Shown here in pieces: positions 1 to 64,000 of a stretch of 64,000 bases of DNA. The notes below the pieces were generated by a model, which worked only from the letters and a program-made list of their open reading frames with translations, ran no database searches and was not told where the DNA came from. Where the stretch lies: the NCBI RefSeq assembly GCF_000421845.1, contig NZ_ATXU01000008.1:1-64000 (forward strand). The letters run 5' to 3'. This DNA is from Leucobacter chironomi DSM 19883. Its GTDB lineage: Bacteria; Actinomycetota; Actinomycetes; Actinomycetales; Microbacteriaceae. Numbering within the stretch: position 1 is the stretch's first letter; each line of letters begins with the position of its first letter. The position numbers and the translations under genes are program-made.

Positions 1-300
1 AGGGGATCTCAATTCCGAAGCAGGAAGTTCCCGCGCACGCTGAACCGTCACCGCATGGTTGGGAGCATGGGAAGAGTGGGCTCGAGCGGGGACAACGCGG
101 CTATGGAGAGTTTCTTCGCGCTTCTGCAGAAGAACGTCCTCGACCGCCGGTCCTGGACCACCCGCGAGCAACTGCGCATAGCGATCGTCACCTGGATCGA
201 GCGAACCTACCACCGCCAACGTCGCCAGGCCCATCTGGGGCGCTTGACGCCCATCGAGTTCGAGACCATCATGAACACGACCGTCGCACTGGCGGCGTGA
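1..300 (+). CDS. IS3 family transposase OrfB, C-terminal fragment
   Basis: Integrase-core (rve, DDE) transposase; only the last 99 codons are in the window. The frame is open from base 1, so this is a window-edge truncation and not a new start at the internal ATG (55). The stretch reading SMGRVGSSGDNAAMESFF is the typical C-terminal IS3 signature, and the Glu in AMESFF is the third acidic catalytic residue. The following basic segment and the Y-H-RQR-HLG-LTPIEFE tail are also typical of IS3/IS150-like OrfB. Codon use is ordinary for an actinobacterial element. Whether the element is active depends on the missing upstream part. Confidence 0.85.
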   Translation, partial: RGSQFRSRKFPRTLNRHRMVGSMGRVGSSGDNAAMESFFALLQKNVLDRRSWTTREQLRIAIVTWIERTYHRQRRQAHLGRLTPIEFETIMNTTVALAA

Positions 301-332
301 CTAGGAACTGTCACCTATTCGTGCAGCAGACC
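1..332 (+). mobile_element. IS3-type insertion sequence, right end only
   Basis: The window opens inside an insertion sequence. The transposase frame stops at 300. About 30 bases (301-332) then lead straight into the anticodon-side half of a tRNA, so the element's right end must lie there. I cannot see the left end, so the terminal inverted repeat and target duplication cannot be checked. The tRNA's missing 5' half suggests the element inserted into, or arose next to, a tRNA gene. Confidence 0.6.
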
Positions 333-333
333 C

Positions 334-388
334 GAGCACTGGACTCATAATCCAGCGGTCGCGGGTTCAAAGTCCGCCCGCCCTACCA
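334..388 (+). pseudogene. 3' half of a tRNA with CAU anticodon
   Basis: The sequence holds the end of a D stem (GAGC), a perfect 5-bp anticodon stem with loop CTCATAA (anticodon CAT), a variable region, a T arm (GCGGG/TCCGC, loop TTCAAAG), the 3' acceptor strand CGCCCTA and an encoded CCA (386-388). The bases where the 5' acceptor and D arm should be (312-333) do not pair with the 3' strand, so the gene is truncated. It differs from the intact CAU tRNA at 3655-3728 at paired positions of the anticodon stem in a compensated way, so it descends from a separate functional tRNA. Confidence 0.75.
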
Positions 389-467
389 TCCAGTGCGATA
401 CTTCTCCCTCGGTGTACCCGAATTTCTGAGGCCCCCTGACCGAGAAAGCGGAGTCAAGGGTTGGGTC

Positions 468-815
468 TCACCAGAACACGGCGAGTGCAACGTTGACGAG
501 TGTCAGTCCGCCAACCGCGTGGGCAACACCGACCGGAACTGGCTCATTCTTCTTGACCTTCCGGCGCCCTGTCCATGCCATGGCAAGGATTACGACGAGA
601 ACAACAAGTTTAACTGCGATCTTTACGTGATTCACGCCTCCGTCACCCATCTCGTTCACTCCGACGAGCAGAACGCCGGTAACGAGTTGCACCCATGCAC
701 CGGCGAACTGGAAGAGGCCGACGGTCGGAGTCTTGAATGTGGCGAGCCATCCGCCCACGAGTGCGGCCGCGCCGAGAATGTGCAGGAAGACGAGTGAAGC
801 GTGAAGTAGGTCCAT
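468..815 (-). CDS. small four-helix integral membrane protein
   Basis: 115 aa, almost entirely hydrophobic, with four predicted membrane helices (about residues 5-25, 35-53, 62-82 and 95-113). The only clearly polar parts are short loops, including a basic RRKVKK segment near residue 85. I prefer this minus-strand frame over the plus-strand frame on the same DNA because it gives a coherent membrane protein. I do not recognise a family with known function. It stands alone between the tRNA remnant and the ABC exporter and reads away from both. Base composition resembles the exporter genes more than the core genes. Confidence 0.7.
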   Translation of the reverse strand: MDLLHASLVFLHILGAAALVGGWLATFKTPTVGLFQFAGAWVQLVTGVLLVGVNEMGDGGVNHVKIAVKLVVLVVILAMAWTGRRKVKKNEPVPVGVAHAVGGLTLVNVALAVFW

Positions 816-917
816 GACTTCAACCTAACCGGAACGCTCCGGCCTCCACCTCCTGTTGGCTAACGGCCGCGGATTCTCACAGGCCGCTATCAGAGTTATC
901 GACATAGCGTTGACATG

Positions 918-940
918 TTTGTTGACGCAGAGTCGACAAA
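918..940. promoter_or_regulatory. candidate TetR operator, imperfect 9-5-9 palindrome
   Basis: TTTGTTGAC (918-926), a 5-base spacer and GTCGACAAA (932-940) form an inverted repeat with one mismatch, 21 bases before the exporter start. A TTGACA box at 910-915 could be the -35 element, which would place the dyad across the core promoter. A TetR gene ends the same cluster, so autogenous or local repression is plausible; this is inference. Confidence 0.4.
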
Positions 941-961
941 GAACTGGTAGGAAAGGGAGAC

Positions 962-2104
962 ATGTTTCTAGCGATCCGCGAACTGAAGTTTGCGCGCGGA
1001 CGATTCGGCCTGATGGGTGCAGTCGTCTCGCTCGTCGCACTGCTGATCGTTTTGCTCTCGGGTCTCTCGTCAGGCTTGGTCAACGACGGGGTGTCTGGTC
1101 TGAAGTCGCTGCCGGTCACCGCGTTTGCGTTTGACGAAGGCACGAAGACCGACAACGCTTTTTCGCGCTCAGTCGTCGAGGAGTCCCAGCTCGAGATCTG
1201 GGAGTCGTTCCCTGGCGTGGGGGCTGCGACGCCGGTCGGTGCGGGAATGACGAATGCCACGACAGAAGACGGCACTCAGATCGATCTCTCGCTTTTTGGA
1301 ATCGTCCCTGATTCGTTCCTGAGCCCGAAGGTATCCGAGGGGTCGACCATATCGGGTCTTGGGGGCATCGTGGTATCCGAGACGGCGAAGAGCGACGGAC
1401 TAGAAGTTGGCAGCATCATCACCCTTGATCGACTCGACACTGAACTTGAGGTTGTCGGCTTTACCGAGGGGCAGGCGACGTTCGGTCACGTCGACATGGC
1501 CTATCTCAATATTGATACCTGGCGGCTCATCGCCTCCGGTGCTGCACAACCCGGCGTTCCGACGCAGGACCAAGTTGATGCGCTCGATTTCGATGTCGCG
1601 AGCGTGGTCGCGATCCAAGCGAGCGATGCAGAAGAGCTCGATCTCGCCGCAGGCGATCGTCAGGCGGAGACCACAGCCGTCACGCTGAAGGAGTCTTTCA
1701 ACTCGTCCCCTGGATACGAGGCAGAGACACTGACGCTCAGCATGATTCAGATGTTCCTCTACGCGATCAGCGCTCTCGTGGTCGGCGCCTTCTTCACGGT
1801 CTGGACGATTCAGCGGCAGCATGAGCTCGCGGTTCTCCGAGCTGTGGGCGCCTCGGGTCGCTACTTGCTTCGGGACTCGCTGACCCAAGCCGCGATCTTG
1901 TTGGTCGCATTCACAGCAATCGGAGTTGCCGCTGGTGTCGGGCTGGGCTCCATAATGCCGGAAGGCATGCCCTTCGCTCTTGAGCCCGCACCCGTCCTCA
2001 CGGCCTCCTTGATCACAATCGCTCTGGGCCTCGTTGGGGCTGCGGTTGCGGTCCTCCGCATCACGCGAATCGAACCCATCTCCGCCTTGGGAGGGCAGCG
2101 CTAA
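962..2104 (+). CDS. ABC transporter permease, FtsX/MacB type
   Basis: 380 aa. One N-terminal helix (about residues 17-39), a roughly 210-residue extracytoplasmic domain of MacB type, and three C-terminal helices (about 259-283, 308-332, 343-365) give the FtsX topology. The motif RQHELAVLRAVGAS after the second helix is the typical cytoplasmic coupling segment. The start ATG has AGGGAGA four to eight bases upstream. The stop codon overlaps the ATPase start (TAATG), so the two are translationally coupled. Family members export lipids, peptides or drugs, or act as mechanotransmitters; the substrate here cannot be read. With the adjacent TetR gene a drug or envelope-stress exporter is most likely. 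Confidence 0.88.
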   Translation: MFLAIRELKFARGRFGLMGAVVSLVALLIVLLSGLSSGLVNDGVSGLKSLPVTAFAFDEGTKTDNAFSRSVVEESQLEIWESFPGVGAATPVGAGMTNATTEDGTQIDLSLFGIVPDSFLSPKVSEGSTISGLGGIVVSETAKSDGLEVGSIITLDRLDTELEVVGFTEGQATFGHVDMAYLNIDTWRLIASGAAQPGVPTQDQVDALDFDVASVVAIQASDAEELDLAAGDRQAETTAVTLKESFNSSPGYEAETLTLSMIQMFLYAISALVVGAFFTVWTIQRQHELAVLRAVGASGRYLLRDSLTQAAILLVAFTAIGVAAGVGLGSIMPEGMPFALEPAPVLTASLITIALGLVGAAVAVLRITRIEPISALGGQR

Positions 2105-2811
2105 TGTCATTTGCACATAACCTGGAAACGATACTTCGGTTTGAGAATGTCACGCTCGAACTCGGTGACGGCGATAGTAGGGTGCGGCCGCTGGACTCAG
2201 TGAGCCTTGAGATCGCGCGCAGCGAGTTCGTGGGCGTGGTAGGCCCATCCGGGGCCGGAAAATCGACCCTGCTTGCCGTGGCGGGTGCGCTGCAGTCACC
2301 TGACAGCGGTTCGGTTCGCGTGCTCGACCAGGAGCTTACGGAGATGGCTGGCTCTCAGGGAAGGATGGCCAAGTTTCGTCTGCGAAACATCGGCTTCGTG
2401 TTTCAATCGGGCAATCTGATCCCCGCACTCAACTCTGCAGACCAGCTGCGTCTCGTGAACAGGCTCGCAGGCGGATCGTCGTCGTTCGACCCGATGCCGT
2501 TCCTGGAAGCCGTTGACATGGCACACAAGGCGAAGAGTCTTCCCCGTCAGCTCTCCGGAGGCGAGCGACAGCGTGTTGGCATCGCCAGAGCGCTCGTCAC
2601 CCGTCCGGGTCTACTGCTGGTCGACGAGCCAACGGCAGCACTAGACCGCGCCCGAAGCCAACAGGTTGTCGCCCTTCTCGCGGAACAGAGTAAGACCCAT
2701 GGGGTTGCCATCATGATGGTCACCCATGACCACGAAGTGCTCGGACACTGCGACCGCGTGCTAGAGATGGTCGACGGCCGACTCGGAACATTCCAACCAG
2801 CGACAACGTAG
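2104..2811 (+). CDS. ABC transporter ATP-binding protein (LolD/MacB type)
   Basis: 235 aa, cytoplasmic ATPase partner of the permease just upstream. Walker A GPSGAGKST lies at about residues 47-55, the Q-loop in VFQSGNL near 100, the signature LSGGERQRV near 150, Walker B LLLVDEP near 168 and the switch His in MVTHDHE near 205. All catalytic elements are intact. The ATG overlaps the permease stop codon. A TetR regulator follows after about 90 bases on the same strand, consistent with one regulated unit. Confidence 0.92.
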   Translation: MSFAHNLETILRFENVTLELGDGDSRVRPLDSVSLEIARSEFVGVVGPSGAGKSTLLAVAGALQSPDSGSVRVLDQELTEMAGSQGRMAKFRLRNIGFVFQSGNLIPALNSADQLRLVNRLAGGSSSFDPMPFLEAVDMAHKAKSLPRQLSGGERQRVGIARALVTRPGLLLVDEPTAALDRARSQQVVALLAEQSKTHGVAIMMVTHDHEVLGHCDRVLEMVDGRLGTFQPATT

Positions 2812-2900
2812 ACTCCGCGGACCTCCCATCTCGCCCGAAAGGTCAGCTTCACGGTAAGTTCATTAGCAGGCGACGGAATGAGACCAGTGGAGGATGAACT

Positions 2901-3503
2901 GTGCCACGAATCACTGCGAACACCGTAGCTGAGCACCGCGCAAATCAAGAGCGCCTGCTTCTCGACGTCGCACACGCGATCCTAGAGGAGACTGGCGAGA
3001 TCGGAAGCATGCGCGATGTCGCTGAACGTGCAGGGCTGGCAAGGTCGAGTGTTTACCATTACTTCGAGTCCACGGAGGCATTGCTTCAGGCGCTGGTAGA
3101 GGACATCTTCCCCAGATGGACGATACGCATCACTGATGCCATGGATGCTGAACCCGAACCAAGTGGCCGACTCGTTGCCTACGCCCTCGAGAATCTCCGT
3201 CTCGTGCATGAAGGGGCACACGCAGTCGGCTCCGCACTCGCGGCCCTCTCACCCGGAGAAGCCCTGAACGAACAAGCGGCCGGCATGCATCGCGCTATCC
3301 AGGAGCCACTGATTCACACACTTGAAGTCCTGGGGGTCGAGGATTCCGAGGCCATGGGCGAGATGATCAACGCCGTCGTCCACGCATCCACTCGCCTCTT
3401 AGAGGCCGGGAAACCGTTCAGTCAGGTGTCCTCGACCCTCATTGCCGTGATTGAACCGATGGCGGCAGAACTGCAAAGGCGAGCCGCCGCAAAGACTTCC
3501 TAG
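2901..3503 (+). CDS. TetR/AcrR family transcriptional regulator
   Basis: 200 aa. The N-terminal helix-turn-helix spans about residues 15-62, with the typical MRDVAERAGLARSSVYHYF core. The C-terminal part is the helical ligand-binding and dimerisation domain, too diverged to name its ligand. The GTG start is supported by GGAGGA six bases upstream. It follows the ABC exporter on the same strand and most likely represses it. A candidate operator dyad lies at 918-940, in front of the exporter. Confidence 0.88.
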   Translation: MPRITANTVAEHRANQERLLLDVAHAILEETGEIGSMRDVAERAGLARSSVYHYFESTEALLQALVEDIFPRWTIRITDAMDAEPEPSGRLVAYALENLRLVHEGAHAVGSALAALSPGEALNEQAAGMHRAIQEPLIHTLEVLGVEDSEAMGEMINAVVHASTRLLEAGKPFSQVSSTLIAVIEPMAAELQRRAAAKTS

Positions 3504-3654
3504 CATCTCACAGCGCAAATGAATACGCCCTCCTGCTCCGCCTCACCTAAGAGGCACGGGGTCCAGTGCAGCGCTCAACGCCTTGGAGGGGTTTTGGAGT
3601 GGAACTCGCAAACCGCCGCTCGACGGATACCGCGCGATCCCTTGCAAACACTAG

Positions 3655-3728
3655 TAGGGCGTGCGGGGCTTGAACCCGCGACCGACGGATTATGAGTCCG
3701 CTGCTCTGACCGACTGAGCTAACGCCCC
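3655..3728 (-). tRNA. tRNA with CAU anticodon, Ile2 or Met
   Basis: Complete 74-nt cloverleaf: acceptor GGGGCGT/ACGCCCT, D arm GCTC/GAGC, anticodon stem GCGGA/TCCGT around CTCATAA, T arm GCGGG/CCCGC, discriminator A. No CCA is encoded. The CAU anticodon fits elongator Met or the lysidine-modified Ile2 species. The GGTCGCGGGTTCAAG context looks closer to Ile2 to me, but I cannot decide from sequence alone. It is not the initiator, because the acceptor carries a normal first pair and the anticodon stem lacks three G-C pairs. Confidence 0.92.
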
Positions 3729-3785
3729 TGGCGACCGTTCCATCCTAGTGGAGCGGACGACGCGCCCCGTGCGGGCGCGGGGGCT

Positions 3786-4562
3786 TCAGGCCTGGATGCG
3801 GTCCGGGTCGTAGCCGGCGTCGATGAGCGAGGTGGCGCGCTCGGTCTGGCCGCGGAAGTCGAGCATGTCGGTGCGCAGGCCCAGGTCGCGATCCACGTGC
3901 AGCGCCATCGAGTGCGCGGCGTCGCGCACGTCGCGGGCGGCGATCGCGTCGAGCACGGCGCCGTGGTCGCGGTGCATCGTCTCGAGCGTGGTGCCGAGGA
4001 TGACTCGCCCTTCGGTGCTCGCGCCTTCGAGCACCGACATGACCCCGAGGTACAGGTCGAGCAGCAGCTTGCTGCCGCTCGCCTCGACCACGAGGCGGTG
4101 GAACGCGTCGGGGGCGGTGCTGCGGTTGCAGGTGTCGAGCGCATCGGGGGCGGCACCGGCGGTGAGCCCGTCGTGCACGCGGCGGTGAGCCTCGCGCAGC
4201 CCGGCCAGCTGCTCCTCGGTGCGGTGCACGGCGGCGTGCTGGGCGGCCTCGATCTCGAGGGATCGCCGGTAGACGAGCACCTCTTCGAGGTCGTGGTCGG
4301 CGAGGAACTCCGACAGGATCGAGCTCACCGGGGTGCGGGATCGCACGAAGGTGCCCACCCCGGGAACAGTCTCGAGCATGCCGAAGGCGGCGAGCGACCG
4401 CACCGCTTCGCGCACGGTGGATCGGCCGACGCCGATCAGCTCGACCAGCTCGGGCTCCTTCGGGATCAGGTCGCCGACCGGCCACTCGCCGCTCGAGATC
4501 CGGCCGCGCAGGAAGTCGAGCGTGTCGCGCGCCTTCTGGGAGCCGCGGGTGGTGCTTACCAT
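3786..4562 (-). CDS. GntR/FadR family transcriptional regulator with FCD domain
   Basis: 258 aa. A winged helix-turn-helix occupies about residues 10-75, including the typical PKEPELVELIGVGRSTVREA core and the GVGTFV wing. It is followed by an all-helical FCD ligand-binding domain (about 95-225), with the metal-site Asp and His residues spread through DAFHRLVVEAS and the C-terminal helices. FadR/PdhR-like regulators sense acyl-CoA, organic acids or sugar acids. No metabolic operon is adjacent, so the target cannot be inferred. The ATG has GAGG about eight bases upstream. Confidence 0.88.
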   Translation of the reverse strand: MVSTTRGSQKARDTLDFLRGRISSGEWPVGDLIPKEPELVELIGVGRSTVREAVRSLAAFGMLETVPGVGTFVRSRTPVSSILSEFLADHDLEEVLVYRRSLEIEAAQHAAVHRTEEQLAGLREAHRRVHDGLTAGAAPDALDTCNRSTAPDAFHRLVVEASGSKLLLDLYLGVMSVLEGASTEGRVILGTTLETMHRDHGAVLDAIAARDVRDAAHSMALHVDRDLGLRTDMLDFRGQTERATSLIDAGYDPDRIQA

Positions 4563-4644
4563 GTGAGACCTCGTGGGATGTCGGGGAACAGCGTCAACTC
4601 TATCGGGCGTTCACAGGCGACTCACACCGATCGCCCGGCGCCGC

Positions 4645-5199
4645 TCACATCACGATGGTGGTGGCGGAGACGTCGACGCGGCGCAGCCGGTTCGACGTCC
4701 AGATGATGAGCGCGCCGAGCAGCACGAGGCAGATGCCGCCGATCACGGCGATCACGGTGAGGGCGAGCCCGGGCCACGCGAGCGCGACGATGCCGCCGAC
4801 GAGGATGAGCACACCCGGCACGAGGATCGCGGGGCTGCGCCCGGCGAAGCGCGCGCCGATCGCGATCCAGAGCACGCCGAACACCACGAGCGCAACCCCG
4901 ACGAAGGCGACGATCGCGCCGACGGTGAGGTCGGAGAAGACGATGGCAAGCACGCCGGCGGCGATGAGCACGATGCCGCCGATGAGCGCGGCCGGCGAGC
5001 CCGCGGATCGCGTGAGCACGGCCAGGCCGTTCGCGATGAGGGCGGATCCGAAGAGCACGACCAGCATCCAGGTCGCGGCGAAGAACGGCCACACGAGGAA
5101 CCCGACACCGACGGCCGCGACGAGCACGCCGGTGATGAGCAGCGTCCACCACGGGAACCGCCGCTGCCCGGTGCTGGTGACTACGGGGTACTGGCTCAC
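4645..5199 (-). CDS. HdeD/DUF308-like membrane protein
   Basis: 184 aa with about six membrane helices arranged as a tandem repeat of short hairpins. Glycine-rich helices such as LLITGVLVAAVGVGFLVWP are the pattern of HdeD (DUF308) proteins, which in enterobacteria are linked to acid resistance. The frame stays open much further upstream, but the GTG at 5199 follows a strong AGGAGG sequence and begins the conserved hydrophobic part. Downstream is the GntR gene on the same strand. The function in this host is unknown. Confidence 0.75.
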   Translation of the reverse strand: MSQYPVVTSTGQRRFPWWTLLITGVLVAAVGVGFLVWPFFAATWMLVVLFGSALIANGLAVLTRSAGSPAALIGGIVLIAAGVLAIVFSDLTVGAIVAFVGVALVVFGVLWIAIGARFAGRSPAILVPGVLILVGGIVALAWPGLALTVIAVIGGICLVLLGALIIWTSNRLRRVDVSATTIVM

Positions 5200-5280
5200 G
5201 GTCGACCTCCTCGGCGCCCGCATTCGGGACGGGGCGCTCCTCTCCAGAGTACGGCACCTGGCTTGAGCGAGAATGGGGGA

Positions 5281-5943
5281 ATGGATCGCGAGTTCTTCCT
5301 CTCCCCCGCGCTCGAGGTCGCGCCCCTGCTGCTGGGCGCCCGGCTCGAAGTCGCCGGCGACGACGGGCTCGGCGGCCGAGGTTCGGTGGCGATCCGCATC
5401 ACCGAGGTCGAGGCGTATCACGGGGTCGGCACGCCCGGCCCCTACGATCCGGGCTCCCATTCGAAGGATCGCCGCACCGCCCGCAACGCCTCGATGTTCG
5501 GGCCACCGGGTCACGCCTACGTCTACTTCAGCTACGGTATGCACTTCGCCTTGAACCTCGTGTGCTCCCCCGCAGGCATGGCCTCCGGGGTGCTGATCCG
5601 GGCGGGCGAGGTGGTCGAGGGGCACGAGATCGCGCAGCGGCGGCGCTCGGCGAAGCGCGGCGGCACGACGGTGCCGCAGCACATGCTCGCCCGAGGCCCG
5701 GGAAACGTCGCGGCGGCGCTCGGCATCGCCCGTGAGACGCATGACGGCCTCGACCTGTTCTCGGCTCCGTTCTCCGTGGGCGCGCCGGCGGAGCCCACCA
5801 CGCGCGTCGAGAGCGGTGCGCGGGTGGGGGTCGCCGGTGAGGCCGGCGGGCCGGCGTTCCCGTGGCGGTTCTGGATCGCGGGCGAGCCGAGCGTGTCGGC
5901 GTTCAGACCCGGTCGTGGCGCTCCACGAGCTCTGCGCGGCTGA
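5281..5943 (+). CDS. mpg: DNA-3-methyladenine glycosylase, AAG/MPG family
   Basis: 220 aa, the usual size for bacterial MPG-type glycosylases that excise alkylated purines in base excision repair. Family hallmarks are ITEVEAYHG near residues 40-48, DRRTARNASMFGPPGHAYVYFSYGMHF near 63-90, and the late RGPGNVAAALGI segment. The Glu in EVEAY is the general base. The ATG at 5281 is chosen because the conserved domain starts within ten residues. It is divergent from the HdeD-like gene and convergent with the sensor kinase gene. The C-terminus is slightly extended. Confidence 0.9.
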   Translation: MDREFFLSPALEVAPLLLGARLEVAGDDGLGGRGSVAIRITEVEAYHGVGTPGPYDPGSHSKDRRTARNASMFGPPGHAYVYFSYGMHFALNLVCSPAGMASGVLIRAGEVVEGHEIAQRRRSAKRGGTTVPQHMLARGPGNVAAALGIARETHDGLDLFSAPFSVGAPAEPTTRVESGARVGVAGEAGGPAFPWRFWIAGEPSVSAFRPGRGAPRALRG

Positions 5944-5976
5944 CAGCTGCACCCGCGAACTGAGCGTCCTGCCAGC

Positions 5977-7113
5977 TCAGGCGGGAAGCCAGGCGCGCAG
6001 CGCCGCGCCGTCAGGCTTCGGCTGCAGATCGAGTGCGCCGCCCCGGTCCGAGATGCGGCTGCCGAGGCGGGCGAGACCACTGAGCTCGGGGTTCTCGACC
6101 GGCGCCGCGCCGAGATGCCGCACCTCGGCCAGCACGCGCCCGTCACGCACTTCGAGTCGCAGCGCGAGCTCGCTCGCCTCGCCGTGGCGCAGCGCGTTCG
6201 AGACCCCCTCTTCGATGGCGCGCACGAGCAGCAGTCGGCTCGTGCGGTCGAGCGGGTCCGGCACGGGTACGTCGTCGACCGAGACGCGCACCGGGATGGA
6301 GGGCGGGATGCGGGCCACCAGCGCCCGCGCGGCCGGCACCAGGCCGCGGTCGAGCGCCTCGGGGTAGAGGGCGGAGCTCAGCGACCGCAGCTCGCGTTCG
6401 CGCAGCTCGTCGAGTTCGATCCGCACCGCCCGCAGCCGTTCGGCGAGCGCTCGGGATCCGGCTGCGTCGACGCCGGACTCCAGCTGGGTGCCGATCTCGG
6501 CAAGAGACGCCGCAAGCATCACGAAGCGGTTCTGGAGGGTTCCGTGGAGCGTGTCCGCGACCTCGCGCCGCACGCGGATCTCCTCCTGCTGCAGCTCGTC
6601 GAGCGCTTCTGCGGCACGAGTCGCGGCGGCCTGCCGTTCGCGATCCGCCGAGCGCGCCCGTCGACTCAGTCCGACGATCGCGGCCGCCGTGCCGAGCACC
6701 GCGAGGCCGACGGGCACCGCCGTCATGGCGTCGTGCAGGGTCTCCGAGGGTTGCGCCGAGGGGTGGATCCCGAAGGTCAGCTGCAGCACGCCCCGCGTCG
6801 TCGCAGCCACCACCGCGACGAGCAGCGCGAGCCCGACGGCGGCCCCCAGAGAGCGATCGACGATCCGCAGCCACGCCGCGCCGAGGGCGAGCACTGCGAC
6901 GGTGAGCAGATTGATCGAGGCGCGCAGGCCGGCCTCGGCGACCGGGCCGAGCGGCTGCCCGCCGATGCGGGGCGCCGGCACCCCGTGCACGAGCATCGAC
7001 TGCGCCGTCGCACCGAACGCGAAGAACACCCCGATCACGAGCACGGTGAGCATGAGCAGGCGCCGGTCCGCCGCTCTGTCCGCCGAGGTCTCCCCCTGCG
7101 CAGCCCGGATCAC
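5977..7113 (-). CDS. membrane sensor histidine kinase
   Basis: 378 aa. Four N-terminal helices lie within about residues 15-150 with very short loops, so the sensing part is intramembrane. A coiled region and a dimerisation segment follow; VADTLHGTLQN carries the likely phospho-acceptor His. The ATPase domain shows the N-box EEGVSNALRHGEA and a GLARLGSR segment. It resembles NarL-partner kinases but the H-box is atypical. The GTG start overlaps the stop of the upstream response regulator gene (GTGA), so the pair is coupled. The signal is not recognisable. Confidence 0.82.
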   Translation of the reverse strand: MIRAAQGETSADRAADRRLLMLTVLVIGVFFAFGATAQSMLVHGVPAPRIGGQPLGPVAEAGLRASINLLTVAVLALGAAWLRIVDRSLGAAVGLALLVAVVAATTRGVLQLTFGIHPSAQPSETLHDAMTAVPVGLAVLGTAAAIVGLSRRARSADRERQAAATRAAEALDELQQEEIRVRREVADTLHGTLQNRFVMLAASLAEIGTQLESGVDAAGSRALAERLRAVRIELDELRERELRSLSSALYPEALDRGLVPAARALVARIPPSIPVRVSVDDVPVPDPLDRTSRLLLVRAIEEGVSNALRHGEASELALRLEVRDGRVLAEVRHLGAAPVENPELSGLARLGSRISDRGGALDLQPKPDGAALRAWLPA

Positions 7114-7748
7114 GCGGTCTCCGCGAGGAAGATGCGCGCCGCAGCGACCCGCGGGTTGCACCGCTCCCGGTCGATGTCGAGACTCGCATAGATGGCATTG
7201 ACGTGATTGTTCACCGAGCTGAGGGCGATGCCCAGCCGTTCGGCGATCGACTGATTGGTGAGCCCCTCGGTCACGAGCTGCAGCACCTCGACGTGGCGGG
7301 CGCTGAGCGTGGCAAGGCGGCCGCCCGCGCGCACCGTGCGGGTGCCCACGACCTCCGGATCGATGACGCAGCGGCCCGCGGCGGAGGCGCGAAGCGTGCG
7401 GATCAGCTTGGCCGACGAGGTCGAGGAGTTCTTCGAGAGGTAGCTCCACTGCTCACCCTCGTCGAGATCGACGAGCAGCTGCGAACGGTCGACGGCCGAG
7501 AGCAGCACAATGCCGAGCTGCGGGTTCGCACGCTGCAGGGCGCGCCCGGCATCGATCCCGGTGCCGTCGGGCAGCTCGACATCGAGCAGCGCCACGTCGA
7601 GGCTTCGCGGATCCCAGTTCGCGCTCACGCCCGCGCAGTCGCCCGCCGCCACGACTTCGAAGCCCGGCACCGAGCGGAGCAGGTGCAGCAGCATCTCCCG
7701 GAAGAGCGGCTGGTCTTCGAGAACTCCGATCCTGAGCGTCTGCGTCAC
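7110..7748 (-). CDS. LuxR/NarL-family response regulator
   Basis: 212 aa. The receiver domain covers about residues 5-120 with the acidic pair ED at 11-12 and the phospho-acceptor Asp-56 in ALLDVELPDG. The C-terminal HTH_LuxR domain covers about 148-205, with LSARHVEVLQLVTEGLTNQSIAERL as its first helices. The GTG at 7748 is preceded by GGAGGAGA, which decides the start although the frame extends upstream. It is cotranscribed with the kinase downstream. Direct repeats upstream (7869-7895) are candidate binding sites. Confidence 0.9.
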   Translation of the reverse strand: MTQTLRIGVLEDQPLFREMLLHLLRSVPGFEVVAAGDCAGVSANWDPRSLDVALLDVELPDGTGIDAGRALQRANPQLGIVLLSAVDRSQLLVDLDEGEQWSYLSKNSSTSSAKLIRTLRASAAGRCVIDPEVVGTRTVRAGGRLATLSARHVEVLQLVTEGLTNQSIAERLGIALSSVNNHVNAIYASLDIDRERCNPRVAAARIFLAETA

Positions 7749-7868
7749 CGTCTCTCCTCCATCGATCGCGCGTTCGCGCCGCGGGTGATCACCAACCGCA
7801 CTGCTGTTCGCCGCGGGTGACACTCGTCGCAGCCGCTGACATCGCAACCGACACCGGCGACTCCCCTC

Positions 7869-7895
7869 GGCAACCATCTCACGGCAACCGTCTCC
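7869..7895. repeat. 13-bp direct repeat upstream of the response regulator gene
   Basis: CGGCAACCATCTC (7869-7881) is followed after one base by CGGCAACCGTCTC (7883-7895), a 14-bp period with one difference. A third GCAACC lies at 7844-7849. Two-component regulators often bind tandem repeats of this spacing, so autoregulation is possible. The remaining bases between 7749 and 7972 show no gene. Confidence 0.35.
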
Positions 7896-7972
7896 CCCGC
7901 CGCAGAGAGTTTATCGCACCGCGGTCGCGGCACGGCATGGTCGAGCAGGCTCCACGGCGCGGTGGAAAAGTC

Positions 7973-8950
7973 TCAGGCTGGGTCGGACGCCGGATCCGCC
8001 GCCGCGTCCTCCCCCGGCGCATCGAGCGCCGAAGCCCCCGTCTGCGGGTGGAACTTCGCGAGCCCCACCACGCCCACCACCGCCAGCGCGCCGGAGGCGA
8101 TGAACGCGAACACCGCCCAGAGCGGGGCGTTCGCCGCCTCGCCGAGCACGACGATGCCGATCAGCACCGCGATGATCGGGTCGATCACCGTGAGCCCGGC
8201 GACCACCAGATCGGGCGGCCCCGAGGAGTACGCGTTCTGCACGAAGACCATGCCGAGCAGCGCCCCCACCACGAGCGCCGCCACGCAGAGCCACGTGAGC
8301 GTCTCGAACTCGCCCTGCTGCAGCCGGCCGATGACGGCCTTCGCGAAGGTCGCCACGAAACCGTACAGCACGCCCGCGCCGACGATGTAGAGCAGTGCCA
8401 CCCGGTGGTGCCGCAGCAGCACGAAGGCGGTGAGCGCCACCGCGAGCACGACGGCGAAGGTGATGAGGATCGTGGTGAGCTTCGCATCGGTCACCGGACG
8501 GTCGGTGGCGGTGAACGCCGCGATGCTCACGAACGCGACGATCCCGAGCACCGCGAGACTCACCGACACCCGCACCCGCTTGTCGAGCCGCACACCGCTC
8601 ATCCGCGAGTTCAGGATCGAGGTGATCACGAGCCCGACCACGCCGATCGGCTGCACGATGATGATCGGCGACAGCGCCAGCGACCCGATCTGGAAGGCCA
8701 CGGCGAGGCCCAGCAGCAGGGTGCCGCTCACCCACGACGGGCGGCGCAGCAGGCCGAGCACGTGCCTCAGCGAGAGGCCCGAGCCGGCGCTCGCCCCGAC
8801 CAGGCGCTCGACCTTGTTGAGCCCGCGCGACTGGTACTGCGCGCCGAAGGCGAGCAGCGCGGCCCCCATCAGGGCGAGCGGGATCCCCAGGAACTGCTTC
8901 GGGTCGAGCCCGGCAACCTCCTCGATCCCGGCCATGGCCAGCATCGTCAC
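7973..8950 (-). CDS. DMT superfamily (NIPA/EamA-like) membrane transporter
   Basis: 325 aa with nine to ten membrane helices and a hydrophilic C-terminal tail of about 30 residues. The layout (short first helix, RGL motif, a long hairpin, then a second half with PIIAVLIGIVVLGEA) fits the DMT/EamA family, and the order of helices resembles NIPA-like magnesium-transporter relatives common in Actinobacteria. The substrate is unknown. Possible starts are GTG 8950 and ATG 8944 or 8935; the first begins two bases after the gmk stop. No strong ribosome-binding site separates them, and expression from the gmk side is likely. Confidence 0.78.
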   Translation of the reverse strand: MTMLAMAGIEEVAGLDPKQFLGIPLALMGAALLAFGAQYQSRGLNKVERLVGASAGSGLSLRHVLGLLRRPSWVSGTLLLGLAVAFQIGSLALSPIIIVQPIGVVGLVITSILNSRMSGVRLDKRVRVSVSLAVLGIVAFVSIAAFTATDRPVTDAKLTTILITFAVVLAVALTAFVLLRHHRVALLYIVGAGVLYGFVATFAKAVIGRLQQGEFETLTWLCVAALVVGALLGMVFVQNAYSSGPPDLVVAGLTVIDPIIAVLIGIVVLGEAANAPLWAVFAFIASGALAVVGVVGLAKFHPQTGASALDAPGEDAAADPASDPA

Positions 8951-8952
8951 CG

Positions 8953-9864
8953 TCAGGAACCGCCGCGCATGAGTTCGACGAGCCGTGCGGCTGCGCGCGG
9001 CACCTCGTCGTTCACGATGATCTCGTCGAACTCCTCGGCGGCCGCCAGCTCCACCTTCGCGGTCTCGAGGCGACGCTCCCGCTCCTCGGCGCCCTCGGTG
9101 CCGCGCCCTACGAGGCGATTCACCAGTTCATCCCAGCTGGGCGGTGCGAGGAAGACGAGCCGCGCCTCCGGCATGCTCGCGCGCACCTGGCGGGCGCCCT
9201 GCAGATCGATCTCGAGCAGCATCAGCTCGTCGCGGGCCGCCGCTTCGAGCACCGGCCCCCGCGGCGTGCCGTAGCGGTGCCGGTTGTGCACCGTGGCCCA
9301 CTCCAGCAGGTCGTCGGCGGCGAGCATGCGGTCGAAGCCCTCGTCGTCGACGAAGAAGTAGTGACGGCCGTGCTCCTCACCGGGTCGCGGTGCGCGGGTC
9401 GTGGCCGAGACCGAGAGCCGCACCTCCGGGTAGTGCTCCCGGATGTAGGTGGCGACGGTGCCCTTGCCGACCGCGGTCGGGCCGGCGAGCACCGTGAGCG
9501 GCGGCCGCTCGGAGGGGACAGCGCCGGTGCGCTCGCGCACGAAGCCCTCGAGCCGTTCGCGCTGGAGGCCGCCCAGGCCGCCCAGCCGCTTGCGCTCAGA
9601 GATGCCGAGCTCGTCGCGCACGCGGTCGGCCTTCACCGCACCGATCGCGGGGAAGGAGAGCAGAAAGTCGGTGATGCGCAGCGACGCCTCCGTGCTGCCC
9701 GGCACGCGGGACTGTTCGAGCACCCGCAGCGGGGACACCTCGCCGCTGCGAAGCCGTCGCTTCAGCTCGGCGCGCGCCCGCCGTGCGGCGATCGCGGCGC
9801 GATTGGCGGCGACCCGGTCGACCTCGGGCATCGCGCGCTGCTGCGGGTTGCCATTCGTGCTCAT
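8953..9864 (-). CDS. gmk: fused integration host factor (mIHF) and guanylate kinase
   Basis: 303 aa, about 100 longer than ordinary guanylate kinases. Residues 1 to about 110 match actinobacterial mIHF: an [17 protein letters not shown] helix, then [13 protein letters not shown] and [11 protein letters not shown]-like helix-two-turn-helix elements used for DNA binding. The rest is a complete GMP kinase with P-loop [12 protein letters not shown]-binding [11 protein letters not shown] and HYFFVDD segments, and LEIDLQG. GMP phosphorylation feeds GTP synthesis. In most Actinobacteria mihF and gmk are separate neighbours. The ATG at 9864 has GAGGAG eight bases upstream, and the only in-frame alternative is a TTG within the ribosome-binding site. 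It follows pyrF on the same strand. Confidence 0.9.
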
Positions 9865-9893
9865 CGTTCTGCTCCTCAACTCCCGGTCCCAGC

Positions 9894-10768
9894 CTAGACG
9901 CGCGAAGCGCCCAGCGCCGCAGCGATCGCCTCGGCGCGTTCGCGCACGCGGCCGGCGAGGCCGTCCGCTCCCCCGGCGAGAATGCTGCGCGACTCGTTCG
10001 CGAGCAGCGCGTGGCCGATGCCGCCGAAGATCTGCGCGGCCTGCTCGATGCGGGCGCCCTGGTGTCCGAAGCCGGGTGCGAGCACCGGCAGCGTCGGGCC
10101 GGAAGCGGGCTTCGCGATGTCGATGCCGAAGTCTGCCAGGTCGAGGGTGGCGCCCAGCACCACGCCGACGGACCCGACAGCACCCGCGGCCGCTCCCGGC
10201 GCGGCGCTCGCGTTGAACGCCTCGGCGTCCTCGACCATCGCGCGGGCAACGCTGCGCGCGTCGTCGCGCACCGCCCGCTGCACCTCGCGCGCCTCGGGAT
10301 TCGAGGTCGCGGCGAGCACGAAGAGGCCCTTACCGTGGTCGCGCACATGCGCGAACGCACCCGCGAGGCTGCCGAAGCCCTGATAGGCGACCGCGGTCAT
10401 CGCGTCGGCCTCGAGCGGCGATCCCGGGGCCAGCCACGCGTCGGCGTAGGCGCCGAAGCTCGATCCGATGTCGCCGCGCTTCACGTCGGCGACCACCAGC
10501 AGCCCGGCATCCCGAGCATCGGCGAGCACGCGCTCGAGCGCCGCGAAGCCCGCCGAGCCGAAGCGCTCGAAGAACGCCACCTGCGGTTTCACGCAGGCGG
10601 CCACCCCGGCCGCCGCGGCCACGACCTCGCGGCCCATCCGCTCGGCGCCGGCGGCGTCGTCTGCGAGACCCCAATAGGCCAGCAGCGGCGCGTGCGGATC
10701 GATGCCGGCGCAGAGGTGCCGGCCCGCGGCGAACTCCGCCGCGAGCCGGGCCCCGAAGGCGAGAACCG

Positions 10769-10772
<4 letters not shown>
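9894..10772 (-). CDS. pyrF: orotidine-5'-phosphate decarboxylase, type 2
   Basis: 292 aa; last step of UMP synthesis (OMP to UMP). The active-site motif [13 protein letters not shown] (about residues 93-105) with the catalytic Lys, the N-terminal [11 protein letters not shown] and the late [10 protein letters not shown] phosphate-binding segment define the long type-2 family of Actinobacteria. The ATG overlaps the carB stop (ATGA). It is the last gene of the pyr operon; the mIHF-Gmk gene follows after about 30 bases. Confidence 0.95.
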
Positions 10773-14086
<3,314 letters not shown>

Positions 14087-14089
14087 GGC

Positions 14090-15334
14090 TTAGTTGGCTC
14101 CTTCTGCGCTGGCCGAGCCTGCCGAGGCCCGATCCGTCACCAGCTGGCGGAATCGATCGAAGAGGTAAAAGGCGTCGTGCGGACCGGCCGCGGCCTCGGG
14201 GTGGTACTGCACCGAGAAGGCGGGGATGTCGAGGCACTCGAGCCCCTCCACCACCTGGTCGTTGAGGCTGTAGTGGCTCACCTGCACGCGCCCGAATCCC
14301 TCGGGCGCGTCGAGCTCGCCCTCGATGGGCGCGTCGACGGCGAAGCCGTGGTTCTGGGCGGTGATCTCGACCCGGCCGGTGCGCTTGTCGAGCACGGGCT
14401 GGTTGATGCCGCGGTGGCCGAAGGGCAGCTTGTAGGTGCCGAAGCCGAGCGCGCGGCCCAGCAGCTGGTTGCCGAAGCAGATCCCGAAGTACGGGAAGCC
14501 GTCGCGCAGCAGCTCGCGCAGCAGCACGACCTGCTGCTCGGAGGCGGCGGGATCGCCGGGGCCGTTCGAGTAGAACAGCGCGTCGGGTGCGATGGCGCGG
14601 ATCTCGTCGATCGAAGTGGTCGCCGGCAGCACGATGACGTCGAAGCCGTGCTCCGAGAGGTAGCGCACGGTGGCGCGCTTGATGCCGAGGTCGAGCACCG
14701 CGATGGAGCCGACGCGCTCGACGCCCTCGGCGGCGGGCACGTCGTAGCGCTCGGGGGTCGTCACCTCGGCCGAGAGGTTCTTGCCGGCCATGCCGGTCTG
14801 CTCGCGCACGAGGGCGAGCTGCTCATCGCCCGTCAGCGCGAGGTCGGCGCCCGAGAAGACGCCGGCGCGCATGGCACCCGCGGAGCGGATGTGCCGGGTG
14901 ATGGCGCGGGTGTCGACACCGGAGATGCCGACGACGCCGTCGTCGACGAGGTCTTCGTCGAGCGAGCGCTGCGCGCGGAAGTTCGAGACGCGGCGTGCGG
15001 GGTCGCGCACCACGAAGCCGGCCACCCAGATCTTGCGCGACTCCATGTCGGTGTCGTTGGCGCCCGTGTTGCCGATGTGCGGCGCGGTCATGAGCACGAT
15101 CTGCCCCGCGTAGGAGGGGTCGGTCAGCGTCTCCTGGTAGCCGGTCATGCCCGTCGAGAACACGACCTCCCCCAGCGTGCGGCCGGTCGCACCGTAGGCG
15201 CGGCCTTCGTATCGGGAGCCGTCCTCGAGCACCAGCACGGCACCGCCCTGGGGCACTGCGGCTGCCGGCGGCGCCGTGACGCCGCTCGTCGTCGACTCGG
15301 GGGTCGACACCTCTTCACCTGTGTTCGTGGTCAC
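14090..15334 (-). CDS. carA: carbamoyl-phosphate synthase small subunit
   Basis: 414 aa. Glutamine amidotransferase subunit of carbamoyl-phosphate synthase. After an unusual Pro/Thr/Ala-rich start of about 30 residues comes the CPSase small-chain domain ([12 protein letters not shown]-like start, [17 protein letters not shown]) and then the class I GATase domain with catalytic Cys in [12 protein letters not shown] and the His/Glu pair in SVQYHPEA. The GTG at 15334 has AGGAGGA upstream and overlaps the stop of the preceding gene (GTGA). Confidence 0.96.
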
Positions 15335-15903
15335 GCGTCCTCCTGCGTCGTTCCGTGTGTGTCCCGGTCCCCCGCCCCGCACGCGGCGGGGGTGAGGATC
15401 TGTTCGATCGCCGCTGCGAAGCGCCGCTGTTCGGCGGCGTCCGTGAAGCGGAAGCTTGATTCGAGGATCCGGCTGTCGTCGCCGGCCTCGCTGGTGCCGT
15501 GGCTGTCATCGGCGCGCCAGAGCAGCAGGGAGAGCCCGCCGCGTTCGACGGCCTTGCCGATCCGCATGCCCGTCTCGTCGGTGCCGAGCACGCGTGCGGC
15601 GCCGATATGCACGGGCCGCTCGCCCGTGACCTCGATGGTGACGCCGTCCCGGCGCACCGTCACATCTGCGTAGCCCTTGTATCGCAGGCCCGGCAGCGCG
15701 ATCCGTTCGAGCGGCGCGCCCTCGGCTGTGGTCGAGACGTAGGCCGCGCGGGGAAAGCGCGCGATCGTCTCGCCGCCGGGCGCCGGCGATGTCGCGGCCG
15801 CTGCGGCGTCGCGTCGGCCGCGCGCGCGCCAGGCGAACCACATGCCCACGAGCACGAGCACGCCGCCGGCGGCGAAGAGCAGCGCGATGGAGGCGGCGCT
15901 CAC
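15331..15903 (-). CDS. pyr-operon membrane protein with PH-like domain
   Basis: 190 aa. One N-terminal helix (about residues 5-24) anchors a cytoplasmic domain that reads as a bacterial PH-like fold, with alternating strands such as [28 protein letters not shown], and a C-terminal helix. A membrane protein of this type sits between pyrC and carA in many Actinobacteria (Rv1382-like in mycobacteria). Its role in pyrimidine synthesis is not known. It overlaps both neighbours by 4 nt (GTGA at each end), so its synthesis is tied to the pathway enzymes. Confidence 0.75.
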
Positions 15904-17279
15904 CGCGTCCCCTCCAGCGCCGCGGCCGCGGCGTCGGCGACCGTCTCCGAATTGACGAGCTCACCGTCGTCGAGCGTCAGGTAGCCCCGGCGCACGGTGT
16001 AGGTGACGCGGCCCGGCAGCTCCATGCCCAGGTAGGGCGAGTTCACGCTGAGGCCGTGCAGGCGCTCGACATCGAAGGCGCTCGCCCCGTCCGGGTCGAC
16101 GAGCACGAGATCGGCGGGCTCTCCCTCGGCGAGCGCAGCGGGGTGCCCCGCCAGGCGCCCGATCTCGGCGGGCTTCTGCGAGAGCAGCGTCTCGATCTCG
16201 GCCCAGCTGGCGTGGCCCTCGTTCACGAGGGTGAGCAACGCGATCGGCAGCGCCGATTCGAGGCCCACCATGCCGAAGGCGGCGACATCCCACTCGCACT
16301 CCTTCGCCTCGACGGGGTGCGGCGCGTGGTCGGTGGCGATGATGTCGATGACGCCCTCGGCGACGGCGGCGCGCAGCGCGCGCACATCGGCGTCACGACG
16401 CAGCGGCGGGTTGACCTTGTAGCGCGGATCGTAGCTGCGCACCAGCTCCTCCGTGAGGATGAGGTGGTGCGGCGTGACCTCCGCGGTGACCTGCACGCCG
16501 CGGGCCTTCGCCCAGCGCACCACCTCGACCGAGCCGGCGGTCGAGAGGTGGCAGATGTGCAGCCGCGCGCCGATGTGCTCGGCGAGCAGCACGTCGCGGG
16601 CGATGATCGACTCCTCGGCGACGGCGGGCCAGCCCTTGAGGCCGAGCTCGCTCGAGAGCGCGCCCTCGTTCATCTGGGCGCCCTCGGTGAGCCGCGGATC
16701 CTGCGCGTGCTGCGCGATCACGCCGTCGAAGGTCTTCACGTACTCCAGCGCGCGGCGCATGAGCAGCGGGTCGTGCACGCACTTGCCGTCGTCCGAGAAC
16801 ACCCGCACGCCGGCGCGCGACTGCGCCATCGCGCCGATCTCGCTGAGGCGCTCCCCCGCGAGATCCTCGGTGACCGCGCCGATGGGGCGGACCGTGGCGT
16901 AGCCGGCGGCGTCGCCGAGCGACTGCACCTGCTCGACCACGCCGGCCGTGTCCTGCACGGGCATCGTGTTCGCCATCGCGAACACGCTCGTGAAGCCGCC
17001 GGCCGCCGCCGCCCGGGTACCGGTGAGCACCGTCTCGGACTGCTCGAAGCCGGGCTCGCGCAGGTGCGTGTGCAGGTCGACGAGGCCGGTGATCGCGACG
17101 AGGCCGTCGGCCTCGATGACGCGCTCACCGTCGCGCGGCTGCAGTTGGGCGCCGCGCTCGACGATGCGTCCGCCGGAGATCCGCAGATCGACCGGTGCGG
17201 CGGATCGGTGGTCGGCACCGCGCTCGGTGAGGTCGGCGGCGAGTCGGGTGCCGCGGATCAGGATGTCGGGGTTGCTCAA
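15900..17279 (-). CDS. pyrC: dihydroorotase, class I
   Basis: 459 aa amidohydrolase that cyclises carbamoyl aspartate to dihydroorotate. Metal ligands are visible in [10 protein letters not shown] (near residue 71), in the His of AQHAQDPR and HICHLS, and in the Asp of IIATDHAPH. The family-typical NTMPVQD substrate loop is present. The start is a TTG at 17279 that overlaps the pyrB stop by 4 nt; no ATG or GTG lies closer to the conserved start. A weak start codon in coupled context may lower its translation relative to PyrB. Confidence 0.95.
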
Positions 17280-18232
17280 TGGGTGCTCCGTTCGGATCCG
17301 CTCAACAACAGGTACAGGGCCGCCATGCGCACCGAGACGCCGTTCGCGACCTGCTCGAGCACGGTCGATCGCTCGGAGTCGGCCGCGCGGGAGGATATCT
17401 CGAGGCCGCGGTTCATGGGGCCGGGGTGCATCACGATGGTGCGCTCGCCGAGCCTGGCGAGGCGCGCGTCGTCGAGCCCCCAGTTGCGCGCGTACTCGCG
17501 CTCGTTCGGGAAGAACGCAGCATGCATGCGCTCGGTCTGGATGCGCAGCAGCATCACCACGTCGGGCTGCTCCTCGCGCAGGGCGGCGTCGAGGGAGTGG
17601 TGCAGGGTGACGGGCCAGTCGCGGGCGCCGTAGGGCAGCAGCGTCTCGGGGGCGACGAAGCTGACGCGCGCGCCGAGCGCGTTCAGCAGCCAGAGGTTGG
17701 AGCGGGCCACGCGCGAGTGGGCGACGTCGCCCACGATCACCACCGAGACGCCGTCGAGATCGCGGCCGCGGCTCGCGTCGCCGAACAGGCGGCGGCGCAT
17801 CGTGAAGGCGTCGAGCAGCGCCTGCGTCGGGTGCTCGTGGGTGCCGTCGCCCGCGTTGAGCACGCCGGCGTCGATCCAGCCGCTGCGGGCGAGCCGTTCG
17901 GGCGCGCCCGATGCCGGGTGGCGGATCACCACGCCGTCGGCGCCAATGGCCTGCAGCGTCTGCGCGGTGTCCTTCAGGGATTCCCCCTTCGACACCGACG
18001 ATCCCTTCGCGCTGAAGTTGATGACGTCGGCGCTCAGGCGCTTCGCGGCGGCCTCGAAGGAGATGCGGGTGCGAGTCGAGTCCTCGTAGAAGAGGTTGAC
18101 GACGGTCTTGCCGCGCAGGGCGGGCAGCTTCTTCACCTCGCGCTGCTGTGCGGCGTCCATCTCCTCGGCGGTGTCGAGGATGAGGATCGCTTCCTCACGG
18201 CTGAGGGTGCGCGTGTCGAGCAGGTGCCTCAT
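17276..18232 (-). CDS. pyrB: aspartate carbamoyltransferase catalytic subunit
   Basis: 318 aa. Condenses carbamoyl phosphate with aspartate. Carbamoyl-phosphate binding motif [10 protein letters not shown] near residue 51, [10 protein letters not shown] near 136, and the late MHPGPMNRG loop are intact. No regulatory subunit pyrI is present nearby, as usual for Gram-positives, where PyrR gives control. The ATG overlaps the pyrR stop (ATGA). Confidence 0.96.
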
Positions 18233-18774
18233 GCTGCGGCTCCCTCGTCGACGCTGCCGATGGCGACCTCGTCGACGCCGTCGAGCTCTTCGAGGCGCAG
18301 CGAGATGCGCTCGTGCTTGGCGCTCGGCAGGTTCTTGCCGATGTAGTCGGCGCGGATCGGCAGCTCGCGGTGCCCCCGATCGATGAGCGCGGCGAGGCGC
18401 ACGGCGCGGGGCCGGCCGTGGTCGTTCAGCGCGTCGAGGGCGGCGCGCACGGTGCGGCCGGAGTAGAGCACGTCGTCCACGAGCACGACCGTAACGCCGT
18501 CGACGCCGGCGACGGGCATGTCGGTGGGCTGCGGCGCGCGGGCGGGCTGGCGCGAGAGATCGTCGCGGTACATGGTGACGTCGAGACTGCCGACCGGCAC
18601 GTCGACGCCTTCGATCCGGGCGATGTTCGCGGCGATGCGGTGCGCCAGCAGGGTGCCGCGTCTCGGGATGCCGACGAGGATCAGGCCGTCGGTGCCCTTG
18701 TTCGCTTCGACGATCTCGTGCGAGATGCGGGTCAGCGCTCGCGAGATGTCGTCGGCGTAGAGGAGGGTACGCAT
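18229..18774 (-). CDS. pyrR: bifunctional pyr operon regulator / uracil phosphoribosyltransferase
   Basis: 181 aa. UMP-dependent RNA-binding regulator with uracil phosphoribosyltransferase activity. The PRPP loop reads [13 protein letters not shown] (about residues 94-106), and the [11 protein letters not shown] segment near 38 is typical. It is first in the pyr operon and overlaps pyrB by 4 nt. The ATG at 18774 lies about ten bases after AAAGGAG. A PyrR recognition hairpin directly precedes that ribosome-binding site, so translational autocontrol is likely. Confidence 0.95.
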
Positions 18775-18791
18775 GTGCCCAGCACTCCTTT

Positions 18792-18806
18792 CCCGCCTCA
18801 CAGGAC
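18792..18806 (-). promoter_or_regulatory. PyrR-binding RNA motif upstream of pyrR
   Basis: On the mRNA strand the bases read GUCCUGUGAGGCGGG. They contain UCCNGNGAGGY, the conserved loop of PyrR-binding hairpins in Gram-positives. The loop is closed by CC/GG pairs with an internal mismatch. The AAAGGAG ribosome-binding site starts only two bases later, which suggests that PyrR blocks translation initiation and not transcription termination: there is no following terminator hairpin. Confidence 0.7.
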
Positions 18807-18903
18807 GGACTTAAAGGAACTCATGTCACCTCAACCATACCAGGCCCCGCACCCCAGCTCCGCGCTCGCACCACCGCGCCGCCCGCCCGCCACGCCCCCG
18901 CTT

Positions 18904-18959
18904 CGAGAGGCGACTTTCGCAGGAAACCTCGAAGAACCCGCTGCGAAATCCGCCTCTCG
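18904..18959. repeat. 56-bp palindromic repeat, copy A
   Basis: CGAGAGGCGACTTTCGCAG (18904-18922) faces CTGCGAAATCCGCCTCTCG (18941-18959); only two of 19 pairs mismatch. The centre carries GAAGAA. It has the same length and layout as copy B (19838-19893), with about three quarters of the bases shared. It lies between the XRE gene and the pyrR leader. It may be a REP/MITE-type element, and its hairpin could also stop transcription between tandem genes. Confidence 0.8.
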
Positions 18960-18978
18960 GCGCCCGGCGCAGACTCCC

Positions 18979-19212
18979 TCACTCGGGCCAGACGGGGGCG
19001 AGCAGTTCGTCAAGACCCAGGCCGAGTGCGCGTGAGAGCTTCAGCCACGTCTTGAGATCTCCGTGGTGCTTGCCGGAGCCCAGGTTGAGGATCGTCTGCC
19101 GGCTGACGCCCGACGCCTCTGCGAGCTGCTCGATCGTCAGGCCGGCGCGCACGCGCTCCCGCCCGATGATCACCTTGAGCTGGGTCAGGTCGGGTTCGGG
19201 AGAAATCGGCAT
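18979..19212 (-). CDS. XRE-family transcriptional regulator, single HTH domain
   Basis: 77 aa, almost entirely a Cro/C1-type helix-turn-helix. RAGLTIEQLAEASGVSRQTILNLGSGKHHGDLKTWLKLSRALGLG covers helices 1-5 at about residues 22-66. There is no sensor or dimerisation domain. It is divergent from a small lipoprotein gene, and the shared upstream region holds paired GCACAG/CTGTGC dyads that suit a homodimer of such a protein. The pair is absent from the usual nusB-pyrR junction of Actinobacteria and sits between the two 56-bp palindromes. Confidence 0.82.
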   Translation of the reverse strand: MPISPEPDLTQLKVIIGRERVRAGLTIEQLAEASGVSRQTILNLGSGKHHGDLKTWLKLSRALGLGLDELLAPVWPE

Positions 19213-19241
19213 CCCTCAAGTCCACAGAGATTGGCCTCGCG

Positions 19242-19288
19242 GCACAGCACAGGATACTGTGCAAAAAGCACAGGTTCTTGTACTGTGC
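19242..19288. promoter_or_regulatory. cluster of GCACAG/CTGTGC operators
   Basis: Two dyads with identical arms are present: GCACAGGATACTGTGC (19247-19262, perfect) and GCACAG-9 bases-CTGTGC (19268-19288). An extra half-site GCACAG sits at 19242-19247. They lie between the divergent XRE and lipoprotein genes. A possible promoter for the lipoprotein (TTGGCC at 19231, TACTGT at 19255) is covered by the first dyad. The XRE protein is the obvious candidate ligand. Confidence 0.6.
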
Positions 19289-19343
19289 GCCGCGCCCTGC
19301 AACAGGGTTCTCCTCGCTCCTACTCGAAAGGTCTCCGATCCAC

Positions 19344-19802
19344 ATGAAGAATGCACTCCCCTCGCTCGCCGTCGCCGCCCTCCTCGCCGTCGGGCTCGCC
19401 GGCTGCTCCGGCTCTGCCGCGCCCGCTGCCTCCTCGACCACCGAGCCCGCCGAAGCTCCCACGACGGGCGACGACTCGCTGCAGGCCTGTCTTGACCTGG
19501 CGGGGCCCTTCGCAGAGGCGAGCGGCAAGCTCGCCTCGCTCGCATCGGGCGACGCCGATCCCCAGGCGGCCGTCGATGGCTGGACCGCGCTCGTGGACGC
19601 GCTCGGGTCGGTCGCCCAGTCCGCATCCGATCAGGAGGTGAAGCAGGCGGCTACCATCGCTCAGACCGATTTCGCCGCGCTTCGCGATGCCATGCAGCAG
19701 GTGCACGTCAACGGCGACCTCACCGCGATGGGCGCGTTCACCTCGGCCAATGAGACAGCGCAGGCTTCCTACACCGCACTTCTCCAGACCTGCCAGGCAT
19801 AG
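19344..19802 (+). CDS. small secreted lipoprotein of unknown function
   Basis: 152 aa. Lipoprotein signal peptide with positively charged start, hydrophobic core and lipobox GLAGC; the lipidated Cys is near residue 19. A Ser/Ala/Thr/Pro-rich linker to about residue 45 is followed by a mostly helical domain with two Cys (in LQACLDLAG and at the C-terminal LQTCQA), which could form a disulfide. I recognise no family. It is divergent from the XRE gene and convergent with nusB, with a 56-bp palindrome between. The ATG at 19344 gives the full signal peptide. Confidence 0.75.
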   Translation: MKNALPSLAVAALLAVGLAGCSGSAAPAASSTTEPAEAPTTGDDSLQACLDLAGPFAEASGKLASLASGDADPQAAVDGWTALVDALGSVAQSASDQEVKQAATIAQTDFAALRDAMQQVHVNGDLTAMGAFTSANETAQASYTALLQTCQA

Positions 19803-19837
19803 GCCGGGCCACACTCACGCTGCGCCTCCCATCGACA

Positions 19838-19893
19838 CGAAAGGCGGGTTTCGCAGGCGATTCGGAAGAATCACCTGCGAAACCCGCCTTTCG
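19838..19893. repeat. 56-bp palindromic repeat, copy B
   Basis: CGAAAGGCGGGTTTCGCAGG (19838-19857) faces CCTGCGAAACCCGCCTTTCG (19874-19893), a perfect 20-bp inverted repeat. After one mismatch, five more pairs close a GGAA tetraloop at the centre. It lies between the convergent lipoprotein and nusB genes and could act as a bidirectional terminator. It is a sibling of copy A (18904-18959). Confidence 0.85.
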
Positions 19894-19979
19894 ACGCATC
19901 AGCCAGCCCACGAAACGCCGACGGCCCGCGCTCCGAAGTTCGGTGCGCGGGCCGTCGGTGCGTTCGGACGTCTGCCGGG

Positions 19980-20396
19980 CTATGCCTGCGCGTGGTCGGC
20001 GATGCGGCCGAGCACGCCGTTCACAAAGCGGCTGGAATCCTCGGTGGAGTACTCCTTGGCGAGCTCCACCGCCTCGTCGATGGCGACGGCGGTGGGAACC
20101 TCGTCGTTGAAGAGGATCTCCCACGCCGCGAGCCGCAGCAGGGCGCGGTCGACGTTGGGCATACGTTCGAGGGTCCACCCCTGCGCGTAGCTCATGATGA
20201 GCTCGTCGATCTCGTCGCGGTGGTCGGTCACGCCGTCCACGATCTCGCGGGCGTACAGCCACGAGGCCTCGCGGTCGGGCTCACCGGCGGCGCGGCGCGC
20301 CTCGGCACCCACGATCGCGGTGATCGACTCGTGGCGCACGTCGGCCTGGAAGAGCATGTCGAGGGCGCGCTTGCGCGCCTTGGAGCGGGCTGACAC
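19980..20396 (-). CDS. nusB: transcription antitermination factor NusB
   Basis: 138 aa, all-helical RNA-binding factor for rRNA antitermination. SKARKRALDMLFQADVR at the start and the C-terminal AVAIDEAVELAKEYSTEDSSRFVNGVLGR are diagnostic. The GTG at 20396 starts five bases after the efp stop, so the two are cotranscribed as in other Actinobacteria. In relatives pyrR follows; here the XRE/lipoprotein cassette intervenes. Confidence 0.95.
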   Translation of the reverse strand: MSARSKARKRALDMLFQADVRHESITAIVGAEARRAAGEPDREASWLYAREIVDGVTDHRDEIDELIMSYAQGWTLERMPNVDRALLRLAAWEILFNDEVPTAVAIDEAVELAKEYSTEDSSRFVNGVLGRIADHAQA

Positions 20397-20401
20397 CGTG
20401 A

Positions 20402-20965
20402 CTAGTCGTTGACGCGGCCGAGGTAGTCGCCCGTGCGGGTGTCGACCTTGACTCGGGTGCCGGTCTCGAGGAACAGGGGCACCTGGATCTCGGCGCCGGT
20501 CTCGACCGTCGCGGGCTTGGTGCCGCCGGTGGAGCGGTCGCCCTGCAGACCCGGCTCCGTGTAGGTGATCTCGAGCACGACCGAGGCGGGCAGCTCGAGG
20601 TAGAGGGGGTCGCCCTCGTGCAGCGCGATCTGCACGTCCTGGTTCTCGAGCATGAACTTCGCCGAGTCGCCGACGACGGCGGCCGAGACGGTCAGCTGGT
20701 CGTAGTCGCTCTTGTCCATGAAGACGAAGTCGGCGCCGTCCTGGTAGAGGTACTGGTAGTCGCGGCGGTCGACGCTGGCGGTCTCGATCTTCGCGCCCGC
20801 GTTGTAGGTCTTGTCGATGATCTTGCCCGAGACGACGTTCTTCTGCTTGGTGCGCACGAACGCACCGCCCTTGCCCGGCTTCACGTGCTGGAACTCGACC
20901 ACGCTCCAGAGCTGACCGTTCTCCTTGATCACGGTGCCGTTCTTGATGTCGTTCGAGGTTGCCAT
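20402..20965 (-). CDS. efp: translation elongation factor P
   Basis: 187 aa. Relieves ribosome stalling at polyproline. The KOW-like first domain carries the functional Lys in the [14 protein letters not shown] loop (near residue 32), and two OB domains follow, ending [20 protein letters not shown]. The ATG at 20965 has GGAGAA upstream and begins exactly at the conserved N-terminus; the open frame before it is spurious. It heads the efp-nusB unit and is divergent from a thioesterase gene. Confidence 0.96.
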
Positions 20966-21103
20966 ACGGGTATTCTCCGGGTTCTGTCGGGTTCGAGCGC
21001 CAGACCAGCGCCGATACAGTTTACACCGCGCTCCCGGCGCCGACCTTGCAGCTCTCCCACAAACGGTGTGCGACGTGCGCCGCCGCAGCCCTATCCTGCG
21101 GTG

Positions 21104-21670
21104 ATGCATATGCTCTTCCGCACTCTCTGGCACCTCTGGTTCGTGGGGCCGCGCGGCCCGCGTCTCGGCTTCGGCGACGTCTCGCGCTCACGATTCCGGG
21201 TCTGGCCCACCGACCTCGACGTGCTGCGCCACATGAACAACGGCAAGTACCTGTCGATCATGGACGTCGCGCGCTTCGACCTGATCCAGCGCAACGGCGC
21301 GCTCGACGTCTTCAAGCGCGAGGGCTGGTACCCCGTCGTCGTGGGCCAGACCATCTCCTACCGCAAGTCGCTGAACCCCTGGATGCGGTTCTGGATCGAG
21401 TCGCGCATCCTCGGCTTCGACGAGCAGGCCGTCTACATCGAGCAGCGCTTCGTGCGCCCCGATGCGCAGCGGCGCCCGGAGATCTACGCGCGCGCGGTGG
21501 TGCGGGGCCGCATCCTGCGCCGCGGCGGCGGTACGGTGCCGGTGGCCGAGGTCATCGAGAAGAGCGGTGCGGATCCGGATCAGCTGCGCGTGCCAGACGA
21601 TGTGCTCGCGTGGGGCGTCGCCTCCCGCCTCCCGTCGACGCGCGCCGACGCGCGGAGCGTCTGGGAGTAG
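21104..21670 (+). CDS. hotdog-fold acyl-CoA thioesterase (4HBT-like)
   Basis: 188 aa. The segment [21 protein letters not shown] (about residues 34-54) is the signature of the 4-hydroxybenzoyl-CoA thioesterase type, where the Asp region and HMNN line the active site. The remaining strands form one hotdog fold. The physiological substrate is unknown. A TATCCT box (21092-21097) lies six bases before this ATG and no ribosome-binding site is visible, so the mRNA may be leaderless. GTG 21101 and ATG 21110 are possible alternatives. It is divergent from efp. Confidence 0.82.
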
Positions 21671-21686
21671 CGGCTTCCCCGGCGCG

Positions 21687-22532
21687 TCAGGCGATCGGCG
21701 GCCGGGCCCCGAGGTGCGGGCCCTGGTTGCCGACCTCCCGGCAGTTGATGCGCACGCTGCGCTCGGCCGCGTCGTAGACGTGCCGAGCGGCGAGGCGGCC
21801 GTCGGCGAGGGCGCCCGCGAGCCAGGTGAAGCTGCGGGCGTCGACGAGGGGCTCCCCCGCGACGGCGCGCATGAGCTGCAGCATCAGCATCTCCGGCAGC
21901 GTCGCGTGCGGCCCATGCTCGAAACTGAGGCCGAGCACCGCGGGTGCGAGACCGGCCGGCACGAGCCGCAGCGTCCAGCCGACGGCGCCGACGGACCCGC
22001 CGTCGCGCACGACGGGCACCCCCGGGATGGTGCGGTCGAGGATCGCGAACTCGCGCTCGGCCTCGCTCGCCAGCACGAGCGGCGATCCGCCCTCCCGCTG
22101 CGCCAGCGGGCCGTCGTCCTCGGCGGCGCGCTCGAACAGCCGCCGCCACCCCGCGACGCCGAGACCGTGGGGCGCGGGCACGGGCACGAGGGTGGGGTCG
22201 ACCGCGAGAGCCGCGCCGAGCCCGCCGAGGTCGACACCGGCGGCGGCGAAGGCCTCCGGCTGGGGCGGTTCGAGGCCGAGCCACGACGCGACGGTGCGGG
22301 CCGCCGCGAAGGCCCGTTCGAAGCGCTCTCGCGGGCCCGCGTCGAGCACGTCGGCGAATGCGGCCGAGCCGATGGCGGTCGAGCGCAGCAGCGCGGTCTC
22401 GCCGTCGAGCCAGGCGTCGAAGTCGTCGGCCGCGCCGCCCGTCGCCGCGAGTGCGCCGTCGAGCTCGGCTGCGAGGTCGGGGAAGAGCCCCCTCACGAGG
22501 CGGATCCGGTCGCCCGCGTCTGCCGTGGTCAT
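21687..22532 (-). CDS. unknown protein linked to the VWA/MoxR module
   Basis: 281 aa, soluble, Ala- and Gly-rich, no signal peptide or membrane segment and no family I recognise. A helical N-terminal third is followed by a mixed alpha/beta part with APVVRDGGSVGAVGWTLRLVPAG and a FEHGPHATLPEMLMLQLMR segment. ATG 22532 has GGAG five bases upstream; a GTG at 22574 would overlap the VWA gene by 14 nt but has no good site. Either way it is cotranscribed with the VWA gene, so a joint role is likely. It could be an adaptor or substrate of the ATPase module. Confidence 0.6.
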   Translation of the reverse strand: MTTADAGDRIRLVRGLFPDLAAELDGALAATGGAADDFDAWLDGETALLRSTAIGSAAFADVLDAGPRERFERAFAAARTVASWLGLEPPQPEAFAAAGVDLGGLGAALAVDPTLVPVPAPHGLGVAGWRRLFERAAEDDGPLAQREGGSPLVLASEAEREFAILDRTIPGVPVVRDGGSVGAVGWTLRLVPAGLAPAVLGLSFEHGPHATLPEMLMLQLMRAVAGEPLVDARSFTWLAGALADGRLAARHVYDAAERSVRINCREVGNQGPHLGARPPIA

Positions 22533-22560
22533 GTGGTCTCCGATCTCGTATCGCTCCTCT

Positions 22561-24447
22561 TCACGGTAGCTCACCTTCCACGAGCTGCTGGATCGCCTCG
22601 GCGATGACTCCCGGGTCGTCGACGCGCCGGCTGCTCGGGGCGTAGCGCCGCACCACCTCGTCAGAGCCGATGCCGATGCCGTGCACCTCGACGCCGGCGT
22701 CTCGCAGCCGTCGCAGCTCGCGAGCAGCGGCGACCGGGTCGTTCGACCCTCCGTCGCTGACGAGCAGCACGATACGGCGCCGTTCCACGCCGTCGGCGGA
22801 GGAGCCGGGCGTGCCGGATGCGCCGGAAGCCCCTGCCGCGCCCGGCACGATGCCCAGCTGCTGGGCCGCGATCCGCAGCGCGGCGCCGTCGTTGGTGGAT
22901 CCGCGCGGCGACCTGATCTCGGCGTGCATGCGGCGCCGCACTCCGTCGTCGAGGCCGCGGCTGAGCGGCTTCACGAGGAGCGGCTCAGCGTCGAACACCA
23001 CGAGCGCGGTGCGGATGTCGAGGTCGATGTCGATGCCGGCGTGCTGCTCGGCGTGCGCGATGTCGCGTTCGACGCCCGCGAGCGCCTCCAGCATGATGAG
23101 CGCGGCGTCGGCCGCGGCGTCGGCGACGCGGCCCTGCATGGAGGCCGAGCGGTCGACGAGCAGCACGTAGTCGGTGCTGCCGGCGCGGCGGCGGCGGCGG
23201 GGGCGCGACTCCCGCCGCAGGAATGCGGCCGGGCGCGCCACGCCGGCGCGTGCCTCCGCGACGGCGCGAGCCAGCGCGTCCGGCGCCAGCATCTCCCCCT
23301 CGGGCACCGGTCGCCGCCCGATGCCGCGCAGCTGCGCGACCCGATCCGCGATGACCTGCGCCCACACCGCCCGCATGCGCTCGATCGCCTCCGTGAGTTC
23401 GGCCACCCGGTCGCGGTAGTCGGCGCGTGCGCGGCCGCCGCTCGCGTCCGCCGATCCTCCGCCGATCTCCCGCTGCTCGTCGCCGGGCTGCGGGGCGCCC
23501 TCGATCTCGGGCAGGGCCATCGCTTCGAGCAGCGCTCCCTCGGCTGGCAGGGGCGTCGCGAGCACCGCACTCACGAATCCCGCCTGCTCCGCCGCGAACA
23601 GGTCGGCGCCCTCGGCCGCCTGCCGCCCCTCGCCGGCCCGCGCCCGCTCGTCGTCGCCCGGCGCTTCCGCCTCGCCCTCCGCGGGCCCGTCGTCGGCGGC
23701 CTGCTGCTCGGCATCGCCGCCCGCGCCGGCCGCCCCGAAGTCGTCGGCTGCGGCACCGCCCTCGTGGTCCTCGGCTTCGGCGCCGCGGGAGCTCTCGCCG
23801 AGGCCGCGCTCCTGGGCGTCTCTGGCGAGCAGCCGCTCGTAGGGCGGCAGCAGCAGCGCGAGTGCCCGCTCGAAGCGGTCGAGCGGTGCCCGGCGCGCGT
23901 CGGGGGCGAGCACCCGCCGCAGCGCGTCGTCTCTGCGCGATGCGCGCGCGAGCGCCTCCCACTCGGCCTCCACCTCGGGAGCGAGGCCGGCGAGCCGGGC
24001 GGCGCCAGTCCCCTCCGCGAGCAGCAGCGCGACCCACTGCAGGTGGCGGGGCTGCTCGCCAGGGCTCGCGGGCAGGCTGCGGGCGGTCGCCGCGGCGAGC
24101 CGTTGCCGGAGGCCCGGCAGTGCGGCGAGCATCTCGGCTGCGGCTTGCAGGCGGATCACCGCGGCCACGAGCGGTTCCGCGGCGGGGCGGGCGGCGATGA
24201 TCGAACGGCTGCGGCGCGCCCGCTCCGGTGCGCGGCGCTCGCCGCGCACGCTCTCCCAGAGCTGCAGCAGCGCGAGCGCGACGGCCTCATCGTGCCCGTG
24301 CCCTCGGCGGGCGTACCAGCCGAGCCCCACCCGCAGGCCGTTCTCGTCGAGTTCCCAGCTCTCGTCGTCCGAGACCGAGACGGCCACCCCGATCAGGGCG
24401 CCGACGGCTCGCAGGCGCTCGCGCTCCTCGATGCCCGGGTCCACCAT
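22561..24447 (-). CDS. VWA-domain protein, MoxR partner
   Basis: 628 aa. An N-terminal helical region (to about residue 210) is followed by a long acidic Glu/Asp/Gly/Ala-rich stretch (about 215-290), a coiled segment, and a C-terminal von Willebrand A domain (about 420-620). The MIDAS motif DRSASMQG and the later LLVSDGGSND are intact, so it should bind a metal. MoxR-type ATPases typically work with such VWA proteins as chaperones for protein complexes or metal insertion. The ATG at 24447 lies six bases from a TAGTGT box, without a ribosome-binding site. It is divergent from the MoxR gene. Confidence 0.85.
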   Translation of the reverse strand: MVDPGIEERERLRAVGALIGVAVSVSDDESWELDENGLRVGLGWYARRGHGHDEAVALALLQLWESVRGERRAPERARRSRSIIAARPAAEPLVAAVIRLQAAAEMLAALPGLRQRLAAATARSLPASPGEQPRHLQWVALLLAEGTGAARLAGLAPEVEAEWEALARASRRDDALRRVLAPDARRAPLDRFERALALLLPPYERLLARDAQERGLGESSRGAEAEDHEGGAAADDFGAAGAGGDAEQQAADDGPAEGEAEAPGDDERARAGEGRQAAEGADLFAAEQAGFVSAVLATPLPAEGALLEAMALPEIEGAPQPGDEQREIGGGSADASGGRARADYRDRVAELTEAIERMRAVWAQVIADRVAQLRGIGRRPVPEGEMLAPDALARAVAEARAGVARPAAFLRRESRPRRRRRAGSTDYVLLVDRSASMQGRVADAAADAALIMLEALAGVERDIAHAEQHAGIDIDLDIRTALVVFDAEPLLVKPLSRGLDDGVRRRMHAEIRSPRGSTNDGAALRIAAQQLGIVPGAAGASGASGTPGSSADGVERRRIVLLVSDGGSNDPVAAARELRRLRDAGVEVHGIGIGSDEVVRRYAPSSRRVDDPGVIAEAIQQLVEGELP

Positions 24448-24503
24448 GCCCACACACTACCGGCCCGCCGCGGCCGCGGCGCGGTGGTAGCGTGACGGGC
24501 ATG
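24445..24503. promoter_or_regulatory. near-symmetrical divergent leaderless promoters
   Basis: On the minus strand GGTAGTGTGTGGGCATG ends at the VWA start. On the plus strand GGTAGCGTGACGGGCATG ends at the MoxR start. Both put a TANNNT -10 box six or seven bases before the ATG, so both mRNAs would begin at the start codon. The GC-rich centre (24462-24484) separates them. The mirrored sequence implies balanced expression of the two partners. Confidence 0.55.
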
Positions 24504-25925
24504 CTGGCTTTCGACGCTGACCCCGTGCTGCGCGAGGCGCGCACCCTCGCCGACGAGCGCCGCCGGGTGCGCCGCGCTCTCGCCGCAGCTGCCGGGCAGG
24601 CGGAGGCCGCCGAGCACCGGGCCGATCTCGAAGCCGTGGAGGCCCGGCTCTCGACGATCCTCGGCGACGCGGACAGCCGCGAGCTGGTGGAGGACGCCCT
24701 CGATGAGCGGGCGCGCGTGCTGCGCACCGCCGTCGCCGCGCAGCGCGAGCGGGCGGCCCGGACGGCGCGCCTCGCCGCAGCCGACGCGATCGTGGCCCGT
24801 GCGGTCGCCGCGGGCCGGGCGCCGACCGCCGCCGAGGGCGTCCGGGCGCGCGAGCTGCGCGCCGCCGCCCAGGTGGTGCCCGAGAACGGCTGGCGATCCG
24901 CGGTGTCGACGGCCGACCGGCGCGATGCCGTGCTCGAAGCCCTCGGCACCCTGCGACTGCGGCGGGCGACGCGTCAGCTGCGCGGCGGCCTGCTGGAGAC
25001 CGACCAGATGCGCGGCATCATCTCGGAGGCGCTGCCGGCGGTGCTGCGCGGCGACCCGGTGCTGCTCGTCGGCGAGACCGGCGGGGCGAAGACAGCGCTC
25101 GCCGAGCATCTCTCCAGGCTGGCGGTCGGCGCCGACCCCGAGTTCGTCTCCGGTTACGGCGACATCACCGGTGCGCAGCTGATCGGCACCCACGAGCTGC
25201 GGGCGGAGGCCGGCGCCACTGTGAGCGTGTTCGTGCCCGGACCGCTGCTGCGCGCGATGGCGGAGGGGCGGCCGGTGATCCTGGACGAGCTGAACGCGAT
25301 GCCGGCCGAGTTCCTGAAGCGCCTCAACCGGGTGCTGCAGCTGCGCCCGGGCGACGTGTTCAGCGTGCAGGAGGACGCGGGCCGGGAACTGCGGATCGCC
25401 GCGGGCTTCGCGATCCTCGCGACCGCCAACGAGCAGACACCGCACCGCTATCGCGGCCTCGACAGGCTCAGCGCCGAGCTCGTGAACCGCTTCGGCGCGA
25501 ACGCGTACCGCGTGCACTACCCCGACACGGGCCTCGGCTACGAGGAGTTCCCCGCGGAGAACGCGCTGCTGGCGGCTGCGGCCGTGGTCGACGAGCGCGG
25601 CGAGCTGCCGCCGGAGCTCGGCGTCGACGAGCTGTTCCGGGTCGCGCGGGCGGCGTTCATCAGCCAGCAGGTGTTCTCGGGCGAGCACGGCGAGGGGTTC
25701 GGCGCGTACGTGAGCACGGAGCGCGAGATCGACGGCCGTCCGGGGCTGGAGGAGGCGGTGCTCGCGCCGCGCACCCTCGTCGCGATCCTGCAGAAGGTGG
25801 CGGGCAGCGCCGGGGCGGTGTCGCTCGATCGCGCGCTGACCCGCTTCGTCGAGGGCGTGATGCACCGCGAGGATCGCCGGGTGCTCGCGCTCATCCTGCA
25901 GGGACAGGGGTTCCGGATCGGCTGA
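24501..25925 (+). CDS. MoxR-family AAA+ ATPase with long N-terminal coil
   Basis: 474 aa. The first 150 residues are Arg/Ala/Glu-rich helices, likely coiled coil, which ordinary MoxR proteins lack. The AAA+ core follows: Walker A GETGGAKT near residue 195, Walker B PVILDELNAMP near 260, sensor 1 in ATANEQ near 310, and an Arg-containing RLSAELVNRFG segment. A helical lid ends the protein. The DELN variant of Walker B occurs in CbbQ/NorQ/GvpN-type members. Such ATPases remodel protein complexes together with VWA partners, here encoded divergently. Confidence 0.88.
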   Translation: MLAFDADPVLREARTLADERRRVRRALAAAAGQAEAAEHRADLEAVEARLSTILGDADSRELVEDALDERARVLRTAVAAQRERAARTARLAAADAIVARAVAAGRAPTAAEGVRARELRAAAQVVPENGWRSAVSTADRRDAVLEALGTLRLRRATRQLRGGLLETDQMRGIISEALPAVLRGDPVLLVGETGGAKTALAEHLSRLAVGADPEFVSGYGDITGAQLIGTHELRAEAGATVSVFVPGPLLRAMAEGRPVILDELNAMPAEFLKRLNRVLQLRPGDVFSVQEDAGRELRIAAGFAILATANEQTPHRYRGLDRLSAELVNRFGANAYRVHYPDTGLGYEEFPAENALLAAAAVVDERGELPPELGVDELFRVARAAFISQQVFSGEHGEGFGAYVSTEREIDGRPGLEEAVLAPRTLVAILQKVAGSAGAVSLDRALTRFVEGVMHREDRRVLALILQGQGFRIG

Positions 25926-25935
25926 GCCGCGTCCG

Positions 25936-27660
25936 CTAGAAGATCTGGCGCAGGTTGGTGCGTGCCAGGTCGAGCACCTCGTCGCCCCGCCCCGAGAGCA
26001 CGGAGCGCAGCGCGTAGAGCGTGAAGCCCTTCATCTGCTCGACGCTGATCGACGGCGGCATCGACAGCTCCTGGCGGTCGGTCATCACCTCGACGAGCGC
26101 CGGCCCGTCCTGGGCGAACGCGTCGCGCAGCGCGTCCTCCAACTGCTCGGATTCGCTCACCCGGGTGGCGTGCAGCCCGATCGCCCGCGCGACGGCGGAG
26201 AGGTCGGGGTTCTTCAGCTCGGTGCCGTAGTTCACGAATCCCGCGGCCTTCATCTCGAGCTCGACGAAGTTCAGTGAGGAGTTGTTGAACACCACGATCT
26301 TGAGCGGCAGCGGCGCGTTCTGCTCGAGCGTCAGCAGTTCGCCGAGCAGCATCGCGAGCCCGCCGTCGCCCGCGAGCGCCACCACTTGGCGGCTGCGGTG
26401 CGAGGCCTGCACGCCGATGCCCTGCGAGAGCGCGTTCGCCATCGAGCCGTGGCTGAAGGAGCCGATGAGGCGACGGCGCCCGTTCATCGTGAGGTACCGG
26501 GCCGCCCACACGACGGGCGAGCCGACGTCGGGGATGAACACGGCGTCTTCGGCGGCGAGCCCGTCGATCAGCCGGGCCACATACTGGGGGTGGATCGCCT
26601 TCCCCGGCCCCGAGGGCGTGGCGAGCTCGTCGAGCTTCTTGCGCGTCTTGCGGTAGTGCTCGAGTGCGTCGTCGAGGTGGGAACGTCGCTTCTTGCGCTG
26701 CAGGAGCGGCAGCAGCGCTACGGCGGTCTCGCGCACGTCGCCGACGATCCCCAGGTCGAGCGGGGTGCGGCGTCCCAGCTGCTCACCCCGCACATCGACC
26801 TGGATCTTGGTCGCGCCCGCCGGGTAAAACTGCTGGTACGGGAAGTCGGTGCCGAGCATGAGGATCGTGTCGGCGGCCTCCATGGCGCGGTAGCCCGAGG
26901 CGAAGCCGAGCAGTCCCGTCATGCCCACGTCGAAGGGGTTGTCGAACTCGATGTGCTCCTTGCCGCGCAGCGCGTGGACGATGGGCGCGGCGAGGGCGTC
27001 GGCCAGGGCGATCACCCGGTCGTGGGCGCCGGCGACGCCCGCTCCCGCGAGGATCGTCACCTTCTTCGCGCGGTTCAGCAGTTCGGCGGCGCGCTCCAGC
27101 TGCTCCTCCTGCGGCACGACCCGGGGACGCGCCGTCGTGATCCTGGCGATGCCCTCGGTGGGAATGTCGGAGACCGCGATGTCGCCGGGGATCACGAGCA
27201 CCGCGACGCCCTGCTTCTCCACCGCGGTCTGCATGGCGATGCGCAGCAGCCGGGGCATCTGCGCTGGGTCGGAGACGTGCTCGGCGTAGACGGAGCACTC
27301 GCGGAAGAGCTCCTGCGGGTGCGTCTCCTGGAAGTAGTTCGAGCCGATCTCGGCGCTCGGGATGTGCGCGGCGATGGCGAGCACCGGCACGCGCGAGCGC
27401 TGCGCCTCGTAGAGCCCGTTGATGAGGTGCAGGTTGCCGGGGCCGCAGCTGCCGGCGCACACCGCCAGACTACCGGTGACGGAGGCCTCGCCCGCGGCGG
27501 CGAAGGCGGCCCCCTCCTCGTGGCGGGCGTGCACCCATTCGATGCCCGAGGTACGCAGCGCGTCGGTGATGCCGTTCAGCGAGTCGCCCGGGATGCCGTA
27601 GACGCGTTCGATGCCGTTCGCCTCGAGGGTGTCGACGAGGTTCTGAGCGATCGTGGTCAT
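25936..27660 (-). CDS. poxB: pyruvate dehydrogenase (quinone) / pyruvate oxidase
   Basis: 574 aa ThDP- and FAD-dependent enzyme that converts pyruvate to acetate and CO2 and feeds electrons to the membrane quinone pool. The catalytic Glu lies in ARHEEGAAFAA (residues 47-48), the central FAD domain covers about 185-340, and the ThDP/Mg site reads AGDGGLAMLLGEL with NNSSLNF (about 430-465). The C-terminal amphipathic segment typical of membrane recruitment is present. The ATG follows GGAGGGG. A small CGGCGGA/TCCGCCG hairpin (27675-27691) lies just before that site. Acetolactate synthase is unlikely because the N-terminus and tail match PoxB. Confidence 0.92.
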   Translation of the reverse strand: MTTIAQNLVDTLEANGIERVYGIPGDSLNGITDALRTSGIEWVHARHEEGAAFAAAGEASVTGSLAVCAGSCGPGNLHLINGLYEAQRSRVPVLAIAAHIPSAEIGSNYFQETHPQELFRECSVYAEHVSDPAQMPRLLRIAMQTAVEKQGVAVLVIPGDIAVSDIPTEGIARITTARPRVVPQEEQLERAAELLNRAKKVTILAGAGVAGAHDRVIALADALAAPIVHALRGKEHIEFDNPFDVGMTGLLGFASGYRAMEAADTILMLGTDFPYQQFYPAGATKIQVDVRGEQLGRRTPLDLGIVGDVRETAVALLPLLQRKKRRSHLDDALEHYRKTRKKLDELATPSGPGKAIHPQYVARLIDGLAAEDAVFIPDVGSPVVWAARYLTMNGRRRLIGSFSHGSMANALSQGIGVQASHRSRQVVALAGDGGLAMLLGELLTLEQNAPLPLKIVVFNNSSLNFVELEMKAAGFVNYGTELKNPDLSAVARAIGLHATRVSESEQLEDALRDAFAQDGPALVEVMTDRQELSMPPSISVEQMKGFTLYALRSVLSGRGDEVLDLARTNLRQIF

Positions 27661-27762
27661 GGGGTCCCCTCCGGCGGCGGAGGGTCCGCCGCTCCCTCCC
27701 CATCCTCAGCGCGATCCGGGAGGATCGCAAGGGGTTGCGGAGGGGGCGGCGGCCGTGCGGGC

Positions 27763-28644
27763 TCAGGCCGCGGGCGCCTCGTAGGTGAGCACCCGTGCGA
27801 CGTCGTGCTCGGGCTTCTTCTCACCGGCGAGCACCTCGAAGTCGAGGTGGTTCTGACGCGGCGGCAGCGGGCAGGTCACGAAGTTCGTGACCGCGCACGG
27901 CAGCGCCACGGCGTAGTTAAAGTCGATCCAGTCGATGCGGCCCGCGCCGTCCTCCGAGAACTGCAGCTCGATCACGCGGCCGGCGCCGTAGCTGACGGGG
28001 CCGCTGGTGGCGTCGCGGATGTGGGCGACGGGCTGCACCCGATCCCCCGCGTCCTTGCCGATGAGCACGATCTCGTACGGCGTGCCGTCGTGCTCGAAGC
28101 GCAGCGTGCCGATGCGGCTCGTGGTCTCGCGGACGCCGCGCTCGACGGTCTCCTGCTCGACGTCGTCGCGCTCGGCCGGGACGAAGACTGCGGGGAGGCG
28201 CCAGGCGGGATCGTACTCGAAGGCGGTGAGTCCGATCTGCTCGGCCCGCACGGAGACCCGCGGATCGCGCACGCGCACGCCGAAGATGCGGTCGCCCGCG
28301 TCGTTCGTACGCGGCACGGTCTCGACCTCGCACTCGCCGAAGTAGACGGGTGCGCTCGCGCCGTGGCCGTACGTCTGGTTGCGGCCGGTGACGATCTCGA
28401 CGGGCCCGATCGGATACTCGCCGTCGACGGAGAGCTGCGGTCCCTCGGCCGCCGGGGTGTGGATCACCCGGCCGTCCGCGACGCTCCAGGTGCCGGGCAG
28501 CAGCTCGAGCTCGACGCCCGATGCGCCCTCGTGCAGCCAGTACTGCGCGACGAGCGCCGTCCAGCCGTAGGGTCGGGTGAGGTCCGAGACGTGCTTGTGG
28601 CGCCACTCGCGCCACTGCCCGGCGAGATGCTCGGTTACCGGCAT
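27763..28644 (-). CDS. DUF1684 family protein
   Basis: 293 aa, soluble, beta-rich. The C-terminal FNYAVALPCAVTNFVTCPLPP with its Cys pair and the following LDFEVLAGEK match the conserved end of DUF1684 proteins, whose biochemical role is unknown to me. The N-terminal WREWRHKHVSDLTRPYGWTALVAQYWL is also typical. The ATG has AAGGAG five bases upstream and starts nine bases after the acyl-transferase-like gene, so it is the last member of the importer operon. Confidence 0.78.
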   Translation of the reverse strand: MPVTEHLAGQWREWRHKHVSDLTRPYGWTALVAQYWLHEGASGVELELLPGTWSVADGRVIHTPAAEGPQLSVDGEYPIGPVEIVTGRNQTYGHGASAPVYFGECEVETVPRTNDAGDRIFGVRVRDPRVSVRAEQIGLTAFEYDPAWRLPAVFVPAERDDVEQETVERGVRETTSRIGTLRFEHDGTPYEIVLIGKDAGDRVQPVAHIRDATSGPVSYGAGRVIELQFSEDGAGRIDWIDFNYAVALPCAVTNFVTCPLPPRQNHLDFEVLAGEKKPEHDVARVLTYEAPAA

Positions 28645-28653
28645 CGCTGCTCC

Positions 28654-30036
28654 TTACTGTTCATGGGTGGAAGTGTGCCGCGACGCCGCGCGGTGCACGA
28701 ACGCGCAGACCCGCTCGAAGGAGTCGGCGCCGGCCTCGGCGTTGCCGCGCGGGGTGCCGCCGTTCGAGTAGTGCACGCCGGAGACGGGGTGCACGCGTTC
28801 GATCTCGGTGCTCGGCAGGTGCGGGATCGTGATGCCGTGGCCGGCGTCCACGTAGTCGAGGTGGAGGCGTTCGGCAGTGTGGCCGTGCCGTTCGAGGGCG
28901 TCGAAAACGATGCGGGAGGCGAAGCTCGACGGCCAGGCGCGGTCGTCGAGGCCCGACACGCAGGCGACGGGGCCGGGGAAGCGCTCGATCGGGATGCGCG
29001 AGGCGCGGGCGAGATCGCGGTCGTGCAGGCCGTCGACGTAGACGTCGGCGTGCCGGGTGGGAGCTGGATCGTCGTTCCAGGGCTGCCAGTCGACCGCGCG
29101 GTTGTCGTGCCAGAGGTGTTCGAGCGGCTCGCCGCCGCGCGTCCACGTGGGGCCGTCCCACCCCTCGGCCGGGTCTGCAGCGCCCTGGGCCCCGAAGACG
29201 AAGGCGGCCGGCACGAAGGCGACGACGCCGAGGATGCGCTCCGGGAAGGTGGCGGCGAGCAGCAGGGTCAGTTCGCCGCCGCGCGACTGACCGCTCACGA
29301 GCGGTGCGCCTCCGAGCGGGCGGAGCTCGGCGATGGCGTAGTCGAGGGCGCGCTCGAAGTATTCGAGGGGCGTGCGCGAGATGTAATCGGGCAGGCCGGG
29401 CGCCTTGAAATAGCCGAGCGCGAAGGCTTGGATGCCGTGGGCCGCGTAGAGGGCCGCGCGCGGCTCGTTGATGCCGCCGCCCGAGCCGTTCATGACGATG
29501 ATCGTGGGGAACGGCCCGTCACCCGCGGGTGTGAACAGCGTGCCGACGAGCCCGTGCCGCCGGATCTCGCTGCGCTGCACGCCGCCGTCGAGCAGCCGCT
29601 GCTCGACCACTGTCTCGGCGGAGGCCGCGGGCGCCCCCTCGCGGAAGATCCCTGCGGCCGGCACGTCGAGCAGGCCGGTGCCCGGTTCGGCGCGTGCGGT
29701 GATGCGGGTGAGGATCGGCGCCGACACGTCGCCCGGTTCGATGCTGCCGCCCTCGGCGGTCTCGCGGTGCTGCGCCCAGAACAGCCCCATCGCGTCGGCG
29801 ACGCGGTAGTCGCCGGACACGGGCGCGGAGCGGTCGAGGTCGACGCGGCCGTCCGCATCGGCGAGGAACGTCGCCTGCGACGCCCACAGCTCGGCCCCGC
29901 GCCGGGTCTCCGCCCGCAGGGTCACGAGGGACCCCGGCACGGCCGAGTCGACGGTGATGCGGCGACGCTGCGAGAGCAGACCGGTCCTCGGCTCCGCTGC
30001 GATGCGCAGCGCTCCCGGGGCCGCGGCGCCGCTCAT
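28654..30036 (-). CDS. acyl-CoA thioesterase / BAAT-type acyltransferase
   Basis: 460 aa with two domains: an N-terminal beta-sandwich of Bile_Hydr_Trans type (about residues 15-145) and a C-terminal alpha/beta hydrolase of BAAT_C type (about 190-450). The nucleophile is the Ser in VSGQSRGGE (about 260), and the His is in DAGHGITIPHLP near 415. Family members hydrolyse acyl-CoA or transfer acyl groups to taurine or glycine; with a Ser nucleophile hydrolysis is the more likely activity. The ATG overlaps the stop of the upstream gene (ATGA). The substrate is unknown. Confidence 0.83.
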   Translation of the reverse strand: MSGAAAPGALRIAAEPRTGLLSQRRRITVDSAVPGSLVTLRAETRRGAELWASQATFLADADGRVDLDRSAPVSGDYRVADAMGLFWAQHRETAEGGSIEPGDVSAPILTRITARAEPGTGLLDVPAAGIFREGAPAASAETVVEQRLLDGGVQRSEIRRHGLVGTLFTPAGDGPFPTIIVMNGSGGGINEPRAALYAAHGIQAFALGYFKAPGLPDYISRTPLEYFERALDYAIAELRPLGGAPLVSGQSRGGELTLLLAATFPERILGVVAFVPAAFVFGAQGAADPAEGWDGPTWTRGGEPLEHLWHDNRAVDWQPWNDDPAPTRHADVYVDGLHDRDLARASRIPIERFPGPVACVSGLDDRAWPSSFASRIVFDALERHGHTAERLHLDYVDAGHGITIPHLPSTEIERVHPVSGVHYSNGGTPRGNAEAGADSFERVCAFVHRAASRHTSTHEQ

Positions 30037-31046
30037 GCGCGCGCCTCTTCGGCGCGCGCGAACAGCGCGTCGAAGTCGGTCTGCCGCAGCCGGATCGAGG
30101 CATCCGGCGCACCGGGCGCCTCCGAGGTGTCGGAGGACGAAGAACCGAGCGCGTCGAAGCGCCCCGGCACGTGCCCGCCGGCCGCGCGCCACTCCTCGGC
30201 GATCTCGGCGCAGGTCTCGGCGACCCGCGCACCGCCCGCACGGGCGGGGTCGACGGCGATCACCACGGCGCCGCGGCCGTCGGCGGGTGCGCCCGCGGGC
30301 GCGCGGCCGCCGACGGCGGCCCCCGCGATCACCTCGACGAGCAGACCCGCGAGCGATCCGAGCCGACCCTCCGGCAGCAGCGCGGCGACCGCGTCGGGAT
30401 CGGCGGTCGGGCGGCCCTCCGCGTCGATGGCGACGTCCTCGGGCAGCTGCTCCCCCGCGTCACGGCGCCGACGCAGCTCGGCGAGCGTGATCCGCGAGGT
30501 GGCGAAGTCGGCGACGAGCGGCGCACCGCCCGCGCGGGGCGCGCCGAATGCGAGCGGGTTCGTGCCGATCGCCGGCGCGGATCCACCCCACGGCGCGACC
30601 ATCGCGGGCGCCTGGGCCGAGATGAGCGCGACGCGGCCCCGCTCGGCGAGGGAGCGCGCCGCGAGGCCGAGCACGCCGAGCGCGCCGACGTTGCGCACGC
30701 CGACCAGCCCGATCCCGTGGGATTCGACGGCGGCCTCGGCGATCCGCACCGCAGCGGCGAGGGCCAACGGGCCGGGAGTCCCGGCCGCGTCGATGCCCGC
30801 GATCGCGCCGACGGCCGACGGGGCGGCCACGGCGTCAGCTGACCGCGACCCGATGTCCACGCGCCGCAGGTCGCGCAGCAGCATGTCGACGCCGAAGCCC
30901 GCGAGGCCGAGCTGCTCGGCCTGCACGATCCAGCAGGCCGCGCGATCCGCATCCTGGGCAGCGAAGCCCCCGCCCGCAGCCGCCGCATGCGGCGCGAGCG
31001 CTCGCGCCACGGCGAGCTGCAACCGCTCGGGGGCGACCTCGATCAC
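30033..31046 (-). CDS. Ldh-family (malate/L-lactate dehydrogenase-like) protein lacking catalytic motifs
   Basis: 337 aa. The overall pattern fits the Ldh_2 family of NAD(P)-dependent 2-hydroxyacid or imine oxidoreductases, notably VAPWGGSAPAIGTNPLAFGAPR and ADFATSRITLAEL. However, the family's SHG motif (catalytic His) is replaced by GFG in AGFGVDMLLRD, and the N-S-H-F-G segment reads NVGALGVLG. Catalysis of the usual kind therefore looks doubtful. I chose GTG 31046, which gives a family-like start; GTG 31076 would overlap the permease gene. The C-terminal 40 residues are low complexity. Confidence 0.7.
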   Translation of the reverse strand: MIEVAPERLQLAVARALAPHAAAAGGGFAAQDADRAACWIVQAEQLGLAGFGVDMLLRDLRRVDIGSRSADAVAAPSAVGAIAGIDAAGTPGPLALAAAVRIAEAAVESHGIGLVGVRNVGALGVLGLAARSLAERGRVALISAQAPAMVAPWGGSAPAIGTNPLAFGAPRAGGAPLVADFATSRITLAELRRRRDAGEQLPEDVAIDAEGRPTADPDAVAALLPEGRLGSLAGLLVEVIAGAAVGGRAPAGAPADGRGAVVIAVDPARAGGARVAETCAEIAEEWRAAGGHVPGRFDALGSSSSDTSEAPGAPDASIRLRQTDFDALFARAEEARA

Positions 31047-31060
31047 CGGAGCCCCCGCGC

Positions 31061-31906
31061 TCAGTACTTCACCCACGGCACCACTCGGCGCTCGATGAAG
31101 CCTTCGAGAGCCGTCGCGCCGTAGCCGAGAGCCGAGATCGTGACGATGCCCACGTACATCTTCGACACCGCGAACGTCGACCACGAACTCCAGATCAGAT
31201 ACCCGAGCCCGCTCTGGGACCCGACGAACTCCGACGCGGCGATGATCACGAACGCACCGCCGGTCGCGAGCTTCATCCCCGTGAAGATCGACGGCAGAGC
31301 GTAGGGGAACGACACCGTGAACCAGCGCTGCAGACGGGTCGCGCCGTTCGCGCGAGCCACGTCCTCGAACAGCGGCGGTGTCTGCATGACCCCGCTCATC
31401 GTGTTGAAGAACAGGTAGAAGAACACGCCGATCGCGACGATCACGTACTTGCTCGTCTCGCCGAGGCCGAAGATGAGCAGCAGCAGCGGGAAGATCGCCA
31501 CCTTCGGAATCGGCAGCAGGCTCGAGAAGATCGGTTCGAGCAGCTGGCGCAGCGGACGCACCGTGCCGAGCAGCACCCCGAGCAGCACGCCCGGGATCGC
31601 GCCCATCAGGAAGCCGACGAAGATGCGCGAGAGCGTCATCGCGGTGTGCTCGATGAGCACGCCGTCCATGAGCATCTTCACGAAGGTCTCGACGATCGAG
31701 CTCGGCGGCGGGAAGAACCGCGCGTCGAGCACACCGGCGCGGCTGAGCACCTCCCAGACGAGGATGAGCAGCAGCGGCGTGTACGGGCCGATGCGGCGGA
31801 TCCAGGGCGAGCCCTTCTCGGCGTGCACGGCGGCGGCCAGCTTGCGCGTGATCTCCTCGCGCGATGCCGACGGATCCTGCCGGGTCTCCTCCACCTGAGC
31901 GGTCAC
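31061..31906 (-). CDS. ABC transporter permease, SsuC/TauC type
   Basis: 281 aa, membrane subunit of a nitrate/sulfonate/taurine-type importer. About six helices lie between residues 40 and 260. The cytoplasmic coupling loop reads ARANGATRLQRWFTVSFPYALPSIFTGMK (EAA motif). The soluble start of about 35 residues is ordinary. The GTG overlaps the ATPase stop (GTGA). Sequence alone does not reveal the transported compound. Confidence 0.88.
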   Translation of the reverse strand: MTAQVEETRQDPSASREEITRKLAAAVHAEKGSPWIRRIGPYTPLLLILVWEVLSRAGVLDARFFPPPSSIVETFVKMLMDGVLIEHTAMTLSRIFVGFLMGAIPGVLLGVLLGTVRPLRQLLEPIFSSLLPIPKVAIFPLLLLIFGLGETSKYVIVAIGVFFYLFFNTMSGVMQTPPLFEDVARANGATRLQRWFTVSFPYALPSIFTGMKLATGGAFVIIAASEFVGSQSGLGYLIWSSWSTFAVSKMYVGIVTISALGYGATALEGFIERRVVPWVKY

Positions 31907-32673
31907 GCCGCCTCCTCCCCCGCCGCGTCCTGCTCGAGCAGGTTCCAGAGTTGATAGGTGATCTCGCCGTAGCGCGGATCGCGCCGCAGCTCGATGATGT
32001 CGCGCGGCCGCTCGAACGGGATCTCGATCTCGGCCACGATGCGGCCGGGCCTGCGCGACATCACCACGACGCGGTCGGCGAGGGTCAGCGCCTCATCGAC
32101 GCTGTGCGTGATGAACATCACCGACTTCGAGGTCTGCTCCCAGATCCGCAGCAGCTCCTGCTGCAGCGCCACACGGGTCTGCTCGTCGAGCGCACCGAAG
32201 GGCTCGTCCATGAGCAGCGCATCGCCGTCGTCGGCGAGGGCGCGCGCCACCGAGGTGCGCTGACGCATACCGCCGGAGATCTGCGCCGGATAGTAGCTGC
32301 CGAAGTCGGAGAGCCCCACGAGATCGAGCAGCTCGCGCACCCGCTCCCGCCGCGCCGCACGGGGCATGCCCCGCAGCTTGAGCGGGTAGCCGACGTTCTC
32401 GGCGACGGTGAGCCACGGGAACACGCCGTGCTCCTGGAACACCACCGAGGGGCGACTGGCCATCTCGACGGTGCCAAGGCTCGGCTTCTCGAGCCCGGCC
32501 GCCACCCGCAGCAGCGTGCTCTTCCCGCACCCGGACGGGCCGAGCACGCAGACGAACTCGCGTTCGCCGATCTCCAGGGAGACGTCCTCGACGGCGACGA
32601 GCACGTCGCCCTTCGAGTCGGCGTCGGGGAACGCCTTCCAGAGGTTGCGGATGGAGATGCCGGGCTTCGTCAC
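31903..32673 (-). CDS. ABC transporter ATP-binding protein, SsuB/TauB type
   Basis: 256 aa. Walker A GPSGCGKST (about residues 49-57), Q-loop VVFQEHGVFPW, signature ISGGMRQRTSVARAL, Walker B ALLMDEPFGALDEQT and switch His in FITHSVDEAL are all intact. This is the nitrate/sulfonate/taurine importer type. The GTG overlaps the stop of the binding-protein gene and the stop overlaps the permease start, so all three are tightly coupled. Confidence 0.92.
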   Translation of the reverse strand: MTKPGISIRNLWKAFPDADSKGDVLVAVEDVSLEIGEREFVCVLGPSGCGKSTLLRVAAGLEKPSLGTVEMASRPSVVFQEHGVFPWLTVAENVGYPLKLRGMPRAARRERVRELLDLVGLSDFGSYYPAQISGGMRQRTSVARALADDGDALLMDEPFGALDEQTRVALQQELLRIWEQTSKSVMFITHSVDEALTLADRVVVMSRRPGRIVAEIEIPFERPRDIIELRRDPRYGEITYQLWNLLEQDAAGEEAA

Positions 32674-33719
32674 TTCGCGGCTGCCTGCTCCGCGGCCTGC
32701 GCGACCGCTTCCTTCAGGATGTCTTTGCGGAAGACCTGCTCGATGCCGGAGGGGCCGTCGAACTCCAGAGCGCCGCGCTCGCGGAAGAACGCCTCCTGAC
32801 GGGCGACGTCCTCCCAGTCGATGGCGCCCTCCGGGTCCTGGCGGGTGAGGCCGATGGCGGTGAGGGTCTCGACGGGCAGATCGGTGTACTCGGCGATGAT
32901 CTCCTGGTCGGCGGGATCGTTCCAACCGCCCGCCTCGAGCTCCTGCACGGCGCGCAGGTACGCGGCGGTGAACGCGGTCACGGCCTCCGGGTACTTGTCG
33001 ACGTACTCGCTGTTGAACACCAGCGCACCGAGCTCCACGCCGGCCTGGTAGTCGACCGGCAGCAGATCGTGCCCGATGTCCTTGCCTGCGATCGCCGACG
33101 AGATCGGCTCGATCGTCCAGCTCGCGTCGACGGAGCCGTTGGCCATGGCGGGCGGGATGTCGCCGGGGCTCAGGTTGACGAGTTCGACGTCGTCGAGGCT
33201 GAGGCCCACCGAGTCGAGGGCGAGGTGCACCGAGTAGATGCCGAAGCCGCCGTCGCCGGGGATGCCGATCTTCTTGCCCTTGAGCTGCTTCGCGTCAGTG
33301 ACGCCCGACTGCTCCGAGGCCATGAGCGGTGCGGGGTTCTTGCCCTCGTCGGGCACCTTCGAGACGCTGGCGATCACCGAGAGCGATGCGCCGGCCTTCG
33401 TCGCGTTGAACAGGCCGGCGCCCCAGGTGGCGCCGCCCGCGGTGATGCTGCCCGTGCTGACCTGCTGATAGGTCTCGCCCGAGCTGCCGCTCTTCGAGAT
33501 CAGCTCGACGTCGAGGCCGGCCTCCTCGAAGTAGCCCTTCTCCTCTGCGATGAAGAACGGGGCGTAATCGGCGTACGGCGAGTAGAGGAAGGTGATCTTC
33601 GGTGCGTCTGCCGGATCGCCGGTGCCCGCCTCGGCGGTGCCGCCCGAGGCGCATCCGGCGAGCAGAGCAGCACTGGCGAGGAGGGCGATGCCTCCCGAGA
33701 GTCGGCGTCGAAGGCTCAT
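32670..33719 (-). CDS. ABC transporter substrate-binding lipoprotein (SsuA/NMT1-like)
   Basis: 349 aa. Lipoprotein signal with lipobox LLAGC (Cys near residue 23), then a type II periplasmic-binding fold of the SsuA/TauA/NMT1 class: FLYSPYADYAPFFIAEEKGYFEEAGLDVEL opens the first lobe and SVDASWTIEPI lies in the second. AGGAG precedes the ATG by seven bases. It is first in a six-gene operon with the ATPase, permease, Ldh-like, BAAT-like and DUF1684 genes. A sulfonate, taurine, nitrate or thiamine precursor is typical for the class; the ligand here is unknown. Confidence 0.88.
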   Translation of the reverse strand: MSLRRRLSGGIALLASAALLAGCASGGTAEAGTGDPADAPKITFLYSPYADYAPFFIAEEKGYFEEAGLDVELISKSGSSGETYQQVSTGSITAGGATWGAGLFNATKAGASLSVIASVSKVPDEGKNPAPLMASEQSGVTDAKQLKGKKIGIPGDGGFGIYSVHLALDSVGLSLDDVELVNLSPGDIPPAMANGSVDASWTIEPISSAIAGKDIGHDLLPVDYQAGVELGALVFNSEYVDKYPEAVTAFTAAYLRAVQELEAGGWNDPADQEIIAEYTDLPVETLTAIGLTRQDPEGAIDWEDVARQEAFFRERGALEFDGPSGIEQVFRKDILKEAVAQAAEQAAAK

Positions 33720-33851
33720 GGGGAACTCCTGTGTCAAGTGGGGTCGCGGTGTCGCCCGCAACCCGTCAAATCTATCGGCCGCGCGGGACCGCGGCGCGAT
33801 TCGCGTCACATTCGGCAACACCGTGTCGCACGGCGGCGCGAGCGGGGAGCC

Positions 33852-34934
33852 CTAGGAGGCGATCTCCTGGTAGGCGAACTGCAGCACCGACTCGTCGACG
33901 CCCGCAAGCACCCGCGGCTTCGCGATGTCGTCGAGCACGATGAAGCGCAGCATCCCGGCCCGGGCCTTCTTGTCCCGCTGCATCGCGGCGAGCAGGCCCG
34001 GCCAGCGCCCCGCGGGATACGAGAGCGGCAGCGACAGCGACGAGAGCACCCGGCGGTGGCGCTCGACGGCCTCATCGGAGAGCGAACCGGCCATGCGTCC
34101 CAGCTCGGCCGCGTACATCATGCCGATCGCGATCGCCACGCCGTGACGCCACTGGTAGCGCTCGGCGTGCTCGATGGCGTGGCCGAGGGTGTGCCCGTAG
34201 TTGAGGATCTCTCGCAGACCGCCCTCGCGGAAGTCTTCGGAGACGACGCGCGCCTTGACGGCGATGGCGAGTTCGACGACGCGCTGGAACTCCGGGGTGG
34301 CCGGGTCGGTCGCCCGCTCCACGTCGGCTTCGAGGATGTCGAGGATCTCGGGTTCCGCGATGAAGCCGCACTTCGCGATCTCGGCGAAGCCGGCGAGGAT
34401 CTCGTTCTTCGGCAGCGTGCCGAGCAGGTCGAGGTCGCAGATCACCGCGGCGGGCGCGTAGAAGCAGCCGACGAGGTTCTTGCCCTCGGCGGTGTTGATA
34501 CCGGTCTTGCCGCCCACCGACGCGTCGACCATGCCGAGCACGGAGGTGGGGATCTGCACGAGCCGCACACCGCGCAGCCAGGTGGCCGCCACGAAGCCGG
34601 CGAGGTCGGTGACGGCGCCGCCGCCCAGACCGATCACGGCATCGGTGCGGGTGAAGTCGGCCTGGCCCATGATCTGCCAGCAGAACGCGGCGACCTCCAC
34701 GCGCTTCGCCGACTCGGCGTCGGGCACCTCCGCAAGCAGCACCTGCCCGTAATGCTGCTGCAGCTCGCTCCGCAGCTCGTCGGCGAGACGCCCGACGGTG
34801 GCCGTGTGCACGATCAGCACCTTGGCGACTCGATCGCCGAGCGCTTCGGTCACCCGGTCGAGCACGCCGCGCCCCACCGTGACGATGTACTCGGCGTCGC
34901 CGGTGACCTCGATACGGGTCGGGGTGTCGCTCAT
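33852..34934 (-). CDS. aroB: 3-dehydroquinate synthase
   Basis: 360 aa. NAD- and metal-dependent conversion of DAHP to 3-dehydroquinate in the shikimate pathway. NAD-binding VIGLGGGAVTDLAGFVA (about residue 100), GGKTGIN near 143, and metal ligands Glu in GFAEIAKCG and His in NYGHTLGHAIEH are in place. The ATG overlaps the aroK stop (ATGA). In related genomes efp follows closely; here it is separated by about 13 kb. Confidence 0.96.
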   Translation of the reverse strand: MSDTPTRIEVTGDAEYIVTVGRGVLDRVTEALGDRVAKVLIVHTATVGRLADELRSELQQHYGQVLLAEVPDAESAKRVEVAAFCWQIMGQADFTRTDAVIGLGGGAVTDLAGFVAATWLRGVRLVQIPTSVLGMVDASVGGKTGINTAEGKNLVGCFYAPAAVICDLDLLGTLPKNEILAGFAEIAKCGFIAEPEILDILEADVERATDPATPEFQRVVELAIAVKARVVSEDFREGGLREILNYGHTLGHAIEHAERYQWRHGVAIAIGMMYAAELGRMAGSLSDEAVERHRRVLSSLSLPLSYPAGRWPGLLAAMQRDKKARAGMLRFIVLDDIAKPRVLAGVDESVLQFAYQEIAS

Positions 34935-35653
34935 GCCTGGTCGCTCCTCTTCCTGAAACTGCGGGCCCACTGCGCCACGCGGCGCGCGAGCTGCTCCTTG
35001 GTGGCCCGGTCGGTGCGGTAGGTCACATCCGCGACCTCCTCGTAGAGGGGGCGCCGCTCCTCGAGAATGCGGCCCCACGCCTCGGGATCGTCGCGCAGCA
35101 GCGGCCTGCGCGCGAGGTTCGCGGTGCGCAGCACCGCCTCCTGGGTGGTCATGAGCAGCACGACCGGGTGATCCCCGAGCAGCCGCCGGGTGCTCTCGGT
35201 GAGCACCGCTCCCCCGCCGAGCGCCACGATCCGCCCACCCGCGACGGACAGTTCGGCCGCGATCACCTCGGCCTCGATGCGCCGGAACTCGGGCTCGCCG
35301 TGGCGCTCGAAGAACTCCGTGATGGGACCGTGCTGGCGCACGAACACGGCGTCGGTGTCGATGAACGGGATGCCGAGCTCGCGGGCGACCCGCTTGCCGA
35401 GGCTCGTCTTGCCCGCGGCCATCGGCCCCACGAACACGACGGCGCGATCGGGCAGGCGTGCGCCGCCCCGGCGCCGCCGGCGACGGCGGGAGCGGCCGCG
35501 CGAACCTGAGGGGGCGGGCGCCCGGCCCGTCTCGGCCGCGGGCGCCTCGTCAGGCGTCGCGTCCGTCTGCTGTGCGGGTTTCGCGGGCGGCGCGGGCTTC
35601 GGCTTCGCCGCGGGAGGACCCGAGGCGCGACCCGCTCGCCGGTGCCCGTTCAC
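34931..35653 (-). CDS. aroK: shikimate kinase with a basic proline-rich N-terminal extension
   Basis: 240 aa, about 70 longer than usual. The first 65 residues are Pro/Ala-rich and end in a cluster of eight Arg ([10 protein letters not shown]). The enzyme proper starts near residue 70 with P-loop [11 protein letters not shown], the FIDTDAVF shikimate/Mg motif, GGGAV near 145 and the RRPLL lid. The GTG at 35653 is supported by its 4-nt overlap with the aroC stop, so the extension is probably translated. It phosphorylates shikimate at C3. Confidence 0.92.
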
Positions 35654-36846
35654 GACTCGATGACGGTCGCCAGCCGCTCGGGGATCGCCGCCACGTAGGC
35701 CTCGAGGTTGCGCCGGGTCTCGGGCACGCTGTCGCCGCCGAACTTCTCGGTCACGGCGTCGGCCAGCACGAGCGCGACCATCGCCTCCGCCACGACCCCG
35801 GCCGCGGGGACGGCGGTGACGTCGCTGCGCTGATGATGCGCCTTCGCCTCCTCGCCGGTGGCGACATCGATCGTGGGCAGCGCGTGCGGCACCGTGGCGA
35901 TCGGCTTCATGCCGGCGCGCACGCGCAGCACCTGCCCGGTCGTCATGCCGCCCTCGATGCCGCCGGCGCGTCCCGTCTCACGGGTGATCGTGCCGTCCGA
36001 GAGGTGCAGCTCGTCGTGCGCGGCCGAACCGCGGCGGCGGGTGGTCTCGAATCCGTCGCCGACCTCGACGCCCTTGATCGCCTGGATGCCCATGAGGGCG
36101 CCGGCGAGGCGCGAGTCGAGACGACGGTCCCAGTGCACGTAGGAGCCGAGCCCGGGCGGCAGACCGTAGGCGAGCACCTCGACGATGCCGCCCAGCGTGT
36201 CGCCGGTCTTCTTCGTGTCGTCGACCTCGGCGACCATGCGCTCGCTCGTCGCGGCGTCGAAGCAGCGCAGCGGATCGGCGTCGAGCGCGGCGACGTCGTC
36301 GGGGCGCGGCAGCGGCGAACCGGCGGGCACCTCGACCTCGCCCATGGAGATGGTGTGGCTCACGAGGCGGATGCCGAGTTCGGCGAGGAAGGATCGGGCC
36401 ACGGCGCCGAGCGCCACGCGGGCGGCGGTCTCGCGCGCGCTCGCTCGTTCGAGCACGGGGCGGGCCTCGTCGAAGCCGTACTTCTGCATCCCGGCCAGGT
36501 CGGCGTGCCCGGGTCGGGGGCGGGTCAGCGGCGCGCCGCGGCCGCGGGACTTCTCGGTGAGCTCGGTCTGCTCGGCGTTCATCACCTCGGTCCACTTGGG
36601 CCACTCGGTGTTGCCGATGCGGATCGCAACGGGGCCGCCGATCGAGACGCCCTGCACGACACCGCCCGAGACATGCAGTTCGTCCTGCTCGAACTTCATG
36701 CGCGAGCCGCGGCCGTAGCCGAGCTTTCGCCGAGCGAGGTCTTCGCGGATGCCGTCGAGCGAGACGGGCACCCCGGCGGGCAGCCCTTCGAGGACGGCGA
36801 TGAGTTCAGGGCCGTGGGATTCTCCGGCAGTCAGCCAACGCAGCAT
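35650..36846 (-). CDS. aroC: chorismate synthase
   Basis: 398 aa. FMNH2-dependent formation of chorismate from EPSP. Conserved GESHGPEL near residue 8, GRGSRMKFE near 45, [16 protein letters not shown] near 108 and [16 protein letters not shown] near 130 cover the flavin and substrate site. The ATG begins at the invariant [12 protein letters not shown] start. It lies six bases after aroE and overlaps aroK by 4 nt. Confidence 0.97.
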
Positions 36847-36851
36847 ACCTG

Positions 36852-37847
<996 letters not shown>

Positions 37848-37848
37848 C

Positions 37849-38940
37849 TCAGCACCCGCTGTCGGGCGTCGCCGCACACCAGTCGCGGTACTCCTGGATC
37901 GCGGCCTCGTGCTCCGCCTCGTTCGACGTGAAGGTGAGCGCGCCGTTGCCGCCAGGCGCGTTCACGAAGAAGAGCCAGTCGGTGTCGGCGGGGTGCAGCG
38001 CGGCGTCGATCGCGGCGCGCCCCGGGTTCGAGATCGGCCCGATCGGCAGTCCCTTGTGCACGTAGGTGTTCCAGGGGTTGTCGTCGCTCAGCGCCTCGTC
38101 GCTCGACCAGAAACTGCCGTGCTCGCCCGAGCCATACTGCGCGGTCGAGTCCATGCCCAGCGCCATATCGATCGCGAGCCGCTTGTGGATCACCTGCGAG
38201 ATCGTCGCGAAGTCGGCATCGCGGCCCTCCCGCTGCACGATCGACGCGATGGTGAGCACACGCTCGCGATCCGCCTCGGGCACGCCGAACTCGTCGAGCA
38301 CTTGCACCTGATGGCTCACGAGCAGGGCGACAATGTCGTGCGCCGTCATCTCGGGCGTGAACTCGTAGGTCGCTGGGAACAGCCAGCCTTCGAGCGAGGG
38401 CACGCCGGCCGGCACGCCGAACGCCGCCGGGTCGGTGGCCGCCGCGGCGAACTCCTCGTAGGGGATGCCGGAGCCCTGCGAGAGCCGCTTGAGCGTGCCC
38501 TCGATCGTGAGCCCCTCCGGGATCGTGGCGCTGAGCTGACGGCGATTCTCGGGATCCTGCAGCGCGTCGAGCGCGGCCTGCGCGCTCATGCGCTCGCGCA
38601 CCGTGTAGATGCCGGGAAGGAACTCGACCTGCGGCTGCTGCGCGAGCAGCAGCTCGTAGAAGGCGTCGGAGGTCTTCACCACACCGGCCTGCTCGAGCGA
38701 GACGGCGATGTCGGAGCCGATCTCGCCGGAACGGATGGCGACCGACACCTCCGCGCCCTGATCGCTGTCGTCGTAGTCGTTGGTGGACCACCCCATCGCG
38801 AGCGAGATCTGCTCGCCGTACTGCGACCACAGGTAGGCGCCGGCCCCGGCGAGCCCACCGAGCAGCAGCAGCGCGACGAGCAGCGAGATGAGCACGCGGC
38901 GGCCGGTGCGGCCCCCCTGCTCGGAAGAACGGGCGTTCAT
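37849..38940 (-). CDS. mltG: endolytic peptidoglycan transglycosylase MltG
   Basis: 363 aa. One N-terminal helix (about residues 15-37) anchors an external YceG domain. The catalytic Glu lies in TIASIVQREGR (near 245) and the downstream KGLPIGPISNPG segment is typical. MltG cleaves nascent glycan strands near the membrane and helps end strand growth. The ATG overlaps the ruvX stop (ATGA); the gene is followed directly by aroE, the common actinobacterial order. Confidence 0.94.
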   Translation of the reverse strand: MNARSSEQGGRTGRRVLISLLVALLLLGGLAGAGAYLWSQYGEQISLAMGWSTNDYDDSDQGAEVSVAIRSGEIGSDIAVSLEQAGVVKTSDAFYELLLAQQPQVEFLPGIYTVRERMSAQAALDALQDPENRRQLSATIPEGLTIEGTLKRLSQGSGIPYEEFAAAATDPAAFGVPAGVPSLEGWLFPATYEFTPEMTAHDIVALLVSHQVQVLDEFGVPEADRERVLTIASIVQREGRDADFATISQVIHKRLAIDMALGMDSTAQYGSGEHGSFWSSDEALSDDNPWNTYVHKGLPIGPISNPGRAAIDAALHPADTDWLFFVNAPGGNGALTFTSNEAEHEAAIQEYRDWCAATPDSGC

Positions 38941-39434
38941 GGGCGAGTCTCCTCCTCGGGGGGCTCGGGAAGTGCGGCCTCCTGGCCCGGGGCCTCGCCC
39001 CGGGCGCGCTCAAGGTCGAGCGCGTGCTGCAGGATCACCACGGCCGCGGCCTGATCGATGATCGACCGGCTCTGCTTGGTCTTTCTTCCGGCCTGGCGCA
39101 GCTGCCCCTGCGCCGACACGGTGGAGAGGCGCTCGTCGACGAGCCGCACGGCCGCGGCGTCGCCGCCCAGCCGGGCCGCGAGGCGCCCGGCGAAGGCCGC
39201 GGCATCGTCGGTCGAGGGAGTGCGCTCGCCCCGCAGGTTCAGCGGCAGCCCCACGATCACCTCGAAGGCGTCGAGCTCTGCGACGATCTCGGCGATGCGG
39301 GCGAGGTCGGCGTCGCCGCCGAGGTCGCGCGGCACGGTCTCCACCGGCGTCGCCAACATGCCGTGGGGGTCGCTGCGGGAGACCCCGACGCGGGCCTTGC
39401 CCACGTCGATCCCCAGGCGTACTCCGCTGCGCAT
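38937..39434 (-). CDS. ruvX: Holliday junction resolvase-like protein RuvX (YqgF)
   Basis: 165 aa. RNase H-like fold with the acidic catalytic residues in VRLGIDVGKARVGVSRSD (first Asp), EVIVGLPLN and VDERLSTV, and the last Asp in SIIDQAAAVVIL. Roles in 16S rRNA end processing or recombination are reported for the family. The C-terminal 25 residues are acidic and dispensable looking. The ATG at 39434 begins the conserved domain. An inverted repeat fills the space to alaS. Confidence 0.94.
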   Translation of the reverse strand: MRSGVRLGIDVGKARVGVSRSDPHGMLATPVETVPRDLGGDADLARIAEIVAELDAFEVIVGLPLNLRGERTPSTDDAAAFAGRLAARLGGDAAAVRLVDERLSTVSAQGQLRQAGRKTKQSRSIIDQAAAVVILQHALDLERARGEAPGQEAALPEPPEEETRP

Positions 39435-39436
39435 CA

Positions 39437-39594
39437 GCGTGTGCCTCGCAGATCGTTGCCGTTGCGAGCAGCGCCTGGGCGGGGTGCCTCGCAAGGCAGA
39501 GGAGGACGGTTTGCTGGGTGTAAATCTGACGACGACAACGCAGCGAGGCGCCCCGAACAGGCGCGCGCAGTAGGCAAGGATCTGCGAGACACGC
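39437..39594. repeat. 158-bp imperfect inverted repeat between alaS and ruvX
   Basis: The ends GCGTGTGCCTCGCAGATC and GATCTGCGAGACACGC are inverted copies apart from a 2-base insertion. The similarity continues inward for about 55 bases (TTGCC, GCGCCTG, CGGGG and GCCTCGC blocks recur inverted), leaving a core of about 45 bases. It fills almost the whole gap between alaS stop and ruvX start. It could be a MITE-like element or a large structured 5' leader of ruvX-mltG-aro transcripts. Confidence 0.7.
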
Positions 39595-39595
39595 G

Positions 39596-42250
39596 CTAAC
39601 CGCCCAGGTGTCGCCGGATCTCGGCGAGCGCTTCGTCGATCTTCGCCGGATCGGCGCCGCCGCCCTGGGCGAGATCCGGCTTGCCGCCGCCACCGCCGCC
39701 GAGCACCTGGGCGCCGAGCTTCGCGAGGTCGCCGGCGCGCACGCCGCGGTCCCGCGCGTCGGCGGTCGTCGCGGCGATCACCACGGGCTTGCCGCCGGCC
39801 TCGCCCGCGAGCACCACGACCCCGGCCTCCGAGGAGAGTCGGTCCCGCAGCTGCAGGACGAGCCCACGCACGTCGTCGGCCGACCCGACCGCGCCGAGGG
39901 AGCCGAGCACTGCGCGCACGCCACCGAGCTCCTGCGCTCCCGCGAGCAGTTCGGGCACGCGCTGGCCCAGCTTCTCGGCCTCGAGCGCGGCGATCTTCTT
40001 CTCGGCCGCACGCAGCTGCGCGCCGAGATCCTGCACCTTCGTGACCAGCTCTGCGCGCGGCACCTTCAGGCCGCCGGTGAGCTGCTGCACGATGGCGCGC
40101 TCCGCCGCGAAGTTGCGGAACGCCTCGATGCCGACGAGCGATTCCACCCGGCGGTTCGTCGACCCGACCGAGCTCTCGGAGACGAGACTGATCATGCCGA
40201 TCTCGGCCGAGCTCGACACGTGCGTGCCGGCGCAGAGCTCGCGCGACCACGGGCCGCCGATGTCGACGACGCGCACGCGGTCGCCGTACTTCTCACCGAA
40301 GAGCGCCATCGCGCCCATCGCCTTCGCCTCGTCGATGGGCATCTCGCGGGTGACCACGTCGTAGTCGCTGCGGATCGCGAGGTTCGAGATCTCCTCGATC
40401 TCGCTCTTCGTCTCCGTCGAGAGGGCGTCGGCGTGGGTGAAGTCGAGCCGCAGGTAGCCGGCCTTGTTGTAGGAGCCGGCCTGGTGGGCGCTCGAACCGA
40501 GCACCTCTCGCAGCGCGGCGTGCACGATGTGCGTGCCCGAGTGGGCCTGCGTGGCGCCGCGGCGGTAGTCGGCGTCGACCCGCGTCTCGGCGCGCGCGTC
40601 GAGACCGACCGTGCCGATCGTCACCTTCACGGTGTGCACGATGAGGCCGGGCACCGGCTTCTGCACGTCGAGCACCTCGGCCTCGAAGCCGTCGCCCACG
40701 ATGAGGCCCTGGTCGGAGTCCTGACCGCCCGACTCTGCCCACAGCGAGGTCTCGGCGAGCACGAGCTCGGCCACCTGGCCCTCGCGCGCCTCGGGTGTGG
40801 GCGCGCCGTCGACCACGATCCCGAGCACGCGGCTCTCGTGGTTCAGCTCGTCGTAGCCGACGAACGCGGTCTCGCCGAGGCCGCGCAGCTCCTTGTAGAC
40901 GGAGAGATCGGCGCGCTGGCCCTTCTTCGCCTTGGCGTCGGCCTTCGCGCGGTCGCGCTGCTCCTGCATGAGCGCGGTGAAGACCTCGCGGTTCACCGAG
41001 ACGCCGGCCTCCTCGGCGATCTCGAGCGTGAGCTCGATCGGGAAGCCGTGCGTGTCGTGCAGGAGGAACGCCGTGTCGCCCGGCACTGCGGCAGCCGCGG
41101 CCTTCGCGTCGGCTACTGCCGAGTCGAGGATCTGGATGCCCGAGGCGAGCGTGCGCAGGAAGGTCTTCTCCTCGGCGTAGGCGGCCCGCGAGATGAAGTC
41201 GAAGTCGCGCTCCACCACCGGGTAGGCGGCACTCATCGCGTCGCGCGAGACCGGGAAGAGCTCGGCGAAGCTCTGGCCGTCGAATCCGAGCAGGCGCATC
41301 GAGAGGATGACGCGGCGCAGCAGGCGTCGCAGGATGTAGCCGCGGCCCTCGTTCGAGGGGGTGACGCCGTCGGCGATGAGCATGAGGCCGCTGCGCACAT
41401 GATCGGCGATGACGCGCAGTCGCACATCGTCGTCGTGGTTCGCGCCGTAGGTCTTGCCGGCGAGTTCGGCGGCGCGGTCGAGCACGGGGCGCACCTGGTC
41501 GATCTCGTACATGTTCTGCACGCCCTGCTTGATGAAGGCCACGCGCTCGAGCCCCATGCCGGTGTCGATGTTCTTGTTCGGCAGTTCGCCCACGATCGTG
41601 AAGTCGGTCTTCGACTTCACGTCGGTGATCTGGTACTGCATGAAGACCAGGTTCCAGATCTCGACGTAGCGGTCGTCGTCGGTGGCGGGGCCGCCGTCGA
41701 CGCCGTGCTCGGGACCCAGGTCGTAGAAGATCTCGGAGCAGGGTCCCGCGGGGCCGGGCTGACCCGTCGACCAGTAGTTCGTCTCCTTGCCGAGGCGCTG
41801 GATGCGCTCGTCGGGCAGGGTGGAGTGCTGCTTCCAGAACGCGATCGCCTCGTCGTCGTCCTCGTAGACGGTGACCCAGAGATCCTTCGCCTCGAATCCG
41901 AGCCCGCCATCGGCCTCGCTCGTGGTGAGCAGCTCCCAGGCGAAGCGGATCGCGTCCTCCTTGAAGTAGTCGCCGAAGGAGAAGTTGCCGCACATCTGGA
42001 AGAAGGTGCCGTGACGCGGAGTCTTGCCGACCTCTTCGATGTCGTTGGTGCGGATGCACTTCTGCACGCTCGTCGCCCGCGGGTACGGGGCGGGAACGAG
42101 ACCGGAGAGGTAGGGCACGAACGGCACCATGCCGGCGACCGTGAACATGAGGCTCGGGTCGTCGCTCACGAGGGAGGCCGAGGGCACGACGGTGTGTCCT
42201 CGCTTCTCGAAGAAGTCGAGCCAGCGGCGGTGGATTTCGGCGGTCTGCAT
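39596..42250 (-). CDS. alaS: alanyl-tRNA synthetase
   Basis: 884 aa, full length. Class II catalytic domain (start HRRWLDFFEKRGHT, motif 2 region around RTNDIEEVGKTPRHGTFF, motif 3 GMGLERVAFIKQG), tRNA recognition domain, editing domain with Zn ligands (SGTHIVHAAL and the late ELCAGTHVS), and the C-Ala DHHA1 domain with GGGGGGKPDLAQGGG. The ATG opens the canonical N-terminus. The small membrane-protein gene upstream is 41 bases away. Confidence 0.97.
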   Translation of the reverse strand: MQTAEIHRRWLDFFEKRGHTVVPSASLVSDDPSLMFTVAGMVPFVPYLSGLVPAPYPRATSVQKCIRTNDIEEVGKTPRHGTFFQMCGNFSFGDYFKEDAIRFAWELLTTSEADGGLGFEAKDLWVTVYEDDDEAIAFWKQHSTLPDERIQRLGKETNYWSTGQPGPAGPCSEIFYDLGPEHGVDGGPATDDDRYVEIWNLVFMQYQITDVKSKTDFTIVGELPNKNIDTGMGLERVAFIKQGVQNMYEIDQVRPVLDRAAELAGKTYGANHDDDVRLRVIADHVRSGLMLIADGVTPSNEGRGYILRRLLRRVILSMRLLGFDGQSFAELFPVSRDAMSAAYPVVERDFDFISRAAYAEEKTFLRTLASGIQILDSAVADAKAAAAAVPGDTAFLLHDTHGFPIELTLEIAEEAGVSVNREVFTALMQEQRDRAKADAKAKKGQRADLSVYKELRGLGETAFVGYDELNHESRVLGIVVDGAPTPEAREGQVAELVLAETSLWAESGGQDSDQGLIVGDGFEAEVLDVQKPVPGLIVHTVKVTIGTVGLDARAETRVDADYRRGATQAHSGTHIVHAALREVLGSSAHQAGSYNKAGYLRLDFTHADALSTETKSEIEEISNLAIRSDYDVVTREMPIDEAKAMGAMALFGEKYGDRVRVVDIGGPWSRELCAGTHVSSSAEIGMISLVSESSVGSTNRRVESLVGIEAFRNFAAERAIVQQLTGGLKVPRAELVTKVQDLGAQLRAAEKKIAALEAEKLGQRVPELLAGAQELGGVRAVLGSLGAVGSADDVRGLVLQLRDRLSSEAGVVVLAGEAGGKPVVIAATTADARDRGVRAGDLAKLGAQVLGGGGGGKPDLAQGGGADPAKIDEALAEIRRHLGG

Positions 42251-42291
42251 CCGGGCGGGGTCCTTCTCGGTGTGTGGGTGGCGGGGCGGGC

Positions 42292-42516
42292 TCAGCGCTG
42301 CTCGCGCAGTTTGCGCAGCGCGTTCTCGACGTCGTCGAGCAGTTCGTCGGCCTCGGCCTCGGCTTCCCGGTAGCCGGTGACGAACGCGCGGTTCAGCTCA
42401 TCGACGCCGCGATTGACGCGGGCGAAGAACCGCCGCCCCTCGGGCGTCTGGTTGACGAAGTGCGCGGCGACGAATCCCAGCACGACTCCGCTCATCAGCC
42501 ACAGCAGTTTGCGCAT
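42292..42516 (-). CDS. small membrane-anchored protein, YtxH-like
   Basis: 74 aa. One N-terminal helix (KLLWLMSGVVLGFVAAHFV) followed by a charged amphipathic helix rich in Glu/Ala/Arg. A gene of this size and layout sits between rpsD and alaS in many Actinobacteria; its function is unknown. AGGAGG lies nine bases before the ATG. YtxH-like proteins are linked to stress or envelope roles only by name. Confidence 0.7.
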   Translation of the reverse strand: MRKLLWLMSGVVLGFVAAHFVNQTPEGRRFFARVNRGVDELNRAFVTGYREAEAEADELLDDVENALRKLREQR

Positions 42517-42623
42517 GTTCCCATTCCTCCTCGTGGCGTTCGCGCGCAGTCCGAAGGCTGCGCGCGAGAAGCATTCTCCAAGCTTAGCGGTAGCCCCCGA
42601 CACGCGGCCGGATGCGCCCGGAG

Positions 42624-42665
42624 ACGCCGAAGGGGCGCCGGATCTCTCCGACGCCCCTTCGGCGT
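42624..42665 (-). terminator. rpsD terminator hairpin
   Basis: ACGCCGAAGGGGCG (42624-42637) and CGCCCCTTCGGCGT (42652-42665) form a perfect 14-bp stem with a 14-base loop, starting 15 bases after the rpsD stop. No T-tract follows, as is common in high-GC Actinobacteria. Confidence 0.7.
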
Positions 42666-42679
42666 GTGGTGCTCGGTGC

Positions 42680-43309
42680 TTAGCGGCCCGAGTAGTACTC
42701 GACCACGAGCTGCACTTCGCAGGTCACGGGGACCTCGGCGCGCTTCGGGCGGCGCACGAGGCGAGCCTGGAGCTTGTCGAGCTCGACCTCGAGGTAGCCG
42801 GGGAGGTTCGGCAGCACCTCGGCGTGACCGCCGGCAGCGGCGACCTGGAAGGGCTCGAGGCCCTCCGAGCGCTCCTTGACGTGGATGAGCTGGCCCGGCT
42901 TCACGCGGAAGGAGGGACGGTCGACGATCTTGCCGTCGACGAGGATGTGGCGGTGCACGACGAGCTGGCGGGCCTGCGCGGTGGTGCGGGCGAAGCCGGC
43001 GCGCAGCACGAGCGCGTCGAGACGCATCTCGAGCAGCTCGACCAGGTTCTCACCGGTCAGGCCGTCCTGGCGACGCGCCTCCTTGAAGGCGATGACGAGC
43101 TGCTTCTCGCGGATGCCGTACTGGGCGCGGAGACGCTGCTTCTCGCGCAGACGGACGGCGTAGTCGCTGTCGCTCTTGCGCTTGGTGCGGCCGTGCTGGC
43201 CGGGGCCGTAGGGGCGCTTCTCGAGGTAGCGCGCGGCCTTCGGGGTGAGCGCGATGCCGAGCGAGCGGCTCAGGCGAGTCTTGGAACGGGTACGCGACGT
43301 AGTCGACAC
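42680..43309 (-). CDS. rpsD: 30S ribosomal protein S4
   Basis: 209 aa. Primary 16S rRNA-binding protein. Starts with the S4 N-terminal domain (SRSLGIALTPKAARYLEKRPYGPGQHG), lacks the zinc Cys motif, and has an S4 RNA-binding domain at about residues 95-160 (LEMRLDALVLRAGFARTTAQARQLVVHRHILVDG). The GTG at 43309 is preceded by GAAAGGA. A leader of about 210 bases separates it from a likely promoter (43529-43534), enough for autoregulation by S4. Confidence 0.97.
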   Translation of the reverse strand: MSTTSRTRSKTRLSRSLGIALTPKAARYLEKRPYGPGQHGRTKRKSDSDYAVRLREKQRLRAQYGIREKQLVIAFKEARRQDGLTGENLVELLEMRLDALVLRAGFARTTAQARQLVVHRHILVDGKIVDRPSFRVKPGQLIHVKERSEGLEPFQVAAAGGHAEVLPNLPGYLEVELDKLQARLVRRPKRAEVPVTCEVQLVVEYYSGR

Positions 43310-43528
43310 GTGGATCCTTTCGGGTTTCTGGTGATGCGGGCTCGGGATCGAGCCCTGTGTTCTCTCGGCCACGCTGCGCCCGCATTCACGAGCTCTCGCT
43401 CGCAATGCACGCGACGCAGCAAACCGTCTTCGGTGAGGGAACGACCAGTGCAGAAACCCGGCTACAGGGCGACTGCCACCTGCTTCTCCGCGCGCAGCCG
43501 TGCGCGGCAGCGGTGTTGGCCAGCGAAG

Positions 43529-43534
43529 AGTCTA
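43529..43534 (-). promoter_or_regulatory. probable rpsD promoter -10 box
   Basis: TAGACT on the minus strand fits TANNNT, with TTCGGA about 18 bases upstream as a weak -35. A short GGATctATCC dyad (43548-43557) lies between. Transcription would start near 43522, giving a leader of about 210 bases before rpsD. No gene is seen between 43310 and 43570. Confidence 0.4.
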
Positions 43535-43570
43535 TCAGAAGCTGACGGATCTATCCGAACCTGGCGGCGC

Positions 43571-45079
43571 TCAGCCACGGGTGATGCGGCGGATCTTCTC
43601 AAGGCGGTCGGAAATCTCACGTTCGTTGCCGTGCTGGGTGGGCGCGTAGTAGACGCGATCGGCCAGCTCGTCGGGCAGGTACTGCTGCCTGGACACCCCG
43701 CGGGGATCGCTGTGGGGGTAGAGGTAGCCCTTGCCGTGCCCGAGCCGCTTCGCGCCCGGGTAATGGGCATCGCGCAGGTGCTTGGGCACGAGGCCGAAGC
43801 GCCCGGCCTTCACGTCGGCGATCGCGGAGTCGATCGCCGTGATGACGGCGTTCGACTTGGGCGCCGTGGCGATGTAGATCGTTGCCTCGGCGAGCGGGAT
43901 CCGCGCCTCCGGCAAGCCGATCAGCTGCGTCGCCTCCGCCGCGGCGACCGCGATCGGCAGCGCCTGTGGGTCGGCGAGGCCCACGTCCTCGGCGGCGTGC
44001 ACCATGAGGCGTCGCGCGATGAATCGCGGGTCCTCGCCCGCCTCGATCATGCGGGCGAGATAGTGGATCGCCGCATCGGGATCGGAGCCGCGCAGCGACT
44101 TGATGAACGCGCTGATGACGTCGTAGTGCTGGTCGCCGTTGCGGTCGTAGCGCAGCAGGGCGCGGTCGACCGCCGCGGACACGATCCCGGCGGTCAGTCT
44201 CGCGGGCTCGGCCGCCGGCCCGGCGCCGGATTCGGCCTCAACCGCGGCGGCGTCTTCGCTGTCGCCGTCACTGTCGTCGTCGCCGTCGCTCTCTTCGGTC
44301 TCGGCTTCGTCGTCAGGATCGGCTTCGCCGTCAGCATCGGAATCCACGTCAGCATCGGGATCCGCATCACCACGAGCACCGGCTTCCTCGCCGGCGGCCG
44401 CTCCCCCGGCGAGGGCCGAGGCGGCCGAGGCCTCCAGCGCGGTGAGCGCACGACGCGCGTCGCCCGACGCGAGCTGCACCAGCGCATCGAGGGCCTCGTC
44501 GTCGGCCTCGACCGCGCCGGCCAGGCCCCGGGGATCGGCGATGGCGCGTTCGAGCAGCTTACGCAGATCGGCGTCGTCGAGGGGTTCGAGCGTGAGCAGC
44601 AGCGACCGCGAGAGCAGCGGGCTGATCACCGAGAAGGAGGGGTTCTCGGTGGTGGCCGCCACCAGCGTCACCCAGCCGTTCTCGACACCGGGCAGCAGCG
44701 CATCCTGCTGCGCTTTGGTGAAGCGGTGGATCTCGTCGAGGAAGAGCACGGTCGCGATGCCGTACAGATCGCGATCGTTCAGGGCGCGCTCCATCACGGT
44801 GCGCACGTCTTTGATACCCGCCGTGACCGCCGAGAGCTCGACGAAGCGGCGGCCGCTCGAGTGCGCGATGGCCTGGGCGAGCGTGGTCTTGCCCGTGCCC
44901 GGCGGACCCCAGAGGATCACCGAGACGGCCCCGCCGCCGCCCTCGGAGTCGGAGGCGAGCGTGCGCAGCGGCGACCCCGTGCGCAGCAGATGCTGCTGCC
45001 CCACCACCTCGTCGAGCGAGCGGGGCCGCATGCGCACCGCGAGAGGCGCGGTGTGCGACGGAGCGGTGTTCGATTCCAC
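43571..45079 (-). CDS. rarA: replication-associated recombination protein RarA with acidic insertion
   Basis: 502 aa, against about 440-460 in most species. AAA+ ATPase of the RarA/MgsA/WRNIP1 group acting at stalled forks. Walker [10 protein letters not shown] (near 59), Walker [11 protein letters not shown] (near 113) and sensor [10 protein letters not shown] are intact. Between the AAA lid and the oligomerisation domain lies a stretch of about 50 residues made mostly of Asp, Glu, Ala and Ser (about 245-293). The C-terminal domain is complete ([22 protein letters not shown]). A TAGCAT box lies seven bases before the GTG, so the mRNA is probably leaderless. Confidence 0.93.
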
Positions 45080-45169
45080 GCCCCCAATGCTACCGAGCAC
45101 CCCTGACATTCGCCCTCGGCACGAGCCTGGGCAACCCGGCTGTGGCATAGTGGAGGGGTCTATTCCGTT

Positions 45170-46447
45170 ATGGTCGGCGAGCCCGGCCCCACACGACAGG
45201 TGAGCAGAACCTTGAGCGAAGCGAGCAACGAAACGCCCTGGGGCCGAGTCGACGACGACCGCACCGTCTATGTTCGCGAGGGCGACGGCGAACGCGCGGT
45301 CGGTTCCTTCCCCGACGGCACCCCCGAAGAGGCGCTGGCCTACTTCACCCGCAAGTACGCCGACCTCGAAGGGCAGATCGTGCTGCTCGAGGCGCGCGTG
45401 GCGCGGGGAACCGCCGATGGATCGGCGGTCGACAGCGTCGCCAAGCTGCGCGAGCAGCTGGTCGAGCCCGCGGCCGTCGGCGACATCGCCGCGCTGCGCA
45501 ACCGCGTCGAGAAGCTGGGCGAGAAGACCGCGGCGCTCGGCGAGAAGCAGCAGGCCGAGCGCGAGGCCGCCCGCCAGGAGGCCGTCGCCAAGCGCGAGGC
45601 CATCGTCGTCGAGGCCGAGCGCCTCGCGGCCCAGCCCGAGGCCTCGATCCGCTGGAAGGACACCAGCCAGACCTTCGAGCAGCTCTTCACCGACTGGCAG
45701 ACGGCGCAGCGCACCGGCCCGCAGATCCCGAAGTCGCAGGCCGACGCCATGTGGAAGCGCTTCCGCACCGCCCGTCAGTCGTTCGACTCGGCGCGCCGCT
45801 CGCACTTCGCGCAGATGGACGCCAACAACAAGGACGTGAAGCAGCGCAAGGAGCGGATCATCGCCGCCGCCGAGGCGCTCGCCCCCAAGGGCATCGAGGG
45901 CATTCCCGCCTACCGCTCCCTGCTCGACGAGTGGAAGGCCGCGGGACGCGCGAGCCGCAAGCTCGACGACCAGCTCTGGGCGCGCTTCAAGGCCGCCGGC
46001 GACGTGCTCTACGAGGCGAAAGCCGCCGAGGCCGCGCAGACCAACGAGGAGTACGCCGCGAACCTCACCGCGAAGCAGGCGCTGCTCGACGAGGCCGCCC
46101 CCATCCTCGAGCAGCGCGAGCACGGCGCCGCCCGCAAGGCGCTCACCGAGGTGCAGCTGCGCTGGGACGAGATCGGCCGAGTGCCGCGCGAGGCGCTGCG
46201 CGACGTCGAGTCGCGACTGCGCAAGATCGAGGACCACGTGAAGGGCCTCGAAGACGAGCACTGGCGCAAGACCAACCCCGAGACGAAGGCTCGCAGCGAA
46301 GGTCTGCGCGGCCAGCTGGAATCCTCGATCGCCGAGCTCACCGCCGAGGTCGAGGCGGCCCGCGCCGCCGGCGACGCGAAGGCTCAGGCCGAGGCCGAGC
46401 AGAAGCTCGCGACGCAGCAGTCGTGGCTCGCCGCCATCGGCGACTGA
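45170..46447 (+). CDS. DUF349 domain-containing protein
   Basis: 425 aa, highly charged and almost fully helical. Three or more DUF349 repeats of about 70 residues run from about residue 130 to 400; each holds W-x-x-(A/G) and R-x-x-F/LR motifs (e.g. [13 protein letters not shown] and [28 protein letters not shown]). The front part [23 protein letters not shown] is typical of actinobacterial members. The family has no established biochemical function; links to ribosome or stress biology are only suggested. Alternatives to ATG 45170 are GTG 45200 and TTG 45212, the latter after an AGGTGA sequence. Confidence 0.85.
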
Positions 46448-46504
46448 CCAACACTCCGCTCACACCCGCGCGATCCGCCCGCCTTCGGGCGAGTTATCCA
46501 CATT

Positions 46505-46541
46505 CGACGCCGGGGTCTGGTGCTTCCGGACCCCGGCGTCG
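46505..46541 (+). terminator. terminator hairpin after the DUF349 gene
   Basis: CGACGCCGGGGTC (46505-46517) and GACCCCGGCGTCG (46529-46541) form a perfect 13-bp stem with an 11-base loop, about 60 bases after the DUF349 stop and just before the next start. No T-tract follows. Confidence 0.65.
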
Positions 46542-46552
46542 AGCATGAGAGC

Positions 46553-47212
46553 ATGACTTCGCTCTCACCTCCGCCGCTCCCCTGCTTCGATCGCTGGCCC
46601 CCGGCCGTCCGCTCGGCCGAACGGCTGCGAGGCACCCTGCTGCGCTGCGGCCCCGGCGTCCGCGGCGCCGGCTGGCCCGAGACGCCGCGCGTGCGCGCCG
46701 CGGCCCTCAGCCACTGGCTCGCCGCCGACCGCGTCGCGGTGCGACTCACGGCCGCCTGGGTGTGGGGCGCCTGCCGCGAACCGGGACCACCGCTCGAGTT
46801 CTCCACGCTCGACCGCCGCAGGCCGGAGCACCGCACCCCCGCCTCCGGGGTCTCGCTGCATCAGTTCTGCTACACCGACGACGAGCTGTGGGCCTTCGGC
46901 CCGGGTCTGCGCGTGACCGCTCCCGCGCAGACCGCCTGCGACCTGCTGCGCAAGCCGGGCGAGTTCGACCGTTCGCACCGGGTCGCCGTGCGACTCTTGA
47001 TCGGTATGCTTCCCGGCGGAGCGGAGGAAGTGCGCGCGAGGCTCACGAGCGGGCGCGCGCAGTACCGCACCGTGGCGCTCCATCGCCTCGATCCGCGATC
47101 CCCACCGCCGAGCAGGCCGCGACGGCCGGCATCGCCGATCCCACGGCCGGCATCAGCGGTCCCACTGCCGGCGCCGGCGCACAGGCCGAGCGGTCAGTTG
47201 GTGATGCGATAG
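46553..47212 (+). CDS. unknown protein, possibly AbiEi-like winged-helix domain
   Basis: 219 aa. A compact N-terminal part (to about residue 170) with a short helix-turn-helix-like region around ALSHWLAADRVAVRLTAAWVWGA and a DELWAFGPGLRVTAPAQTACDLLR segment recalls AbiEi-type antitoxin or Actinobacterial DUF4095-like proteins. I cannot assign it firmly and no toxin partner is adjacent. The last 40 residues are Pro/Arg/Ala low complexity. The gene overlaps the end of the convergent rel gene by 19 bases, so the true stop may matter for both. Confidence 0.5.
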   Translation: MTSLSPPPLPCFDRWPPAVRSAERLRGTLLRCGPGVRGAGWPETPRVRAAALSHWLAADRVAVRLTAAWVWGACREPGPPLEFSTLDRRRPEHRTPASGVSLHQFCYTDDELWAFGPGLRVTAPAQTACDLLRKPGEFDRSHRVAVRLLIGMLPGGAEEVRARLTSGRAQYRTVALHRLDPRSPPPSRPRRPASPIPRPASAVPLPAPAHRPSGQLVMR

Positions 47213-49446
47213 ACGTCGTAGACGCCGTCGATGCGACGCACCGCGTTGAGCACGTGGTCGAGGTGCGTCGAGTTCGCCATCTCGAACACGAACTTGCTCA
47301 CCGCGAGACGGGCCGTCGAGGTGTTCACCGAGGCCGAGAGGATGTTGACGTGGTGCTCCGAGAGTGAGCGGGTGATGTCCGAGAGCAAGCCCGAGCGGTC
47401 CAGCGCCTCGACCTGGATCTGCACGAGGAACACGCTCTTCGAGGAGGGTGCCCACTCGACCTCGACCACCCGATCCTGCTGCTCCCGCAGATTGAGGAAG
47501 TTGTGGCAGTCGACGCGGTGCACCGAGACGCCCTCCGACTTCGTGACGAAGCCCATCACTTCGTCACCGGGCACGGGCGTGCAGCATTTCGCGAGCTTCG
47601 CGAGCACCCCGGAGGCGCCCTTCACCGCGATGCCGCTCGAGTCGGCGACCCGGCTCGCGCGCGGCGCCTCGATGATCGGCAGCGTGGCGAGGGCCGGCTC
47701 CGTCGAGCTCTGCTCGTCGAACAGCAGAGCGGTGACCTTCTCCACCACCGACTGGGCCGAGACGTGTCCCGCCCCCACCGCGGCGTAGAGCGCCGTGACA
47801 TCGGCGTACCGCAGCTGGAGCGCGACCTGCTGCAGCCCCTCGGAGTTCATCACCTGGTGCAGCGGCAGCCCCTGCTTGCGCAGCGCCTTCGTGATCTCCA
47901 CCTTGCCGTTCTCGGCGTCCTCCTCGCGACGCTCCTTCGTGAACCACTGGCGGATCTTGTTCTGGGCGCGCTTGCTCTTCACGAAGTCGAGCCACGACTT
48001 GTTGGGCCCCGCGTTCGGATCCTTCGAGGTGAACACCTCGACCACGTCGCCGTTCTGCAGCGGAGTCTCGAGCGAGACGAGGCGGCCGTTCACACGGGCG
48101 CCCATCGTGCGGTGGCCCACCTCAGTGTGCACCGCGTAGGCGAAGTCGACGGGGGTGCCGCCGGCGGGCAGCCCGATGACGCGGCCCTTCGGGGTGAAGA
48201 CGTAGACCTCCTTCGCCCCGATCTCGAAGCGCAGCGCGTCGAGGAACTCGCTCGGGTCCTCGGTCTCCGCCTGCCAGTCCGAGATGTGGGCGAGCCACGC
48301 CATGTCGCTCGACCCGGGCCCCTGCTGACCCTGCTGGCGCTGCTTGTACTTCCAGTGCGCCGCCACGCCGTACTCGGCGCGCTGGTGCATCTCGACGGTG
48401 CGGATCTGGATCTCGACCGCGCGCCCGTCGGGGCCGATCACCGTGGTGTGCAGCGATTGGTACAGGTTGAACTTCGGGGTGGCGATGTAGTCCTTGAATC
48501 GGCCGGGGATCGGGGTCCAGCGCGCGTGCACCGCGCCGAGCACCGCGTAGCAGTCGCGGATCGAGTTCACGAGCACCCGGATACCGACCAGATCGTAGAT
48601 GTCGTCGAAGTCGCGGCCGCGCACCACCATCTTCTGATAGATCGAGTAGAGCTCTTTGGGGCGACCGGTCACCTCGCCCCGGATCTTCGCGTCGCGTAGA
48701 TCGTTCTCGATCGAACTGATCACGTTGCCGACGAGCTCGTCGCGCTGCGGGTTACGCTGCGTCACGAGATTCTCGATCTCGGCGTAGAGCTTGGGCTTCA
48801 GCACCGCGAAGGAGAGATCTTCGAGCTCGGCCTTCAGCGACTGGATGCCGAGCCGATGCGCGAGCGGCGCATAGATCTCGACGGTCTCCTGAGCTTTGCG
48901 CTTCGCGGAGTCGCCGGGGACGAAGCCCCAGGTGCGGGCGTTGTGCAGGCGATCCGCCAGCTTGATCACCAGCACGCGGATGTCCTTCGACATCGCGACG
49001 ACCATCTTGCGCACGGTCTCCGCCTGCGCGGAGTCGCCGTACTTCACCTTGTCGAGCTTCGTGACGCCGTCGACGAGCATGGCGATCTCGTCGCCGAACT
49101 CGGCGGTCAGCTGTTCGAGGGTGTAGTCGGTGTCCTCGACGGTGTCGTGCAGCAGCGCGGCGGCGATGGCGACCGGCGCGACGCCCAGCTCGGCGAGGAT
49201 CTGGGCGACCGCGATCGGGTGGGTGATGTACGGTTCACCGCTGCGGCGCTTCTGCCCGCGGTGCGCGCGCTCGGCCACGACATAAGCGCGCTCGATCACC
49301 GAGAGATCGGCACGCGGATAGTTCGCGCGTACCGTGCGCACGAGCTGGTCGACGGCGCCGGGCGAGCTGCCTCGAGAGAAGATCCGAGGAACCAGCCGAC
49401 GCAGCGCCGTCGTACCGCTCTGCTGCGTGACGTCGTTCGTGACCAC
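47194..49446 (-). CDS. rel: bifunctional (p)ppGpp synthetase/hydrolase Rel
   Basis: 750 aa stringent-response enzyme. Hydrolase HD domain (HRGQKRRSGEPYITHPIAVAQ and LLHDTVEDTDYT, residues about 60-100), synthetase domain with YDLVGIRVLV and the G-loop (about 240-370), TGS domain near 400-460 (VFTPKGRVIGLPAGGTPVDFAYAVHT), and a C-terminal zinc-finger/ACT region. The HD residues are intact, so hydrolase activity should be present. GTG 49446 follows GGGAGG by five bases. It sits beside secF/secD, the usual actinobacterial order. Confidence 0.96.
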   Translation of the reverse strand: MVTNDVTQQSGTTALRRLVPRIFSRGSSPGAVDQLVRTVRANYPRADLSVIERAYVVAERAHRGQKRRSGEPYITHPIAVAQILAELGVAPVAIAAALLHDTVEDTDYTLEQLTAEFGDEIAMLVDGVTKLDKVKYGDSAQAETVRKMVVAMSKDIRVLVIKLADRLHNARTWGFVPGDSAKRKAQETVEIYAPLAHRLGIQSLKAELEDLSFAVLKPKLYAEIENLVTQRNPQRDELVGNVISSIENDLRDAKIRGEVTGRPKELYSIYQKMVVRGRDFDDIYDLVGIRVLVNSIRDCYAVLGAVHARWTPIPGRFKDYIATPKFNLYQSLHTTVIGPDGRAVEIQIRTVEMHQRAEYGVAAHWKYKQRQQGQQGPGSSDMAWLAHISDWQAETEDPSEFLDALRFEIGAKEVYVFTPKGRVIGLPAGGTPVDFAYAVHTEVGHRTMGARVNGRLVSLETPLQNGDVVEVFTSKDPNAGPNKSWLDFVKSKRAQNKIRQWFTKERREEDAENGKVEITKALRKQGLPLHQVMNSEGLQQVALQLRYADVTALYAAVGAGHVSAQSVVEKVTALLFDEQSSTEPALATLPIIEAPRASRVADSSGIAVKGASGVLAKLAKCCTPVPGDEVMGFVTKSEGVSVHRVDCHNFLNLREQQDRVVEVEWAPSSKSVFLVQIQVEALDRSGLLSDITRSLSEHHVNILSASVNTSTARLAVSKFVFEMANSTHLDHVLNAVRRIDGVYDVYRITN

Positions 49447-49507
49447 TCTGACCTCCCTCGAATGTTTGAACGTTACACCACGAGAGGTCATTCCCACGAA
49501 CCGGCCG

Positions 49508-50539
49508 CTAGGCGCTGATCGCGGCCCCGTTCTGCTCCTCTGCGTCGCTCGACTGGGCCTTCCGCGAGCGGAGCACCTTCTCGTCGTGCCGCTTCACGGC
49601 GGGCTCCTTCTCGCGCAGGTGCGCGTAGGCGGGGGCAGCGATGAAGATGGTCGAGTAGGCGCCCACCAGGATGCCGATGAACAGTGCCAGCGAGATGTCG
49701 CGCAGCGTGCCCGCGCCGAGCACGAACGCGCCGATGAAGAGGATCGAAGCGACCGGCAGCAGGGCGACGACCGAGGTGTTGATCGAACGCACGAGCGTCT
49801 GGTTGACGCCGAGGTTCACCGATTCGGCGAAGGTGCGGCGGTCGTTCAGCTCGCCCGGCGAGGTGTTCTCGCGGATCTTGTCGAAGACCACGACGGTGTC
49901 GTAGAGGGAGTAGCCGAGGATCGTGAGGAAGCCGATCATGGCCGCCGGGGTGATCTCGAAGCCCGAGATGCCGTAGATGCCCGCGGTGATGACGAGGTCG
50001 TGCAGCAGCGCGATGATCGCTGCCAGCGACATCTTCCAGGTGCGGAAGTAGATGGCCATCACGAGCGCGGCGAACAGCAGGAAGACGAAGAGGGCGATCA
50101 CGGCCTGACGCGTGATGTCCTGCCCCCAGGCGGGGCCGATGTACGAGTAGGTGACCTCGTCCTCGCCGACGCCGTAGGCCTCGGCGAGCGCGGTCGTCAC
50201 GGCCCGGTTCTCGGACTCGTCGAGCGCCTCCGTCTGCACGCGGATGTCGGTCGGGCCGAGCTGCGTGACACGGGGCGCCGAGGAGGGCAGCACCTCGGAT
50301 ACGGCGGTCTCCGCGAGCGCGGCGTCGCGGTCGCCGCCCTCGGCGAGGTGCACCTGGAACTGGCTGCCGCCGGTGAATTCGATGCCGAAGGTGAAGCCGC
50401 CGCGCGCAAGCGGGCCGAGCACCGAGAGCACGATCAGCACTAGGGAGACCAGATACCAGATCTTGCGCTTGCCGACGAAGTTGATCGACTTCTCGCCGGT
50501 GTAGAGAGCGTTGCCGAATTCGGCGAATGAACGAGCCAT
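49508..50539 (-). CDS. secF: protein translocase subunit SecF
   Basis: 343 aa, six membrane helices with a large external loop after the first. Family motifs FGIEFTGGSQ (near residue 52) and TILGYSLYDTVVVFDKIREN (near 238) are intact. With SecD and YajC it uses the proton-motive force to complete Sec export. The ATG lies two bases after the secD stop. A charged cytoplasmic tail ends the protein. Confidence 0.96.
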   Translation of the reverse strand: MARSFAEFGNALYTGEKSINFVGKRKIWYLVSLVLIVLSVLGPLARGGFTFGIEFTGGSQFQVHLAEGGDRDAALAETAVSEVLPSSAPRVTQLGPTDIRVQTEALDESENRAVTTALAEAYGVGEDEVTYSYIGPAWGQDITRQAVIALFVFLLFAALVMAIYFRTWKMSLAAIIALLHDLVITAGIYGISGFEITPAAMIGFLTILGYSLYDTVVVFDKIRENTSPGELNDRRTFAESVNLGVNQTLVRSINTSVVALLPVASILFIGAFVLGAGTLRDISLALFIGILVGAYSTIFIAAPAYAHLREKEPAVKRHDEKVLRSRKAQSSDAEEQNGAAISA

Positions 50540-50541
50540 GC

Positions 50542-52395
50542 TTAGCTCTCCTTTCCGGTGTTGGCGGTCTCGAGCGAGATGCCCTGATCCGCCGCTTTGC
50601 GCTCGGCGATCGTCTGCCGGCGCTCTGCTTCCTTCTGGCTGCGAGCGTTCTTCTTGCCGGCGCCCTTGGTCGTGATGACGGGCTCGCGGAACTGCGCCCG
50701 GCCGCGGTAGACCGCGCCGAGTCGCTTCGGATCGAGGCCCGAGGCCGGGTGGCCCGAACGGTAGAAGCGGGTGCGCGCGAGCAGCGTCATCATCGGGTGC
50801 GTGAAGAACGCGACGACCAGCACGTCGACGAGAGTGGTGAGCCCGAGCGTGAACGCGAAGCCCTTCACGTTGCCGACCGCGAGGATGAAGAGGATCACCG
50901 CCGCGAGGAAGTTCACGCCGTCGGAGGCGAGCACCGTGCGGAAGGCGCGCTTCCAGCCGTGCTCGACCGCGCTCTCGATGCCGAAGCCGTCGCGCAGCGC
51001 GTCGCGAATGCGCTCGAAGTAGACGATGAACGAGTCGGCGGTGAAGCCCACCGCCACGATGATGCCCGCGACTCCCGCGAGCGACAGGCGGTAGCCCTGG
51101 CGCCACGAGAAGAAGGTGAGCAGCAGATAGGTGAGGACCGCGGCGATCGCGAGCGAGGCGATCGTGAGCGAGCCGAGCGCCCGGTACTGGAAGATCGAGT
51201 AGACCACCACGAGCAGCAGACCGATGAGGCCGGCGAGCAGGCCCGCCTGCAGCTGGTTCGTGCCGAGCGTCGCGGAGATGTCCTCCTGGCTCTGCACGGT
51301 GAAGTCCATCGGCAGCGCGCCGAACTTGAGCTGATCGGCGAGCGCCTGCGCCGACTCCTGGGTGAAGCTGCCGCTGATCGACGGGCGGCCGTCGAGGATC
51401 TGCCCGTTCATGGTGGGGGCCGAGAGCACGCTGCCGTCGAGCACGAAGGCGAAGCGGTTCTGGGGCTCCGCGGCGCCGTAGAGCCGGGTGCTGATCTTGC
51501 CGAAGGTGTCTGCGCCCTCGCGGTTCATGGTGATCTGCACGACCCACTCGCCGGTGCTCGCGCCGGTGCTGGTGGTGCCCATCTGCGCGACAGCGTCGGT
51601 GATGACGTCGCCGCTCAGCTCGACCGGGCCGAGGATGAACTTCTCCATGCCGGCGTCGTCGCAGGTGATCAGGGGACGATCCGCCGCGGCGTCGCGCGTG
51701 TCGAGCGCGGCCTCGGAGTCGCAGCTGAAGGCGTCGAACTGCTGCTGCAGCCCCGGGGTGATCCAGGCCAGGTCACCGGCTTCGGTGGGCAGCGGATCGG
51801 GATCGACGCCCTCGGTCGTCGCCGCGGCGTCGTCGGCCTTCGCCTCGGCGTCCGCGGCCTTGGTGTCGTCGGCCTTCGCGTCTGCGTCCTTCGCGTCAGC
51901 TTCCTTGGCGTCGGCGTCCGTCGCATCGGCGGCCGGGTCGGCGGTCTCGCCCTCGGGGGTCGCCTGCTCGCCATCCTGCTGCAACTGCTCGAGGTTGACG
52001 CCCATGCCCGTGGCGAGCACGGGGCGGAAGTCGAGCTTCGCGGAGGCCTCGATCCGCTGCAGCGTGGCCTCGTCGGCCTTGCCCGGGATCGACACCGAGA
52101 TGTGCTGGCTGCCCTGCGTGGTGATCTCCGCTTCGGAGACACCGGCCGCATCGACGCGCTGGCGGATGATCGAGACCGCCTGCTGCAACTGCTCGCCGCT
52201 CACCGCCTGACCGTCGGTCTGCTCGGCGGCGAGCAGGATCTGCGTGCCGCCCTGCAGGTCGAGGGCGAGCTTCGGCGTCCACGTCGCGTCGCTGCGGAAC
52301 ACGCCGTAGGTGATGAGGCCCGCGAGGCCGACGATGAGGACCAGGAGGAATACGAGGGAGCGACGAGCCCTCCGCACCGCAGGTGTGGACGCCAA
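50542..52395 (-). CDS. secD: protein translocase subunit SecD with a repeat-rich external loop
   Basis: 617 aa. First helix at about residues 12-33, LALDLQGGTQILL motif near 43, a large external P1 domain, and five C-terminal helices with AGVAGIIVAVGFTADSFIVYFERIRD. Between about residues 150 and 200 the P1 domain contains a low-complexity Ala/Asp/Lys stretch with DADAK-type repeats, absent from model SecD proteins. The start codon is TTG 52395; GTG 52377 is a weaker option. The Arg/Lys-rich tail is cytoplasmic. Confidence 0.95.
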   Translation of the reverse strand: MASTPAVRRARRSLVFLLVLIVGLAGLITYGVFRSDATWTPKLALDLQGGTQILLAAEQTDGQAVSGEQLQQAVSIIRQRVDAAGVSEAEITTQGSQHISVSIPGKADEATLQRIEASAKLDFRPVLATGMGVNLEQLQQDGEQATPEGETADPAADATDADAKEADAKDADAKADDTKAADAEAKADDAAATTEGVDPDPLPTEAGDLAWITPGLQQQFDAFSCDSEAALDTRDAAADRPLITCDDAGMEKFILGPVELSGDVITDAVAQMGTTSTGASTGEWVVQITMNREGADTFGKISTRLYGAAEPQNRFAFVLDGSVLSAPTMNGQILDGRPSISGSFTQESAQALADQLKFGALPMDFTVQSQEDISATLGTNQLQAGLLAGLIGLLLVVVYSIFQYRALGSLTIASLAIAAVLTYLLLTFFSWRQGYRLSLAGVAGIIVAVGFTADSFIVYFERIRDALRDGFGIESAVEHGWKRAFRTVLASDGVNFLAAVILFILAVGNVKGFAFTLGLTTLVDVLVVAFFTHPMMTLLARTRFYRSGHPASGLDPKRLGAVYRGRAQFREPVITTKGAGKKNARSQKEAERRQTIAERKAADQGISLETANTGKES

Positions 52396-52460
52396 GACTG
52401 ACTGCTTTCTGTCTGAGTGAAGTGGAGGTTGCCGCGGTCCCCTCCCGCGGCGGCGCCGGA

Positions 52461-52919
52461 TCAGGCCTTGGGGTTCTGCCCGTCGGTCTGGTCGTCGGCG
52501 TCGGGGCGCTCGGTGGTCTCACCGGTGCCCTCGGTGGTCTCGTCGGATGCGGGGGCGGCGTCGCTGGGCGCGCCCTTCGCGAGACGCTCGCCGAACTCGG
52601 GGTCGTCGTCGGGAGCGAACGACGCGGTGGTCTGCTCGGCCTCGTCGGCGCTCTCAACGGGGGTGATGATCTGCGAGATCGCGTTGCGGTGCACGATCAG
52701 GGTGGTGGTGCCGCTGCGCACGGTGGCGCGGTTCTCGTCCTCGTCGATCGACTCGATGGTGCCGAAGATGCCCGACTGCAGCATCACCTCGGCGCCGGGG
52801 CGCAGGCCGTTCTGCAGCTCCTGCATGGCCTGCTGACGCTTCTTGCCGTTGCGGAACATGAAGAAGATCAGAACGGCGATGAGTCCGAACATGAGGATGC
52901 TGATCGGGTCGAGAGTCAC
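52461..52919 (-). CDS. yajC: preprotein translocase subunit YajC
   Basis: 152 aa. One N-terminal helix (ILMFGLIAVLIFFMFRNGKKRQQ) and the SH3-like YajC domain with LRPGAEVMLQSGIFGTIESIDED. The last 60 residues are acidic low complexity, longer than in Escherichia coli. GTG 52919 has AAAGGA six bases upstream. It is the first gene of yajC-secD-secF; its promoter likely lies within 52920-53041, where I see no other feature beyond a possible TAAGCT box. Confidence 0.93.
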   Translation of the reverse strand: MTLDPISILMFGLIAVLIFFMFRNGKKRQQAMQELQNGLRPGAEVMLQSGIFGTIESIDEDENRATVRSGTTTLIVHRNAISQIITPVESADEAEQTTASFAPDDDPEFGERLAKGAPSDAAPASDETTEGTGETTERPDADDQTDGQNPKA

Positions 52920-53041
52920 GAGGGTCCTTTCGGTGGGCGGTCCCGAAATTGGAGCCGCGAGGCACAGATTTGATTAGCTTAGCGTGCTCAGGCTGGGAAA
53001 CCCGACCGATTCGAGCCCGTATTCGCGCCGTGCATCGCCGC

Positions 53042-54061
53042 TCAGATCAGCGTCGGCGTGCCCGCCGGGGCGGCGGGCGGTACGACGCCCACGTGCTCCC
53101 AGCCGAGCCGGGTCGCGACCCGCCCCCGCGGAGTGCGGGTCAGCAGGCCCGTGCGCACGAGGAAGGGCTCGACGACCGCCTCGATCGTCTCGGCCTCCTC
53201 CCCCACGGACACCGCGAGCGTCGAGAGACCGACGGGGCCGCCCGCGAAGCGCTCGACCACCGCGCGCAGCACCTCCCGGTCGAGCCGGTCGAGCCCGTGC
53301 TGATCGACGTCGTAGAGCGCGAGTGCGGCCTGCACGCTCGCGGTGTCGCCGGGGGTCTCGTGCACGAGACTGTAGTCGCGCACGCGGCGCAGCAGCCGGT
53401 TCGCGATGCGGGGGGTGCCCCGGGACCGCCGCGCGATCTCCTCGACGCCCTGCGCGGAGAGGCCGAAGTCGAGCAGCCCTGCGGCGCGACGCACGACGCT
53501 CGCCAGCTCGTCATCGGAGTAGAACTCGAGATGCGCGGTGAAGCCGAAGCGGTCGCGCAGCGGGTTCGGCAGCAGGCCGGCCCGTGTGGTGGCGCCGACG
53601 AGGGTGAACGGCGCGAGCTCCAGCGGCACGGAGGTGGCGCCGGCGCCCTTGCCCACCATGATGTCGACCTTGAAGTCCTCCATCGCGAGGTAGAGCATCT
53701 CCTCGGCGCTGCGGGCCATCCGGTGGATCTCGTCGACGAACAGCACCTCGCCCGGGGTGAGGGCGGAGAGCACGGCCGCGAGGTCGCCGGCGTGCTGGAT
53801 CGCCGGGCCCGAGGTCTGGTGGAGCGGCTTGCCGAGCTCGGAGGCCACGATCATCGACAGGGTGGTCTTGCCCAGTCCCGGAGGCCCCGCCAGCAGGATG
53901 TGATCGGGCGTGTGCCGGCGCATGGTGGCCGCGTCGAGCAGCAGCCCGAGCTGGCGTCGCACCTTCGACTGACCGACGAACTCCGACAGCGTCGAGGGGC
54001 GCAGCGCACCCTCGTACCCCTGTTCGGAGGGCGATGCCTGGGGGGACAGCTCGCCGGTCAT
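53042..54061 (-). CDS. ruvB: Holliday junction branch migration helicase RuvB
   Basis: 339 aa AAA+ motor of the RuvAB complex. Walker [10 protein letters not shown], Walker [11 protein letters not shown], sensor GATTRAG, and the winged-helix end ([15 protein letters not shown]) are complete. The start is the ATG overlapping the ruvA stop (ATGA); the long open frame before it is spurious. It is convergent-free and lies downstream of ruvA only; ruvC is not adjacent. Confidence 0.96.
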
Positions 54062-54687
54062 CGGCGGGCTCCGGCTCCGCTGCGGGCGGCCTGCAGCAGC
54101 GCGAGCGCCGCGCGCAGCAGACCCGCGTGGTCCTCCGGGGCGCCGGCGTCGCGGGCGTCCTGCACCGCCTGGCGCGCGTCGGAATCCGACCAGCCGAGCC
54201 CCACGAGCCCCTCCCCGACCGCTTCGGCGACGAGCTGCGCGGGATCGCCCGCGCCTCCGGCCGGGGCGCCCGCGTCGGAGAATCCGAGTTCGGGCAGCTT
54301 GCCCGCGAGCGATACGACGATGAGCTTCGCCGTCTTGGGGCCGATGCCCGAGACCTTGCGGAACGGCTTCTCGTCTTCGGCTGACACCGCGCGGGCCACC
54401 TCGGCGGGGTTCAGCGCCGAGAGCACGCCGAGTGCGCTGCGGGGACCGACGCCAGACACCGCGATGAGGTGACCGAAGACCTCGAGCTCGTCCTGCGTGG
54501 CGAAACCGAAGAGGGTGAGCGAGTCCTCCCGCACCACGAGCGAGGTGTGCAGGAAGACCTCGTCGCCGACGGCCGACTGGGAGACTCGGCCGCTCGGCAC
54601 CTCGACGCGCATGCCGAGCCCGCCGACACTCACGACGACCCAACCGGCGCCGGATGCGAGCACGGGCCCGCCTATCGAAGCAATCAC
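54058..54687 (-). CDS. ruvA: Holliday junction branch migration protein RuvA
   Basis: 209 aa. OB domain start (MIASIGGPV), two helix-hairpin-helix motifs ([21 protein letters not shown] and [18 protein letters not shown]), a Gly/Ala-rich linker, and the RuvB-binding C-terminal helices. The GTG at 54687 lies six bases from a TAGGCT box, so the transcript may be leaderless. ruvC, usually directly upstream, is missing; leuA follows on the other side of a 92-base gap. Confidence 0.95.
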
Positions 54688-54779
54688 GCTCCCAGCCTAG
54701 GGTGCGCCTCCGACAGACGGGCCCGCGCCACACCGATCATTCGAATATATCTACGAACAGGGCGTGGTTCGCAGTTGCG

Positions 54780-56582
<1,803 letters not shown>

Positions 56583-56599
56583 TCAGCCAAACACGAACA

Positions 56600-56637
56600 C
56601 CGCGACGAGGGAGGCCTGGGATTAGGACTCGTCGCGG
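56600..56637 (-). promoter_or_regulatory. leuA attenuator hairpin
   Basis: In the transcript CCGCGACGAG (56637-56628) pairs with CUCGUCGCGG (56609-56600), a perfect 10-bp stem with an 18-base loop. Its 5' arm overlaps the last codons of the leader peptide and the leader stop codon lies in the loop, so ribosome position controls folding. UGUUCGUGUUU follows and is moderately U-rich. Confidence 0.7.
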
Positions 56638-56666
56638 CAGCTAAGGAGAAGCGAGCCGAACAGCAT
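56622..56666 (-). CDS. leuL: leucine-rich leader peptide of leuA
   Basis: 14 aa: MLFGSLLLSCRDES. Four of 14 residues are Leu, with a run of three (codons CUU CUC CUU). It ends about 70 bases before leuA, on the same strand. The ATG has no ribosome-binding site but lies six bases after a TATAGT -10 box, so translation would begin at the transcript's first base. A stall at the Leu run would leave the downstream hairpin's 5' arm occupied. Leader-peptide attenuation upstream of leuA is known in Actinobacteria. The gene symbol is used by analogy. Confidence 0.75.
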   Translation of the reverse strand: MLFGSLLLSCRDES

Positions 56667-56672
56667 GCAGCC

Positions 56673-56681
56673 ACTATAGCA
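56673..56681 (-). promoter_or_regulatory. extended -10 promoter of the leuA leader
   Basis: TGCTATAGT on the minus strand is an extended -10 element (TGN plus TATAGT). The next six bases lead to the leader ATG at 56666. I find no convincing -35 element, which an extended -10 can do without. Confidence 0.65.
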
Positions 56682-56725
56682 CCGCCGGATGACACCCGTG
56701 GCGGCGCGGCCATAGGCTGGAGCGC

Positions 56726-58531
56726 ATGAGGACGATGCGGAGAACGCTGCTCGGGATCGCGGTCGCACTGCTCGGGGTCGGCGCGACAGCGGTCGCCGCG
56801 CCGATCCCGGTTGCGCATGCGGGCACCGAGGACTTCAGCTACGACAGCTGGCAGGTCGAGTACGAGGTCGGCACGGACGAGGAAGGGCGCGCCATCGCGC
56901 ACGTCACCGAGACCCTGACCGCCCGATTCCCCGACTTCGACCAGAACCGGGGCCTCGTGCGCGGGTTGCCGATCGACTACCAGGGGGCGTCGACCGATCC
57001 CCGCGACTTCTCGGTGTCCGACGCAGCCGGTGATCCGGTGCCCTTCGAGCTGGAGCACGACGACGGTTTCGTCGCGGTGCTCACGGGCGACGATCGCTAC
57101 GTGCACGGCGTGCAGATCTACGTGATCGAGTACACGCTGAGCGACGTGGTGCTCGCCCGCGACGACGGCAAGGCCGACGAGTTCTACTGGGATCTCACCG
57201 ACTTCGAGCACCAGCAGCCCATCGACGACTTCTCGGCGCGGATCTCCTTCTCCCCCGAGCTCGCCGAACGGCTGAACGGCGAAGCCCGGTGCTACTCCGG
57301 AGAACCCCGCTCCACCCAGGAGTGCACCATCACCGAGACCGACGGCGTGTTCGCCGTGTCGGGGCTCGCCCTCGGCCCGCGGGAGGGCGCCACGGTCGCG
57401 ATCGGCCTCGCAGCGGGCAGCGTGGTGCAGCCGCCGGCGCGCCTGCCGAACTTCGCGCTCGACGCACTGCCCTTCGCGGGCGCGGCCGCGGCGCTCGGCG
57501 TCGGGGTCGCCGGCCTGATCCCGGTGCTCGCGCTGCGACGCCGGAGCCGCACCGCGCGCGGTGTGATCGTGGCGCAGTACGACGTTCCCGGCTCGCTGCC
57601 GCCGCTCGTGGCCGCCCCGATCGTCGGCGGATCCTCGAACCCGGCGTCGGCGCAGCTCGTGCACCTCGCCGTGAACGGCGCCCTCCGCATCGAGGACGGC
57701 GTCCCCGAGCAGGGCCTCTTCGGGCCGAAGCAGGCGCAGCCGGTGCTGCGGCTGCTCGATCCCGAGCGGGTCGGAGATCCGCTCGACCGCGAGACCGTGC
57801 AGCAGGTGTTCCCGCACGCGACGCCGGGCGAGGCGTTCACGATCCCGAAGCAGAGCGAGTCGTTCGCCTCGAAGATGAGCAAGCTGCAGTCGAGCGGCGC
57901 CGAGCAGGCGCGTGCTCGCGGCTACTTCCGCCGGGCGCACAGCCCTGCGGGGCGCGTGCTCGGCATCGTCGGCATCGTGCTCTCCGTCGGACTGCTCGCG
58001 CTGTCTCTGACCGCCATCGCCCAGCGCGGCAGCGGAGCCGGGGTCGTCGGCCTCATCGCCGCCGCCGCAGGCGTGGTGCTCTCGATCATCGCGGTCTGCC
58101 CGCACCGCGTGCACACGACCGCCGGGGCGGAGACGCGGGAGTACCTCGAGGGGGTGCGCGAGTTCATCCGGGTCGCCGAGGCCGATCGCATCCGGATGCT
58201 GCAGTCCTATACGGGGGCGGAGCGTCTGCAGGACGGCTCCGTCGACGTGATCCACGTCTACGAGAAGCTGCTGCCCTACGCGATGCTCTTCGGGCTCGAG
58301 AAGCAGTGGACCCGGGCGCTCGCCGTGCGCTACGAGCAGAGCCCCGGCTACGTGCCGTACTGGTACCCGGCCGTCGCCGTGCACGGTCTCGGCGCCTTCG
58401 ACAGCACGATCTCGCAGTTCACGAGCTCGCTGAACTCGTCGGTGAGCTACACGTCGAGCAGTTCCGGCGGTTCGAGCGGCGGCGGCTTCAGCGGCGGCGG
58501 CGGGGGCGGCGGTTTCAGCGGCGGCCGCTGA
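56726..58531 (+). CDS. DUF2207 membrane protein
   Basis: 601 aa. Cleavable signal peptide (to about residue 32, AHAG), an extracytoplasmic beta-rich DUF2207 domain (about 35-235), one helix near 245-265, a cytoplasmic segment, a two-helix hairpin near 405-450, and a C-terminal Ser/Gly tail ending in GGGFSGGGGGGGFSGGR. Members of this family are predicted surface or envelope proteins of unknown function. A TAGGCT box seven bases before the ATG suggests a leaderless transcript. It is divergent from leuA. Confidence 0.85.
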   Translation: MRTMRRTLLGIAVALLGVGATAVAAPIPVAHAGTEDFSYDSWQVEYEVGTDEEGRAIAHVTETLTARFPDFDQNRGLVRGLPIDYQGASTDPRDFSVSDAAGDPVPFELEHDDGFVAVLTGDDRYVHGVQIYVIEYTLSDVVLARDDGKADEFYWDLTDFEHQQPIDDFSARISFSPELAERLNGEARCYSGEPRSTQECTITETDGVFAVSGLALGPREGATVAIGLAAGSVVQPPARLPNFALDALPFAGAAAALGVGVAGLIPVLALRRRSRTARGVIVAQYDVPGSLPPLVAAPIVGGSSNPASAQLVHLAVNGALRIEDGVPEQGLFGPKQAQPVLRLLDPERVGDPLDRETVQQVFPHATPGEAFTIPKQSESFASKMSKLQSSGAEQARARGYFRRAHSPAGRVLGIVGIVLSVGLLALSLTAIAQRGSGAGVVGLIAAAAGVVLSIIAVCPHRVHTTAGAETREYLEGVREFIRVAEADRIRMLQSYTGAERLQDGSVDVIHVYEKLLPYAMLFGLEKQWTRALAVRYEQSPGYVPYWYPAVAVHGLGAFDSTISQFTSSLNSSVSYTSSSSGGSSGGGFSGGGGGGGFSGGR

Positions 58532-58551
58532 GCGGCTCCGCCACGAAGAAA

Positions 58552-58580
58552 GGGACGGCCCGGAATCACCGGACCGTCCC
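58552..58580. terminator. bidirectional terminator hairpin
   Basis: GGGACGG (58552-58558) pairs with CCGTCCC (58574-58580); after one mismatch CCGG pairs with CCGG around an AATCA loop. It lies between two convergent genes and suits termination on both strands. Confidence 0.7.
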
Positions 58581-58615
58581 CGACCGCGCCGAGTCGCCCC
58601 GGCACGGAAGATCGC

Positions 58616-59002
58616 TCAGACGCGACGCTCGCTGTACTGCGCGCTGCCGAAGCCGATGATGAGGTAGCCGATCACCGAGAACAGCCAGAGCAGGAAGAAC
58701 GAGAACACCCCGCCCTTGCCGAAGCGCTCGCCCAGACGGAGCGCCACGAGGATGCCGAAGACGATGTTGACGATCGGGATCAGGTAGAGCAGGGTCGCCC
58801 ACGCGGAATACCCCGCCACCTTGACGAGGATGAACACGTTGACGATGGGGATGAGCGCGAGCACCCCGGGGTACCCGGCCTTCGAGAAGACCCGCCAGAG
58901 CGCGATCGCGACGATGACGTACCAGACGATCGCGAAGACGCCGTACTGCGACGAAAGCGCGGTGATCTGGGCCTGATCGGTGATGGATTCAGTGAGGTGC
59001 AT
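58616..59002 (-). CDS. DUF5684-like small membrane protein
   Basis: 128 aa with four helices (about residues 20-38, 43-62, 67-88 and 97-117). The pattern GVFAIVWYVIVAIALWRVFSKAGYPGVLALIPIVNVFILVKVAGYSAW fits the signal-peptidase-associated DUF5684 family, whose role is unknown. A TATTGT box lies seven bases before the ATG with no ribosome-binding site, so it may be leaderless. It is convergent with the DUF2207 gene. Confidence 0.75.
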   Translation of the reverse strand: MHLTESITDQAQITALSSQYGVFAIVWYVIVAIALWRVFSKAGYPGVLALIPIVNVFILVKVAGYSAWATLLYLIPIVNIVFGILVALRLGERFGKGGVFSFFLLWLFSVIGYLIIGFGSAQYSERRV

Positions 59003-59026
59003 ACTCCAGACAATACTGGATTCCGG

Positions 59027-59998
59027 TCAGAATCCGAGCCTTCCGAGTGCCTTCGGATCCCGCTGCCACTCCTTGAGCACCTTCACTCGCAACGAGAGAT
59101 ACACCCGCTGCCCGAGCAGCGCCTCGATCTCCCGGCGCGCCCGCTCCCCCACGTCGCGCAGCCGGGATCCGCCCTTGCCGATCACGATCCCCTTCTGACT
59201 GTCGCGCTCGACGTAGATGGAGGCGTAGATCTCGATGAGACCGGGCGCCCCGTCGACGCCTTCGCGCACCTCGCGGTCGTCGACGGTCGCGGCGAGCGAG
59301 TGCGGCAGCTCCTCGCGGGCGCCCTCGAGCGCGGCCTCGCGGATCAGCTCCGCGATGCGGTCGTCCTCGCCCTCGTCGGTGGTCGTCTCATCCTCGTAGA
59401 GCGGAGGCGAGGCCGGCATCAGGCCGAGCAGCACGTCGCTCAGCACGTCGAGCTGCTCCCGGGTCACCGACGAGATCGGAATGACGGCGTCCCACTCGCG
59501 CAGCGAGCCGAGGCGCGTGAGCTGATCGATGATCTCGCCCTTCGAGGCCTCGTCGACCTTGGTGAGGATCGCCACCTTCTTCGCGCGCGGGAAGTCGTCG
59601 AGGCGATCGTTGATGAAGCGGTCGCCCGGGCCCAGCTTCTCGTTCGCGGGCACGCAGAAGCCGATCACGTCGACGTCGCCGAGGGTGGCCTCGACGAGGG
59701 CGTTCAGACGCTCGCCCAGCAGCGTTCGGGGCCGGTGGATGCCCGGAGTGTCGACGATGATGAGCTGGCCGTCGGGCCGGTGCACGATGCCGCGGATCGC
59801 GCGGCGCGTGGTCTGGGGCTTCGGGCTCGTGATCGCGATCTTCTCGCCCACGAGGGCGTTGGTGAGCGTTGACTTGCCGACGTTCGGCCGCCCGACGAAG
59901 GACACGAAGCCCGCCCGGAACTCGGGGGTCACCCCCGGCACGGGCGCCTCGGCCCCGCCGGGGCCCTGCTCGGCGCCGTCAGCGCGCTGCTCGCTCAT
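59027..59998 (-). CDS. era: GTPase Era
   Basis: 323 aa. GTPase needed for 30S maturation, binding the 3' end of 16S rRNA. G1 GRPNVGKST (near 36), G3 DTPGIH, G4 TKVD, and a C-terminal KH domain with YVERDSQKGIVIGKGGSRL. A hydrophilic start of about 25 residues and a 12-residue acidic insertion before the KH domain are minor additions. The ATG overlaps the corC stop (ATGA). Confidence 0.97.
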   Translation of the reverse strand: MSEQRADGAEQGPGGAEAPVPGVTPEFRAGFVSFVGRPNVGKSTLTNALVGEKIAITSPKPQTTRRAIRGIVHRPDGQLIIVDTPGIHRPRTLLGERLNALVEATLGDVDVIGFCVPANEKLGPGDRFINDRLDDFPRAKKVAILTKVDEASKGEIIDQLTRLGSLREWDAVIPISSVTREQLDVLSDVLLGLMPASPPLYEDETTTDEGEDDRIAELIREAALEGAREELPHSLAATVDDREVREGVDGAPGLIEIYASIYVERDSQKGIVIGKGGSRLRDVGERARREIEALLGQRVYLSLRVKVLKEWQRDPKALGRLGF

Positions 59999-60891
59999 TC
60001 GTCTTCCTCTTCCTCTTCGGGCCCGACCCAGCGGGCCACGACGGTCAGCAGTCGCTGCCGCTTGCGCTCGGTGTCGGCCGCGGTGAGCTCGATGCCTTCC
60101 ACGGTCACGGTATCGCCGGTCTCCGGCAGGCGGCCGAGGTGCTTCGCCACCAGCCCGCTCACGGTGTCGACGTCGTCGTCGTCGAGTTCGATGCCGAAGA
60201 GCTCGCCCAGGTCGTCGACCGGGAGGCGAGCGTTCACGAGGAACGACCCGTCCTCGCGCTGAGCGACTTCGGGCACTTCGCGGTCGTGCTCGTCGGCGAT
60301 GTCGCCGAGTAGTTCCTCGATGAGATCTTCGAGGGTCACGAGGCCCGAGATTCCGCCGTACTCGTCCACCACGAGCGCCAGGTGGTTCGACTCGCGCTGC
60401 ATCTGACGCAGCAGCTTGTCGGCGGGCTGCAGCTCGGGCACGAACATCGCCGGCTTCATGATGCGGGTGACGGATTCGGTCTCGGCCTCCTCGGGCCGGC
60501 GCAGCACGAATCTGCTCGCGTCGCGCAGATAGGCGACGCCCGCCACGTCGTCGGGGCCGCCAGTGACCACCGGCATGCGCGAGTGGCGCGAGGTCAGCAG
60601 CGCCTCCAGCGCCTCCCGCACGGTCTGCGTCGCGTCGACGGTGCTCATATCGGTGCGGGGCACCATGAGCTCGCGCACGAGGGTGTCACCGAACTCGACG
60701 ACGGAGTGGATCACATCGCGGTCGTCGTCGTCGAGCAGATCCTGATCCGCCGCCTGATCCACGATCGACAGCAGCTGCTCCTCATCGCGCACCCGACCGC
60801 GGCCGAGCGCGACGAGCGTGCCGATGCGCTTCGCGGTTGCCGAGAGGCGGCGCGGCAGCGGGACGGAGCCCGTCGGGGGGTCGACGCTCAC
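59995..60891 (-). CDS. CorC/HlyC-type CBS domain protein without DUF21 membrane domain
   Basis: 298 aa. Two CBS domains (about residues 75-200) and a C-terminal CorC_HlyC domain ending in a Glu/Asp tail. Actinobacterial relatives usually carry four N-terminal DUF21 helices; this one begins with a short hydrophilic segment. GTG 60891 overlaps the ybeY stop and leaves no room for them. The protein is therefore likely soluble, and a direct transport role (Mg/Co efflux) is less likely than regulation. Confidence 0.88.
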
Positions 60892-61352
60892 TTGCGGCCC
60901 CGTTCTCGCATCGCGAAGGAGAGCAGCAGATCGCGCTGCAGACCGAACATCTCGGCCTCCTCGTCGGGCACGGCGTGATCGAAGCCGAGCAGGTGCAGCA
61001 TCCCGTGGGTGAGCAGCACCGCCATCTCCTGCTGCAGGTCGTGCCCTGCGGCCTCCGCCTGCGTCTCGGCGACCTGGGGGCAGATCACCACGTCGCCCAG
61101 CAGCCCGGCGGGGGTGCGCGCGTCGACGCGGCCGGGCCGCAGTTCATCCATGGGGAAGCTCAGCACGTCGGTGGGGCCGGGCTCGTCCATCCACTGCACG
61201 TGCAGCTGCTCGATCGCGGCCTCGTCGACCATCATCACGCCGAGCTCGGTGTCGGGGTGCACGTGCAGCGATTCGAGCACGAAGGCCGCGAGCCGCTGCA
61301 GCCGGGACTCCTCGACCTCGACGCCCGACTCGTTGTTGATCTCGACGCTCAC
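60888..61352 (-). CDS. ybeY: endoribonuclease YbeY
   Basis: 154 aa. Zn-dependent RNase acting in 16S rRNA 3' end maturation. The Zn site reads HGMLHLLGFDH (near residues 115-125), and the PTDVLSFPMDE substrate loop is present. GTG 61352 overlaps the phoH stop (GTGA), and the ybeY stop overlaps the next start. Confidence 0.96.
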   Translation of the reverse strand: MSVEINNESGVEVEESRLQRLAAFVLESLHVHPDTELGVMMVDEAAIEQLHVQWMDEPGPTDVLSFPMDELRPGRVDARTPAGLLGDVVICPQVAETQAEAAGHDLQQEMAVLLTHGMLHLLGFDHAVPDEEAEMFGLQRDLLLSFAMRERGRK

Positions 61353-62374
61353 TGGGCGTCTCCCTTCTGCTGCTTCTGGTCGTAGGCGGAGTAGGCGTCG
61401 ACGATGCGGCTCACGAGGTTGTGGCGCACGATGTCGTCGGAGCCGAGCTCCGCGAAGTGGATGTCCTCGACGCCGCGCAGGATGCGGTTCACCACTCTCA
61501 AGCCGCTCGCGGCGATCGGCAGGTCGATCTGGGTGATGTCGCCGGTCACCACCATCTTCGAGCCGTAGCCGAGACGGGTGAGGAACATCTTCATCTGCTC
61601 GGGCGTGGTGTTCTGCGCCTCGTCGAGGATCACGAACGACTCGTTGAGGGTGCGCCCGCGCATGTACGCGAGCGGCGCCACCTCGATGGTGCCGCTCGCG
61701 AGCAGCTTGGGCACGATGTCGGGATCCATCATCGATCCGACCGCGTCGAACAGCGGGCGCAGGTAGGGGTCGATCTTGTCCTCGAGCGTGCCCGGCAGGT
61801 AGCCCAGCCGTTCGCCGGCCTCGACCGCCGGCCGGGTGAGGATGATCTTCGCGACCTCGCGTCGCTGCAGCGCCTGCACGGCCTTCGCCATCGCGAGGTA
61901 GGTCTTGCCGGTGCCCGCGGGCCCGATGCCGAACACGATCGTGTGCTCGTCGATCGCGTCGACGTAGGCCCGCTGCCCGCGGGTCTGGGGGCGCACGGCG
62001 TGGCCCCGAACCGTGAGGATCGGTTCGCTGAGCACCTGCGCCGCGGTGGGGCCGTTGCCCTCGTGCACCATTCGGGTGACCTCTTTCACATCGTGACGGG
62101 AGACCGCGCCGCTGAGCTTCGCGATCTGCAGGATCTCGTGCACCACCTGCTCGGCGGCGCGCACCTCGGGGGCCGGGCCGCGCATCGTCAGCACCTGGTC
62201 GCGGGCGTGGAACACGACCCGCGGGTGCTGCGCTTCGAGGTCGGCGATGAGCTGATCGCGGTGCCCGAGGAAAGACGCGAGATCGACGCCGGCGAGCAGC
62301 ACCGTGCGCTGCAGCTCGGGTTCGGAGCCCTCCTGCGGGGCATCGCCGCCGGTTCGCGCGTCAGTCGGGTTCAC
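61349..62374 (-). CDS. phoH: PhoH-family ATPase
   Basis: 341 aa. N-terminal KH-like part and a P-loop ATPase core: GPAGTGKTYLAMAKAV (about residue 153), Walker B SFVILDEAQN and VVTGDITQIDLP. It is linked to RNA metabolism, with ybeY next door in most bacteria. The GTG follows a GAGGGAG sequence. It is cotranscribed with ybeY, corC and era. Confidence 0.95.
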   Translation of the reverse strand: MNPTDARTGGDAPQEGSEPELQRTVLLAGVDLASFLGHRDQLIADLEAQHPRVVFHARDQVLTMRGPAPEVRAAEQVVHEILQIAKLSGAVSRHDVKEVTRMVHEGNGPTAAQVLSEPILTVRGHAVRPQTRGQRAYVDAIDEHTIVFGIGPAGTGKTYLAMAKAVQALQRREVAKIILTRPAVEAGERLGYLPGTLEDKIDPYLRPLFDAVGSMMDPDIVPKLLASGTIEVAPLAYMRGRTLNESFVILDEAQNTTPEQMKMFLTRLGYGSKMVVTGDITQIDLPIAASGLRVVNRILRGVEDIHFAELGSDDIVRHNLVSRIVDAYSAYDQKQQKGDAQ

Positions 62375-62385
62375 GGGCTCCCTCT

Positions 62386-62736
62386 CTAGGATCCAACGAG
62401 CGAGCGCTCCTCGAGCTCACCGGCGAGCACGTGCGCGTGCACGTGGAAGACGGTCTGACCCGCGCTCGCGCCGTTGTTGAAGATGATGCGGAACTCGCCG
62501 TTCGCCCGCTCATCGGCGAGGCGCTTGGCGACGGCGATCATCTCGGCGAGCAGCTCGGGATCGCCAGCGGCGAGCTCGGCGACGTTCTCGTACTGCGCCG
62601 TCTTGGGGATCACGAGGATGTGCATCGGCGCCTGCGGCGCGATGTCGGGGAACGCGATGACGCGCTCGGTCTCCGCGAGAATCTCGACGGGGATCTCGCC
62701 CGAGGCGATCTTGCCGAAGATGGTGTCCTGTGCCAT
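62386..62736 (-). CDS. HIT domain protein (Hint/HinT type)
   Basis: 116 aa. Nucleotide hydrolase of the histidine-triad family with HVHAHVL in place of the common HVHLHVL, and the conserved FNNGASAGQTVFH lead. The start MAQDTIFGKIASGEIP is typical. It acts on AMP-N-linked substrates. It lies between rsmE and phoH with 11 bases to the latter. Confidence 0.94.
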   Translation of the reverse strand: MAQDTIFGKIASGEIPVEILAETERVIAFPDIAPQAPMHILVIPKTAQYENVAELAAGDPELLAEMIAVAKRLADERANGEFRIIFNNGASAGQTVFHVHAHVLAGELEERSLVGS

Positions 62737-62766
62737 GGTTTCAGTCTACTGCCGCGCCGCGCACGC

Positions 62767-63543
62767 CTACCAGCGGCCGAGCGCGGCGCCGAGCAAGGCG
62801 AGCGCGGCCGGGCCGGCCGACGAGGTGCGCAGCACGGTGCCGCCGAGCACGAGCACGGAGGCGCCGGCGGCCTCGAGCGCGTCGAGCTCGCCGTCTTCGA
62901 AACCGCCCTCGGGGCCGACGACGAGCATGATCTGCCCGGCCGCGCGGGTCTCGTCTCGACCGGCCCACTCCACGAGGCGTCGCCCGCTGCGGGGGTGCAG
63001 CGCCACGACCTCGACGCCGGGCAGGCCGGCGAGGCGGCAGAGCTCGGCGGTGGTCAGGGGCTCGCCGACCTCGGGCACCCGCGCACGGAGCGACTGCTTC
63101 GATGCCTCGCGCGCGATCCTCGCCCACTTCGCGACGCCCTTCGCGGCCTTGTCCGAGGCGGATCCGGCGCCACCCGCGTCCCAGCGCGACACCGAGCGCG
63201 CAGCCTGCCAGGGCACGATGGCGTCGACGCCGAACTCGGTCGCCTGCTCGACGGCCCGCTCGTCGCGGTCGCCCTTCGCGAGCGCCTGCACCAGCACGAG
63301 GCGCTGCTCGGGCGCTGGCACCGTCGTGACCTGGTCGATGCGCACGGCGAAGCGATCCTTCGCAACCTCCTCGGCCGCTCCCTCGCCGAGCGCCCCGGCG
63401 CCGTCGCCCACGAGGATCCGCTCCCCCTGGCGCAGCCGGCTCACCCGCACCGCGTGGCGCGCCTCGTCGCCGGTCACCTCGACGAGCGCGCCGGGCACGA
63501 GCGCCCCGGCGGCGAGGTCTTCGCGGTAGTAGAGGTTCGCCAT
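62767..63543 (-). CDS. rsmE: 16S rRNA m3U1498 methyltransferase RsmE
   Basis: 258 aa. SPOUT knot methyltransferase that modifies U1498 of 16S rRNA using SAM. N-terminal PUA-like domain (to about 75), then the knot with MLVVGPEGGFEDGELDAL near residue 205 and the LGGTVLRTSSAGPAAL end. The ATG begins at the conserved MANLYYRED. It starts five bases after dnaJ. Confidence 0.95.
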   Translation of the reverse strand: MANLYYREDLAAGALVPGALVEVTGDEARHAVRVSRLRQGERILVGDGAGALGEGAAEEVAKDRFAVRIDQVTTVPAPEQRLVLVQALAKGDRDERAVEQATEFGVDAIVPWQAARSVSRWDAGGAGSASDKAAKGVAKWARIAREASKQSLRARVPEVGEPLTTAELCRLAGLPGVEVVALHPRSGRRLVEWAGRDETRAAGQIMLVVGPEGGFEDGELDALEAAGASVLVLGGTVLRTSSAGPAALALLGAALGRW

Positions 63544-63548
63544 CGCCG

Positions 63549-64000
63549 CTAGCCCTGACGGAAGAAGCGGTCGCGCAGCTTGCCGAAGAAGCCCTGCTGG
63601 AACTCGCCGAGGTGCGGCGGCTCGTCGCTGCGCAGCGACGCGAGCTGGCGCACGAGATCCTGCTCCCGCTTCGAGAGCTTCGTCGGCGTGTTCACCTGCA
63701 CCGCGATCTTCAGATCGCCGCGGGTGGTGCTGCGCAGCCCCTGGATGCCGCGGCCGCGCACTGTGAGCACGTCGCCCGACTGCGTGCCGGCGGTCACCTC
63801 GACCTCCACCTCGCCGTCGAGCGCCTGCAGCTTCGCCGCGGCCCCGAGCACGGCGTCGGTCATCGAGACCTGCATGGTGCAGAGCAGGTCGTTGCCGTCG
63901 CGGCTGAACACGTCGTGGTGCATCACGCGGAACTCGATGAAGAGGTCGCCGTTCGGGCCACCGCCGGGGCCGACCTCGCCGCCGCCCCGCATCTGCAGGC
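63549..64000 (-). CDS. dnaJ: chaperone DnaJ, C-terminal part (cut at window end)
   Basis: Last 150 codons of a DnaJ (Hsp40). The visible part is the C-terminal substrate-binding domain: GGGPNGDLFIEFRVMHHDVFSRDGNDL, the TDAVLGAAAKLQALDGEVEVEV strand set and VRGRGIQGLRSTTRGDLKI. The J domain and zinc region lie beyond the window. The frame is open to base 64000. Gene order dnaJ-rsmE-HIT-phoH is typical of Actinobacteria. Confidence 0.92.
   Translation of the reverse strand, partial: LQMRGGGEVGPGGGPNGDLFIEFRVMHHDVFSRDGNDLLCTMQVSMTDAVLGAAAKLQALDGEVEVEVTAGTQSGDVLTVRGRGIQGLRSTTRGDLKIAVQVNTPTKLSKREQDLVRQLASLRSDEPPHLGEFQQGFFGKLRDRFFRQG

Follow-up and report, generated by a model that had tools for sequence, protein, structure and literature searches.

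The leucine leader upstream of leuA in Leucobacter chironomi is a LEU element and probably a leaderless translational attenuator

The leuA locus

We analyzed a 64,000-nucleotide stretch of the Leucobacter chironomi DSM 19883 genome (contig NZ_ATXU01000008.1, positions 1 to 64,000; hereafter the window), in which a short leader open reading frame (ORF) and a hairpin lie directly upstream of leuA (Table 1). Among named relatives, the LeuA encoded here is closest to those of Leucobacter (86–89% identity). The original prediction had described a Leu-rich leader, a perfect 10-bp stem and a stop codon in its loop, with leuA downstream, and all of these are present on the minus strand, the two arms of the stem forming 10 of 10 pairs. 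The final T of the -10 element lies 6 bases upstream of the leader ATG, and the leuA transcript is predicted to start at this ATG (56666). A promoter scan found no -35/-10 pair at the leuA leader, which fits an extended -10 element. Two further pairings involve the leuA Shine-Dalgarno region: TTCTC (56650-56646) within the Leu codons can pair with GAGAA (56565-56561), and CTCGTC of the 3' arm has an alternative partner in GACGAG (56568-56563). The neighbouring divergent gene on the plus strand (56726-58531) appears to be leaderless too: a TAGGCT ends 7 bases before its ATG (56713-56728), around 35 bp from the -10 element of the leuA leader.

Table 1. Features of the leuA leader region, in window coordinates
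Feature	Position	Strand	Basis
Extended -10 promoter, TGC-TATAGT (TGCTATAGT)	56673..56681	-	Sequence; TANNNT at 6, 7 or 9 nt in 107/107 loci including the window
Leader ORF MLFGSLLLSCRDES, then stop; predicted leaderless (putative transcript start 56666)	56622..56666	-	Conservation; S. lividans homologue described as leaderless (PMC8079986)
Putative regulatory Leu codons CTT CTC CTT	56643..56651	-	Codon statistics, pairing computation
Hairpin 5' arm CCGCGACGAG, 5 nt 3' of the last Leu codon	56628..56637	-	Sequence, alignment
Hairpin loop, 18 nt, with leader stop TAA (56624-56622) and pseudoknot strand GGCC (56616-56613)	56610..56627	-	
Hairpin 3' arm CTCGTCGCGG	56600..56609	-	Sequence, alignment
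Downstream pseudoknot strand GGCT	56585..56588	-	Four-pair helix with loop GGCC that includes a G-U pair; weak in the window, stronger in relatives
leuA Shine-Dalgarno region GACGAGAAAG	56559..56568	-	Sequence, pairing computation
leuA, 2-isopropylmalate synthase, putative controlled gene (ATG 56549)	54780..56549	-	TIGR00970, 833 bits

Conservation across leuA loci

The arrangement was compared across 111 leuA loci, made up of the window, 80 loci and 30 further loci of the window's family. The N-terminus of LeuA was located in 107 of them; L033, L062, L069 and L093 were dropped, although the leader is visible also in the first three. A leader with a Leu run was present in all 107 (the window and 106 others), among which 104 upstream sequences are distinct. 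A TANNNT element ends 6 nt (90 loci), 7 nt (13 loci) or 9 nt (4 loci) before the leader start codon, a spacing that was partly selected because starts with a -10 element within 4–9 nt were preferred when the leader was chosen. Start codons are divided between GTG (57) and ATG (50). The last Leu codon of the leader is CTT at every one of the 107 loci. Elsewhere this codon is rare: seven genes of the window use it for none of their 296 Leu codons, and the LeuA genes of the loci use it for 121 of 4443 (2.7%). The first stop falls within the hairpin loop in 107/107 loci in the leader frame, compared with 6/107 and 2/107 when the remaining frames are read. From locus L112 upwards, this rule was itself used to choose the leader, so that stop placement counts as evidence for the 107 only. 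By these comparisons, the predicted arrangement of leader and hairpin at leuA exceeds what chance would give, and the proposal of a leaderless leader peptide with a Leu run and a hairpin at leuA gained support both from the sequence and from this strong conservation.

The leader might merely supply ribosomes to leuA by termination and reinitiation, with no sensing of leucine. Its stop codon ends 72 bases upstream of the leuA ATG, and there is a general proposal that ribosomes reinitiate at leader genes (PMC4833913), both of which would suit such a role. The Leu run and its CTT codon are nevertheless conserved in 107/107 loci, and other leucine genes are preceded by the same element; we regard this explanation as extremely unlikely.

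Stem and pseudoknot

When 76 of the 107 loci were aligned, the stem was paired in 99.3% of cells and 3 pairs showed two-sided changes. Across 236 rows from several target genes, a set that leaves out stems parsed out of register (L233, L236, L270, L272 and others), two-sided changes occur at stem positions 3, 5, 6, 8 and 9, plus one row at position 7; for example, position 3 changes from GC to AT in 22 rows. Positions 1 and 2 are invariant. At L019, L049, L089 and L092, the first two of them from Agromyces, the hairpin CCGCAGCGAG/CTCGCTGCGG accompanies AGCGAG in place of GACGAG beside the leuA Shine-Dalgarno sequence, as if the two arms and the Shine-Dalgarno-side strand had changed together.

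Support for a pseudoknot joining the loop to a strand 3' of the hairpin was assessed by comparing native pairs with swapped ones. The mean longest Watson-Crick helix was 5.32 bp in native and 4.62 bp in swapped pairs (230 rows; 0/5000 permutations), a difference that, like those in the other swapped-pair tests below, may partly reflect clades, the loci being from related genomes and not independent. Perfect helices reach 10 bp (L241). Within the family alone, the difference was small (4.72 native, 4.55 swapped), and the swap test has little power there because many members share the strand. The pseudoknot of the window itself comprises only the four pairs of GGCC:GGCU. L225 (a leuB locus without an intact leader) and L163 (misparsed) were left out of the pseudoknot and accessibility computations, and seven loci yielded no parsed element (L115, L198, L199, L235, L253, L266 and L268).

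Pairing with the leuA Shine-Dalgarno region and its accessibility

Across 106 loci, pairing between the Leu run and the Shine-Dalgarno region of leuA was computed at -9.56 kcal/mol, compared with -8.60 kcal/mol for swapped pairs (0/2000 permutations), -7.88 kcal/mol with synonymous codons (native below the median in 73/106) and -7.28 kcal/mol in a shuffled control. In the window, this pairing is short and weak (5 bp, -5.9 kcal/mol). The 3' arm also pairs with the Shine-Dalgarno region (-9.83 kcal/mol, against -7.77 kcal/mol when shuffled; better than the shuffle median in 75/106), but its swap test is weak, as 70 of 2000 permutations reach the native value, and we take this pairing as supporting evidence only and as weak in terms of covariation. 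The 5' arm, used as a control, showed no complementarity to the leuA Shine-Dalgarno region across the 106 loci. In a single minimum free energy fold, a large part of the leader is paired to the start of leuA; the fold has a z of only -2.24 and was not relied on alone.

The cost of opening the leuA Shine-Dalgarno hexamer was computed with ribosome footprints masked. Under an assumed footprint, and with pseudoknots and kinetics ignored, the mean predicted cost over 105 leuA loci was 5.62 kcal/mol for the free RNA, 2.47 kcal/mol with a ribosome at the first Leu codon of the run and 6.10 kcal/mol with a ribosome at the stop codon. Opening was easier in the stalled than in the free state in 95/105 loci (harder in 7), and easier in the stalled state than at the stop in 102/105 (harder in 3); with a wider ribosome footprint, the stalled state was the easier in 96 loci in each comparison. 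For leuA of the window, the costs were 2.52 (free), 0.98 (stalled) and 3.69 kcal/mol (stop). Shuffling of the stretch before leuA reduced the gain on stalling from 3.15 to 0.30 kcal/mol (native larger in 89/105), and when the Leu codons were resampled the free-state cost fell to 3.67 kcal/mol (native higher in 82/105).

Averages at other target genes moved the same way. Stalling lowered the cost from 4.75 to 2.81 kcal/mol at leuC loci (easier in 22/29; 4.18 free, 0.31 stalled and 4.22 kcal/mol at the stop for leuC of the window genome) and from 6.36 to 3.40 kcal/mol before a second leuA (leuA2; easier in 15/18). At leuA loci outside the family (around 66), the cost fell from 6.04 to 4.48 kcal/mol and opening was clearly easier in only 40. 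With a margin of 0.3 kcal/mol, stalling did not make opening easier than in the free state at 10/105 leuA loci of the family, 7/29 leuC loci, 3/18 leuA2 loci and 26 of the roughly 66 leuA loci outside the family. The modelled stall effect stands out most in the family of the window and weakens with distance from it.

These results bear on the level at which leuA would be controlled. Transcription attenuation, in which translation of the leader decides whether RNA polymerase stops before leuA through Rho or a non-classical terminator, has precedents in the trp and ilvB leader-peptide attenuators of actinobacteria, which are described as transcriptional, and Rho has been proposed for actinobacterial leaders that lack U-tract terminators (PMC1262725). 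However, a scan of 56450-56750 gave no terminator-like site, the hairpin lies only 50 bases away from leuA, and the predicted openness of the leuA Shine-Dalgarno sequence depends on ribosome position in a sequence-specific manner, and we consider transcription attenuation unlikely. A Rho-independent, classical trp/leu-type attenuator was rejected given the lack of a terminator-like site in this interval and of a U-tract terminator. Within 56500-56730, none of the Rfam 15 covariance models matched, with hits considered up to E=10. The earlier claim that the hairpin controls leuA holds only in part: a terminator-like site was not seen, and the observations fit control at the level of leuA translation, with the Leu codons and the 3' arm competing for the Shine-Dalgarno region.

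Relation to known systems

The leu operon attenuator of enteric bacteria consists of a Leu-rich leader before leuA, led by a Shine-Dalgarno sequence, and an intrinsic terminator. The window shares the Leu-rich leader, but neither a Shine-Dalgarno sequence for the leader nor an intrinsic terminator was seen there.

A closer counterpart is the LEU element, which Seliverstov et al. (2005; PMC1262725) reported ahead of leuA in most Actinobacteria. Its parts are a leader ORF containing consecutive Leu codons, a base stem that these codons form with the Shine-Dalgarno sequence of leuA, and a pseudoknot or alternative hairpin; there is no terminator (PMC1262725). The window locus is a LEU element: an ORF with a Leu run lies directly upstream of leuA, the base stem between Leu codons and Shine-Dalgarno sequence is present, though weak, and no terminator was seen. 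A corresponding pseudoknot may also be present: it is limited to 4 pairs in the window and the swap test has little power within the family, but it is supported over the 230 rows. The 2005 authors judged control through translation unlikely, citing Streptomyces coelicolor mutants, and proposed a binding protein (PMC1262725); their paper does not use the term 'leaderless'. Our comparison provides evidence for a translated leader.

Leaderless leaders have also been reported. LeuL1 of Streptomyces lividans TK24 (MRFGLLLLSCRGEGL) is described as a leaderless transcript before leuA without a typical Rho-independent terminator (PMC8079986); it comes from a different family and shares 10 of 14 residues with the window leader, and a peptide identical to it is encoded at 8 loci of our survey. 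In Corynebacterium glutamicum, the cg4015 leader carries four consecutive Leu codons and, like the window leader, is a Leu-codon leader peptide ahead of leuA; it is treated under transcriptional attenuation in PMC4046766. A leu leader has been reported in C. diphtheriae, with no transcript start assigned to it (PMC5784534). In Mycobacterium smegmatis, leaderless cysteine leaders are reported to act as attenuators (PMC9031893 and PMC13236596). These mycobacterial polycysteine leaders (Canestrari et al., 2020), as described in citing papers, resemble the present system in being leaderless short ORFs with a codon run, in which ribosome speed sets translation of the next gene; they differ in sensing cysteine and in their RNA, the 2005 paper having reported no conserved terminator hairpin there. 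With the 2005 LEU element, LeuL1 and the M. smegmatis cysteine leaders already reported, both the element and leaderless attenuation have precedents. The view that leaderless attenuation would be an unusual form of this control finds no support, because a similar leader in S. lividans was already described as leaderless.

Copies before leuC, a second leuA and transporters

A covariance model search of the window genome retrieved three elements with E below 1e-6, before leuA, leuC and a major facilitator superfamily (MFS) transporter. The leuC copy (L113, C8:139548-139626) has the leader MRRRQLLLPCRDGV, and the transporter copy (L114, C2:198110-198190) has the leader MTARLLLRRRSRP and the stem CCGCAGCAGG/CCTGCTGCGG, both leaders ending in a stop codon. 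This MFS transporter has no specific family assignment and is divergent from a GntR/FCD regulator. A further match (L115, E 0.37) lies inside an open frame resembling a transporter and was set aside.

Relatives were sampled from longer lists of matches (19 Microbacteriaceae genomes, 61 regions of other families and 40 of the genus). In 19/19 sampled Microbacteriaceae genomes with two copies, leuA and leuC are the genes that follow them, each behind its own copy; one of these genomes has a third match, which was not among the regions compared. Within the genus, all 41 genomes have at least one match (one in 4, two in 10, three in 23 and four in 4), and the 40 regions sampled, mostly third or fourth copies, comprise 27 with a second LeuA (around 50–57% identical; element unparsed in 3 of the 27), 9 with leuC and 4 with a transporter (L267, L269, L270 and L278). 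The three transporters scanned, all but L269, are MFS proteins, and the stems in the four regions were placed poorly by the parser; one genus transporter that was compared with the MFS protein of the window genome showed no similarity to it. Overall, the 172 parsed loci are divided into 91 LeuA, 24 LeuA2, 29 LeuC, 21 LeuB, 1 MFS and 6 unassigned, with two leuA2 loci of the genus (L265 and L274) tallied under LeuA in codon and leader counts by a 56% identity cut.

The element was matched in 361 of 394 genomes in a class-wide search and in 30 of 296 in a phylum-wide search, four of the latter lying outside the class. In these four genomes of the same phylum, the match lies before leuA (L150, L163, L169 and L170). 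A family f11 genome (L166) has an element with the leader MSWQKLLVTRRSGV, ending in a stop codon, before genes that are not leuA, leuB or leuC by tblastn. The 2005 description covered leuA and one transposase, and the targets here also include leuC, leuA2, leuB and transporters. In the literature searched, mainly titles and abstract openings, we found no report of the element before any of these additional targets. The three predicted elements of the window genome and the copies predicted before a second leuA and leuB in relatives go beyond the 2005 description.

Elements at leuB and the putatively sensed amino acid

Outside the family, copies precede leuB at 21 loci, one of them without an intact leader. 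Val, Ile and Leu codons replace the Leu run in leuB leaders, for example MRQVLVLITCRGGA, MRSVFVLIDCRGEA and MTQRVVILIRRGEFR. Rare codons are again preferred: Val is encoded by GTA in 19/32 cases (1.9% in LeuB genes), Ile by ATT in 7/21 (2.5%) and Leu by CTT in 11/29 (1.7%). That the rare-codon bias is kept at leuB argues that these codons are read by ribosomes. The Val/Ile/Leu runs do not resemble an anti-Shine-Dalgarno strand. leuB starts further downstream, mostly behind a small conserved ORF, which is too far for the exact leuA model, and the exact mechanism may therefore differ there. By eye, a small ORF of around 19–50 amino acids ending in a motif like Q.ALD.RDNGG lies between the element and leuB in 19 of 22 regions (L192, L193, L196, L211-L214, L217, L218, L220, L224-L227, L239, L240, L244, L248 and L249) and was not seen in L215, L246 and L250. 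Three examples of this ORF had no match in Pfam or NCBIfam.

The leuB leaders also bear on the 2005 proposal, in which the pseudoknot and base stem would form the binding site of a regulatory protein (ML1624 orthologues; PMC1262725) and translation of the leader would be incidental. The hairpin arms are indeed highly conserved in sequence, and the 2005 authors preferred a protein on the strength of mutation data (PMC1262725). A protein-binding site would not, however, account readily for a leader frame and a stop in the loop that are kept in 107/107 loci, for the rare-codon bias in the leaders or for a switch of the putative regulatory codons to Val/Ile/Leu at leuB with the remaining architecture unchanged, and we judge this explanation very unlikely.

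Proposed mechanism and its meaning

We consider it likely that the window locus is a leaderless, leucine-sensing translational attenuator of leuA, belonging to the LEU element. Conservation, covariation, codon bias, the placement of frame and stop and the predicted opening energies are computed observations; in the scheme that we infer for the transcript start, the stalling and the direction of control, the RNA would begin at the leader ATG and a ribosome would load onto the bare 5' end. With no ribosome on the leader, or once the leader has been translated, the Leu run would act as a CU-rich anti-Shine-Dalgarno strand on the leuA Shine-Dalgarno sequence and leuA would be off. A ribosome that has reached the stop codon within the loop would cover the 5' arm, and the freed 3' arm could pair with the Shine-Dalgarno region too, which would also keep leuA off. 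When leucyl-tRNA is short, the ribosome would stall at the rare CTT codons and cover the Leu run, leaving the hairpin, and with it the pseudoknot, intact; the 3' arm would stay occupied and the leuA Shine-Dalgarno sequence would be exposed. The opening-cost and shuffle results suggest this model, in which leuA would be open only with a ribosome stalled on the Leu codons. Several points count against it. The Leu:Shine-Dalgarno pairing of the window is short and its pseudoknot has 4 pairs, any CU-rich codon run pairs with a Shine-Dalgarno sequence to some degree, and mutations in the S. coelicolor leuA leader are reported in PMC1262725 to have had some effect, though one inconsistent with classical attenuation.

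For the organism, the leader and hairpin would most likely let the cell gauge its leucine supply. The 2005 paper left the mechanism open and judged control by leader translation unlikely, and our comparison argues for a translated, stalling leader that uncovers a ribosome-binding site, a model that is separable by test from those invoking a terminator or a binding protein. On the wider scale, we lean towards the view that the leucine regulon (leuA, a second leuA, leuC, leuB and MFS transporters) uses the LEU element as a portable, leaderless attenuator of translation. Its sensing codons would at the same time serve as the anti-Shine-Dalgarno strand, and the gene would be exposed only by a ribosome stalled on them. 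During evolution, exchange of the codon run (a Leu run at leuA and leuC, Val-Ile-Leu at leuB) would have altered which amino acid is sensed, with the hairpin, the stop in the loop and the pseudoknot retained. MFS transporters under such a leader would then be candidates for the transport of leucine or branched-chain amino acids, and the small ORF before leuB a candidate for the same pathway.
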